In this document: piece by piece, positions 1 through 55,922 of the stretch | Numbering within the stretch: position 1 is the stretch's first letter | Layout of the letters: each line of letters starts with the position of its first letter | Origin: Ectocarpus siliculosus | Taxonomy: Eukaryota > Sar > Phaeophyceae > Ectocarpales > Ectocarpaceae | Reading direction: 5' to 3' | Length of the DNA stretch: 55,922 nt | Assembly: GCA_000310025.1 (NCBI GenBank) | Contig: FN648938.1 | Location: 1 to 55,922 of the forward strand | Translations under genes and position numbers: made by a program | Notes under the pieces: model-generated | What the model was told of the DNA's origin: nothing | Seen by the model: only the letters and a program-made list of their open reading frames with translations | Database searches by the model: none

Positions 1-370
1 TACCTTCTACCCTACCTTATCATACCCTACCCTACCCCACCCTACCCTTCCGAACCCAAAACCAAACACAACCCGCCCCCAAAATACAACCCGACCGACC
101 GACCGACCGACCGACCCGACCCTATACCCTACGCTATACTTCACCCAACCTAATCCAACCCAAAACACAACCCAACGCCAAAACCCGACCGACCGTCCGA
201 CCGGACGAACCAAACCCACCGTCTACCTCCAACCCACCCCAACCCGCCCCAAGACAGTCCTGACCAAACCGACCGACCAAACTCACCCTACCCAACCCAA
301 CGTAACCCAACCCAACCTTGCCCAACCTTATACTCAACCCAACTCGACCGACCGACCGACCGACCGACCG
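1..370. repeat. AC-rich low-complexity and (GACC)n minisatellite
   Basis: The stretch is built from CCTACCC, AACCCAACC and repeated GACC units; uninterrupted (GACC)n runs are visible near 99-118 and 346-370. Open frames on the minus strand (poly Gly/Val/Arg) are only translations of the repeat. The reverse complement contains GGGTAGGG-type words, but not the regular 6- or 7-base unit of a telomere, so this is read as an interstitial minisatellite. Confidence 0.8.
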
Positions 371-639
371 CGCCACGGCAGCAACGGGATGAAGAATATT
401 TGCAAAGAATGCCAAATGGATGGATGGGTCTTTCTTCCCGATGAAAGCTTCTTCCGTTTTCACGGCAAGAATACCGCATCGATATCCATCCTCGACTCTT
501 CTTCTTTTTGTGAAGTTGAAGCTAAAAAGTGGCCTCACCAGGTCTGTCTGCCGTTCGTTCTTGTTGCTGCTGCATGACTTCGATCTACCTATCTATTAAT
601 GATGCGCGAGACGTGTGCTGTATACACGGAGGGGTTCAC

Positions 640-1230
640 AGGGAGGGGCCGAGATCTATCAATTAGATTCGCTAGTCACCGAAGAACGGACCATCTACAT
701 CTACTACTGTACATGCAGTACATCGATCATGTGTCCTTTCTTCCCGAACTACTTTTGAACACGGTGAACAGCGCATGATAATGCGGTATGCATCCATCCT
801 CAACTTTTGTATCTGTTTCGTAGCCAGAAGCGGCCTTGCCGGGGCTGTTGTTGTTGTTGTTACTGCTGTACGATATCTCTCCATCTATCTACATGGATTT
901 CTATCCTGTTTGTGGGAGGCATGTGCTGTGTACAGCAGTTGTAGTGCACCGAGAGAACGGATATTTCTTCCTGCATCAATTTCCTGCACATGAATGATGA
1001 CTCCACATCTATTCTAATGTAGACTATGTGTGGAAGAGGCATGTCATGTGCTGTGTAGGTACACACCGAGAGACCAGGCACATGAAAACCTTTTCGGCGA
1101 ATCTTTTTCAGTTTTCAAAACATGAACTCTTCTTGTTGTGTAGCCAACGCGGCCTCGTTGGTCTGCTGTTGTTTATGTTTACTACTACTACTGTACGCTG
1201 TATGAATTCTCTCTACACTGGCCTGTAGAC
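640..1230. repeat. Diverged ~320-bp duplicated block
   Basis: The segment around 820-890 (TAGCCAGAAGCGGCCTTG, then a GTT run, then a CTGTACG block) recurs in diverged form at 1141-1220 (TAGCCAACGCGGCCTCG, GTT/ACTACT run, CTGTACGCTG). The following block with GAGGCATGTGCTGTGTA and CACCGAGAGA is also present twice. No gene is visible; the short frames on both strands look like chance openings. Confidence 0.5.
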
Positions 1231-1239
1231 TGCTATTAT

Positions 1240-1440
1240 TAGACCCCGATTTATGGGAACAAAATCTTGTCGATAAATCTTGATCTTGGCCAAGATCTGC
1301 CAGTTTCACGATTTATGGGAGCAAAATGTTCCGATATATCTTGGCCAAGATTTCTCGAGGCCCGAAATCTGCCCTTTCGAACAAATCTTGACCCAAGATC
1401 TGTCGAAACGAGCCTTCCGACAAATCTTGAGGCGGCGTAA
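1240..1440. repeat. Short-period AT-rich repeat with CAAATCTTG / TTATGGGAGCAAAAT words
   Basis: Words such as CAAATCTTG, CCAAGATCTG and TTTATGGGAGCAAAAT recur several times in both orientations within 200 bp. The style resembles the arms of the foldback element at 39150-40410 (TTTATGGGAGAAAATCTTC there), so this may be a decayed relative. The remaining sequence to about 2480 shows no recognisable gene. Confidence 0.45.
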
Positions 1441-2489
1441 CTGGGTGCGGCGCGATCACCGAAGGTCAGTCGACCTAATCGTCCATAACGCCATGAAATC
1501 TGCACGTGGCACACTCGCAAGGGTCTCTAACGCACCCTGGCGTCACTGTGTCGGCGCTACGGGCGCCGATAGCGAACGAAAACAACCAAGGCGCGCGAAA
1601 AAAATGCGTATTTGCCCTGGCTCGTTCCATGTGCGTCATCACCAGTTTGTCGAGGGACCGTTCAAAGAGTACTTTATTTTGAAGTAGAAAAATAGAGCAG
1701 GAGGAACGTTTTGCCAACACTGCTCTGTCGTGTGCGACGCTTCTATCTCTTCATCGAATCACCCCACACCCAATCCGTTTGCACCCGAGCCAAATCCATG
1801 GGTGCAGATGACAGCGCCGGAGGTTTGACCTCGGTACGCCTGCTACATCGTGAGATACGTGCATGGGTGTCATCGGCCTCGGGTTGATGCACTTTCTTGT
1901 CAGTTGGACAGCAATGGAACAGTTTTGTTTCTCCGCTTGACATGAGCTCGTGGGCAACGGATTCAATTTTGCACCTACATACTACCATACTACCTCTCTC
2001 ACACAGCAACCCATTTATTTTGAAACGAAGGGACAACGTACAGCAGCAGCCAGAGTATACTCTGTAGTACAGTATTCTGCTGCAGCTGCGCTGCTGGTGC
2101 TGCTGATGTGGTGATGCTGCTGGTGCTGGTGCTGCTGTGCTGCTGCTGGATGACGTTCAGCTTATTTTTATGTAGCAACCGCTTCCAGCAGCATAGCCTA
2201 GACCTACAGAATTTTAGATAAACATGTACAGGGCGCAACATAATTCAGCACAGGCAGGCAGAGGTAGGTACAGAGCACGCTACTTTTCGTATGATATGCA
2301 TATGCATGTGTATACAGCAGTGGTGCATACATGTCACCTTTCCTTTAAACGGATGGACTTTTTTTTTTTTGTGCCCCCCCTCCTGATACTGCTGTGGAAG
2401 AATGCAAACATAAACATGTATGCGTATGTACAATAGCAGCGTACTTTTCTGCGAACATCACCCTGACTGCTACTGCTGCTGTGTCACTC

Positions 2490-3080
2490 ATGCGCCACAA
2501 CCGCGGCCGCTCTGGGCGCGAGACACGGCGTGCCGCACCTTGCGTGCCTCGGTCTCTCTCCGCGCGAAAGGAGAGCGCTGGATTGGTAGCCGTGAGGTTG
2601 TTCTAAAAAAAAGACCGACCTCAACGGCACAGCACACGAGCAGCAACGCACCCCAAAAAAACCGATTTCACCTGTTTTTTTGTGTGTACCGCAGAGCCGG
2701 TTGCGGCGCCACCCCCGCAGACTCACCGCGCCATGACCGCGGCCGCGCTGGGCACGAGACGCGGCGGGCAGTGTCTTTTGTGCCTCGGTCCCCCTCAGCG
2801 CGAAAGGAATAAGCACTGGATTGATTGGTAATATAACCGTGAGGTTTCTGCAACAGACAGACCACAGCAGCTGCACACAGCAGCAGCCCCCCCCCCCCAA
2901 ACGATTTGACCTATTCTTTGTGTACCGCAGCCGGTTGCGCCGCCACCTCCTCACACACACTGCGCCACCGTCGCGGCCGCGCTGCGCGCTGGGCGCGAGA
3001 CACGGCGCGCAGCACCTTGTGTGCCTTGGTCTCCCTCCTCGCGAAAGAGCCGGAGGCTGAAACATCGAACAGCGCGTTTT
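2490..3080. repeat. Tandem repeat, ~238-bp unit, about 2.4 copies
   Basis: A GC-rich unit containing a GCGGCCGC-type site, GGGCGCGAGACACGGCG, a GTGCCTCGGTCTCC block, GCGCGAAAG and a GTACCGCAGCCGGTTGCG block starts near 2500, 2738 and 2977. The copies are clearly diverged. A 213-codon minus-strand frame (2484-3125) runs through it. Because that frame is itself internally repetitive and tracks the repeat unit, it is not called a gene. Confidence 0.75.
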
Positions 3081-3149
3081 TGAAAACAAACAGCGCTCAC
3101 CTCTAGAAGGTGTCGAGGATACCATCTAGACCACCGGGGCGACCGGCAG

Positions 3150-3232
3150 ATATTAGGAAACATAAATACAAACACAGAAAGACTACCCATTCGAGATACA
3201 AGACCACAGTCGAACGGGATGTGTTGAAGTCT
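3150..3232. repeat. Dispersed short repeat, copy 1
   Basis: The core GAAAGACTACCCATTCGAGA followed by a CCACAGTCGAACGGGATGTG block is shared with 4460-4540 and 36915-36982. An A-rich lead (ATTAGGAAACATAAATACAA here, AATTAAGGAATAATAAAAAC in the others) precedes the core in all three. This suggests a dispersed ~85-bp mobile repeat, not coding sequence. Confidence 0.65.
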
Positions 3233-3714
3233 TGTACAGCAGTAGTGGTGAATATATATGCGCTCGTCTGCAGTCTGCAGCAGAGGACGTGTCTGTCGGA
3301 ATGTGTAGTTCAACCAACTTGGTTCAACATAACTCACACGAACGTGGATCTCCGAGAGAGGTACCGTTGACGATTCTTGCACACTCACCGTTCTTTGCAC
3401 TTCCTGCAAAGCAGCTTGGCTTTTCAGAGCGCAATCCAGCCTTGGCAAAAGCAAGCGCCTCTCCCTTTGAGCGTGTTACATTGTCGCTTAGAGACATGAC
3501 ACATGACACATGAGTGTCACACCTTTGCCCCGAAGCTGCCGAAGCCGCATCATTTCGGAGACGTCGGAGATTCCATCCATCCGGTCGTAAACGCCAATTC
3601 GTAGATCGTTCTGGGTACCAGTGACACACGCCACGGTTCCACATTCCGCAGGTGTTCCAGATCTGGTGCGGTAGATAGCTCGGGGTAGACGGCAGACGGC
3701 CCGCCCTCGCCAGC

Positions 3715-4413
3715 TTGCTTCGAAGGGAGGGGTCACACACGCAAGACCAATCGATTTATTTCAGCCGACGTTGGATAGCCATCGTGAAGCTGAGTCACGG
3801 AACGCCTTGGGACACTGCGCAGCCAAATATCTGCACAGGGCTGCAAGGAAGGCTGCTCAACCCCGCTCAACCGCCAACAACAGCAGTGGGCGCCACGGAC
3901 ATTTGGCGGGAAGCGACCGGTGGGGCGATTGTGGAAAACTTCGACGCACCGTTGAAGAACCGCGCGGCGGCAACCTCCTGCTTGGCAAGCTCCCCCGTGG
4001 CAAGCTCCTCCGGTGCGGTCGGAGAGAGGAAGGGGCCGAAGAAGGTACGAGGCACTCGACTGGGAACCAAGTGTGCTCAGTGCTATCGGCCCGAGGATCT
4101 TTCTTTCAACTCTTGCGTAGACTACTGGTGGTATGTATATGTCGTACCAGGTATGTATCTATTTTTGCAGAACCTCGTCCCTGCTTCTTCCCCCCTGTCT
4201 TGGGCCCATGCCCTCCTCTACGCTTTCCCCCCTGATGTGCGTGGTGACACACTCGCGAGAGTCCTTGTTTTCAGCTTCGTATTCGCGTGGGAAGCATATA
4301 CAGCAGCAGCGCGACTTTGTGCGCCCTGTCACAACTATAACCTTTTTTCGAACGCACACCACGTACCAACAGAAGTCATATTTAGAAAAATAAAGAAGGT
4401 ACGAAGGTACTGA
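3715..4413 (+). CDS. Unassigned 232-codon open frame
   Basis: This is the longest plus-strand frame of the first 9 kb. Residues about 45-115 have balanced, protein-like composition (words such as VGATDIWREATGG and VENFDAPLKNRAAA). The following AAGGTACGAG at about 4045 could be a splice donor, so the true coding part may be an exon that ends there. Past that point the frame becomes cysteine/tyrosine-rich and less convincing. No family motif was recognised. The frame may be an exon of a disrupted gene or a chance opening, and it sits between two copies of the dispersed short repeat. Confidence 0.25.
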   Translation: MLRREGSHTQDQSIYFSRRWIAIVKLSHGTPWDTAQPNICTGLQGRLLNPAQPPTTAVGATDIWREATGGAIVENFDAPLKNRAAATSCLASSPVASSSGAVGERKGPKKVRGTRLGTKCAQCYRPEDLSFNSCVDYWWYVYVVPGMYLFLQNLVPASSPLSWAHALLYAFPPDVRGDTLARVLVFSFVFAWEAYTAAARLCAPCHNYNLFSNAHHVPTEVIFRKIKKVRRY

Positions 4414-4575
4414 GCAAAGAGTTAAGGAATAATGAGCAGAGAGAACGGAACGGTTTTTTAATTAAGGAATAATAAAAACGCTCACAGAAAGACTACCCAT
4501 TCGAGATATACCCACAGTCGAACGGGATGTGGTGGAGTCTTTTCAGTGAGTGAAGACAACAACAACAACAACAAC
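4398..4575. repeat. Dispersed short repeat, copy 2, with (AAC)n tail
   Basis: It contains the GAAAGACTACCCATTCGAGA core (about 4486) after AATTAAGGAATAATAAAAAC. The outer parts (ACGAAGGTACTG, AGAACGGAACGGTTTTT, GTGAAGACAACAACAACAAC) recur at 48555-48615, next to the insertion site of the LTR element. All these pieces probably belong to one longer, variably truncated repeat family. Confidence 0.6.
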
Positions 4576-5214
4576 ACGACGCGGCCGGCCCCGATTTGTC
4601 TTTACGTGCTCGTACGCGCGCCAGTTCCGACTTCGCCAGAAATTTCTGTGCAAAGGGGGTGGTTGATGGTAGGCCGGTGTCCAGACTATGTACACATCAT
4701 AATCTATACTGCTTGTTGCGCCCGGGGCCAAATGTTGACAGCCATGAGAGACAATTAGAGAGGCAGGACCGTACGTAAGCATCCGGGAGATAGGCGCTAC
4801 AAGCGCCGACTTCAAGATGGGGAAGACGAGAAAAAACTCAGCAAGTCGACAAAAAAAAACTCCGATGATGATGTAATCTTCAGTGGCTATATGCCCACAA
4901 CGGACGGAGCAAACAATACACCCATTCCGATCACCAGGAAGCAAACAATCTCAGATCACCCCTCTGTCCAGTCTGTCTTTCAAATCATCTCGGGGTAAAA
5001 CTACACAGACAGATAGATCGCCAATGTCCTGCCGATCACAAGGGACATGCCCTACAAAGAGCTCTTGGTAGGGGTCAGGCAGAGCGGGTCGGACGCCCAG
5101 CGCTCAATGTCGTTGTTGATCGTGGAGCCCTGCGCAGGTGATCTGGACCCTTCCGCGGGCCCCGCCTGCGTATATCGTAATGACGGTGCGAGCGGCGTTC
5201 GTTCCAAACCAACA

Positions 5215-5450
5215 AAAGGCAACCGGCATGGTTCCGGTAGTCATGTCGTGAGTGCGTGTGAGAGAGGGTCATGTCGTGAGGGCTTCAGGGAGCGCCATCT
5301 CGTAAGGGCGTGAGAGAGCGTCACCGTTAGAGCGTGAAAACAAGCAAACCGGCATGGTTCCGGTGGTCACGTCGTGAGTGCGTGAGAGAGGGTGACTTCG
5401 TGAGTCCGCGAGTGAGCGTCATCTCGTGAGCGCGTCAGAGAGTGTCACCG
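5215..5450. repeat. Minisatellite of ~30-bp GTCA-CGTGAG units in a ~125-bp higher-order unit
   Basis: Units of the form GTCRTSTCGTGAGNGCGTGAGAGAGNGTCA recur about seven times. The block AACCGGCATGGTTCCGG occurs at about 5220 and 5347, giving a second-order period near 126 bp. It has no coding signal. The flanks (4575-5215 and 5460-6300) contain no gene I can support. Confidence 0.7.
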
Positions 5451-6567
5451 TCTATTGTAGTGCGCCGGCTTTCCGCTGAACGGTGCATATCCCTTCAGGA
5501 TAGGATTGGCGGAGGACATTGTGACTCGATGTGGTTTACCTACCACGTTGGCTCATAACCTATTAGGCGAAGTGGCTTACGCTGACCCCCCCCCTCCCCG
5601 CCCGGACCTTCACAAAACCCCTGTGAGAGCATGAACGCGTCTCTCGGGAGGGAATTCAATAATGTTGAAGCTGGTTGAAATGCATCGAAGCTCCAATTTC
5701 CCCACCATATGATGATGGATCATGCATGTCTTGTTGTTGGCAAGCGCAATGCCGTACTTCTCTCGCCATAGACAAACGTGCCTGTACCTCGACCTCATCA
5801 TCCTCTTATTGTGTGGGAGCGTTAACACCATCTCGCCGGCCGAAGAACGCATCTATCTGCGTCATGATTCTGTTGCGAAAAGAACACAACGTGCGTGTAC
5901 GTTGGGTTTTGGCGTAGTGTTTGCACTGTTGGTGAACGAACGTGTTCACGCACACGCGGAGATGCCCTTGAAAGGAAATGTGCATATAGTCCGTGCACAA
6001 CAATGAATCCATAAATTCCCCCAGCACAAATGACAACTTTTCTCTGCACACAGGTGGTTGTTCCAAAATCTGGAAGTACCGGCAAACGCCATGTTTCCAG
6101 GCGCATGGCGTGACAGAGAGTTTTTTTTGTTTTTTTTTTCCTTGACTTTTTATCCCCGAAACACCTTTAAAACTTGAGTCGTTTACACAGGGTGTTTATT
6201 GCCGATGCCAAAAAAATCAACGGATTTGGACACATTTCGGAATTCTGCGGTTGGGGATTCTTTTTTTTTTTGTAATTCTCGAAATTACAGGAGATATTAG
6301 AGAATAACTGAATGTAGAGGATCAACTTGATTCGTTTACAGCGCGACAACCACCCGACCGATTTCAAAATAAACGGTGGCAAACGATCCCTATCGTCGAT
6401 CTACAGTTGGGGGTTTTGGGGTTTTGCTGGGAAAAATCTAGTTTTCGAGATATTCAACATGTTGTGCCGCACCATGGGTGGGTGTGCTTTGGTGGGCGAC
6501 ACAACACGCACAAACAACTCTCGCACACGTTGCAGCCCGAAGAACACAAAATACCCACGCAAGCACC

Positions 6568-6726
6568 ATGGGGAATCCTAGGGGGCGGCCTAAGAAGAAG
6601 AAGATCGGCTATCGCGGAGCCGATGGCCGGGCGGCTCCTAAGAAGCCGAAGCCGGCGCAGCAACATGAGCTTCCACCCGGTGCTGGTGATGCGCTCTCCC
6701 ATGACCGCGGGGCAGATTTGATGGTC
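6568..6726 (+). CDS. Possible first exon with an AT-hook-like motif
   Basis: An ATG at 6568 opens a frame starting MGNPRGRPKKKK, which contains the GRP core of an AT-hook flanked by lysines, as in minor-groove DNA-binding proteins. It continues basic and proline-rich (RAAPKKPKPAQQ, then an acidic/Gly stretch) for about 50 residues before turning Cys/Val-rich and noncoding in look. A donor near ATGGTCGTGATG would end the exon around 6720. No downstream exon was found. The short basic motif alone is weak evidence, so this is only a candidate. Confidence 0.3.
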
Positions 6727-7040
6727 GTGATGTGTGTTTTGCGTGCGCATGCCAGCGCTGTACAAATGTTTGTTCAACAGCTTTGCCGGGTTTGTTGTGC
6801 GCCTGCTGCGTGTTCCCTTTCTTTTGTGTTGGGCCTTGTTGTTTTTCCAGCACTCCCTTGCGGTTGACTGCCTCCGAAAGTTTTGTATGTATTAATTATA
6901 TATATAATAGAGTGATAGAGTGAAGTGTTGTGCATGCGAATAGACTGCATGTGTTTTCGTCCTGCATTGCGTGTATATTATTACAGTAGTGCGCGATCAG
7001 TTGTGAATAAGAAGGGTATGGACGCGGGGAAATTTCACTG

Positions 7041-7210
7041 AGGGGGCACCGTGGCATAAAATGGGGGTGCCTTGGCGCAAAAATGGGGGCCAACGTGGTG
7101 ATAGAGGGGGCTCCGCAGTGATAAATGGGGGGCACCGTGGTAATACATGGGGGCTCCGCGGAGGAAAACAGGGGGTACTATGCTGATTTAGGGGGTTCCG
7201 TGGATCATTT
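7041..7210. repeat. G-rich minisatellite, ~28-bp units
   Basis: About six degenerate units of the type GGGGGCACCGTGGTGATAAATG are arranged in tandem (GGGGGTGCC, GGGGGCC, GGGGGCTCC, GGGGGGCACC and similar). The G runs lie on one strand throughout, so it could form G-quadruplexes. No gene is visible between here and 7620. Confidence 0.7.
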
Positions 7211-7623
7211 TGGTCAAAAATGTCGCATTTTCCCAAAATGAAAAAAACTCTGCAGCTATCGACGTAGCTCGACGAGGCGGTCACGAATATCGTTGTTTCG
7301 CGTTTCAATTTTTTTTCTTTAAAAAGATATCGCACAAAACGTGAATGGACAAATTGTTGTGCATGGACCGTACCTAATGCAACATTTGCCGACTACCACA
7401 CGGTTGCATAGATCAGCCCTGTTGTTGGAGGTGCTAGGTGGGAGAACTGCGCCCAAAAGCAACAGACAGTATGCTCGCCTGTCCCGCTACAAATCGAGCC
7501 ACACGCCCTTGCTTGACATCTTCGCACCGGCAGGACTACCGTGAAGTGCCAATTCTCGTACATCATCGCGGCAAAGACAGCTGAAAATATTCACGGGATA
7601 CGCCGTTACAGACTGCTACCACC

Positions 7624-7739
7624 ATGAGGTTGAGGCAAATCAATGGAGAAGCCGCCCTCCTTGCGGTGTCGGCGATGCTGACCAGTGCTACAATCGTTCC
7701 GGCCGAGGATCAACACAAGTTTCACAAAAAATTCCTAAG
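7624..7739 (+). CDS. Candidate signal-peptide exon upstream of glycosyltransferase A
   Basis: An ATG in ACCATGAGG opens a 38-codon frame, MRLRQINGEAALLAVSAM then LTSATIVPAEDQ and HKFHKKFLR. It has the basic-hydrophobic-polar order of a signal peptide or membrane anchor, as expected for a Golgi glycosyltransferase. It ends at a good donor (CTAAG|GTGAGG). It leaves 2 nt of an open codon. The next supported exon (9665) needs only 1 nt before it, so at least one further exon of length 3n+2 would have to lie between 7740 and 9660; I did not find it. The assignment to this gene rests on position and signal-like sequence only. Confidence 0.4.
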
Positions 7740-9664
7740 GTGAGGATATGCGGGTGGGGTTTGTAGGTTCATCCCAAAGCACCCTTGGGTATATCAACGA
7801 CAGAACTGACGCCGATCGGTGGCAATGGGTGCACGCACGACGATTGCTTTGCAGCGTTCACACCAGCCACGGTCTGTCCTCGTCGAGATTCCTGGTTCTG
7901 CGCTTCCTTCCTTGTTCTGATGAGATGTAGTTTCGCTGGGTTTAGTTGTAAGGGTGAACCCTGTATCCATCTCTGGTTGTAAACAGTGGCAGCGGTTCAC
8001 ACGACGGTGGGAGTCCATCCGTAACGCAGCCATCAATCACAATGCTTCAGGCAGAGCTGGGACGTGCGGATGAAAGGATTAGCAAGTTCAGCCTGGTCCT
8101 CTTGTGTCATTGTGTCATTATTTCCAGCCCCCAGCACATGGCATCTCTTCGCGCCTGACCAATCCCACACCTTGTGCGAACGTTGCTCACGCCCAGGGTT
8201 CCACCAAAAGGACCGCGTCCACTGGCACAAGCACAGCAATCTCCAGCGAACCACACGATAGGTATGTACAAGTACGTTGATGCTCTTTGATGAACCCGAG
8301 AATATTACAGTATGTAGTGACTGATGGGTTGGAAAGCACCAGCAGGAGTTGCAGGAATACGGTGAGTGGGATTTTGTCGCGGGGGGGGGGGGGGGGGTGG
8401 GGGCATACGCTCTCACGTGCGAGAACGACGGCATTGTACAGTCGCGCACCAGCCAGCTATAAATGATCTTGGTGTTGACCACAGGCCGTTTCAGCTCCGT
8501 TCCCGGCTCCGATCACTCTGCGTGCCGAAAGATCGCCGGTGTGCCTCGCTCAAGAGCAAGAAACATATACGATACAGCAGCAGTAGCAGGGAGATAAAGA
8601 AGCAGCTCACCCCAAGAGCAAGCTTGTTAGCAATGCGCTCAGGACACACAGCAGTACCATCTATTAACCATGGCAAATCTCTATGAGGTGGGGCAGACAC
8701 CCTTTCCAGATCCAATCTACTGCCTACCGGTACCGGAGCTTAAAATGCATATACCACAGAAGGGTACATCCAGCGTCCTCAACATGTGATCAACCCGGTG
8801 CCCCGTCTGCGGGGAAGAGCAGAGAAAACGCACACCGGAGCCGACGCAATCGCACTGCCTCGGTGCTTGATGTTGTTGTGATTGCGGTGCATGTGGTTCC
8901 CGGTATTGGGAGTGAAAGGAGGTTCGCCTGCTGAGTTCACCTTTTCGATCAAGGGAGAGGGTTTTCACGACTGCACCTTTGATCACACCGCCGAACACAG
9001 TAGTTCTCTATTTATTTTTAGTACAGAATTGTAAATATAGAAAATATCACGATTTTGATGTGCTTTGTGTGATAGTGGATAGCGGTCTCGATTTGCTGAG
9101 CGGGCCGATACTTTAGCATAGAGTCTGGCGCCTCTGTGAGGCGGTTTCCCGTGGCGTCTTCGCATCTAGCGCTGCCAGCATTTGCGCTTTTCGCCGCGTG
9201 CTCTGTCCAAGGGTTGAGGCAGAGAAGATGTGCCGACCGGTAATTGCTTGCACAGGTACATTCTCTGTGCGGATGGTTGCTGTCGGAGAAGGCATGCACA
9301 TACATATCCTCAGACACTACTGCTGCTGAAAAATTTTCTCCTCATACTCCTGTTCGTCACCCTTACATTTACCCGCGTCCCCATCCCTGTGAGCCCCACA
9401 CATGGACTCACTGCTGCACCATCCTTGCCGCCTTGATTTATGGGTGTGTACACGCATGCATGCATGGAAGGAAGATATTACCTCAGAGAGCCAGTTGTGG
9501 GGGGGAAAGTTGAGATGTTCAATTGCTGTAGTCTATCCCAGTGATATTCTGAAAAGACACGTTTCTCCCCCCCCGGTCAACCTGCGAGACAAAACGAATG
9601 CCCTGTACACAGGGCACCACTCACTTCTGTCTTCTCAAGTACAATTGGCTTTGATTCTTGGCAG

Positions 9665-10267
9665 GTGTGGACGGAAACAACGGGAATAGCAGTGCACCAG
9701 AGCACAGAGAAGTAGTGCCGCCGGCAGCGGCAGCAGCACCGGGGGTGGCCGTGGAAGGCGGGTGTCCTTACGTAATCGACACGGCGGAGGAGGCCATTTC
9801 CCGGATCAAGGACAAGAGCCTCCCGGGCAACGTCGTGAAGGTCGAGCACTTGACCTTCTGCCGCACGGGGAACCACTTCAGCAGCTTCTTCCGCAACCTC
9901 GCCCTGGGCTACTGCTGCAAGTCTAAGGTGGTAAGTCGACAAAGGAAACACGATTGAGCGTTCGCGCTACTTGGTGCTTTTGCAATCGTGCGAGACATCG
10001 GAATGGGGGGGATGCTCCGGGAGTATTTGGAAGGCCGCGCAGATCTTTCTTTTCGTCCTGTTTTATTCCCCTTTAATCTTTCGTGGTGCCTGCCTTCATT
10101 TTTGTCTCGAGAAGGATTCTTCCGTTCTTTTTCCCTCGTTGACCACGAAGAAACCAACTGTCGTGTACGCAGGGGTTCGTCGCTACGCATCATCCCGCGT
10201 GCGACACATCGTGCCAGTAAATTTTTTGTCGGCGCCCGAAAGAACAGTGTGAATCCGCTCTCTTTTA

Positions 10268-10365
<98 letters not shown>

Positions 10366-13300
10366 CCGGGTGCGTTTACCCTCAGGTGTGGCTGCCTCCA
10401 AAGGACGACGTTCTCGCGCCCGGAGTGTTGAACCAGGGAACCCCAGGGCCGCGCTGGTTCGACTTCTCGACCGCGCCCGACGTGGACGGCTTCGATTCCA
10501 GCGCGTGTTCCGCGGACATCACTTGGGCGGGGCAGAGAGCGTTCCACATGCACCAACGTGAGCAGCAGCGAAAGGGATCGCGTGGTGCTTTTCGTCTGAT
10601 CGTATTTGTGGCTTGTGCGTCTGGTTCTACCGGTGCCGCCTGTGACCGTGTGTGGTGTGGTTCTTGAAACGCCGACGATTTCTCTGGAGGAAAGTAGCGG
10701 GTGCAGCAAAGTGAACTTGTGGTGAAAAAGGAGTACGAGATCGTTGTTTGTTTTATGAGCAGTGGCCAAAATCAAGCGTACCTGATCCGAACACGGCCAA
10801 TTGACATTATTTACACAGCTGGCAGCGCCCTCCTGGCGCCATCTGATTGGCCGACGCCCGGTCCTACCCCATTCCGCCGGTTGCACCCGATCTTGGCCAA
10901 TCACCCCCCGGATATCCTGAGCTCCTCGACCAACAGACCACGCTCATGAACACACCCCGCACTCGAATTCCGATGCTTCCGACGGCGGGGGCGGAGGTGG
11001 ACACACCACTGGCGGTGGAATTCTCTCGTTTCTCGTTTCGGAGAGAGAGGGCCAAGCGGGTGGACAAATACCTGCAGCGGAGAGACCCAACTTCAAACGA
11101 GAATTCCGCCGCCGGCGGTGGGCCCACCTCCGCCCCCGCCGTCGGAAACATCGGAATTCGAGTGCGGGGCCTTGCTGACGACGTGTGTTCGTGAGCGTGG
11201 TGTGCTAGTGGTGGGCTGTTGGTCGAAGAGCCTCAGCCTTTTTCGGGTAGGGGAGAGTAAAATCGGGTGTACCGCTACGGAGGGTGAGTAGCCGAGATCG
11301 GGTGCACCCGGCGGGAATAGGGTCAGGGCCGGGTAGGGGCGGACGTCGGCCAATCAGATGGCGCCAGGACGGCGCTGCCAGCTGCGGAAAATAGTGGTAC
11401 CCGATTAATGGCCGTGTTCGGATCGAGTGTATCAGATTTGCCCCTTTTGCACTTGTTTTATCTGCTTGCACTCAAGGTTCTCGAACGAACGGCGGCCTGT
11501 CTAACACACGCTCGACCTCCCGCGTACAATTTCAATTTTCCCGCACGGAAATCCCCCGAAAACAACAACAATTAACAGTTACCTCCCCGGAGCACGAATT
11601 CCACACCCCCGGCCTCAAGGAGTGCATCACGCGCGCGCCCCGGCTTCTGGCATGCGAGGCCGCCTACTACTTCCCGAAGGACGTGGACCTCTGCCACGCC
11701 ACCGCCGCCGCCGCCGCCCCTTCGAGCGAGCACGACGGGCAATCGTCCTTCCAAAGCGATCGGCCAGATGACATGGAGCGGCGACGACGAAACCGAAGGT
11801 TGGGCGACGGCGACGGCGATGAGAGCACCAGGAAGGACGGAGCGGGAGCGGCGACGACGGGCGGGGAAGGAGCTGCTGCAGACAGCGGGGGCCACCAAAC
11901 ACAGGGGGAGAACGAGGAGGGCGTTGAGGGTGAGGAGATGCGGCCGGCAGGAGAGGAGGAACGGGAGCAGGGGGGAGGAGGAGGAGGAGGAGGAGGAGGA
12001 GGAGGAGGAGGAGACGGCAACCTCGTGCTCCACGTGCGCTCCGGAGACATATTTTCCGATCAAGTCTTGCCGTACTACGGCCAGGTGACGATGCTGATGG
12101 TCTCCCTGCGGCATACGCGATGGCGCACGCAGCGGCAGTTGCTCCTCAGCTAGCGAACACCCTCCAGTTGTTGTCCCCCTTTGAACGTTAATCGTTGGCG
12201 AAGTACGAGTTGACCGGGTACAGCGTGGCACGACCTTGGCTCTGTGCTGCGTGGAATCAGCGACTGGCTCCCTAGGTAGTATTGTCCACCTCACGAAGCT
12301 TCCATCCGTTTCTTTCCGATGCCACGTGTACTGCAAAAAATTCCCCGCTCCTTTTCGCTTCCCCCTCAGGTTACGTGCAAACCCTTAAGGAAAATAGCCG
12401 CAAACCCCGAGCGGTAAAAGCGGACTGATCTGCCACTGCTGCCTCTCTCGTTCTCAATGCGTTCACGCGCTCCAACTTTAGCGGGACATGTTGTGCTCCT
12501 TCTCCCACGCCATTTGCCGCGATCGTCGATCCGACCAACAGCCACCGCTGCAGTTCTACCTGCAAGTGATCCAGCACGGCGACTGGGATAACGTCGACGT
12601 CGTCACCAACGCACAAGAGCACGATAGTCTGAACCCCGTGGTCCCAGCCCTGCAGGCCATGGTTGACGCGGGAGATCTCCCGGACTCCGTGCACGTTCAC
12701 ACGGTGAGGGGTGAAGGGCTGATTTCGAGAACGCACCCGCTTCTGGCTCATCTAGTCACGTAGAGGATATCGGCTGGCTGAGAGCTGGGTGGCAACACGT
12801 ACCGTACAGGTTGACACTTCTTCAACGGACGGTTGAGGTCTCACGATCTCGGCACGCAGCGTAGTGGTTGAGAACGATGTTTTGATGGTGGTACCTGTCT
12901 GGCAAGCGTTAATAACAGCGAGACGAGGAACCATTGCAAAATGATCAAGAACTGACAGGGGTCGTGCACAGTAGTACAGACACCCGTGTGCAGCACGTGG
13001 GTAACAAACGCATATCGCAGGCCTCGTGCTGGTCGTGGACGGGTTTTCAACATGTCGAACGTCCATCCCAAGCGCGGCCGAAACAACGCGTTCGGGTTCC
13101 AAAGCTGGGTGTGTAACTTCAAGGATGCTTGCATTGTCCTCTACCGAAAAAGAAGTGTTGCACCACGACCCGACTACGGTTTTGAGCGAATCGAGAGCAG
13201 AAATGCGGCAAGAAAACGAACGAAAGGAAACCGTTTCCTGTTCACAGAATATGCGGCAAGATAACGAAACGAAAGGAAACCGTTTCCTGTTCACAGAATA

Positions 13301-14293
13301 TGCGGCAAGATAACGAAGCGAAAGGAAACCGTTTCCTGTTCAACATTTGGAACAGGTGGCATGTCTGAGCGCGAGGCTACTTCGTTACTCTCGGGCCACA
13401 CACCACCCGACCAAATCGTTGCGTATGTTATTGATCGACATAATCAATGAGAAATCTGCGGAACTATCTATCTAATGTTTCGATGGTCGCCACCGCCGCT
13501 GAATTTGCCGCCGGCTACATACCAGAACCGCACCATGGAAGAGGACCTGCTTAGCATGTTCTGTGCGGACGGGCTAGCGCTGGCAAGGTCAACCCTGGTC
13601 TCTCTCACGGGCTTCCACTCGAAAGCCAAGCGAGTTTACGGCCCCCACCAGTGCAACCCCCAGTTCAAGCAGCTCGCCCTTATACGCCCAGAAGTCCAGG
13701 TGTGTGTTTATGATTGTGTGCGTGTGTGCTTGGTGTTTCTTGGGAGTTTCATCTACAGCGCCAACCGGGCGACCACTGAGCAGACGATAGCCGTTTAGCT
13801 TGACTGTACCGGGAGAAAATAAGTCACAACGCTCTCTGTTTTGCCCTCGGGCTCCCACGCGACGCCTTCCGTTTACACCCCGTTTTCGGCGGATTTTCTT
13901 TGCTTTTCTCCATATCATACGTCGTTGGTGGTCGTTACTATAATATACATTTAACTTGGCCTACCACCCCCCTCCTCTCACCGGCCTGTGCACCACTTCC
14001 CCCCTCCCCCGTGAAATACTCGCTCCCGCGGCCGCTTCCCCTGTGTCTACATACTCTGTTGTGTGGTGCTCGCCATCCGCGTGCGTGTGGGCGGGCCGGC
14101 CGTCTTCGCGAATGGGAATCACAACCAACCGCCGACCGGTGTTGTTGTACAAAATGCTGCACAACAGGCGTACGGCGTTGATTGGGCGGGGGAGTACGGC
14201 GTCTACAAGAGCTGGGAGAACACCCCGGACCAGCGGGAAGAGATGCTGGCCTACGACAAGATCGTCGGCTTCAACCAGTGCAGCGGGGAGTGA
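9665..14293 (+). CDS. HxRxGD glycosyltransferase-like protein, copy A (6 exons seen)
   Basis: Exons: 9665-9930, 10386-10557, 11579-12084, 12542-12703, 13526-13699 and 14168-14293 (stop TGA). Joined they give 467 residues after an unresolved N-terminus. Motifs in order: CRTGNHF near residue 60 (the G.GN-type first motif of fucosyltransferase folds), VWLPPKDD, LVLHVRSGDIF (HxRxGD, the nucleotide-sugar site of the alpha-1,2/alpha-1,6/O-fucosyltransferase superfamily), YYGQPPLQFYLQVI, VDVVTNAQ, and EEDLLSMFCADGLALARST (resembling the third motif of family-11 fucosyltransferases). Such enzymes move fucose from GDP-fucose to glycans in the Golgi; a fucosyl or other sugar transfer here is inference. 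Every splice site is GT/AG and phases agree. Exon 4 carries a long Ala/Glu/Gly-rich insert ending in poly-Gly just before the HxRxGD motif. The paralogue at 42707-38751 confirms each exon edge. Confidence 0.85.
10268..10361. repeat. (TC)n microsatellite in intron of glycosyltransferase A
   Basis: An almost uninterrupted TC run of about 45 dinucleotides lies 25 bases upstream of the exon starting at 10386. It could act as, or interfere with, the polypyrimidine tract of that acceptor. The Arg/Glu-repeat frames on the minus strand are translations of this run. Confidence 0.95.
10784..11424. mobile_element. Foldback-type inverted-repeat element in intron of glycosyltransferase A
   Basis: The left arm (10784 to about 11035) and right arm (about 11099-11424) are imperfect reverse complements. 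Both carry GATCCGAACACGGCCA at the outer end, then CAGCTGGCAGCGCC and CTGGCGCCATCTGATTGGCC, then further in CTCGAATTCCGATG and GACGGCGGGGGCGGAGGTGG. The loop is about 60 bp. The right arm has extra sequence of roughly 80 bp. There is no transposase frame and no convincing target duplication. It sits wholly inside the intron between exons 10386-10557 and 11579-12084. Confidence 0.8.
13203..13345. repeat. 49-bp tandem repeat, nearly 3 copies, in an intron of copy A
   Basis: The unit GCGGCAAGATAACGAAACG, then AAAGGAAACCGTTTCCTG and TTCACAGAATAT, starts at about 13205, 13253 and 13302 with very few differences. Each unit contains the palindrome GGAAACCGTTTCC. The near identity points to a recent expansion. 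Confidence 0.85.
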
Positions 14294-15560
14294 TGGCACC
14301 GTAATCTTCTTGTGCGCTCTATCCCCCAACGCTGGTTGCGTTCTTGTGCTGTGCGTTCCCCTGACCAGCAGGGACTAGACTTTTAATTTATTTTCATCGC
14401 ATTATAGTTATAGTGCGTGGAAACAAGGAACAGCATTTCAGAAGTCGTGTCTACGCGAACACACACACGTGGCGTGTAGGCACGGCACAAATTTGACAGT
14501 CAAGTAGTGCTCCTGTTGTTGCTGTGTCGTAGTAGCGCCCTGCTCTTGTACGCACCTGAACGACAGAATGGAAACGTTTGCCGTTTACGCAGTCGTTGCA
14601 TTTTTTCGTGCGGTCTACACGCCGGGTGACAACGATATTATGGGATAATAATTACGCGCTTCCAGCATGCCGTGGTGTACTACTCAATACTTTCTCAGCA
14701 TTGTGTAGATGTGGGTGCATGCCGGTACGGGGGGCAATGGGAGGAGCAGGGTCGGTCTGTATTATTAACGTTTGTAGGCTGTCGAGCCTGGTGGTGTTTG
14801 ATAGGATTGACTGTCAATAGGTCCGTGGGCATCTAGCTTACCGCCTTGGGAGACAACACATGTTGAAGCTCGATGCCGTGACAGTGTTGAGTGTCCTATA
14901 TAACGGTACGTGATGCTTGAAGCCGCTGTGAAAACAAGTATTGGGCAGCGGTTTAGAATTTTTTGGAATCATTGTTCGTTCGTGGCGTTGCTGCGAAAGC
15001 AGCGTGTTGGTGCGGTGGTGCATGTCGGGGGGGCGGCAGTAGATGCAGAGCAATACCGCCGTGGGGTGTTGATTTCTTTGGAACAGATCATCACCGCCTG
15101 CCTGCGATTATCTGATGTTTAGTTCTGTCGAAGAGCTGGTGGTGTGACGGTACCTGGGGGGGCCTGCCTGTGGGCATGTACTGTTTGGGGGCGGGGGGGG
15201 CAGGGGGGGCGCGGGAGCGTTCTTTGCACATTAAGTGCACGTGATTTTCCCCGCATTGGTTGGATGCGGGGGTCGATCAGCATCGCTTTGGTTGTGCGAG
15301 AGTCCCTCCACATATAATAGTTAGAATCGGTGCACGCGATGATTATGGTTGCTCATGGGTGAGGGAGGCATGGGAATAGTTCGCTGTGGGTAGGCGCATG
15401 CGCTACAGGCGCAGACCACAGTTCACTGCGTGCATCACCACCGGCGATCAAATGTATAGGCCATGCCTACGGTATGAGACCTTGACTGTGATGATTTGGA
15501 TCATGAGCGTACACCTATCGTCGGGGCCTGACGAAGGCAGAGAGAGCTAGTCAACTTCCG
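14294..15560. other. Gene-less interval
   Basis: Downstream of glycosyltransferase A I see the expected 3' region and then no convincing frame. Present are a G/C-homopolymer-rich patch at 15155-15215 and a short palindrome-like GCGCATGCGC at about 15391. The ORFs here are short and lack protein-like composition. Confidence 0.5.
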
Positions 15561-16262
15561 ATGTTGTGGGTGGCTGGAGGAACTCACTTGCGTTTTGCAT
15601 GACTGTACTGTATCTTCTAATGTTTTCGGAGACTTTTCTTGTGAGGGGGGGGCTGCCCTTTGCATCGCATTCGTTCATATGTCACATAAACAAGCCTCTA
15701 CCATTTTCAAAAGAGAACAAACCACCGCCGCAGGACACCTTTCTCTGCGTTGAGGGAATGAGTTGTGACGTCAGGGAGTGTACTGCGGGGAAAAAACGGA
15801 ACTATGACAAAAACATTTGCTTCCCTTCGCTCCGGGTTCAGGCGACGACTGACTGGCGTCGGTTTAGTCAGCATGGATCATCATCGTAATCTTTGGCTCT
15901 CATGTCCCGGTGTTTCGTCTTACTATATGTTTTCGGTCTTCTTGTATGGCTTGATAGTAAGTGGCGTGGGAGCGTGGGCTCTCTTTTCCCAACAGACCGA
16001 CGAGCGTCGCCACGTTTCCCCTGGTACGTCGAGCACCAATCGTGTAGAGGGGAGAAGAGATAAGACAACGGGAGAAAACGAGAAAACGCCGCACAGAAAC
16101 GCGAATCGTCATCCCCTCCTTCCCCAAAAACCATACGAACTCCTCGAACAAGATGAAATAACTGGTTCTTTGGGGAAGGAACTCAGACCGAGGCGGCCAA
16201 CAATTGAGGCAGAGGTAAAATTATTGGGTGTAGTCATATAACGATCAAAGCACACCATTATT

Positions 16263-16515
16263 TACTGGAGAGGGGCAGCATGTGCTACAACCTCAAAACA
16301 ATCAAGTCTGGAAAGAGAAAGTCCTTTGCCTTGGTGTCCAAGTTGGCATACGGCTGGACTGGACCTTACAAAGAAGTGATATTTGTTGGGCCTGGAACAG
16401 CACCTGATGGCCGAGAAGTGGGACCTAACTAAGTTGGTGTACACAGATGTGAGAAAGGATGAGCCTGGGAAGGATATACGGCTCGAGTGTCTGTATGGAG
16501 GGTCTAACAATGACC
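16263..16515 (+). pseudogene. Ty3/gypsy integrase C-terminal remnant
   Basis: Translation across stops gives KLAYGWTGPYKEVIFVG, then PGTAPDGREVGPN, then after a stop a cysteine-containing tail. This is the KL..W.GP(Y/F).V pattern of the C-terminal region of Ty3/gypsy integrases. Stops and frame changes within 100 codons show it is dead. The frame runs on the plus strand, the same direction as the reverse-transcriptase remnant at 17580-18330. But integrase precedes RT here, so the two are not parts of one colinear copy. Confidence 0.55.
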
Positions 16516-17579
16516 ATTCTGTCTATTTCTTATGGCAAGCTCAAGTTAATCGAACTGATCTTGTTTAAAACTTTGATGTCCTATAACACCACGACCTTCC
16601 AAAGTCGTCATTGGGAACCTAGTCACCGGCCCAGTGCACTCCGTTCGGAGATGACCTTGCTCACATTGTTGTTTGGGCTGAAATTGCAGTACCCAAGAGC
16701 TCATCCCAACTTTTTTGATTGTCCGCGATCAGATGTGGTAACATTTGACGTAAGGTATGGTTTAACCTCTCTCCGCCATGCCATTTGTCTGTAGATGATA
16801 AGCACTTGTAAACTTTTAGCAGTATCTTGCATCTGGTGCACGGCTCTGCTAACTGGGGCTATTATTCATTCTGACAGAAAATGTGTGTGGACAACCACCG
16901 GGACATACTGTTGCACCAGTCAGTATTGCGGAACATCCCTGAGCTGCTTTTTCTGCCGCGGTCAATGCGTACGCTTCGGCATAGATAGTATCTGCTAAAC
17001 AATCCACAACTAACTATGAATACATATCGACTTCCCTTCGATGTTTGAGGCAAGAGTCGCAAGAAAATAAATGCCATCATTCTACAGGTCTACTCGGCAA
17101 AGGGCAAGATACAGTAGTATGTCACGGAGTCTTTCTCGCTTGGCACGCGTCACAAGCACGACACCAACATTTACACTTTGACTGCGACGAGCCCACCGAA
17201 AAAAATCTTTTTTTTAAGATTCCGAGGGTAACATTATCACCCTAGCTAGGTGGATCCGGTCATGACGTCATGAACGTCCTAATAGGAATCCTGGGGAGTA
17301 CGAACGACTCGGAGAGGAGCCCGTGAGAACCTACCTATGTGCCAATGCTTTTGAAACCCTGGGATATGGATTGTGCTCATTAGGAAGCGATCCACCTCGG
17401 TGAGAAGGTTACTGTACCCTCGGAATCCTAAAAAGGTTTGTGGCAAATATCTGTACCAAAAAATTATGTCCGTCTGATAAAAATCCATTTTTTTTCCTTG
17501 TGCCTAGAATCTATTCCTCTATGATCCGCACCATCTCCTAGGTAATCTTTTTCAACCTCGGATACTTTATTGCCATATT

Positions 17580-18335
17580 TATTCACAGGACCACTTGTCC
17601 TTGCTGTTGCATCCTATTGTTGCACCTAAGAAAACTTGCCCGGGTGTCAAGGTTGTCAAGTTTCTGGGTCACGAAGTCGCTGCAATGGATCTTAAGCCAG
17701 ATCCCGCAAAGGTGGTTATCTGCAACGAATCCCGATGCCAACAAATGCTGGCCAGATACTGTCACTCTTGGGTGGGCTGAGCTACCCTAGAAGCAAGCTT
17801 CCTTCCAGACATGTCGGCTCCATCTCGTCCACTAAACAATCTTCAAGTTTGTTCTTGGCACTGAGCACGTACAAATTGTAACCCGTTTGATGGACAAATT
17901 GTGTAGCCCGGGAGTATTGGCCTTTCCGAATTATCGAGATTCGATATCGGGGGTCAGAAAATTTCGGGTTATCACGGATGCGTCCCAGGATGGGAGCTGT
18001 GATAGAACAAGATCAACCCGATGGTACAACCCGACCTTTGTGTTTCATGAGTCGACCTGCGCTTCCTATCGAGAAGCAGTGGACACCAACGGAACTTGAG
18101 TGTGGTGCCTTGGCCTGGGCTATTAATAAGAACAGCTTTTAATAAGAACAGACAGAGTTTTCTACGGGACACCTTTCGAAGTTGTCACGGATCATCAACC
18201 GTTGTTGAACCTTTAGGGTATGTCATCAAAGGTAAACCGTGTGCAACGATGGTTTGGTTTTCTGTCCGCGCACACCTACACGTGGCAATACCGGCCCAGG
18301 CAAGAAAAACGGAAATGCGGATATGATGTCAAGAT
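17580..18335 (+). pseudogene. Ty3/gypsy reverse transcriptase-RNase H remnant
   Basis: Successive frames give VKFLGHEVAAMDLKPDPAKV (end of the RT domain), VLAFPNYRD plus KFRVITDASQDG (RNase H start, with the catalytic Asp of TDAS), then FEVVTDHQPLLNL and VNRVQRWFGFLS (RNase H core), and YRP followed in another frame by GNADMMSR (the usual N-A-D..SR end of RNase H). These are strung over at least three frames with stop codons, so the copy is a decayed pol fragment. No integrase follows; instead a minus-strand decayed ORF starts right after it. Confidence 0.8.
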
Positions 18336-18521
18336 CACCGCTGCTCGGAGCTCGGCTTCGTGCTTCAGCAACGACGGCTGCGATGCGAACGCCAGACCGC
18401 CTCCCGGCTGCGACGAGTCAGTTTCCACATGTTCGAAGGCGTACACTCTCCGGGGAACGACGTTCGCGTCCACCGTCAGGGAGGACCTCGCGGTAGTGCC
18501 CTCCACGGGCACGCCCGCGTC

Positions 18522-19624
18522 TCACGACGCTTGGCAACAGCACCAGCAGCCGCCTGCTCGGCCTTCCGCAGACCCGCCTTGCTTGATGCGCTCCACGCGC
18601 TCATCTTCCACGGAGCGACGCACGACATCTGAGCCATCGGCTTCGGCAACCTGCCGCAGCCCGGACGACGTGAAGGCCGCAAAGCGGTTACGGGTTACGA
18701 TCGATGGGGCACTCGGACCGATTTTCAGCCCAGACACATGTTTTTCGCGCGAGAGAATTTGCCCCCCAAAACCGCCTTTACGAGAGGGAGACAGACGTGA
18801 CATGATTACCTTCGCGACAGCCTCAAGCACCTTTTCTGCGTCTTCTAGAGAAAAGGCCAGCTCTACTACCGATGCGGCCCAGTCGGGGTCAGAGTCTACA
18901 TTCGGCTCACTCATGGTCCGAACCAAACGGTGTTGCAGGCGACCCCAGAGGTGCGAGGCGCCCACCGAGCACATCGGCCAGGAGCAGCCCTCTATCCGCT
19001 ACCGACCAGCCAGAGACCAGGTGGCCGACCTCCTCAACCGCAGAGGACCTGTAACCGCACCCATTCAACGTCGAAGCTAGGTAGTCCGGGACCCGGTACG
19101 CCAGCGCGGCGGCACCCCGTGACGAGGCACCCCCGCCACCAGAGGCCACGCGAGCAGCCGCCTGCAGGGACGCCTCGGTCGCCTGGGCCGTCGCCTCCAC
19201 CACGGCGTTGGCGACGCCGCTGCCCACCGGCGACGCATCCAAACCGGCCGACTCCGAAGCCGAGCTCACCGAACTCTAAGTGCCCGCCGCCGCCGCCGGC
19301 AGCGGGGCCACGGCGACCACACCCGCTTCCGGCGAAAACTCATTCTCGGATCCTGACAACACAGACAGGTAAGACCGCGACGCGATCACATGCGACGAGC
19401 GACGCACCGGACGCACGGGCGCACGGGGGGGCGGTGAGGTCAAGACTCTCACGTGACGGGTACGCGCGCCGACTGACGGCGTGTAACTGGACCACCGTGC
19501 ATGTCGGACGACGACTTTTGGATGCACCTGTTTCGCGGGGCGAAGCAGTATGGCCTCCCGTCGGAGCCGTCCGCGCGGGCGAGGACAGCTCACCCTCTTC
19601 GCGGCCTACTGGCTCAGGATTCAT
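18522..19624 (-). pseudogene. Decayed long minus-strand ORF, unidentified (possible retroelement gag)
   Basis: Three minus-strand frames follow each other with protein-like, GC-rich composition: MNPEPVGREEGELSSP (from 19624), then MSSASESAGLDASPVGSG with a long Ala-rich helix (VVEATAQATEASLQAAAR, from 19269), then MSEPNVDSDPDWAAS with VVELAFSLEDAEKVLEAVAK (about 18900). They read as one protein broken by two frameshifts. Acidic N-terminus, Ala-rich middle and helical C-terminus would fit a retroelement Gag, but no zinc knuckle is visible and the family is not recognised. It abuts the 3' end of the gypsy remnant in the opposite orientation. Confidence 0.4.
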
Positions 19625-20232
19625 TTTGTCAGCGGAAGCCGACGCCCGACTACGATAACAGCCTTGCGATTGCCTGCAGCCTCATGAGCTTAGCTCTCAG
19701 CACCCCGAGTGTACACCCGGAGTCCGCAGAGGCGATCCGTCGAACGCGCGCGGCAGCGGAGGTTTGCGCTGGTCTCGTCGGCGTTAGCCCCGTTGCGCTG
19801 AAAATACCTCGGCGGCACGTCAAGTAACGACAGCGGTGATCCGTGGAACGCGACCCTGTGGTCTGTCTATTATCTACTGTAGACTGCAACCGTGAACACT
19901 CAACGCGCAAGCAAGCGTAACAACTTACTTTACCAACGTAAAGCCGACAGCGCCACTGTAAGGAGAACTGGTTCTGCCTCTTCTTTTCCAACTTTCCGAT
20001 AGGTTCGATGTAGTCCACTGACTTGACTCAAGTTCTACCCTTGTCTCATCATCCTGTCACCTACATCCGTCTGCTGTTATCTGCTGTAACGCTGTAACAG
20101 CCATTACTCTACTTGGTCGGTCGGTCGGTCCGGTCGCCTACAGATACTCAGAGAAGGTGTCTGGCCGTTACATATTCAAAGGTGTAACCCCTCTAGAACT
20201 AACTGAAACCCTTTCACCACAAAGAGTTCAAG

Positions 20233-21986
20233 ATGTTCCCGCGTGCCGTCCGTGCGTCCATCGTCCCCTCCCGGCGTGTTCTCTGCTCGACTACGATGAT
20301 GCAGCGCACCCTTGCCACGAGTGCTACGGCCGTAGCACCCGGTCGTATTTTGTGGTCTAGAGCAGCCGTGGGAGCAGTGTTGCACCAGAAACGACCTCTC
20401 CCTCGGCGGCGGTCCACACACACATCACCGCAGCAGGTGCGTTCAGGAGGCAGCATCACGCGAGGGCTGTGTGGCAACGTGTCCTTTATCTGATGGCGAG
20501 TCATCAGCTTGTTGGGCACGTTCTGCTGTGTGATCTTTGGCGGGGTCCGGTGCATTCGGGCGCCCGGTTGTAGCGCTGATGCTCTTTCCTTGTGCATAGA
20601 GGGGGAGGAGGCGGCGAGAAGGAACAGAGGAGGCACCGAGTCACACGGCATCCGCGCCAACACACACAGCAATACCTTCGTTCTAGCGTGCTGGCATACA
20701 TATGGATACGTATTTATCATATTCCCGCAGGGAACTGGACTATAATGTTGTAGTGATGTCCTGTTGGTGTTGGACTGATGTGCACAGCATGCATATGCAG
20801 CAGCTGTAGATAATTGACCGCCTCCTACGGTAGACAACACCCCCTATCCTTGCGATAGTCCAGGCAAGTCTCGAACTGTCCTCAAACAGGGCGCTTTCTT
20901 TCGCCACCCATGCTCTGGTGCGGAATTGCCGCGGGACATGGTTGTCCATTGCGCTGCGCCTGTGGATCGCAGACGATCACCGCCCGTGGTGCTCACGCCT
21001 ACTGCGTACCTTGTGCATCCCTTAACAGCGGGGCCAACGAAGCCTATCATGTGCCACTCTCGCCACGGTGCTGGCATCTTGCACAGCCGGCTTGGCGCGA
21101 AGGGGGGTGCCCGTTCGAAAATAGGAGTCTCAACGCGTTTTGGGTGGCCCGTGCCCCCTCTTTCCTCTGTCGCGTTTGCTGCACCTTCATCCCTGTGCTT
21201 TCCATGTGGCACAAGAGGTCGGGACCGGGTAACACAGATCCGGACCCTTGACTGAATAGGTTTAACGCGACTGGCGGCCGTTTTCCTTCAAGTACCGTGA
21301 GGGGCGGAGAGATGGCACCCCTCGTAGACTGGCTTTCACAGTTCGATTTCTCCACAACCGAGTGGGTGCGGGAAGAGCCCGATGCGTCTTAGGAAAGCCC
21401 TCGACGCGATGTTTCGAAATCCAACATGTTTTGTTGCTGGCTTCAAGCTTGGTTGTGAAGCAAATGAGCTTTGAAAATCGGTCTAGGGGGGATGCCATAT
21501 CTCCGCCTCTTATGGAATACCACGGTACGGAATACGGTACGGTACAGACAATCGTGGTTATGGAGCAATCGAGCTTTGAAAATCGGTTTCAGGGGGGGTG
21601 CCATCTCTTCCCCTCTTGCGGTCTAATGTAGGTCGCTGGCGCTACGCAAGAATGGCCTGGTTTTGTTTTCCCGGCACGGTTGGTAACACACATCACCATG
21701 TGTTCACAGCCGCTCACGTTCCACAACTGCAAAGCAGATGAGCTTCAATGCCGCCGTTTTGACGAATGACCATTCGCCCCGCTTTCACGGTGTACTGCTG
21801 TGCCTCCGGAACAATGCATCCTTCGCAGGTGTTGGTAGGCGCGACGGCGGCATCAGCTTTCGATCAGCTACCGACCGCGATTCGGTGTCCAGCAACAGGT
21901 GGACGTTTGCAGCAGCACAGGTGGCAGCAGCAACGGCAGCAGCGCTCGAGTTTCTCCTCTCAGGTGTCCGAGCAAGAGGCGCACTC

Positions 21987-22020
<34 letters not shown>

Positions 22021-23563
22021 GCAGTGTTAGAGAGATCTCTGCCTTCCTCTTCGGCCCCGCCGTCGACGTCTTGCCACACCGTCGTGAAGCACCCCCCGGC
22101 CCCCGGGTGGGATTTCCCCCCGGTGCCCGCCGGGTGCGAGCCTACCTTCGCCGTCATCCGCCTCGGGAACACACAGCACAAGGTGCGTCGTGTGTTTGTC
22201 GAGAAAGGGGGGATCCGAAGGCGCTGCTGCTGTGCTTTGACGCACACGTGGTGCTTGTTTTGTTTTTTTTCCCGCAGAGTCTTGTGGATTGGAGCATTCA
22301 GGTGAGAAGCCACGTGGTACAGCAGCACAGAGCCTCCGGACAAAGCAGCATAAAATATTTTTTGCTGTATGCATAGGAGTTCGAGAGCAAAGATGTCCAT
22401 TTTTCCCACTCTGCCGAAATATCGTGGCTCACTTCGTCATTTCTCCACAGAAGAAGGTTGGTTCTCTTGTAGTATGACGTTTTCCCAACACCGAAACCAA
22501 CTTGTAACTCTCTGGACACCCTGCTGGTGGCGGCCTACGACTACCACTTCCCTCGTGCTGAAGAATGCAGTCACGCGACGGACTTGGTGCACGTTTTTTT
22601 GCCAACAGCGCTTCCTTCTTGATGTGTTTTTTTTGTTTTGGCAGGTGACGAAGGATGACGTCATCGTCGCTGAAAAGCTCGTGGGAGACGTCGGCACGAC
22701 CCTGGAGACCGCGGACGTGCTGCTGGTGGGCACGAGGGAGAGCACCGTCGTGGGACGACCGACCGTCCCGGGGGCAACGGTGAAGCTCTTTGTTGAGGAG
22801 CAGACGAGAGACAAGAAGGTGAGCATGCGGCAGTTAATCGTGCGGTTCAGGTCCGCTCAAGTGTGCCCCGGGAGGTTTGGGTACCTTCTTGTGAAGGAGA
22901 CACGCTGCGTGGGGCAATCAATGTTTGGTGTCTTGGCGGTTTCGGTGATGGAAGGTCGGTGTTTCTTGCCGGCGTGAGGGGATATGTTGGGATGCTGGAG
23001 AATGGCAGTCATGCAGGTTGTCGAGGAGCAAGCCTCGGTCGAGATAGCAAGAGAAATTTGGTTGAGGCTTGATTATTCGGGTGGGTCGGATTTTCGCAGT
23101 GTTTGTGGCGAAGGTGCTGGTGCCAGTATTGTGCTTCTGTCGAAGTGCGTATGATGTTGTCTTCGTGCTAAGGGTGCCGCATTGCAAGACTGCTGTGCCA
23201 CGTTGATAATGTGCGCATTGATCAGGCAGCACCTCGGGACAACTTCCTCCATCACCTCCTTTCTGTCCCCCATTTCCCTTTACACGTTTCTCAAGGTGGA
23301 CGAAGTTGTGTACAGTAATATCCTTGTGTGTTGTGATAGCTGCTGTGAGTGTTCTGCCCTCTCCCGTCTGAAAGCTAAGACAGGCCTGTAGCGTTTTGCG
23401 CGGACAGCAGTGTCGCCACCCTCATGCCCTCCCTCACTTGTGTTGTGTTTTTTTTTCTTGGAAGGTGATCGTGTTGAAGAAGCGACGGCGAAAGAGCTCC
23501 AAGACCACCCAGGGACACCGGCGCGAGGTCACGCTGCTGCGCGTCGTGGAGATATCGTCCTAG
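20233..23563 (+). CDS. MRPL21: Mitochondrial ribosomal protein bL21 (4 exons)
   Basis: Exons 20233-20436, 21964-22182, 22645-22818 and 23465-23563 (stop TAG) join in phase 0 to 231 codons. Residues 1-68 ([17 protein letters not shown] onward) are Arg/Ser-rich without acidic residues, a typical mitochondrial transit peptide. A poly-Ser run encoded by AGC repeats follows. The L21 domain starts at [12 protein letters not shown] and continues [37 protein letters not shown] and [15 protein letters not shown] with [14 protein letters not shown]. This covers the whole bL21 family pattern, including the basic rRNA-binding hairpin and the GHR..... signature. bL21 binds the large-subunit rRNA. The start is the first ATG after a short leader. 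A possible 24-nt in-frame extra exon lies at 22278-22301. Confidence 0.93.
21299..21509. mobile_element. MITE, copy 1 (211 bp), in bL21m intron 1
   Basis: The ends are inverted repeats of about 55 bp. Left: GGGGCGGAGAGATGGCACCC then a TTCGATTTCTCCACAACC block. Right, reverse-complemented: GAGGCGGAGATATGGCATCC then GACCGATTTTCAAAGCTCA and CTTCACAACC. A third, partial end (GAGCTTTGAAAATCGGTTTC, GGGGGGGTGCCATCTC) lies at about 21569-21618. It shares end sequence and length with 47478-47688. There is no coding capacity. Confidence 0.7.
22278..22301 (+). other. Possible 24-nt in-frame micro-exon of bL21m
   Basis: A strong acceptor (TTTTTTTTCCCGCAG) precedes 24 nt (eight codons, SLVDWSIQ), followed by a GTGAGA donor. 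Both neighbouring exon edges are phase 0, so inclusion would keep the frame and insert eight residues between NTQHK and VTKDD in the L21 domain. The family has no insert there, so it may be a skipped or alternative exon, or only a recursive-splicing look-alike. Confidence 0.35.
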
Positions 23564-24475
23564 ACCTCTCCTCTCACAAATTGTTTCTGCAAGCGTTCGG
23601 GATGTGGTGGCCGTTTTCATTGCGTGACTCTTTTAATGCTCAGGAGCAAGTTGGACGGGGACACCTTGCTATGATGGTGGCGCTCTTCGAAAGGGCTGCC
23701 TTTGCTTTTCCGGTTGAATAGTTGAACGGATGTTTGTTGGACACCCCTCTTGGCGTCTCGCCGTAAGAAGGGGGAGGGGGCGAGAGGATTGTCTGCCGGA
23801 GACGGAAATCCCGTATGCCTTCCAACACAAAGTCAGCAACATCTTAGGCTTGGCTTTTCTGGTCTCCCTGGCCAGTGGCGTCGGCAGTGGCGTAGGCAGT
23901 TATCGCCGTGTTGAAGTCCTTAGGTATTGGTTAGTTTTGTGAGCTGCTCGATCTGGCCAAGTACGTTCGGTGGCGACGAAAAGAGGGGTACGGGCAGCTA
24001 CAAAACGATCCTTGAAGAGGTGTGCCGATTGTGACCGCGTGTGGGCCTTTCAGGTGAAGTTACCGTCACGGCCTCGTGGGGTGCCCTCCAGCTAGGAGAG
24101 AGCAATCTGGGTTTTGAAACGCTTGGCTCGCGATCCAGCCAGACCGACCTCAAGGCGAATAATCATCTGGGAGATCGGCAACGCAGAATAGCCACTTGAC
24201 TCCGATGGCGTGTAATAACTTTGACGATGCCCTCCCATCCTTGGCGGGGGGCGTTGGTGTGATCAACTGCAAAAGCGAAAGTGATCGTCCACCCGCTGAG
24301 ACCAGCATCCATCGAAGCTCCATTTGCTCCGCAACCACTCGGGGGCGGAACGGACCGTTTCGTGTCGGGAAAAGCTCTCGACGAGACAGGATGAAAGACC
24401 ACCCTTTCAGGCATTTTGGCTCCCGCTTGGTTGTGGAGCCATGGAGCCATGAAAGGCGGTTTAGGCCGCATGCGA
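23564..24475. other. Gene-less interval downstream of bL21m
   Basis: The frames are short and of poor composition. Segments near 24330-24450 (CTCGACGAGACAGG, GCTTGGTTGTGGAG) weakly resemble the interior of the MITE at 21299-21509 and may be a decayed relative. Nothing else is recognisable. Confidence 0.4.
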
Positions 24476-24730
24476 TCACGGGCACTTTTTCGTACGGTAT
24501 GCACACGAGACGACCTTGATCATGACATCCCATGTCTGTGTATCAATAACAAGACCTGATAGACTGCTGGCGTCTGCTGGGCGCACCAATTTCTTCCGGC
24601 ACAACCAATCATAGATTTGGAAGTGGGCCTTGCTGCTCGGGACAGTATGCACCTCGTTGACTAGCTGGGCCGAAACACTCTCAGCCGTAAATACTGCTGT
24701 TTCCAAAGTTCCATCCACAATCGCATGTGT
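24476..24730 (-). CDS. Unidentified ~80-codon minus-strand frame
   Basis: A minus-strand frame reads IVDGTLETAVFTAESVSAQ, then LVNEVHTVPSSKAHFQIYD and WLCRKKLVRPADASSL with LVIDTQTWDVMIKVV. Its composition is balanced and protein-like, unlike the chance frames around it, and it is open for over 80 codons to a stop at 24476. No family is recognised. It could be an exon or the remnant of a retroelement protein. Confidence 0.35.
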   Translation of the reverse strand, partial: THAIVDGTLETAVFTAESVSAQLVNEVHTVPSSKAHFQIYDWLCRKKLVRPADASSLSGLVIDTQTWDVMIKVVSCAYRTKKCP

Positions 24731-25152
24731 CCCGAGCGGCTATTCGGCCCACTTTCAAATCTTTGTACTCGGTTGTTGAGTGTCACACAGACCTGGGTGC
24801 CCACCCTACCATACACTACCGTACTATTCTATCCCAATGTTGCGGGGTCGAGATGCATTCTGTTGCAAGCGGGGGACGGAGGGGGGTGCCAAAAAAGCAA
24901 GGCCCAATTCACTATCAGCGCCGTGTCGAAGCCCGGACTTTTGGCGCCATCGCGCTAGTCGCAAGACGTACGTAATACAACGAACGGTCGGCACAAATCA
25001 CGGGTGCGCTTGCGTAATATTGCAGGCCATCAAGTCCATACACCGGGGTCCGGACGGAGCAACTTGCCCTACAGTTACAAAAAAGAAAAAAAGAAAGACT
25101 ACATTATTGTAGCAAATCGGCAATTCCAACCAAGCCAGAGATAGCCCAGGAA

Positions 25153-25430
25153 TCAACCAAATAAAAGGGATCTAACAACAGCACCAAAATGCGAAACTCT
25201 AACACGGCAAACCACAGACGAAAAACAATTGATTCCTTTCTCAGCTTCGAAGGCGGGAGTATAGGTCATTAAAACGCCCGCCCCCTGCATGTATGTCAAC
25301 ACCATCACCGAGGGGACACGACCGATCGGTTTAGCTCCCGACGATAGATACCCCCCAACGTACCACACAAAATCACCGCTATCTAGACCAACACCGCAAA
25401 CATGAGTGCAATGAGCGTAGCATGCAGACC
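25153..25430 (-). CDS. Unidentified minus-strand frame with a hydrophobic segment
   Basis: The frame reads GDFVWYVGGYLSSGAKPIG, RVPSVMVLTYMQGAGVLM and TYTPAFEAEKGI. It contains one hydrophobic stretch (PSVMVLTYMQGAGVLM) that could be membrane-spanning. It lies downstream, in the same orientation, of exon-like segments with similar hydrophobic Met-rich runs (27567-27669), so it may belong to the same gene. The splice signals were not resolved. Confidence 0.3.
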
Positions 25431-26086
25431 TACCTCATTGTCACACAACAAGCGTGAGTACTCCCGGCGGAAATGCCAGGGAGAAAGCGCAATAGACTGT
25501 AGAGGAAGGACATCGGGGCCTGCCAGGCTTCACCACCAATCCGTGAACCTTCCAAAAATCCAAATTCGTTCAATTCCACCAAACCATGCATTTCTTATTT
25601 GACACCATTCACCGCGCCAGCGTTCCCACGCCTCAACGGAACTTCTTGCGACGACTTGGAGTCCTCTCTCCACCTCTCTCTGGCGACTGCCGTAACACAG
25701 CGCCACATTTTACGGTGGCGGGTGCACATTGAACCTCGGGGCTATCCAAACTACGCGCCCCAGTCGTCCACAACGCCACCGTAACGGTGGCCATTCCACA
25801 CCACGGCGCTCACCACCAGCGATGGCAGGAGGGAGTACGGGCACAGGCGTAGGATCGCGTACAGGTAGGCTGGGCGAAACGTACGTGCGGATGAAACCAA
25901 GCGGGAGCGGGGCGTAGAAGAAGAAAGCGACGGCATAAAGAGAGCAGCCGTTCATTTACCTGCAAAACTGTTCTTTCATGTGACAGCATATGGGGCCTCA
26001 TCGTACACAGCGCCTCTTTATCGCTGTTTGGCGCAGGGACTTGCACGTGCGATGGCAAATTTGGCGGGGGCTGGAATTCAGAACTG

Positions 26087-26306
26087 GAAGGCAAAACAGA
26101 GAAAACACTGCTGTGCGAAAACTTACGTACACGAAGTGCAGTGACATGCGCACACACGCGGCGCCCATCAGACCTGCGCAAAAAAAGAAAAGGAGTACTT
26201 GAAGGCAAACCAGAGAAACACCGCGCGCAAACGCACATACATAAGGCGCAACGACATGCGCACACACGCGGTGTGCATCAGGCCTGCACAAGAAAAGGTA
26301 GAGGGG
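26087..26306. repeat. 114-bp tandem duplication
   Basis: The block from GAAGGCAAAACAGAGAAA to GCACACACGCGGCGCCCATC at 26087-26200 is repeated in diverged form at 26201-26306 (GAAGGCAAACCAGAGAAA ... GCACACACGCGGTGTGCATC). The minus-strand frames of about 150 codons across it are repeats of one another and are not called genes. Confidence 0.7.
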
Positions 26307-26453
26307 GGAGATCGGAGAGCCCTCCCGCAAAGACACCAAAACGCACGCCCGGCACAAAAAGCGGAGAAGGTAGTAGTAGTCAAGGAATCCCTTCGGCAAC
26401 CTCGCCAACCCCCCGCCCCCTCCGTCTTCTCCCCTCCCCCCTGTTCCACTCAC

Positions 26454-26635
26454 CGAGCTCCGATACCTCTCGGGCAGCGCTCATGGCCAGGGTCCCTCGA
26501 CTCCCGCTCGTGGCGTCCAGAATCCACGGCCTAGCCTGAGGGCGGAAGCCCGCCGGCCCGTGCGTGGCAACGAGAGCCGTGGTGCCCAGCCCCGCCCTAA
26601 GACCGGCGAGCAGCAGAGCCCTCGGGAGAGACAAC
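26454..26635 (-). CDS. Exon-like segment (182 nt), unidentified gene
   Basis: It is bounded by CCGCCCTCTCCAG acceptor and GAGCTCG|GTGAGT donor on the minus strand. The frame reads LSLPRALLLAGLRAGLGTTA, then LVATHGPAGFRPQARPW and ILDATSGSRGTLAMSAARE. It has a hydrophobic start followed by a hydrophilic region. Strong splice signals and composition support it as an exon. It is in the same direction as the segments at 27567-27669, 28410-28540 and 29117-29215, but its phase does not follow directly on from the 27567 exon, so a piece is missing or they are separate genes. Confidence 0.45.
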
Positions 26636-27566
26636 CTGGAGAGGGCGGAGAATGTTTCTCCGGCTCTTCGCCAGGCGATCCAGCGGCGGGCTGTTTGTTG
26701 TTTTTTTTAGCGCCAATGACCGGGGGGGGGGGGGGGAGGCACGCGGAAAAAAAGGAGGGACATCGGGGGAGGGGGGGGGGGTGTACTCATCGTCGTGTAC
26801 TCATAGTCGTGCATGCCGTAGTCGTTAGACCATTGGCCTCGCATCCCTACAAAGCCGGGACGGAGCACGCCGGGTTCTCACCGGACCAGGCTCTCACATC
26901 ACCAAGCGCGAAGCGCCGTGAGGTATTCGGCGAGTCGCATGAAGGGTGTGCTGCATCCTGCTAAGGGTGTTCGGCATCTTGTACTTACTTCCTTGCGTCG
27001 GATGACAGCTGCGTATGACATCGGGGGAGGGGAGGTCTAAAATTCGCGCCATGAATGAAGCGAAATACTGAATACGGAAACACCAGCAGTGCAAAAGGGT
27101 GCCCCCAGCTGCTTTCCAGGATATGCAACAGCGAACTATCAGTGCCAAAAAACCGACGGAGACTTCGCTGACAACAACGCAAAACCATACCGATATGGAA
27201 GCGCTGCGATGAACGTAGTAGTCAAGACAGCAAGCCAAGAGCAGCAGCAGCAGTAGCACGGGCCGCAGGGCAGGACGAGACCAAGCACAAGAAAACATTC
27301 TGCACTTTTGATTTTGGTGGACGGAGAGCTTCATGCAGGTGACTGTGTGCCAAACGACGTCCCGAGCTTCGTGTGTTCTCGCCAAATTCCTCACGAATAC
27401 CTAACCGAGGCCCCTGGGTCGAACATGGTCACCTCGGTTTGCTTCTTCCAGCGCTTGAGCAAAAAACATCTCAATTTTCCAACGAACAGTTCGGACAAGA
27501 CCTCGCGGCGACAACACTTAGCGAGCGAAAAAACAAAAACGAAAAAACATGGCTCCCGGGACTTAC

Positions 27567-27669
27567 CGGCTCCCCAAGGAACTCCGAGCGCCATGCCCAC
27601 GCCCGTCGACATCTGCATGTTGATGAGGACGCTCGAGTACGGCGAAGGGGGAAGGGTCGACCGCTCCGC
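27567..27669 (-). CDS. Exon-like segment (103 nt), hydrophobic
   Basis: It has a TGCTGTACACAG acceptor and a GGAGCCG|GTAAGT donor, and the frame reads AERSTLPPSPYSSVLINMQ then MSTGVGMALGVPWGA. The hydrophobic Met/Gly-rich run is long enough for a membrane segment. It begins in phase 0, which matches the phase-0 end of the 28410-28540 segment upstream. No family is recognised. Confidence 0.45.
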
Positions 27670-28409
27670 CTGTGTACAGCACGACGGCAACCGGTTAACA
27701 AAGCTAGGCCAGGCGGCCGGTGGTAGGGAGGGTGCGCTCATGTATACGCATATATATGCCGTGGTCGTTAGACCATAGTAGACCTCACACCGGTGGTGGG
27801 AGTTGTTTTTGTTGTTGGTCACTAAAAAAAAAACAGCGGGGGAGATTCACGAACGAAATAAGGTGAGCTGGGCGAGAGACGGAGAAAGGCAAGGGTGGGG
27901 ATGCCCACAAAACCGACATGCGGCTGGGCGTTCGGAAACTCAGTCGGGGCAGGCGAGCCAACGACAAGCGCGCACGAACGCACGTGCGTGCAGGGTAGCA
28001 CACCCACAATCCCACTGCCTTAACCCCTTAGCTTCTACAAGTGAGATTCTAGCAGTGCCGAAGTGACGAAGACGTGGCCCGCCCTCATTCTCCTCCTCAA
28101 CTCTAGGGCAAGGCGCAAGAATGCAAGGCCAAAGGGGACTCGACTCGTTTGAGAAAAAGCAAATCCGCAACAAACAAATAGCGGTGCAGCACAACCAACT
28201 GGAGCAAAACGGCCAGCCACACCAGCAGCACACAACACGATATGCTATCTATGTCTCTGTCTGCCTCTCTTTCATCCCCCTGCCTCTCTTTTCTCTCTTG
28301 TCTCTTTTGTCTGTCTCTTTTCTTTCATCTCCCTGCCTCTCCTTCTCCGTTTTCTATCTGTGTTTTATTCCTCTCTTGGCCCCACTTTTCACGGTCCCGC
28401 CTATCATAC

Positions 28410-28540
28410 CTGCCGAACAAACGCCTGGTCAGCCTCGCTGGTGTCAAGGTCACCAGACGGGCTTCCGGCCCACTCCTGGGCAAGGGTCTTGTTAACCCAT
28501 GTGATAACCTCGTCGTAGGAAGCCTTTGGCTCGGAAGCCT
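28410..28540 (-). CDS. Exon-like segment (131 nt)
   Basis: It has a GGTCTGCCAG acceptor and a TTCGGCAG|GTATGA donor. The frame reads ASEPKASYDEVITWVNKTLA, QEWAGSPSGDLDTSEADQ and AFVRQ. The amphipathic, acidic composition is clearly protein-like and there is no stop; the other frames are broken or much less plausible. The phase-0 end joins cleanly to the 27567-27669 segment. The product is unknown. Confidence 0.5.
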
Positions 28541-29116
28541 CTGGCAGACCGTGACATCTTAGTATGGACGTCAATCACGTTGGCAACGCAACACGGACAA
28601 GAAAAAGAGCAGGCCGACAATTAGTTTGTCAAGCGACCGAGGCCAGGGGGGAGGAAAGTGGCCGGGAGGTTAGGCCATGGGATAATTCGTTCCAGCACAC
28701 GAGCAATCATCTGCGTTCGGATTGCCACGAACAACGGCGTAAAGGGGCGCGCGTGGGGCATGGAAACAAAAAAGAAAGACAACTCGGCCACTCGTTTCCC
28801 TGCGGGCGTACCGTTGACAGGCAAAAGTCGCCTGCTCACTTAGACCGAAACGATTCCATCGCAACACACAAAAAAACGGCGAACAGAAAAAACGCGAAAA
28901 AACAACAACAAACATCTCGGCGATGTGCACGGGGTCTCCTCCAGACAGGCGGGTGCGACAAACTTGGGAGGTATGCACCGGGACATGCGGTAGGTTGGCT
29001 AGGAAACGAGACTACACAAACAAAACAGAAGCCGGGCGGGCCTTCTCATTGCAGATAACGATGAGCACTACATCAGACATGCCGCTCTCTTTTTCACTAG
29101 CCCCGGGAACACGAAC

Positions 29117-29215
29117 CTGCGATAAGCATTGCAAATGTTGAGGGTAGCCTCGGAGGAAGCCTGTGCCGCCATCATCGAGTCCTGGCTCACGGCAACAAGA
29201 CCCACAAGGGGCCTC
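29117..29215 (-). CDS. Exon-like segment (99 nt)
   Basis: It has a CATGCTTGCAG acceptor and a CGCAG|GTTCGT donor (weak). The frame reads RPLVGLVAVSQDSMMAAQA then SSEATLNICNAYR. It could be the upstream part of the same minus-strand gene as 28410-28540 and 27567-27669, but its phase does not connect directly with the next segment, so another exon would be needed. No family is recognised. Confidence 0.35.
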
Positions 29216-29861
29216 CTGCAAGCATGGTCAGGGTGGCGCCGGCGGCGGTAGCGGGAGAAAATAGGGACAAGCGTCGAGCATCCGTTGTCGGCTGCGTAAC
29301 GGGCAAGAGCTGTTCTTAGTGAATGCCGGTCCTGGGTGACGTTGAGTCATCTACGACAAACGGATACATCTGACAAGTGAGAAATCACCCCACCCCGCTG
29401 ATCTGGCAGGCGCAATAGAAAACAGCCTGGTGGATCACTTCAGACAACATGAAAAAAGTCGATCATCTTGACAGTACGATAGAAATTTTAGTCACGAAAC
29501 GACAACGAGATAGCAGATATCCCGAGCGAAACACAACCTTCGTGAATTGTTATCGTAGAAAGCTAAATAGTACCCGCGTAATTACGACAACCGTCTTCTA
29601 CACGACAGAAGGACTGGCGGCTCATCTTGAAACAGACGGATCGTGTAAGGTAGAGTGCACGATGCAAGCAAAAGTGGAATAAGTTCGGCAACACTTACTC
29701 GCAAAACCCTTCACCAACGTGTTGTCGTTCTCTACGCCACGCCCCATCTCACTGCAGTAAGTGTCGCACACGTATGGCACGACCCTGTCCAAGAAATTGT
29801 TTCAGCAAATAGCTGCTTACTAATAACGTTGACGCTCCCCGTAAATATTTCAGGCAGTTTC

Positions 29862-30030
29862 ATTCCCTTTCACAACCCAAACACGTTCACTCCTTTCCAC
29901 ATCCTAAACACTTTTCACTCATTTTCACATCCTTGAAACATTTCACTCCCTTTCACATCCTAAAAACGTTTCACTCCATTTCACATCCTAAAAACACTTC
30001 ACTCCCTTTTACAAACCCGACTTTCACTCC
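29862..30030. repeat. Minisatellite, ~28-bp units
   Basis: About six units of the form TTTCACTCCNTTTCACATCC plus TAAAAACG are in tandem. The array ends directly against the terminal inverted repeat of the element starting at 30034, so the element inserted at the edge of the array or the array grew from its flank. The preceding 29220-29860 interval holds no supported gene. Confidence 0.85.
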
Positions 30031-30033
30031 ATA

Positions 30034-31061
30034 AGGCTGAGTCTTACGGCGTGATTATTTCGGAGATTTTTTTTTTCTCTCGGTCGGGGGGGAGTGGCCT
30101 GCACGGAAAAAATTATCAAGATCCAAAGGACCGTCTTACGTTTCCTCGAGGTATACTTTTTCTGAAGGGAAAAAAGAGGCTGATTCATGTTCTTGTGAGT
30201 CACAACATGCTCCAGTACACGGTTTTGGCTCGTGTGTGACCAACAAGACACCGAGCGCCCTGTTGATGGGTCGCCTGCAGAGGGCATGTGTATCATCGCA
30301 CGCCAGTGGCTGCAGTTTGTGGACGTCGTCGGCCAAAGGCCACTCTCTGATGGCATGCGTTGTACACTGATCACACTCGACTCGGAGCAAGCGGCAGAAA
30401 AAAAAAGCAACGTCCAAAAAAGGCAGCACCGAACCACACCTCGATTCACGTTTGCAGGCCGTGTGCAATCAAAACTGGACAACACGCTCTGTTTCTGGTA
30501 CGCGAGCAGAGGGTATGGGTATGAACACACGCCACTGGCTGCAGTTTGTGGATGTCGACGGCTTAAGGCCTCTCTCTGGCATGCGTTTTTAACTGGTCAC
30601 ACATGCAGCAGGCGCAAAAACGGCTCTTTTCGGCCCAAAGGCAAGAACGTCAGCAGAGCAATGTGGCAGGGTTGACGTTTTCGGCTCGTGTGCGGCCAAC
30701 ACGACGCAGAACGCCCTGAACTTTAGGTACCTGCAGAGGGTTTGTGCATGACCTCATGATACTGGCCTCTGTTTGGCCAGCAGATGGTGTAGTTCCTCGT
30801 TCTGGCACGATCGGGGTGTGACCAAGGGGTACCCCCCCCCCCATTTCTAACAGCGATATTCCAACAGGATCGCTGTTGGAAAATGGGCCAATTTTCTAAC
30901 CGGCCGGCCGGAATTGCTGTTGGAAACTGCGCTGTTGGATTTTGGGCTGTTGGAAATTGCCATTTTCCTACCCGTAAGACGCCCAAATTATATTTTTGGC
31001 TCAGAAAAGGACCCCCCCCTCAAATCCAACCCGGAAATAATCACGCCGTAAGACTCAGCCT
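30034..31061. mobile_element. 1.03-kb terminal-inverted-repeat element
   Basis: The first 28 bases (beginning AGGCTGAGTCTTACGGCGTG) are repeated exactly inverted at 31034-31061, and the match continues with one gap. Inside, a ~300-bp segment (GCTCGTGTG..CCAACA, CTGCAGAGGG, CACTGGCTGCAGTTTGTGGA) is repeated in diverged form around 30226-30380, 30480-30590 and 30678-30760. A cluster of GTTGGAAA words lies near 30860-30970. There is no transposase frame, so it is a non-autonomous DNA transposon. The target duplication is not clear (a TA at the left, AA at the right). Confidence 0.8.
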
Positions 31062-31208
31062 AACACCTCGTGCAAGCCAGAATTCTAGTTCACTGCTCCT
31101 CTACAATCTGAAACGACCCCCCCAACATCACGATTCACTAGCGGGGCCCGAAACTACGCGCTTTGGTTTGGACACGCGAAACCGAAGGGTTTGTATTGCG
31201 GTAGTGAG

Positions 31209-31356
31209 GATGGGCGCTATCGTGGCCGCGAGCGCGGGCTTTCTGTACGACCGGCTTCCCCGGCAACTCGCCAAGAGAGAATGCTGGTCTGTTGTCGGAG
31301 CTGGAGCTGGACCAAAGCTACGGGAGACGCCCCAAAGCAATGGCGCCTCTGCGTAA
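31209..31356 (+). CDS. Small open frame, 48 codons, uncertain
   Basis: It reads MGAIVAASAGFLYDRLPRQ, LAKRECWSVVGAGAGPKL and a short polar tail to TGA. The composition is protein-like, with a hydrophobic start. The opposite strand is also open here and lies in line with the minus-strand exon candidates, so the coding strand is undecided. Confidence 0.25.
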
Positions 31357-31747
31357 CTGCTGTTCATGCGAAGCAGTGTGAAAGCGTGGTGTGTGCGTGT
31401 GCTTCTTGAATTGACCCCGCTAACCCGTTGACCAATGAAAAGACGTCAGTCGTGTACCAAAAAAATACCGTGAACACGCTTCCCATTCAAAGGGTTATAC
31501 CGACAGCGGGTGGGGCGATAGTTTCCTGCTTCTAAAGTACAAGGGAGAAGCCTCCGTACCACCAAGGAGGATAGCAGCTGCACCACCTACTCCTCCCATG
31601 CTAGCATGATTGGGTTGCTCTCCTTCCGTGTGTGTGTTTGTGCTACTTTGACTATCATCGACCGCGCGAACCGGGTAACCAACGAGACACATACGTCAGC
31701 ATGGGGTATGCGGCAAGTTGCACCGCACGCCGTCGCGGCTCCCCCAC

Positions 31748-31860
31748 CTTCGAAGCAACAGCCCCACCAGCTCCGAGTGGTGGCTGATCTCTCGGAGGCT
31801 GGACGCCGCCGCCGCCTCCAGGACTTCTCCTAGCTCCGCGTCTTCTCCGCGCGCCACCGC
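31748..31860 (-). CDS. Exon-like segment (113 nt) of a helical-repeat gene
   Basis: It has an ACCAAAG acceptor and a CGAAG|GTGGGG donor. The frame reads AVARGEDAELGEVLEAAAA, SSLREISHHSELVGLLLRR. The regular spacing of Leu/Ala resembles an armadillo or HEAT helix pair. It starts in phase 0, matching the phase-0 end of the large segment 32631-33290, so the two probably are consecutive exons. The family is inferred from the helical pattern only. Confidence 0.45.
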
Positions 31861-32630
31861 CTTTGGTGTGGTGGTCGATTGCATGCATGGCACGGGAGAG
31901 GGACGGAGGGAGGGGGCAATACAGGAACCGTTCCAACCTTGGTCAGTAACGGGAACAGCAAAAGAGAACAGCAAAGCGATGCCCTCTAGAACTTAGAGGG
32001 AACGCTGCTGCTTCAGTGGCTCCATTCAATGTCTACTGGTGATATAAACCACAACACGTCTTGTCAAAGGTCCCAGATATTGGGCAGGCACAAAAACAAT
32101 AACATTTTCTCGGGGGGGGAATACACCAACGCCCTACAAGCATCAGGAAACATGTGCCTTTGGTCTCTGCTTCATAACGCGCGTACGTTCTCACGACAGC
32201 GCCGCGTAGCTCCAAAAACGAAACGGTAGCAAGGCCAAGGCCTACTGCCCTACTCGGCGCCGGCTTGCGCCAGGCTGTTTCACTCCATGCGGGCAACGGC
32301 CCTTTCTGCCTCATCGATGATAGTCAACCCCTGGATCACGTGAAAGTCGTCCGTAGAGTCACATCTGTGTGTTAGGTTTATAATCAGCACTAGATGTTGT
32401 ACGGATCTGCGGAGATCTACAGTAGGGGTTTCGTGCATCATGTGTTTGTAGAAGGGTGATCCCCCTTCTGTCGTTCGTGGGCCAGCGTGCTATTCACTCG
32501 TTAGAACCCAACAAGGCCCTGAGTCAAGTGCGCCATGAGCAGCTCTCAAAAAAATATATGTTCCGGTCTCTCTTACTCTAACACCAGATCCACGTCTCAA
32601 TAGTTCTCCTGGTCCCAGACTCAGACTCAC

Positions 32631-33290
32631 CCCTTCGCTATCTCTCGCGCTCGCGGCGCTCAGCATCAGCTCCGCAATATCCGCCACGAGCTTGCGATCC
32701 AGCGGCCAAGGACCGGAGACGACCCCCCCTACGCTAGGGGTGATGGTGTCATCATCTTCATTCCCCCCGTCGTGCGCATAGCCCGCTGCTCCCTCGTAGT
32801 TGTTCTCCCCGTACAGGAAGCGGAAAGGCCACGGGACCTCATCCTCCTCGTCCTCTCCCGCTACTGCTGTCCGCCCGCCACTACCGACCCCTGCTCCGAA
32901 TCTCCAATTCAATCCCGCCGCTTCCGGCTCTTCCGCTGTGCTTCTTCTCCTGCTGCTGTTGATGTCCCGCCGCGATGCGCGCATGACGTTGCTGAGCGTC
33001 TCGAGCGTGAGCGTGAGGTGGATCGGGTCCACCACGATCGTCGCCGGCGGTGGCCTCGCCGCTGCCGTTGCCCCCTCTCCTCCGTCCGCCAGCCCATCCC
33101 GCCGCTGCTGCTTCTCGCCCTCGGCCTCATGATCATCATCTGCTCCCGATCCGGCGTGGTTCCAGCCCTTCACCTGCCGACGCAGCTCGCCGACGAGCAC
33201 GGCTCTGATGACCGGGTCTCTCGACATCCTTCGCGCGACGTGCTTGTTCTGGGACAGCACGGTCAGGATCCTGTAGCACACCGCTGCGAC
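32631..33290 (-). CDS. Large exon (220 codons) of a helical-repeat gene
   Basis: It is bounded by CGCACCCAG acceptor and GAAGGG|GTGAGT donor, with an exact multiple of three. It starts VAAVCYRILTVLSQNKHVAR and RMSRDPVIRAVLVGELRRQ, armadillo-like helices. An acidic low-complexity linker follows (DDDHEAEGEKQQRRD), then another helical stretch (VDPIHLTLTLETLSNVMRAS), a Gly/Asp/Glu-rich region with DEEDEVPWPFRFLYGENNY, and an ending with LDRKLVADIAELMLSAASA. Armadillo-type folds bind peptides or act as scaffolds. The role here is unknown. The Gly/Asp-rich linkers may vary in length. Confidence 0.6.
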
Positions 33291-33644
33291 CTGGGTGCGG
33301 GGTCGCGCCCGTGGCGGCGGTTTCAAAAACGGCGCAGGAGGCTGATTGAGCTATGCGAGGAAGTTGTACAGCAGCCGAACCGCCACGTTATTTCTTCATG
33401 CAGCCGCTGTGCGCGATACGGACGGTGGCAGGGCAATGGCATGCCGTTCATGAGGACGCAGGGCAAAAATTGCGAGGACAAGGCACAAAAAAAATCGCAC
33501 TGTCAAGTCCCCCCAAAATTCCACCCATCATGCGACGAACCCGGCTCCAACGCGGGAGTACGTTGGTGCTTCGCTGACTTCGCACGGCCATGTACGACGC
33601 GAACGCCTGCGCCTACGACGCCATTGGTGATTGATAAACCTCCA

Positions 33645-33795
33645 GCCCCGGTTGTCTAGTTGGTATCCTCGAAACCTTCTAGAGGTCAGGTCAGGGGTTC
33701 GGATCCCGGCGTAAGCGAGCTTTTCTTGCAAAGTGAGTTTTTCTCTCGCTTCCTCCTGGCCTAGTGGATAGCGCTAGCTCGTGTGTTCACAGAGG
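33645..33795 (+). repeat. tRNA-like (SINE-type) modules
   Basis: At 33651-33715 the sequence has an A-box-like TCTAGTTGGTATCC and, about 40 bases on, a B-box-like GGTTCGGATCCC, spaced as in a tRNA, but the stems do not form a good cloverleaf. About 35 bases further, CTGGCCTAGTGGATAGCGC (33757-33775) is a near-consensus A-box again, with no B-box after it. The minus-strand translation shows the AGIRTPDL peptide that such B-boxes typically produce in spurious annotations. This fits a tRNA-derived SINE or two truncated ones, not functional tRNA genes. Confidence 0.55.
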
Positions 33796-34158
33796 GAAGA
33801 GAGTGCTGAACTCTTCTCGCATTAAAAATCAAGTCAAAGTACCGCAGGAGGGGAGGGTAGAGAGGGGTTCTTCTTTGTGACCACGGGTTGGAGTAAACGG
33901 CACTAGTGCTGTGAGCGCTGATTTGAAGTGAAGACAAAAAAAAAGAAAAAAGAAAAAAACATAAATATTTCGCGAATGTGGCCCCCCTTCAAGGCGAGAC
34001 CACGGTTTTGAACGAGCGTCTCGACAAGCGATGCATGCTCCCAACCGTTGGAAGGGGGGGGGTACGTGAAACGCACGGTCAGACCCACCTAATGCCCAAC
34101 GAGGATAGGCTCTCTCACTCGCACCCCTTGCTTACGTGTGTGTTCGGAGACTCGGCAC

Positions 34159-34240
34159 CCCTCAGGGCGATCCCGATGACGCCCGCGTCCAGCAGCTTCG
34201 GCAGAGCGGTGGGGCCTACGGCGAGGACCGAGTGGTGCAC
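34159..34240 (-). CDS. Exon-like segment (82 nt) of the helical-repeat gene
   Basis: It has a GCACGAAAG acceptor and a GAGGG|GTGCCG donor (weak). The frame reads VHHSVLAVGPTALPKLLDAG then VIGIALR. ALPKLLDAGVI is the typical armadillo pattern (I/LP.L...G.I). It lies upstream, in the same orientation, of the large segment 32631-33290. A ~870-base gap with the SINE-like modules separates them. Confidence 0.45.
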
Positions 34241-34867
34241 CTTTCGTGCAAAAATACAATCGAGCAACAACCAATCGCATTACACAAAGCAGGAGGACGC
34301 TGGTCAACAGGAACCATGTTGTACGGCGGGCATTCACGCGAGATGTGGGACAGGGATTTGATGCATCTGGTATATTTCCGTCATCTGCTAGACGCGCCCG
34401 GTTCCGTCGCGAGATTTTCCATCCTCCTACGGAAGCGGTTGATAAAAAATGTTGTATGCATAGCACGAACAGCCGGGGACACAGGAATCTGGTCATCCCG
34501 AATCCAACGGGGCGCGTCGTCCTCTGTTCTGAGAAAACACAATCGGTGAATCCGACCCGACAAGGACATCGAACGATGTATGTAGACAGAAAACACGCTT
34601 TGCGTACGTTCTTTGCTATACCAACAAGAAAAGGGCATGGTTGAAAAAGCGTACGAACAGCTTGCGGAGAAACGAACTAAAGTCCAACGACACCGACACC
34701 GAACAACATGGGCAGAAAACACCTTGTTTTTCATGCTCTTTTCTTTCTCCGCTGTCCCAGCAAGACAAGGGCGTGATAAAAATGGTGCCGACGGCTTGAA
34801 GAGAACCAAAAAATCAAGTCGAGCGGCCTCCAGTCCAAGCCAAAAGTCGTCAAAGGGTAGTTCTTAC

Positions 34868-34943
34868 CAAGTCAAGGAGCTCTTGGAGGGAAGTCAGGTT
34901 TACCGCCTCTCCGACGGTAGCCGTCGCGATGTGGAAGTTGCAC
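34868..34943 (-). CDS. Exon-like segment (76 nt) of the helical-repeat gene
   Basis: It has a TTGCTGTCCAG acceptor and a GACTTG|GTAAGA donor. The frame reads CNFHIATATVGEAVNLTSLQ then ELLDL, an amphipathic helical pattern. Good splice signals and same-strand neighbours support it; the fold assignment is inference. Confidence 0.45.
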
Positions 34944-35348
34944 CTGGACAGCAACCGCGGAATTCGCGACAGGTTCAACGAGGATTGAAAAACGGTTAGC
35001 AGGTAAACTTAACAAGCGGATCTGACAACAGTGGACATGGGCGATGCGATGCGCACTAGTTCTCGAGAAGCAGACCGGGGTGGGATTCGTTGATACGCAG
35101 GGTCAGCGCTTGCCGTTTCTTACATAGGGTGTCTGCGCCAAGCAACACGCGTTCGCGTGCGTACACCTCCCAGCACCCGCTGGCAATTTCGAGTTCGTCC
35201 GCCGCAGAGAGATCATGGTCGTCAAATGCTCAAAAGGCGACGTCATCTCCGGGTGGCCAACTAACTTGCGGTGCGCCGACGCACAGGGGCAACTTCTTTC
35301 TTTCAGTTCTATGCTACGTCCGGCTGGAAGCAGCGGGCGTGTGTCCAC

Positions 35349-35478
35349 CTCGGAGAACTGGGCGGCAACGTGCGACAAGAGCGTGTGCGAGAACCGACAC
35401 AAGTCGTTCCTCGGTTTCCTCTACAATGCTTGACTCCGCGACGGCCTTGGTCATCTTTCCTACAAGACTTGCCGTGAT
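35349..35478 (-). CDS. Exon-like segment (130 nt) of the helical-repeat gene
   Basis: It has a GTTTGAGCTTAG acceptor and a CTCCGAG|GTGGAC donor. The frame reads ITASLVGKMTKAVAESSIVE, ETEERLVSVLAHALVARC and RPVLRG, strongly helical with Leu/Val/Ala in a heptad-like order. The other two frames are broken or unlikely. It fits the run of minus-strand helical exons. Confidence 0.45.
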
Positions 35479-35868
35479 CTAAGCTCAAACACGGCTTTTT
35501 GCCGCGTCCCTAAAACATGTTGGGCTAGTATCGAGAGCACTAGCGACACACAGCCAGAATTCATCTTGCCGCCCACGTCCTACCATTCTATAACCCATCA
35601 AGAGAGACGCCATACAAGTGATTATTTCGATTTTTCCATCGTGCCAACTGCACGCAGTTTGCGGGCATGGTCACCAAGACCCCCACTGCTTCATATACTG
35701 TTCGCCATCGGTCACGGGGGCTATTACACTATTTACAAGGGGAGGAGCTACAGCCACAAGGCAGAGCACGACACAAGTATAGCAAAAGCAGTGGTCGATA
35801 TCGTACTGAGCGTACAAGCACAGACGTATGCTAGGCAAATACACGGTTCACCATGTGCAACCTCTCAC

Positions 35869-36086
35869 CGCTGAACAAGTTCGTCCAACTTTTCCGTCTC
35901 CACCTCGTACGCGGCGAGCCCAAACTCCACGGCCTGAAAGAGGACCAACGCTAGCCATGGCAGGGGGACTTGGTCGCGGAACCTGCTACTCCGAGTTGAC
36001 CTTACGGAGATGAGAAACGAGGATGCAGGGCAGCAGAGGATGTTCTTACCGGGTAGAAGGTGTCGAGGCAATAATGATATTGATAT
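35869..36086 (-). CDS. Two exon-like segments (36050-36086, 35869-35933)
   Basis: The 65-nt segment has a GTCCTCTTTCAG acceptor and a CAGCG|GTGAGA donor; it reads AVEFGLAAYEVETEKLDELV and QR. A 37-nt segment upstream ends CTACCCG|GTAAGA and reads YQYHYCLDTFYP in the phase that joins to it, giving DTFYP-AVEFGLAAYEVE. These are the most 5' candidate exons of the minus-strand helical-repeat gene. The 65-nt exon leaves 2 nt, which does not fit directly on the 35478 exon, so a short exon is missing. Confidence 0.4.
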
Positions 36087-36271
36087 CTTTAGAAATTAAA
36101 CACTGGATGAGTTCTGTACACCAATTTCCAGTCGTCTAACAGGCGTCAACCACCGACAACGGCGGTTTGCTGCTGTTGTATGCAGTACACTGCTGTCTCT
36201 TTTCAGGTGAGCGGCGCAAATGGGATTCTTCAAAATTCCAAGTCAGTACCAGCTAATACTCATCTCACCCA

Positions 36272-36790
36272 GTGCGTAAGCCGGGAGCCTGCTTCTCGGT
36301 CGAGCTGCTGCGTGCGTGCTTCAGCGCGGAGAGACACAAATCCGCCGAGCTGATCGCGGAAGTCAACACGGATGGTCTTGTGTGCATACAGCAGTGCAAC
36401 ACCCAGAACAAACGACGACTCTTGGTATGTTTCGACCCCACCCAGCGGCACGACAATACCAAGAGACAACAGGAGGCAAACACGCGTACCTTAGGAAGCC
36501 GGAAGTCGAGTTCTGGCTCCATCCGCTTCCACCTGCATGCTCACTCTGGCGATAATGTCCCCACCCTGCACCTCCTCCTCCTCCTCCTCCTCCTCCTCCT
36601 CCTCCTCCTCCTCCTCGTCCTCCGCCTCCCTCTGCCCCGTTCCTGCTGCTACTCCGACTGCTGCTGCTGTTGATACATCTCGTTGGCTGTGGCGGTCGAT
36701 TCGAGGTACTCCATGCAGCCCGCTGCTTCGGGCATCGGGTCGTTGCTGACAGGAACCGTTGCCTCGCCCTGGAAAGCATCTATATGATGT
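36272..36790. other. Coding-like stretch of undecided strand with (CTC)n tract
   Basis: A plus-strand frame after CATCTCACCCAG reads RKPGACFSVELLRACFSAER, HKSAELIAEVNTDGLVCIQQ and ends at CTCTTG|GTATGT, like an exon. The minus strand is also open in two frames over the same bases, with a possible donor GTGAGA at the other edge. Beyond it is a (CTC)n run (about 36566-36616) that is poly-Glu or poly-Gly on the minus strand, and a minus frame reading QGEATVPVSNDPMPEAAG, MEYLESTATANEMYQQQQQ. At least one exon is likely; I cannot decide which strand. Confidence 0.35.
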
Positions 36791-36904
36791 AGCAGTGCAG
36801 GGGACCGCTACTGTGTTGTGCTGTGCGGCATGACAGACGATCCCGCCGCGTTTGACCAGCGGGGGCGCCGCACATCGTAATTCTTATTGGGTGTGCCCCA
36901 CCCA

Positions 36905-36985
36905 CTAAAAAATAAAAATTAAGGAATAATAAAAACACACACAGAAAGACTACCCATTCGAGATATACCCACAGTCGAAATAAAA
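36905..36985. repeat. Dispersed short repeat, copy 3
   Basis: AATTAAGGAATAATAAAAAC then GAAAGACTACCCATTCGAGA and a CCACAGTCGAA block match copy 2 at 4460-4520 closely. The match stops after CAGTCGAA. Confidence 0.65.
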
Positions 36986-37604
36986 CTTCGAACAACGCAC
37001 AGCGCACAGGCAGCAGCAGAGCAGTGGTGTTGTAACCATTGGAAAATGCATCTAGTTGAAAATCTTTCGAGTACAATAATCGTATCAAAGGCGATGAGGA
37101 ACGTTCTACCCCGACAGAAGCGGACCGCGGCAGCAGCAGCGTGCACCCACGAAGACGTAAAGACGACATACTACTGCTTCCCCCATGTTGAACCTACCGA
37201 ACTAACGCAAGATATCACACACCCTGAACCGATCTTCAGAGCGACTACTTGTACTCCAGGACGAAGAGGATGGATAGCAACAAGTTCTCAGAACGCTCGC
37301 GACAAGATCGTTCCATTTTCGGAATCGCCGCTATATTTGCCGTGGAGAAACGAGCTTGGAAATTGCAAAGGAGTTGTGAAATCTTACATACATACGTAGC
37401 TATATATAGTTCACTCTTTCGAATGTTTCATTCCAAAGCGTTTGCATCCTGGCAGTCTGATCAACAGAAGAAGGATGGACGCTTGCGACATAGATTGGCA
37501 TGCTGTGCACGCGGCCACAGCCACGTAATGTGTGCGTTCATGCAGATCGTTCCCGCTGGTTACTGTTTTTACCGCTAGACGCCCACTTGGATGAAACGCT
37601 AGCC

Positions 37605-37928
37605 TCTGGTAAAAGTCAATCGACGGATACCCTGCGAATCGGGTCCTCCTCAACACTCTCCACCCACAGAATTTACCCTCAACTGGGAACCTCTTGTGGC
37701 CAGGACGGGTAATTCGATGGAAGTGTCACAAGGTTCTTTATAGGATCGATTCCAAGAGGTGTTCTCAGGACTGACACACATGGTGTCCATGGGAAAATGT
37801 CCAAGTCAGGAGAAAAAACGTGCACCCAAGGAGATTCGAACCAGTATCCTGCCGCTGACGCCATGTGCGAAGGTGTACCGATTCTGGTAAAAGTCAATCG
37901 ACGGATACCCTGCGAATCGGGTCCTCCT
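37605..37928. repeat. Dispersed ~278-bp tandem unit, 1.2 copies (copy 1)
   Basis: The segment starts and ends with the same 46-bp block (TCTGGTAAAAGTCAATCGAC, GGATACCCTGCGAATCGGG), offset by 278 bp. Between them are CTCAACTGGGAACCTC, GAGGTGTTCTCAGGACTGAC and AAGGAGATTCGAACCAGTA. The GATTCGAACC word is a B-box (GGTTCGAATC) on the minus strand. The unit recurs at 48061-48395. It could be a miniature terminal-direct-repeat element or a satellite fragment. The flanking 37000-38580 has no supported gene. Confidence 0.8.
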
Positions 37929-38750
37929 TAACATTACTAGGAAAAAAAATACATACATATGCACATACATAGAATTGTTTGTGCCCTCTCAGCAACTGTT
38001 TCCACGCGGTGTAGGGAGCACGGATTGATCCAATCGGTTTCACCGCGCCAATATATATGAAAAACAACGAAGGGATGCCAGTTGGTGCATAACGCCCTAA
38101 CCTTGGAGAATCGAGGTGCAGCCATGCTATCAAGCACAAAATAATGTTGCTTGAGCAGTGCTCTAGAGGTTCAAAACAGAGTGCCGCCGAGGGTGCTTCC
38201 CGGGAGGGCACGCAAACGCTTGGTTGAAAGGGGGGAAGCTCTGAGGGTCGCCTGGGCACAATTGTCTATATGTGACGAATAAAACGGGGTAGGTTGTAAT
38301 ATGTCACATACAACCCCACCTCTGCGCAAAGAGTCACACCGACGCCCGTTTCACTCTTGTTGCCGAAACCTGCCCCCGCCTTGTGAATGATAAGCACCAT
38401 ATAAGCACGTGTGCATACGGCAGCCCCATGAACGTGGCCATCTGCGAATTCATGGATCTGCACTTATTGTTTAATGATGTGGGCCTGTAATCGATGCCTC
38501 GAATGATGGCCACCACAGCTCGCAAGCCGAGTGCTGAAATTCACTCCCGAAAGGCACGGCGAACTGTTCACCTGTCAAAATGTGCAATTATTTCACGCGG
38601 CACAGCATCATCATCACCGACATTCGCAACACCTTCCCCAAAAAAGACATGCTAAATAAAGACAAACCACTACTGGCACCACACAGCAAACAAATGTCCA
38701 CACTCGTGATCCCCGCCGCAGTGAAACCATTTGGCTTCGACTCCGCTGGC

Positions 38751-41700
38751 TTATATGCACCGCTGGAACGTAGTTGTGACGTTATACCCCAGCATCTCCG
38801 CTCGCTGCTCAGGTGTGTTCTCCCAATGTCGATAGACACTGTACGAGCCGCTCCTATCCAGCTGTAGCCCGTACACCTGATGCAGAGAATTCAGGTGCAA
38901 TGGTTGCACGTCAAAAAAGGCGGGGGGTGTTTCGGCCCCCTCCTGGGTCTGGTTCATGTGTGTTGCACATGCCTCCACGTTCATTCGAAGGTCAACTTCG
39001 AGATTGTCATATACATACGCGTGGATACATGCGAACAACCTAGTGAAACGGTCATGTTGGAGGGGACGCTTTCCTACCAAAATGAGTCTTACGTCAAGGG
39101 CTGTGGTACATGTATGATAACTTCCTTCCGATAAAGCTTCTCTCACTGAGACCCATGTTTATGGTCGCCAAATCTTTGCCAAAATGTTTATATTTTCAAA
39201 CATTTGCGGACAAAGATTTTGTTTCACTGTTTATGGGAGAAAATCTTCGCCAAAATATTCTCAAACATTTTGAAATGGGGCAAAAGCCGCTCGTTTGGCA
39301 AAATATTCTCAAACATTTTGAAATGGGGCAGGTCGCGAAAATGTTTCCCAAGAGCGGCGGGATTAGTAAACGACCGCCCCTTCCGTCCTAAACACCAACC
39401 ACTGCCTAGCGCACACTCAACGTAGCAAGCTCATAGAGGGATCCGGACAATCCTAGAGTCACCGTGTCAATGTTTTGCCGGCTGATACATGGCGGGAGCT
39501 CGTCAAGCGTGCACAAAAAAAAAAAACAGACAGGGGTGGTTTGGAGGGCACGGAGAAAGCGTGGTTTGTGTCTCCGAACGGCAAAAAGTCGGCTGCTTGA
39601 GAGGAGAGGTGAGTACAAAACTATCCAGCTCTCGTCCTCTAGACCATCGCTTCATGTTTTGTTTTCTTGGGTGTCTTCTCCATCAACGGCTCTCATCCGG
39701 GTGTGCGTGGTTCAGCAGTGGACGTACTCAACAGGCAGGGAGGCGCGTCGCTGTGAACTCGATGTGTTGAAAAAGTCTTTTTTGGGACGGAGGAACAAGC
39801 CCTCTATATTCAAGTGAAAAAATAGACCGAAAAAAACGTTGTGTCCACAACTTTGCGCGCACAACGATGTGCCTCCCTGCCGGCTGAGCGCGGCCACTGC
39901 CAACCCACGAATAACCGGATGAGATTCGTTGATGGAGAAGACACCCAAGAAGACAAAACATGAATCGATGGTCTAGAGGACGAGAGCTGGATAGTTTTGT
40001 ACTCACGTGTCCTCTCAAGCGGCCGACTTTTTGCCGTTGGAAAGCGCTGACGCACGTTTTGGTCTCTTTCTTGACACCGAGAACATTTTGCTCGCACGCC
40101 CGGAGCGCTATCGCTACATATTGGCGGGCACAGCATCAGCTCAGTGCATCAAGGGTTGTGGGGAGCCCTTTGCGACCTTGTTACGTTCAGTTTCCATGAC
40201 GCATTTGTGGTTTGTCTGTCACAAATCGTTTGGTAGCAGTAGACCACGATTCCCGCCGCACATGCGATGCATTTCGAGAAAACCACACGATAAAGATTTT
40301 GTTGCCCATAAAAACGGTACTCAAATGTTCCTCTGGCAGCTATTCGCGCGCAAATGTTTGACAACATTTGAAGATTTTTTTCAAAGATTTGGCGACCATA
40401 AACATGGGTCTGAACGCTTCTGGATAAACTCGAGAGAAGTAGGTCGCCAATGAATTGGGTAGGTGCCTGATACATTATTTGAGTGCCGTAGTATCGGAGA
40501 GGATGCCGTGAGTGGACTCCAAACACAGCGCGAACGCGGGTAGTGAACCACTCCCGTTTGGCTCTGGGACAGAAACAGATAATACCTAGATACATCTGGT
40601 ACACATTAGGCGAACAGACATAGAAGTGAATATTTTTCGAATTTCACTCATTCCGGGAAAACGCATTGTGTCAACCCTCGTCCGGCTATGAAAGGGCGAG
40701 AAAGGACCCATACCTTGGTCTTTGGTCTAAGCCGGGCCAGCTCTCTGAGGTCGTGGTTACACCGCCACGGGTAGTACACCCGATTCGCGGTTGAGTGGTA
40801 GCTGAGGAAGTTTACCAGGCTAGATTTGGCCAAGCCAAGAGAATCGGCGCAAAGCATGCTCTGGAGGTCCTCGCCCATCGATCGTTCCTGAGTGAAACCG
40901 ATGGACAAATCGTGCACATACCGTAATATACGCATACGATAAGCATTGTTCTCAAGTCGAGCTCGGAAGAAAGCGGGCGCGCAAACATGAGGACTTACCA
41001 GAACAATCGGCGATGCGCCCGTCGCAAAGCCAAACCCTGCCCCATGGAGAGAACATACGGTCGGCATACAATTGGAAAATAGTGATCAAGACGGTCCACC
41101 TTGTACTTTCGTGAAGACGGCACCTTCCTGGAAGCATACCCATGATCGCTATTGCGGCATGCTGTTCACCCTTCAAGCCAAAACAACGCACCCCAAACAA
41201 GACAACACCAGCAGAGGAATGTACGACAGCAGTACCACTTAATACATTCACCGTGTGGAAGTAAACGTTGTCCGGCAACGCGCCCGTTGCTCGCATGGCC
41301 ATGAGAGCGGGCACGACGGGGTTCACATTGTCCCAGTTTTGCCCGTTAGTAACAACGTCAATGCGGTCCCACGGTTGGTCTTGCATCAGCAGCAAGTAGA
41401 ACTGCAGCGGGGGCTGTTTGGTTGTTGTTCAGTACGACACAAGGGAGTCGAGACATCAGAAGGTGGCGTTACACACAGGAAAGACTCGGTATAAGCGGAC
41501 CGGTTGAAGGGCGGCGGGGGGCACGTTCAGCGAAGACGTTGACCCGCGATATGGAACGAGGGCCCAACCGACATCACGAGCTCAACTAATCAACGAATGC
41601 CAAAAAGCACAAATCGGAGTTGGATAAGCTGGCAATAAAGGCTTGGTTTTACCTGACCCTTGTAAGGGACGACTCGGTCGAAAAAGATGTCGCCAGACCG

Positions 41701-42707
41701 CACGTGAAGCACCAGGTTTCCCGCCCCACCAGGTGGGTTTCGATCCCCAAGGGCCAAAAATGGTTTTTTCTTTCTTGGGCACACGGCGATGTCCTGCGGA
41801 AAGTAGTAGGCGGCCTCGCAGCCTAGTAGGCGCGGCGCCTTGGCCATACAATCTCGAATGTGCGGGAGATACTTGTTCCGCTCCGGGTTGTCCACTGTTG
41901 TTTGCACGCATGCATTGCGGTGGGGGAGGCACGATATAGAGCAACAAAGGCTTGGGTTTTGCGAGCTTGATTGGATCAGAAATCGGCCAAAAAGGCGAGA
42001 AGCTCAACAACAAAGGAGGGCTTCTGAACAGGTCACACAATTGCAGCTCATATTCTCCGTGTTACGGCCGTGCTTAGCTTGACGGATCACTCACATCCTG
42101 CCATCTGCATTGCCCCTCGGTTTTCCCATATAATGTCAATTGGACACCTGCCCAAGTCAACACCGTCCACATCCGGAGCGCTGGAAAAATCGAACCAGCG
42201 TGGGCCGGGAGTTCCCTCGTTGAAAATTCCAGGCGCGAGTACGTCGTCCTTCGGAGGTAGCCACACCTACAATGAATCACACGGTTCCGCGCGCGCACAG
42301 ATACATCGCATGCACTGATTTCAAAGAGTTTGTGCGTGAAGTCGGTTATCTTCACTGGAAACCTAATGCGACAGGGGGGGCAGGGCGACCAGAAGTGCCA
42401 TTGCATGCGGCGTCTCCGCCATCACCGCTAGGGAGACCAATTGACCTAGGGCGAAAGCTAGTGCTACGCGAGTATTCATGCATCCAGTACCGCTATTTTA
42501 CCTGCTTAGCTTTGCAACAGTATCCGAGGGCTAAGTTTCGATACACGGCCATGAAGCGGTTGCCCGTACGGCCGAACTGAAGATGCGTGACTTTGACGAC
42601 GTTGCCCTCGATCGTCGAGTCATGTCGTTGTTTTCGAGCCACTTTGGCATTGGGGATGGCGTACGTGCAGTCGTGCTTGTTGAACGCAATGGCGTCCTCA
42701 TCATCAC
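38751..42707 (-). CDS. HxRxGD glycosyltransferase-like protein, copy B (6 exons seen)
   Basis: Exons on the minus strand in order: 42707-42502, 42266-42095, 41894-41653, 41413-41252, 40887-40714 and 38876-38751. Joined they give 359 residues after an unresolved N-terminus. Motifs: FGRTGNRF, VWLPPKDDVLAPG, CEAAYYFPQD, LVLHVRSGDIFF, PPLQFYLLLMQ, IDVVTNGQNWD, GEDLQSMLCADSLGLAKSS and WENTPEQRAEMLGY. Exons 2 and 4-6 of this list are the same length as in copy A (172, 162, 174, 126 nt) and all phases agree. The exon with HVRSGD is 264 nt shorter than in copy A because it lacks most of the low-complexity insert. No stop or frameshift is seen, so it may be functional. The G.TGN motif is more canonical here (GRTGN) than in copy A (CRTGN). 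Fucosyl transfer is inferred from superfamily motifs. The last intron holds a 1.26-kb foldback element. Confidence 0.85.
39150..40410. mobile_element. 1.26-kb foldback element with long inverted arms
   Basis: The outer 29 bases (GACCCATGTTTATGGTCGCC...) are exactly inverted at the other end. Further in, arms with GGCAAAAAGTCGGC, GTGAGTACAAAACTATCCAG, CTCTCGTCCTCTAGACCATC and TTGGGTGTCTTCTCCATCAA are inverted copies at 39580-39740 and 39880-40040. The total arm length is over 500 bp per side, with diverged parts. TGA lies directly outside both ends (39147-39149 and 40411-40413), a possible 3-bp target duplication. There is no transposase frame. It sits in the last intron of glycosyltransferase B. 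Confidence 0.85.
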
Positions 42708-43600
42708 CTGCTCAAGTGAGGTCGACCATGGCATATGAAGCGGAGCATTGGGTATTCGAACGACGCGGGGATACGAGAGCAGTCATCGATATGGAGATCG
42801 CTGACAACTCACAAGTGCGGTAACTGCGGCCTCATATTAGCTTTCCAAATCAAGTCTACTCTGGAGAGCCTATCGGCGGCTCGTCTACCTGCATGCACAT
42901 GCTCACCTAATTCCCGCTCCCTGGCTCGCTTTCCAGTTTCCGTTCCATCAAGCCGTGCTTGATACCTGATACCAATGCATGAATGCGTCACACGGGTAAG
43001 GAGACCCTATTTTAGTACGATTGAGGGTTTCACCGGATCAACCGAGCATCGGCATGTTCTTAGGAAACGCTTGGAACGGCAAGTTGAAACCCACCATAGG
43101 ATAGGCATAATAAGCAGGCCGTTATCAACCTCCATCTCTTTCCGCATGATAATGTTAGTGAAGCCTGTCTCTTGCTGTTCGTTGATATTTTCGTGGATTG
43201 CCGCGAAAACTTCATGATGTTTTTCGAAACAAAACCCAACTTGATTTGGTACATGTGCAATGAAATATTTCTTCGTTATTATCTCCTTCTGTGGGCTTTA
43301 CTTGAAGCAGAGGTTTCTACAAGCTCGCGGTGTCTGTAAAACGATTTCTGGTCGACGAGGAACGGCTGAATCATTTTCGCGATATAGATTGAGGCAAGCA
43401 CATCAGAAGGAAGGCGGGGAACAACCTCCTGTGTGGCGTTCGTCCTGTGTGACCCCTGCCAGCACGTCCAAAATAAATGGAAAATTCAAAATATAGTGTA
43501 AGTGCGCCTTCTCATCCCATGCGCTGTACGCATGTGTACATGCGCCAAAATACGGCAAGACAGGCGAGACGAAGCCGCTTGTATTTTATGAGATATTTCA
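42708..43600. other. Upstream region of glycosyltransferase B, no supported exon
   Basis: The first exon of copy B should be here on the minus strand and end in phase 1. A minus-strand frame near 43148 reads MEVDNGLLIMPILWWVSTC, a signal-anchor-like run, but no donor in the right phase follows. It is reported only as a possibility. The rest has no coding signal. Confidence 0.25.
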
Positions 43601-43670
43601 TCTTCTTGGCTTGAAGAGACAACACCCCGTTGGAGAGACCGATTGGGATTTGTTTTTCTTGGATGGGCAT

Positions 43671-43680
43671 CTCTCTCTCT

Positions 43681-43744
<64 letters not shown>
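43671..43744. repeat. (TC)n microsatellite
   Basis: An almost pure TC run of about 35 dinucleotides. The Arg/Glu and Ser/Leu frames over it are artefacts. Confidence 0.95.
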
Positions 43745-43748
<4 letters not shown>

Positions 43749-43864
43749 GCTCTCTCGCTCCCTCTTTCGCGTGATATGCTCTCGTTCATGATTAGACCGT
43801 TCGACTCCTGGACGCCGTTTGCGGACTAGCCTGCAACAACACCCCGCAAACAGCCGTATGCTGC

Positions 43865-44110
43865 ATGTTCTGCTATAGACAGGATTGTGTACGCCCCTCC
43901 AGCAACATGGTTGTCCAGGATGCACCGAGCGACTATTCACCGCATCCAATGGAGACGGGCAGTATGGACGAAATTTACAACACCTCCTCGTCATTCGCTC
44001 CCCTCTCGGATCCTTTCGCTACAGGTACTTCTAGTTCTAGGTTTGAGCCAGCTTCACTACCAGGAATGCCGAGCGCGCTGCCGACTCCTCTCTCAAGCCT
44101 GAGCATATGA
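43865..44110 (+). CDS. Unidentified 81-codon frame, possibly a decayed element protein
   Basis: The frame reads MFCYRQDCVRPSSNMVVQ, DAPSDYSPHPMETGSMDE, IYNTSSSFAPLSDPFATG and ends PLSSLSI. It is Ser/Pro-rich, acidic and protein-like. Immediately after, in another frame, MSQPSFAKRPAKKGFTAF and TPPKTCGTHFGCRHFDC continue the protein-like look, so a frameshift may separate two halves of one ORF. No family is recognised. Confidence 0.35.
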   Translation: MFCYRQDCVRPSSNMVVQDAPSDYSPHPMETGSMDEIYNTSSSFAPLSDPFATGTSSSRFEPASLPGMPSALPTPLSSLSI

Positions 44111-44429
44111 GCCAACCAAGCTTCGCTAAACGTCCTGCAAAGAAGGGCTTCACGGCATTTACCCCACCAAAGACATGTGGGACGCACTTTGGTTGTCGAC
44201 ACTTCGATTGCGAGGTGTTATCCGGTCATTTTCAGTATTTATTTGCATTCAAGCTCACGTTGAGATTCCATAATTGTACATGTTCCATGAAATACAATTA
44301 GCCCATACTCGTATGGAATATGTCATTGAACAATATGAAGAGTGCCAAAGGATACCCATGGGGCTCCGTGAATTGCCACGGGCCGTTCCATGGCACACCG
44401 TTGGTCTCCATGACACTCAATGATGTAAT

Positions 44430-45011
44430 GGGATTTGAGTACGTACAAGGATGTGAACGTTAGTTCTAGGCAAGATACTCAGGTTATGGTTGGAGGGTTC
44501 AACTCTCCTAGGATTGTTATCAAAGAGGGGATACTGCCATAGCGGCCCCTCCCTGCAAGGACAGATCCGTGCCTCCTTCTGTTCAGTCTGTCCAAAGCAT
44601 CTGTGGCGGCCAAAGAGGTTTAGAAACATGTGGGTCATATTCAGGGCCTCCACCACTTTGGATGTGTAAACCTCACAACAGTATTTTTGTTCCTTATCTC
44701 TTTAGCCGCCATACATGCTGTCTCCTTGCTCGTCGCAGGACTGTTAGGAGATTTACAGGCGTAGCAATCCCTGAAGGCCCTGAGTTATCACTCACTTTCC
44801 GGTAGGTATCTCTTTGGCCGCCTTACATGCCGTCTCCTTGCTCTTTGGATAGACTCAACAGAAGGGGGCGCGGACCTCTCCTTGCTGGGAGGGGCCGCTA
44901 TGGCAATACCCCCTCTTTGATAACAATCTTATGCATGAGGAGGTGCAGCTCATGCCATAACCGGAATATCTTGCCAAGAACTACTGCTCAGATCCTTGTA
45001 CTCAATATCCC
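44430..45011. mobile_element. 582-bp inverted-repeat (foldback) element
   Basis: The arms 44430-44610 and about 44830-45011 are imperfect reverse complements. They share GGGATTTGAGTAC at the ends, TTCTAGGCAAGATACTC, then GATTGTTATCAAAGAGGG, GCCATAGCGGCCCCTCCC and CTTCTGTTCAGTCTGTCCAA. The central part also repeats a GGCCGCCTTACATGC/GCCGCCATACATGCTGTC block. It has no coding capacity and no clear target duplication. Confidence 0.8.
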
Positions 45012-47475
45012 ACAACAAAGGGAGTATTACCCTCGAATTCCATGGCATTGCAAATGATGTGCATGATCGGTAAAAATGCAACTTGATACACTGAACCCAG
45101 GTTGAACAGAGATAGGGCAGGGCCGACATCAGCGGCGACTAAACATACAGACGAGAACCAATAGATCCATCCACCATCCCTTTGTCAAGGGGGCTCCGTC
45201 ACTGAGACGCGAATACACAGCAGGAAAACCTGGATGAGTTTCCGGAGAGCTATCTCGCCTCTAAGTAACATCGCATATTTTGGTTTGCACCACATACAAA
45301 AGTTCACATGCTGTAACGGGGGCGATGGGTGTATTGTACCGATCTGCCGGAGGGGGCGGATCAAGGTAGATGTGAGCGAGCGAAAACGTTGTTGTGTACT
45401 GGCGATCAATAGCTTGTAGCAAATTCGGTAGAGGTAGCCAACCTGCGGTGAACGCGGCGATCGGTATCTTCGAAGCGCACAGGCAGAAAGGTTTAGATAT
45501 TAGGAAAGGTCCTTGTTGGTCCATCATGTACACACTTCTTCACCTTGGAATTGCACCCATGGACCAATTTGCCAGCAGCGCCACCGAAAGCGCAAATCCG
45601 TGCCCCACCGTCCCCATCATATGTAGTGGGATGGTACTCAGGGCTGGGTAGGACGCCAACAACCTGCAGTTCTCGGCAAAGGATGAACATGGTCGTCTCT
45701 CTTGGTATATACACAGCAGAGGCGGATAATAAGACGTGCTCTTGCTCGCTTGCTGCGGCATACTTCCACAGCAGTACATTGGACCACATATCGCATGTCA
45801 AGACACAGCAGGGTGTGCAGGTATGCAGTGGGTGGGCACAAGTGAATAGCTGATTGCCGAACAGACGAACAACGCTGGGAAAGGTGGGTAGGCCATCGCG
45901 GGCCGCCCCCTTCTCCTCCCCGCAGCAGTCCGGGGTATCGAGCCGAAGGTCTCGGTACACAGCAGAAATAAATGCCCGGCCCTGCTGTTCTTTGCGCGGT
46001 GGAACTGATCGGTCGCAGGTCCCTACATAAATAGGTTGCACGGAGAGGAGCACCAGCTGTCAGCAAAAAAATGCGGGGAAAAAAGGCCCAAATTCCTCTC
46101 TAAAAAGCATATGATTTAGAGACGCTCACTTTGGAGCACACGGTGGTTCACCGAACACCTGTGGCCGCAATACTCCAAGTGAGGAGGGCGTAAGAAGTTC
46201 CGAACACCCCCCTGCCCTCGGGCTATAGGTCCCTGTCGGTCTAGGGCGTGGTCCCTCTATAGTAGGGGGGCTATAACATCGTGAACATAGCAGCAGCACA
46301 CAGCAAGGGGCTGTAGAACAAAATAACAACAAAGAAGAGAGAATGTAGCGGATACAGACAGCAGTAGCGGACCACATTCGAGGCAGCTTCCGCTGTTGGC
46401 TTCACACCTGTGGGGTTAAGAATCAAGGACAGATCGTCCACGCCGGGCTAGGCTGCTGTGGGCACTCTCCTTCCGTGGCACCGTGGGTTCCAAATCGGTA
46501 CAGGCTCAAACCCAACACCAAAGTCGCTTGGGGAATGAGACAGGTAGCAGTCTACACGGGGCCTCTGCTGATGCCGAAAAGCGGCTTGGATCTTCCATGC
46601 AACACCACACACACATCAACAGCAACAGCTCAGCAGCTTCCAAAGCCCTGTGCCTAGCAAGCGCCACCAAGCACACTCGCCATGGTGAAGGTCTGCATCT
46701 GTAGCAGCCTCGCGTGCCGGGTGGAGGGCACAGAACCGGGGTTGAACATCCCCGAAGGAAAAGTTTGCGATGTAGGGAGGGACCACAGCGGCTTGAGGTG
46801 GACACATGAAAATCCCTAGACCGCGTAATGCTTCGGCGCCCCAGCGATGTAGCAGTGATGATGCGCAGATCAGATGTGCATCACATCCACGTGACAACTA
46901 TCGTTCGGATTAATTCTTGAAATACTCCGTAGTAAAGAAGACCTCTAGAGTATCCAACCGTTTGCCCCCCGCGCAGTCTAACCGCACCTCTTCCGCACGA
47001 TATGCACCCCCCCACCCCCCCCCCCTCTGTCTCACTCATTCTCAGCCAAATCCGCCGCGATCTCCCCAAGGTTGGTTGTTTGAGCAAAGAGAGAAGCGCC
47101 ACGACACGACATGAGCAAAGGACACCAGAACACCACCCAGACCAGAACATGAAGTTGGGCCGCATATTTTTTCGCACAGCTGCTGCTATGACCAGGGACA
47201 ACCTTCTCCGTTTCCTACCTTGCTCACACCTCTCTGTAAGTGCTCCTCGCCGTCTTCTTCTGTCACTCCTATTCGAGCACTGCCCGCGCTGGGATCTCCT
47301 TTACGTCGCGCCTGGGGTATGATGGGCAGGTGGGCACGAAGTTCAGTTGTAGTAGGTGTGTGTGGAACTACTTATTCTCCGTCTCTATTTCTTCTGTCGT
47401 GCCACAACGTGCAAAGTTCATCTGTCCTGTCCAAAACATCACACCCCGCACCTACCTGTTGCTACAAATACATAC
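45012..47475. other. Unassigned interval with a 186-codon minus-strand frame
   Basis: The minus-strand frame 46053-45493 is open for 186 codons, but its composition is Cys/Thr/Tyr-rich and matches no family. A second frame overlaps it, so it is probably chance. A short exon-like minus piece (NLGEIAADLAENE near 47055) and homopolymer C runs at 47005-47030 are present. At 46511-46535 a plus frame reads VAWGMRQVA (see findings). No supported gene. Confidence 0.3.
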
Positions 47476-47477
47476 CG

Positions 47478-47688
47478 TATATGACACAAGATAACACACC
47501 CCCTTGGCCGATTTTCAAAGCTCGATTTCTCAACAGCAGGAAGAGTCACAGCGCCGAAAACGGCGGCGTTGGAACCGTCTCGTCGAGAGCTGTTCGAAAA
47601 CGTATTGTTTCATTTATGCATCCTCTTCGTCGTGGAGTAATCGAGCTTTGAAAATCGGTCCAGGGGGTGTGTTATCTTGTGTCATATA
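47478..47688. mobile_element. MITE, copy 2 (211 bp)
   Basis: The inverted repeats of about 50 bp are nearly perfect. Left: TATATGACACAAGATAACAC, then CCGATTTTCAAAGCTCGATT. Right, reverse-complemented: the same with three differences. The inner part of the ends (GATTTTCAAAGCTCGATTTC) matches the copy at 21299-21509, and the total length is the same. The repeat may extend a further five bases each side (TACC outside). There is no open frame. Confidence 0.8.
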
Positions 47689-48060
47689 TGGTACGCATAC
47701 TACTTCGAATTTCAAATTTCGAGTTTCGAACTTCCAGGCCAGTGTGGTCATCAGTGTTACCTAGCGGCAGGTCAACATACATACTGTAATAAGCTAACAT
47801 TTAGAGAGGTACTTACTGCTGTTAGAGGCAATAAGACCGTGGTATGTATACATAGCGCCAACTGAGGAGAGCGGTCAAGTCCACACACATCGGAGGCATT
47901 TCTTGTGGGCTGAGCCTGGTAGAGGAAGGACAACAAACCACTTTTTTTTCTCTTTGTTTGATGATTCTGTAGGCACGCGACGCTCGCTCGTCGCGGCTTT
48001 GATCCGCAGCGTCTGTTGAGAATAAATTCATTCGCCATCACCATGGATTCCCCATCATCA

Positions 48061-48395
48061 ATGTGCGAAGGTATACCGATTCTGGTAAAAGTCAATCGAC
48101 GGATACCCTGCGAATCGGGTCCTTAAAACTCTCCACCCACAGAATTTACCCTCAACTGGGAACCTCTTGTGGCCAGGACGGGTAATTCGATGAAAGTGTG
48201 TTTGTTCTTTGTAGGATCGATTTCCAAGAGGTGTTCTCAGGACTGACACGCATTGTGTCCATGGGAAAATGTCCAAGCCAGGAGAAAAAATGTTCACCCA
48301 AGGAGATTTGAACCAGTATCCTGCTGACGCCATGTACGAAGGTGTACCGATTCTGGTAAAAGTCAATCGACGGACACTCAGCGAATCGGGTCCTC
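48061..48395. repeat. Dispersed ~272-bp tandem unit, 1.2 copies (copy 2)
   Basis: Same family as 37605-37928. Here both ends carry the longer 62-bp block beginning ATGTGCGAAGGTATACCGAT. The second end is more diverged (GGACACTCAGCGAATCGGG). The inner B-box-like word is degenerate (GATTTGAACC). Confidence 0.8.
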
Positions 48396-48554
48396 GTTTT
48401 GAACAAATGTGTAAGATTGAACGAAGGAAATCTGGGGTTCGTCGCGCGGGATTGAATCGTACAGTGGCAAGTGTACCTTTTTAGGGTAGTAAGTTAACCT
48501 GTGACCACGGGAATCGACCGCGTCGAGTGTTGGATCAGTACGGACATACATACG

Positions 48555-48767
48555 AAGGTACTGGGTAGAGAGAGATCGGAACGGTTTTTAATGTGAAGAC
48601 AACAACAACAACAAGGTATAGGCAAGAAATTGCGGGGAAGTTTCATCGGGAGATTGGATGAGCACGGCGGTGGTGATGACGTATTATTGGAGTACAACTC
48701 AGCAGCAGCAGCAGCAAGAAGCAAAAAAAAGAGCGTGCTATTAGTCGCTCTTGATATGATGGGAGGC
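48555..48767. repeat. Remnant of the (AAC)n dispersed repeat at the LTR element insertion site
   Basis: It shares ACGAAGGTACTG, GGAACGGTTTTTAAT and GTGAAGACAACAACAACAAC with 4398-4575. It continues into a CAG run. The LTR element inserted just after it. Confidence 0.5.
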
Positions 48768-49253
48768 TGTTGGGTGGCTTGGTGCGCCCGGCGCAGTTGT
48801 AGACGGCAAAAATAAAAGAACCGCGCGGCGAGTTTGCCGGCAACGATAAAATACAGTAAACTGCCCACGGGTGTGGTAACCCGCCGCATCTATGATGTTC
48901 CGGAGCGTGATAGCTCTGATGTGTTGACGCTGGTGCTGTGATAGCTGTTGTGATGGCGTGATAGCCTAGAGGCGTGAAAGCCTGGCAGCGTGATAGATGG
49001 TGGATAGGTAGTATGGGCACGGGCGTGATAGCCCAGGGCGTGATAGCCGGGAAAAAGGAAGATGAATAAATCAAGGGCACGTGGCCAACACCGTTGCTGA
49101 CACGCATACCCAGAAAACAATAATATGTGGCAAAGATGGTACCACCATTCCCCCAATTTATTACAACTGCGGAACCCCCAAAATCCCCCGCTCCATCTTC
49201 TAGGAACATTCCTCGGTTGCAATAATCTGTCAATGCTGTGAGTACATCCAACA
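48768..49253 (-). repeat. 3' LTR of the gag-only element
   Basis: 486 bp, same as 53976-54461. It contains about seven copies of GCGTGATAG or close variants (CTATCACGC in element orientation) between about 48904 and 49045, likely a U3 regulatory array. Confidence 0.95.
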
Positions 49254-51688
49254 GCCCCCCTGCTCGCTGCATTGTCAAGATTATACCCGAACTTGCTTAT
49301 ATTATGCATCACACGAAACCCATCCCAAAAACTCCAGAAATCAATGTCATTGTGCAACAGTCGTTTCTCCTCCCATCCTCTTGCAACAACCATAAACCAT
49401 TAAACCAGAGAGACTAGTTCGAACTTCCATTTGTCGCAAACGAACCAGAAACACCTACTACCAGAATCTCCATCGGTCTCCATTGTATCCAGAATCTCCA
49501 AAGATCAAAACATTCACTAAAAACCATTAAACCAGAAACACTTGATTGCAATTCCCATCGGTTCCAAACCATAAAACCAGGAACACCACCAACAATTTCC
49601 ATCGGTCGCTCATGAATTTCAAATTCCCAATATCAAATCATCCAAAACTCAAATCGTGGAAACAACCGCAATGGGTTATATCAGGAACAAATGAAAACGA
49701 ACACAAATGCAAACACATCCAACACCGTCCGGGACAAATCACTTTCCGAGGAGACTTCAAATCCACACGTAGCACAAGAATCATGATTGCACAAAAATGC
49801 TCGACTCCACAATAATACCTCATCCTCATAACAACACGAAGACCATTAATACAAAAAAACCCTTTCGAGTATTTTCTATCGGCCAATCTTGAATTCAATG
49901 TCCAACAAACACGATGAAATTACAAACCAGAATACCTCAGCAACATGGGAGCAACACCAAACCTGCCTCAGAAACAAAATCTCCTTGAAACATGTGACAT
50001 CGCTACGTGCCCTGCCTGCGTGGTTGACAGCGCGAGGTACATTGGAGTCATGGAGTGCTACAAAGATAGGCCCCCCTTCTTCTTTCATTATTTTTCCTCA
50101 AACACAAACAAACCTCCGTTCGTTCAGTTTCCTACAATACCTTTTATTTTCTTCCTGCATACCCTACCCATGCATGTCTGGCTGCGGCCCCCCTTCTCCG
50201 AACACCAGACGTGAAGGGATCAACCCTCTACTTGATAAACGCATCTTGTGACATTTGGGTACTGGAAACAACCCCAAAATCGCAACCTGCATTGTCAAAT
50301 CCCGAACTCTGCAAATCGAACATCGAAAACAGACGAAACATTCCATTCTTCGTAACATTGCTGTAGTTAATTGTCATGACACACCAATTCCCCCCCCAAT
50401 GACAATTGACAACAGCATCGAAGACATAGCATTTTATATAAATAGAGGGGTTACCCCTGGCCGATGGTACATGGAGAGGCGCGCCAAACACACAGGGGAC
50501 AACAACAATGTAGATAGAGCCTTCTACCTAAAAAAAATGCCACACGCAGAAGGAAAAAACAAAAACAACAAGCACAACCATAGTAGCGGCCTTCGCGACA
50601 TGGCCGCAAGGATTCAAACCAATAACCCTATTCCATCATCATGATCCTTTCTGAACAGTTTCAACGCAGCCTTCATGCCGTCAAATATTCTTGCAGGTGC
50701 AATTTCAATCGCAAAATCAAATCCGAAAGAACGCCGAAACAAGCCAAAACCAAAAACCAACCAAAAAAACAATTCCGGATCCACAAACCCGCATACATCT
50801 GTCACTAAACCGCCGTTGCCCGTGGTTTCCATCCCCGCTGGGCGATGCATCCTTCTCTGGAAATTATCTCAAACCGTCAACAGCACAGAACCATTCTCAG
50901 ACAAATACCAAACAAGCGGCAGCGCTGCATCAGAAAAACATCGGAATGGGGACGGACAATTCTGAGGAAAACAGCTTCAAAGAGTAGGCACAAAAACTCA
51001 AACGAAACAATGTTACAATTTCTTGGACGACAGAAACGAGTATTCGGAAAGCACATAGGCCCTAACAATCACTCCTGCCAACTCCTTGCTCCAGTATAGT
51101 CGTTGAGCACCAAACTAAACAGTGCGCACACGCAAATCGGTGCCGCCGTTGCTGTCCACGAAACGGATAGAAAACTAAACAAACATATAGACAGCCCCCC
51201 GCTGTCACATCCCGAAACATACCCCTTACATTTCCAGAGTTCATGCAAGAACACTCCGCGAATATCAAAATGCCAACTAACAAACATGGAGACAGCCCCC
51301 CTGCAAAGGTAGCTGTTCATATGGGGAAACAAAAACAAATCGATTGCTGTTCATGCCCTCTAGAATCATGGTCACACATGACATCCCCCCCCCCATGATT
51401 CTGGATGTACATAAAAAACAGCAACAAAGAAGAAAAAACCAGTGCAAAAGTAAAACGCGCTGCCAGAAAGAAAGGCAAAAAAAACTAAACTAAACACGAA
51501 ACCCACATTGTTAGATCAGACTCGATGTCGTCGCGCGATGCAAGGCGCGTCACGAGCCCAAACGGAGTGCCCCGCTCGGAGGGGCGACCCCCAGCAGGTT
51601 GTTCTTGATCTCCCACATGCACCCCTCCCAAACATCCTGTTCTCCACCGCCCTCCATCTCGTCGCCCCCCAGCTCGCCTTCCCCCAGC
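49254..51688 (-). other. Noncoding 3' spacer of the gag-only element
   Basis: About 2.4 kb between the gag stop and the 3' LTR. It is A/C-rich on the plus strand. It holds a degenerate array at about 49385-49620 (ACCATTAAACCAGAAACAC and TCCATCGGT words) and two internal copies of a GACAGCCCCCC motif (about 51193 and 51291) that resemble the polypurine tract at the LTR edge. The frames are short and none shows pol motifs. Confidence 0.7.
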
Positions 51689-52532
51689 TCACCGGTCCGT
51701 ATCATCCCAGGCCAAATCATCGGCTTGCCGTTCAATACGCGCCGTCGGAGATGGATGTGGTCCATCGGCCTCGGAGGTCGGCACCGATTTGCGTGTCGGC
51801 AACGGCGCGGCGGTAGTAACAGCGGCGGGCAGCGGAGCGGCGGTAGTCCTCGTCGCAGTCATCCGCGGGTCCGGCAGCGCGGCGATCATCCGGCGAAGGA
51901 TGCAGGCGGCACGGGTGCCCCGGGACTTGGCGGCAGCGGCGGTGGTGCGGCGGCGGCGGCGGCGGCGGCGGCTACAGGCCCAAGGCGCAGCGGTGGCAGC
52001 GGGCTGCGAAGCGGCGATGGCCCCGGGTCCCAACTCCCTGGGGAGGGTGTTCCCTTGTTGCTTGGCAGTCAAACTCAAAACGGGTTGGGGAAAGTAGCCA
52101 GCGCGGTGGTGGAAACCGTCAACATCCATTTGTTCGGCACGACCCAACACAGCCACATCACACTTAGACGCAACACCTTCCCTCGCATCAAACATCCCCG
52201 CACTCGTCCCCGAGTCTCCCTGCAACTGCTCACCACCTTTGGGTGTTGACATCCTAGTGTGCCATACTGGGGCTTGAAAGGTCACAGCAGGCTTCACCAC
52301 AGGAACCACAGGAACATCAGGCACAGACATACCAGCAACGGGAACACCAGACACCTCCCCATCACTAACAACTCTAATCTCATTTCCAGACACAGAATCA
52401 GACTCGCCTAGAGAATTCACACTACGTGTGAGGAAGAGACGAAGAGGGGCGCCACTTGCTGGAGGAGTGTCGCCCGGAGGTGGAGAGGGGGTCGCCGTCG
52501 AGGAGGCAGAGGTCGTTGGATTAGCGCCGATG

Positions 52533-52582
<50 letters not shown>

Positions 52583-54097
52583 AGTCGCCGGCTGAGTAGC
52601 GGTGCTAAAGGCCTCGTTGAAGACTCGCTGCTCATCAGCGTCGGGCCCTGCAGAACGGGGACAGAACGGGCGGCCCCGACCCCAGCTTGCCCCTTGGTCG
52701 AGTTGGTGCAGCTGCTCTCGATATGATCCGCCCGACAAGCGCCCCGATTCTTGCCCCCCGGCCTGAGGAAAACCTGGTCCCCGCATACCGTCCCTCTCGC
52801 GAATGAACGCCATGAAGTCGTTGTAGTGGAACAAGAAGTCCTTGCGAAGTTTATGGTAGTCTGGGGTGTTGTGGGAGGAGTTCGCTCCGTGAACCTGGCA
52901 GAAGAAGGCACCTCTCTGCTCATGAGATGGTCCGCCATCCGCTCCCGCAGCAGCTGCTCTCCTCATGCCGCCGTCCCGGCCTGCGCCGGCAGCGACGGGC
53001 GCATGCCTCGTGTCCTCGATCCCCTCCCCACACCTCCGTTTGATCCTCTGCTCGTGCTCGACCAGCCTCAGCGTCTCTTCCAGAGTACCTCTCGAAAGCA
53101 TGGGGTGGAACAGAATACGGTCTTTGACATCGTCGTACATTGGGAGCAAGCCACGTGCAAAGTGTCTCGACATTAACGTCTCCTCTCGATTGTCCCCACA
53201 AGACTGTAATTGCATCCACACAGTATTCGCCCTTCCCCAGTAGTCGACCAGAGTCTCTCCATGCTTCTGTCTAAGGCAGTTCCAAGTGCCGTCCAGGATT
53301 TCTCTCTCATGCGTCCTGTTTGTAGTGTAGTAGGACTGAAACACTCTCCACCCTGCTTGTGGACTCTCTGAAGCTAGTATCTGGTCTAGTATAGGTTGAA
53401 CGTTGATTTTCGTGATCAAGCACATCCAGACTCTCGTGGCCTTTCGAACACTTTCATCGCCATACCTCTGCCGCAACCAAGTCTTATCGACGTGCAACGA
53501 ACCCACAGGAATCTCTTCTCCTCTCATGATCTCTTCAAGACCCTCTGCATCCATCCACCCTGAGAAACAACTCGTAAAAATTCGGAACGCGACAGTCACA
53601 CTTCGATCCTTCAAGAAAGCATCATTCCACTCAGGTACTTCGACTCTCTCTCTCAGCTTCAACTCTATGGGCTGGGAACTAGACGTGCCTGAGCGGACGT
53701 CATGTCCCGGAGTCTGGGAGGCGAAGTTGGCAACCCGGCGGAGGAGGTCGACAAGGGCGATAGTTGGATCTTGTTCCCCTCCATCCGCGGCTGCTTTCGT
53801 TCCTCCCTGCTGGTCCACATCGGGGAGGTTCAACGAACCTCGTCCTTCCCCCCCGTTGTCTTCCCCGTGGGGAGAGGAACTAGTCCCTGGTCCCCGCGGA
53901 GGTCTTCGTCCATCTCCTCCAGCCGTCTTATTCGCGCAGACACAGCAGCCACTTTCTTGATCTATTACGCTAGCGTGTTGGGTGGCTTGGTGCGCCCGGC
54001 GCAGTTGTAGACGGCAAAAATAAAAGAACCGCGCGGCGAGTTTGCCGGCAACGATAAAATACAGTAAACTGCCCACGGGTGTGGTAACCCGCCGCAT
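51689..54097 (-). CDS. Gag of the non-autonomous LTR element
   Basis: The 802-codon frame ends at 51689. Its first 40 codons lie inside the 5' LTR, so the true start may be further in. Residues about 160-350 (FRIFTSCFSGWMDAEG, WLRQRYGDESVRKATRVW, AGWRVFQSYYTTNRTHER, GETLVDYWGRANTVWMQLQ, RGLLPMYDDVKDRILFHPM, LEETLRLVEHEQRIKR) have the helical order of Ty1/copia-type Gag capsid regions. At about 400 FCQVHGANSSHNTPDYH is a knuckle-like C..H.....H.....H arrangement instead of the usual CCHC. A poly-Gln run (about residues 505-525, CAG repeats) and Pro/Ala-rich tail follow. Gag assembles the particle that packages element RNA. The frame is intact, so the protein could still be made. Confidence 0.85.
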
Positions 54098-54461
54098 CTA
54101 TGATGTTCCGGAGCGTGATAGCTCTGATGTGTTGACGCTGGTGCTGTGATAGCTGTTGTGATGGCGTGATAGCCTAGAGGCGTGAAAGCCTGGCAGCGTG
54201 ATAGATGGTGGATAGGTAGTATGGGCACGGGCGTGATAGCCCAGGGCGTGATAGCCGGGAAAAAGGAAGATGAATAAATCAAGGGCACGTGGCCAACACC
54301 GTTGCTGACACGCATACCCAGAAAACAATAATATGTGGCAAAGATGGTACCACCATTCCCCCAATTTATTACAACTGCGGAACCCCCAAAATCCCCCGCT
54401 CCATCTTCTAGGAACATTCCTCGGTTGCAATAATCTGTCAATGCTGTGAGTACATCCAACA
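53976..54461 (-). repeat. 5' LTR of the gag-only element
   Basis: Same sequence as 48768-49253, including the GCGTGATAG array. In element orientation it runs TGTTGGATGTACTC to CCACCCAACA. The gag frame starts inside it. Confidence 0.95.
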
Positions 54462-54479
54462 GAGGCAACGATTTATGGT

Positions 54480-54660
54480 CATCATGGTGGATGATAAGGT
54501 GGGGATGGGGGGAGCGAGAGGGAGTCTGAAGGTGGAGGTTGGGGGAAGGGGGGGGGTATGGTGAAGGGATGGAAGCAATCGGGGGTAGGGCGCAGACGCA
54601 TGGGAACGGGGAAAAGCAGGCTGTTAAGGTGGGGTATAACGAGATGAGGTGTGACAGCCT
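54480..54660. repeat. G-rich low-complexity stretch
   Basis: Runs of GGGG and GGTGGGG dominate the plus strand. The 224-codon minus frame over it (Pro/Ser/His-rich) is judged a product of base composition. Confidence 0.5.
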
Positions 54661-55128
54661 GCCTAGCTAGGTTTACGTCTGTCTGTGTGTGGTGTATGTA
54701 TGAGGAACTCGGGCAAGATTTGGCGTGGGGTAAGCCCGGGTGGCGTGATGAAATCGGGGGGGGTCCACGACTCAAAAATAATAATAATAACTCCATATTC
54801 ATGAGCATAACAAACAATATCAATGTGACACATACATACTTACATCCAGCATCACGGATGGAGGATTCAATATTATTATTAATGCTTCGTATTTTTCGTA
54901 CCAACAAACAACAAGCTCTACTTCTACAAGTAGTATTTTTCGCCGCCTTTTGCAGGCACAGGCAGGCCCTCGTTTCGAAGAGGCATAGACTGTGTTGCCT
55001 GACGTTGGGTTGAAGTACGAGACGCGTTCTGATTGGTCGGGCGTTGTTAGGCGTTGGTTCTGGCGGCCGATTCCTCTTCAGCGCCCTCTCCCCGTTCCGC
55101 ATTCCGAGTACGCGGCGGGAGCCGCGTG

Positions 55129-55350
55129 CTAGTTCGCGGCCGCACGGCGGGAGCAACCTCGCCTTGCTCGCGTGAAGAACCTAGCCTTGCTACGTTCAAC
55201 ATCGGTTAGTCCTAAAGAGTTACTATCAAAGTGTAACCAAGGCTCCCCCTGCGGCCCGACATTGCGCACTGCACCTACCTTACCTGTAGAAGAATTGGTC
55301 CAACAATAGATAGATAGACGAATAGGTGGTATGTTGTAGGCCGCGAACAT
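55129..55350 (-). CDS. Unidentified 73-codon minus-strand frame
   Basis: It reads STGKVGAVRNVGPQGEPW and LHFDSNSLGLTDVERSKARF with an Arg-rich end. The middle is protein-like. It lies downstream (minus strand) of an LTR-like stretch at 55380-55740, so it may be the start of a retroelement frame, or an exon. No family is recognised. Confidence 0.3.
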   Translation of the reverse strand: MFAAYNIPPIRLSIYCWTNSSTGKVGAVRNVGPQGEPWLHFDSNSLGLTDVERSKARFFTRARRGCSRRAAAN

Positions 55351-55359
55351 CGAGCATCA

Positions 55360-55922
55360 TGCATAAAATATGCAGATGAAGTGGTGGTGAGTGTTTGCTT
55401 CTTCGCAAACAGCACCAATTTTTTTAGCAAAGAACGGGCAAAATGGTCTCATCAACAAGCACCGTCTACTATTGTACAGTGAGTGGTAGTGCAGAGTATG
55501 AGCTGGACTAAAAGCCTTTTGTCACGGTAGCATGAACGTGCGCTAAATACTAAGATTCATTCCATCTCGCGATGGTTTGAGGAGGGCTAGGGTACACCTT
55601 CGGGTATATATATCTGAATCAGTGACGGGACCCCCTCTAGGGTCTCGCTCATCACGTGTTTACTTAACACGGCCAATCTGGAAGGCAGAGACTTTGACCC
55701 CGCTACGAGAGCTAACAACCTGTGAGTCGATGTACGGTTAGACCCACCTTGATAAGTCCCCCTTGCTAGCCCCCCCCTTGCTAGTCCCACCTGGATTAGT
55801 CCCCCTTTGAGCTGGTATCAAGGCGAAACCCGCCTTGATTAGACCCCCCTTGCTAGACCCCCCCCTCTTGACTCAAATGGTCACTATGACATCCTGAAAT
55901 CAACCCATGAACTGAACCAAAC
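55360..55922 (-). other. Possible LTR edge and polypurine-like tandem tract
   Basis: On the minus strand there is a TATATATA word (about 55604-55610), and a block of CTAGCAAGGGGGG, CTTATCAAGGTGGG and CTAATCCAGGTGGG units (about 55747-55865) like repeated polypurine tracts. On the plus strand TGGTATCA (about 55813) matches the usual initiator-tRNA primer-binding word. This looks like the edge of an LTR element running out of the window. Without the second LTR it cannot be confirmed. Confidence 0.3.

What the first reader, a model, noticed from the sequence alone, without database searches (positions are those of the whole stretch)
48768..54461. Young, complete, gag-only LTR retrotransposon
Two apparently identical 486-bp LTRs with TGTTGG/CCAACA ends, a perfect GAGGC duplication, a polypurine tract and an intact 802-codon Gag frame, but no pol anywhere in 5.7 kb. 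Gag-only terminal-repeat elements are known from plants; one in an algal-type genome, recent enough to have identical LTRs, implies a partner element supplying reverse transcriptase and integrase. Why Gag is kept intact without pol is an open biological question.
Basis: partly seen in the sequence, partly recalled or inferred. Interest (0 to 1): 0.75.

Follow-up and report, generated by a model that had tools for sequence, protein, structure and literature searches.

The report
Gag-only copia retrotransposon with identified partner
A brown-algal jumping gene that has lost its copying and inserting enzymes has still spread, and a hybrid copy elsewhere in the same genome points to the relative that most likely lends it those enzymes; the kind of element is already known.

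Summary
The element is real: identical 486-bp LTRs, a GAGGC duplication, an 802-codon frame on the minus strand, and no reverse transcriptase or integrase core found. It is not one broken copy. In the 189-Mb assembly, 15 of 18 loci examined are two-LTR copies of 5.6-5.8 kb, none with room for pol, mostly with perfect 5-bp duplications. Two corrections: the frame is Gag plus scraps of copia Pol (a DSGTSA protease stub, an integrase zinc-finger remnant), so it is an internal-deletion derivative; and this copy's Gag is open but atypical (Tyr where 16 of 16 readable relatives have the last Cys of a CHHC motif; a locally shifted tail). The nearest relative with pol is a copia family sharing the PBS region, PPT and LTR ends, with Gag 45-50% identical. 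One copy on another contig has this family's body and U3 but the partner's R-U5, as strand transfer between co-packaged RNAs would make. That points to the partner directly, though it is one locus. Pol was probably lost late, so a kept Gag frame need not mean selection. Gag-only LTR elements are already reported in plants and in the brown alga Ectocarpus. New member of a known kind.

The parts
53976..54461 (-). 5' LTR (486 bp; U3 about the first 192-203 bases if the chimera reading is right)
   Evidence: identical to the 3' LTR; junction in chimera L042
48768..49253 (-). 3' LTR (486 bp)
48763..48767 (.). target-site duplication GAGGC (3' side of the element)
54462..54466 (.). target-site duplication GAGGC (5' side of the element)
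53948..53975 (-). primer-binding-site region CGCTAGCGT... directly after the 5' LTR; shared with the partner family; primer not identified (no TGG start)
51689..54097 (-). open frame, 802 codons: Gag plus Pol scraps; starts inside the 5' LTR
53147..53350 (-). capsid-like core, weak Retrotrans_gag match (residues 250-317)
   Evidence: below cut-off; about 50% identity to partner Gag
52853..52900 (-). CHHC motif of Gag (CQVHGANSSHNTPDYH), last Cys replaced by Tyr in this copy only
52199..52237 (-). protease scrap GGEQLQGDSGTSA (partner: GSEQWQADSGASA)
52043..52207 (-). gag-preintegrase / integrase zinc-finger scrap, frame residues 631-685
   Evidence: 40% identity over 65 columns to the partner's Pol, E 4e-8 in a five-sequence comparison
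49254..51688 (-). non-coding interior, 2.4 kb; no Pfam RT, RNase H or integrase in 37 of 38 frames
49254..49261 (-). polypurine tract AGGGGGGC at the 3' LTR; sequence around it shared with the partner
51191..51200 (-). internal copy of the PPT-LTR junction word GGGGGGCTGT
51292..51301 (-). second internal copy of GGGGGGCTGT
50854..51407 (-). two stretches (about 372 and 72 bp) shared at about 73% and 88% with another LTR family (L048-L050)

Best explanation
A non-autonomous, Gag-retaining Ty1/copia retrotransposon made by deletion of most of pol, multiplied in trans by a pol-bearing copia family of the same genome ('group 2'). Most likely steps: its RNA is made from the 5' LTR and packaged in particles with group-2 RNA and Gag-Pol; group-2 reverse transcriptase copies it from the shared PBS and PPT; group-2 integrase inserts it with a 5-bp duplication. 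Shown by sequence: structure, copy family, shared cis signals, the partner family's protease, integrase and RT pieces, and one inter-family chimera. Inferred: packaging, which Gag builds the particle, current activity, that any single group-2 copy is complete, and that group 2 is the only helper.
For: Family: 40 full-length LTR matches at 97-100%, the window's two included (40 of 157 candidates scored, so a lower bound); 20 loci with at least 2.1 kb of the interior (40 of 156 candidates scored). Of 18 loci examined, 15 have an LTR pair; 12 of the 15 have a perfect 5-bp duplication by script, and a 13th (L042, TGCAC) once its true LTR end is read. Element lengths are 5619-5713 bp in 14, and 5777 bp in L042 to that true end (the script gave 5454 because it matched only part of the LTR). 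28 flanks of 14 copies show no similarity between copies. Partner: L052 has LTRs 99.8% identical over 524 bp, a Gag frame, a QADSGAS protease motif, Pol_BBD (E 1e-9) and an integrase core (rve E 7e-6 there, below cut-off; 2e-9, above cut-off, in L044); L058, tied to the family by a 156-bp 100% overlap with L052 and 151 bp at 97% with L054, has RVT_2 (E 4e-38). Window Gag residues 46-490 are 45% identical to its Gag (E 2e-136). LTR ends, PBS region and PPT region are near-identical. Chimera L042, 5' LTR: 60 of 60 informative sites up to position 192 are window-type; from 204 to the LTR end 165 of 166 are partner-type (the exception is a one-base indel); after the LTR 44 window-type sites, then 2 unassignable and 1 partner-type column at the ragged end of the alignment. 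Its two LTRs are 99.6% identical, and the 3' one also has the window-type first 203 bases and aligns to the partner LTR to its end. Among 40 scored of 161 candidates no other locus has this LTR (next best 90%).
Against: Gag of the two families is only about half identical, so a closer pol-bearing parent may exist in assembly gaps or in other strains. None of the 27 group-2 Gag matches has one of the 150 scored RVT_2 matches (of 519 candidates) within 15 kb; the RT was seen only in one further copy (L058), and L052's own RT stretch reads N. The chimera is a single locus. A gene conversion of a parent's 5' LTR followed by transposition could give the same product.
Confidence: 0.78

Rival explanations
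1. The family is mobilised by its own close, pol-bearing parent (about 90% identical or more), now lost or hidden in assembly gaps; group 2 is only a cousin and the chimera an occasional accident.
For: Two of three pol scraps look as constrained as Gag (pS 0.52/pN 0.21 over 29 codons; 0.69/0.13 over 13; the third 0.21/0.27 over 18), so pol was probably lost well after the split from group 2 and a pol-bearing parent once existed; N runs occur in 6 of 57 loci, and in L058 fetched later.
Against: Gag and LTR searches of the assembly listed only this pol-less family and group 2 (best candidates only); the chimera used an R-U5 identical, bar one indel, to that of a present-day group-2 copy.
Confidence: 0.3
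2. A single pol-deleted copy, or a segmental duplication, with no independent mobility.
For: The ORF carries scraps of pol, so it did arise by deletion.
Against: 15 two-LTR copies of one structure, 12-13 of 15 with their own 5-bp duplications, unrelated flanks in the 14 copies compared.
Confidence: 0.02
3. The chimeric LTR of L042 arose by DNA-level conversion of a parent's 5' LTR by a group-2 LTR, and that parent then transposed; no shared particle is needed.
For: Reverse transcription would spread a converted 5' R-U5 to both LTRs (established knowledge of LTR elements, recalled).
Against: The tract would have to end by coincidence within the 14 bases at the LTR-PBS border (between chimera positions 522 and 537), which an intermolecular first strand transfer predicts. 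Most LTR recombinants in Arabidopsis Onsen bursts fit the first template switch in R (PMC5668417, passages).
Confidence: 0.15
4. Gag is kept by selection because the element must supply its own Gag in cis.
For: Capsid-core dN/dS 0.17 against the partner (dS near saturation), 0.31 over the whole alignable Gag; 6 of 19 copies keep the full frame; open-frame diverged copies L040 and L056 have pN/pS 0.62 and 0.48.
Against: Two of three pol scraps show a similar pattern, so most constraint may predate pol loss; frame-broken copies L041 and L057 are just as low (0.44, 0.58), while L047 and L043 reach 0.81 and 1.29, on small counts; 13 of 19 copies have broken or altered frames, though many single-base indels may be read errors.
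Confidence: 0.25

Closest known systems
TR-GAG elements of plants (Chaparro et al. 2015, seen only as a citation; PMC8704663, passages)
   Same: two LTRs, single Gag frame, no pol, likely helped by a related complete copia element
   Different: brown-algal host; the frame here also holds protease and integrase scraps; 2.4-kb non-coding interior
Gag-only Copia families of Ectocarpus (Copia-N1_Ec32, Copia-11_Ec32; PMC12477816 section 5)
   Same: copia family with one ORF related to the gag of complete elements, in a brown alga
LGA, large GAG-related elements of Ectocarpus siliculosus (described in PMC3145265, passage; its source, the genome paper, was not held)
   Same: LTR element with a Gag-like frame and zinc-finger motif; the passage mentions no pol
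   Different: reported frame about 400 aa with a C-terminal zinc finger; here 802 codons with the CHHC motif at residue 400
Recombinant Onsen copies of Arabidopsis (PMC5668417, passages)
   Same: LTR recombinants formed in R during the first template switch
   Different: within one family there; here between a pol-less family and a copia family with Gag only about half identical

Membership tests
TR-GAG type element | two LTRs with TSD and a PPT | tested here: met
TR-GAG type element | single ORF encoding Gag | tested here: met
   Pfam alone below cut-off; small Pol scraps in the same frame
TR-GAG type element | no RT, integrase core or RNase H | tested here: met
   Pfam on the ORF and 37 of 38 interior frames; the 15 two-LTR copies are 5619-5777 bp long
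TR-GAG type element | primer-binding site matching a tRNA | tested here: inconclusive
   conserved region after the LTR but no TGG start; primer not identified, no tRNA search of the genome made
TR-GAG type element | transposition | not testable with these tools
   only inferred from independent insertions and identical LTRs
Ty1/copia superfamily (ancestry) | integrase before RT in the pol-bearing relative | tested here: met
   Gag-protease-integrase in L052, integrase in L054 overlapping L058, RVT_2 downstream; read in pieces from three copies
Ty1/copia superfamily (ancestry) | own copia RT | tested here: not met
   none found in the window element; it is a derivative, not an autonomous member
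Copia-N1_Ec32 / Copia-11_Ec32 | 80% identity over 80% length to the library sequence (the paper clusters at 80%) | not testable with these tools
   supplementary files not available

The most novel reading that the evidence does not exclude
A long-lived two-partner system: the Gag-only family supplies Gag that co-assembles with the partner's Gag-Pol, RNAs of the two families are routinely packaged together, and the pol-less RNA carries extra plus-strand start sites (two internal copies of the PPT-LTR junction word, one also found inside another LTR family) that help it compete for the borrowed enzyme.
Probability: 0.15. Interest if true: 0.65.

Novelty: new member of a known kind. Interest (0 to 1): 0.42.

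Why it matters
The helper of a Gag-only element is commonly inferred from similarity alone, as in the Arabidopsis case I saw (PMC8704663, passages). Here one genomic copy appears to record a joint replication event with a partner identified by sequence, so the helper question becomes testable in a brown alga. It also cautions that an open Gag frame need not mean selected Gag when pol was lost recently.

Tried and rejected
Rejected: one-off deletion or segmental duplication; RT or integrase hidden in the interior (37 of 38 frames scanned: none; one 46-codon frame left out). Led nowhere: Rfam and tRNA scans of the window (none); Gag against PDB sequences (none) and against phage records (none); a tRNA primer for the PBS (looked at by eye only). 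The interior segment shared with L048-L050 was aligned without finding a function. Selection on Gag was tested and frame survival and stays inconclusive. In one search a fourth block (27 codons of Gag tail) was aligned out of register (15% identity) and is not used. Genome-wide counts are lower bounds because the search scores only its best candidates.

Loci L044 and L046 join this family, inverted, to group 2 beside the partner's LTR through CGCTAGCG. This may be nested insertion with a CGCTA duplication or joining through the palindromic PBS start; I could not decide and do not use it as evidence.

Confidence was lowered from 0.80 to 0.78 because the distance test shows the RT link rests on one copy.
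Full report
What is there. On the minus strand, 54461 down to 48768, lies a 5694-bp LTR element. Its two 486-bp LTRs are identical (0 of 486 differ), flanked by GAGGC on both sides. The frame 51689-54097 is open for 802 codons and starts inside the 5' LTR. Pfam sees only a weak Retrotrans_gag match at residues 250-317 (E 0.011, below cut-off). The 2.4-kb interior downstream has only short frames (38 of at least 45 codons, longest 133); 37 of them scanned against Pfam gave no RT, RNase H or integrase hit.

Host. The assembly G000 has 189,456,909 bases in 492 contigs; the window is the start of contig C368 and ends where an N run begins. The EsV-1-7 cysteine motif, which PMC12477816 says has proliferated in brown algae and is otherwise mostly known from giant viruses (passage), gives 150 of 150 scored matches above cut-off (880 candidates) and none in 14 control genomes. 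I infer a brown alga; nearness to Ectocarpus is a guess from genome size, and the species is not established.

A family, not a lone copy. The LTR finds 40 full-length matches at 97-100%, the window's two included, among 40 scored of 157 candidates. The interior finds 20 loci with at least 2.1 kb. Of 18 loci examined (window and L031-L047), 15 have an LTR pair. Lengths are 5619-5713 bp in 14; L042 measures 5777 bp to its true LTR end (the script's 5454 came from a partial LTR match). None has room for pol. 12 of 15 have perfect 5-bp duplications by script, and L042's is perfect (TGCAC) at its true end; L039 and L043 show none. LTR pairs of five copies (window, L032, L035, L037, L039) are identical without gaps; the pair with most mismatches (L043) has 10 and 15 gap columns. 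Flanks of 14 copies (28 flanks of up to 500 bp) do not resemble one another.

The frame holds Pol scraps. Against the Gag-Pol of the nearest pol-bearing family (group 2), residues 46-490 align at 45% identity (E 2e-136), 442-568 at 42%, and 631-685 align to the region before the integrase core (FHxRAG; 40% over 65 columns, E 4e-8 in this five-sequence comparison). Just before the last lies GGEQLQGDSGTSA, matching the partner's GSEQWQADSGASA. Between these two scraps about 185 partner residues are missing, and nothing matching the partner's Pol was found after the second. The element therefore descends from a copia Gag-Pol element by deletion.

How intact is Gag? Of 19 copies read, 6 keep a frame open to the same C-terminus (window, L033, L037, L039, L040, L056). 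In this window copy the last Cys of CQVHGANSSHNTPDCH is Tyr, while 16 of 16 other copies in which the motif could be read have Cys (L045 and L057 were not readable in frame). Three single-base insertions near the tail occur in the window copy and in none of 17 others aligned. Many single-base indels are private to single copies and could be assembly errors, so frame counts are soft.

The partner. L052 has LTRs 99.8% identical over 524 bp, Gag, a protease motif, Pol_BBD and an integrase core; its later part reads N. L058, which overlaps the family by 156 bp at 100% with L052 and 151 bp at 97% with L054, encodes a copia reverse transcriptase (RVT_2, E 4e-38). The order integrase then RT is copia-like, read in pieces from three copies; no single complete copy was read. 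One search lists 27 Gag matches of this family at 44-51% identity (59 of 1945 candidates scored for all families together); close copies exist (L053 is 99.8% identical to L052 over 2.9 kb). Window and partner share the LTR ends, CGCTAGCGT...GATCAAGARAGTGGC after the 5' LTR, and GCAGCGAGYAGGGGGGCTGTTGG at the 3' LTR: the signals a borrowed reverse transcriptase and integrase would need. Against this, none of the 27 Gag matches has one of the 150 scored RVT_2 matches (519 candidates) within 15 kb; the RT was seen only in L058.

The chimera. L042 (contig C11) carries the window family's body and PPT. Its 5' LTR is window-type at 60 of 60 informative sites up to position 192, partner-type at 165 of 166 sites from position 204 to the LTR end (the exception is a one-base indel), and window-type again from the PBS on (44 sites, then 2 unassignable and 1 partner-type column at the ragged alignment end). 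The 3' LTR was not classified site by site but is 99.6% identical to the 5' one, with the same 203-base window-type start. Among 40 scored of 161 candidates no other locus has this LTR (next best 90%). Minus-strand strong-stop DNA made on a group-2 RNA (R-U5) and transferred to the 3' R of a window-family RNA would give exactly this. Most LTR recombinants of Arabidopsis Onsen fit the same step (PMC5668417, passages), and HIV-1 first strand transfer can be intermolecular (PMC5651808, abstract). Conversion of a parent's 5' LTR followed by transposition is possible but needs the tract to end by chance at the LTR-PBS border.

Why Gag is kept. Against the partner the capsid core has dN/dS 0.17 (dS 2.2, near saturation) and all alignable Gag 0.31. 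But the pol scraps, presumably useless after the deletion, show a similar excess of silent change in two of three blocks (pS 0.52/pN 0.21 over 29 codons; 0.69/0.13 over 13; the third block of 18 codons 0.21/0.27). So most divergence from the partner probably came before pol was lost. Within the family pN/pS is 0.62 and 0.48 for open-frame diverged copies L040 and L056, but also 0.44 and 0.58 for L041 and L057, which have a stop, and 0.81 and 1.29 for L047 and L043; the near-identical copies have few changes, most of them nonsynonymous. Selection for Gag since the loss is neither shown nor excluded.

Internal PPT words. GGGGGGCTGT, which spans the PPT-LTR junction, occurs three times in the window, all in this element: at the 3' LTR and at 51191-51200 and 51292-51301 (expected 0.14; 0 of 100 shuffles reach 3). 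Sixteen of the 17 family loci L031-L047 have at least three matches and L047 has two; L049 and L050 of another LTR family have one inside and one at the 3' LTR, L048 has one. They may be extra plus-strand start sites or relics; untested.

What is known. Gag-only LTR elements are known in plants (TR-GAG), with transposition seen in Arabidopsis ddm1 (PMC8704663, passages). [quoted passage not shown] The element is a member of this known kind and may already be in the Ectocarpus library, which I could not read. In nine paper searches (titles and abstract beginnings only) I saw none reporting a partner identified by a chimeric LTR for a Gag-only element; that is a limited search.

Noticed in passing
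L044:6200-6240 and L046:6308-6350: Inverted joints between this family's 3' LTR end and a group-2 LTR end through the palindrome CGCTAGCG (start of the PBS region), on two contigs with different other ends. Nested insertion with a CGCTA duplication and PBS-palindrome joining are both possible.
   Followed up: partly
L048-L050: A further LTR family (LTRs about 300 bp, about 5.3 kb in L049) with a zinc-knuckle ORF (zf-CCHC, E 0.011, below cut-off); no pol recognised in the two L049 frames scanned. It shares two stretches of non-coding interior with the window element.
   Followed up: partly
window 51123-51145 and 51779-51801: Inverted repeat of 23 nt (91% complementary), one arm in the Gag tail and one in the interior; both arms found by pattern in 16 of 19 copies (L040 lacks the interior arm by this pattern; L056 and L057 were fetched without the interior).
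   Followed up: partly
window 48900-49060 and the same place in the 5' LTR: The LTR contains several short GTGATAGC-like repeats (minus strand GGCTATCACGCC); the partner LTR has a diverged version. Possibly regulatory sites.
   Followed up: no
L039:525-1277 and L045:388-1125: Partial tandem copies: an LTR preceded by the end of the interior, as recombination between LTRs would leave.
   Followed up: no
window 55922: The window ends exactly where an N run of the assembly begins (L002).
   Followed up: no
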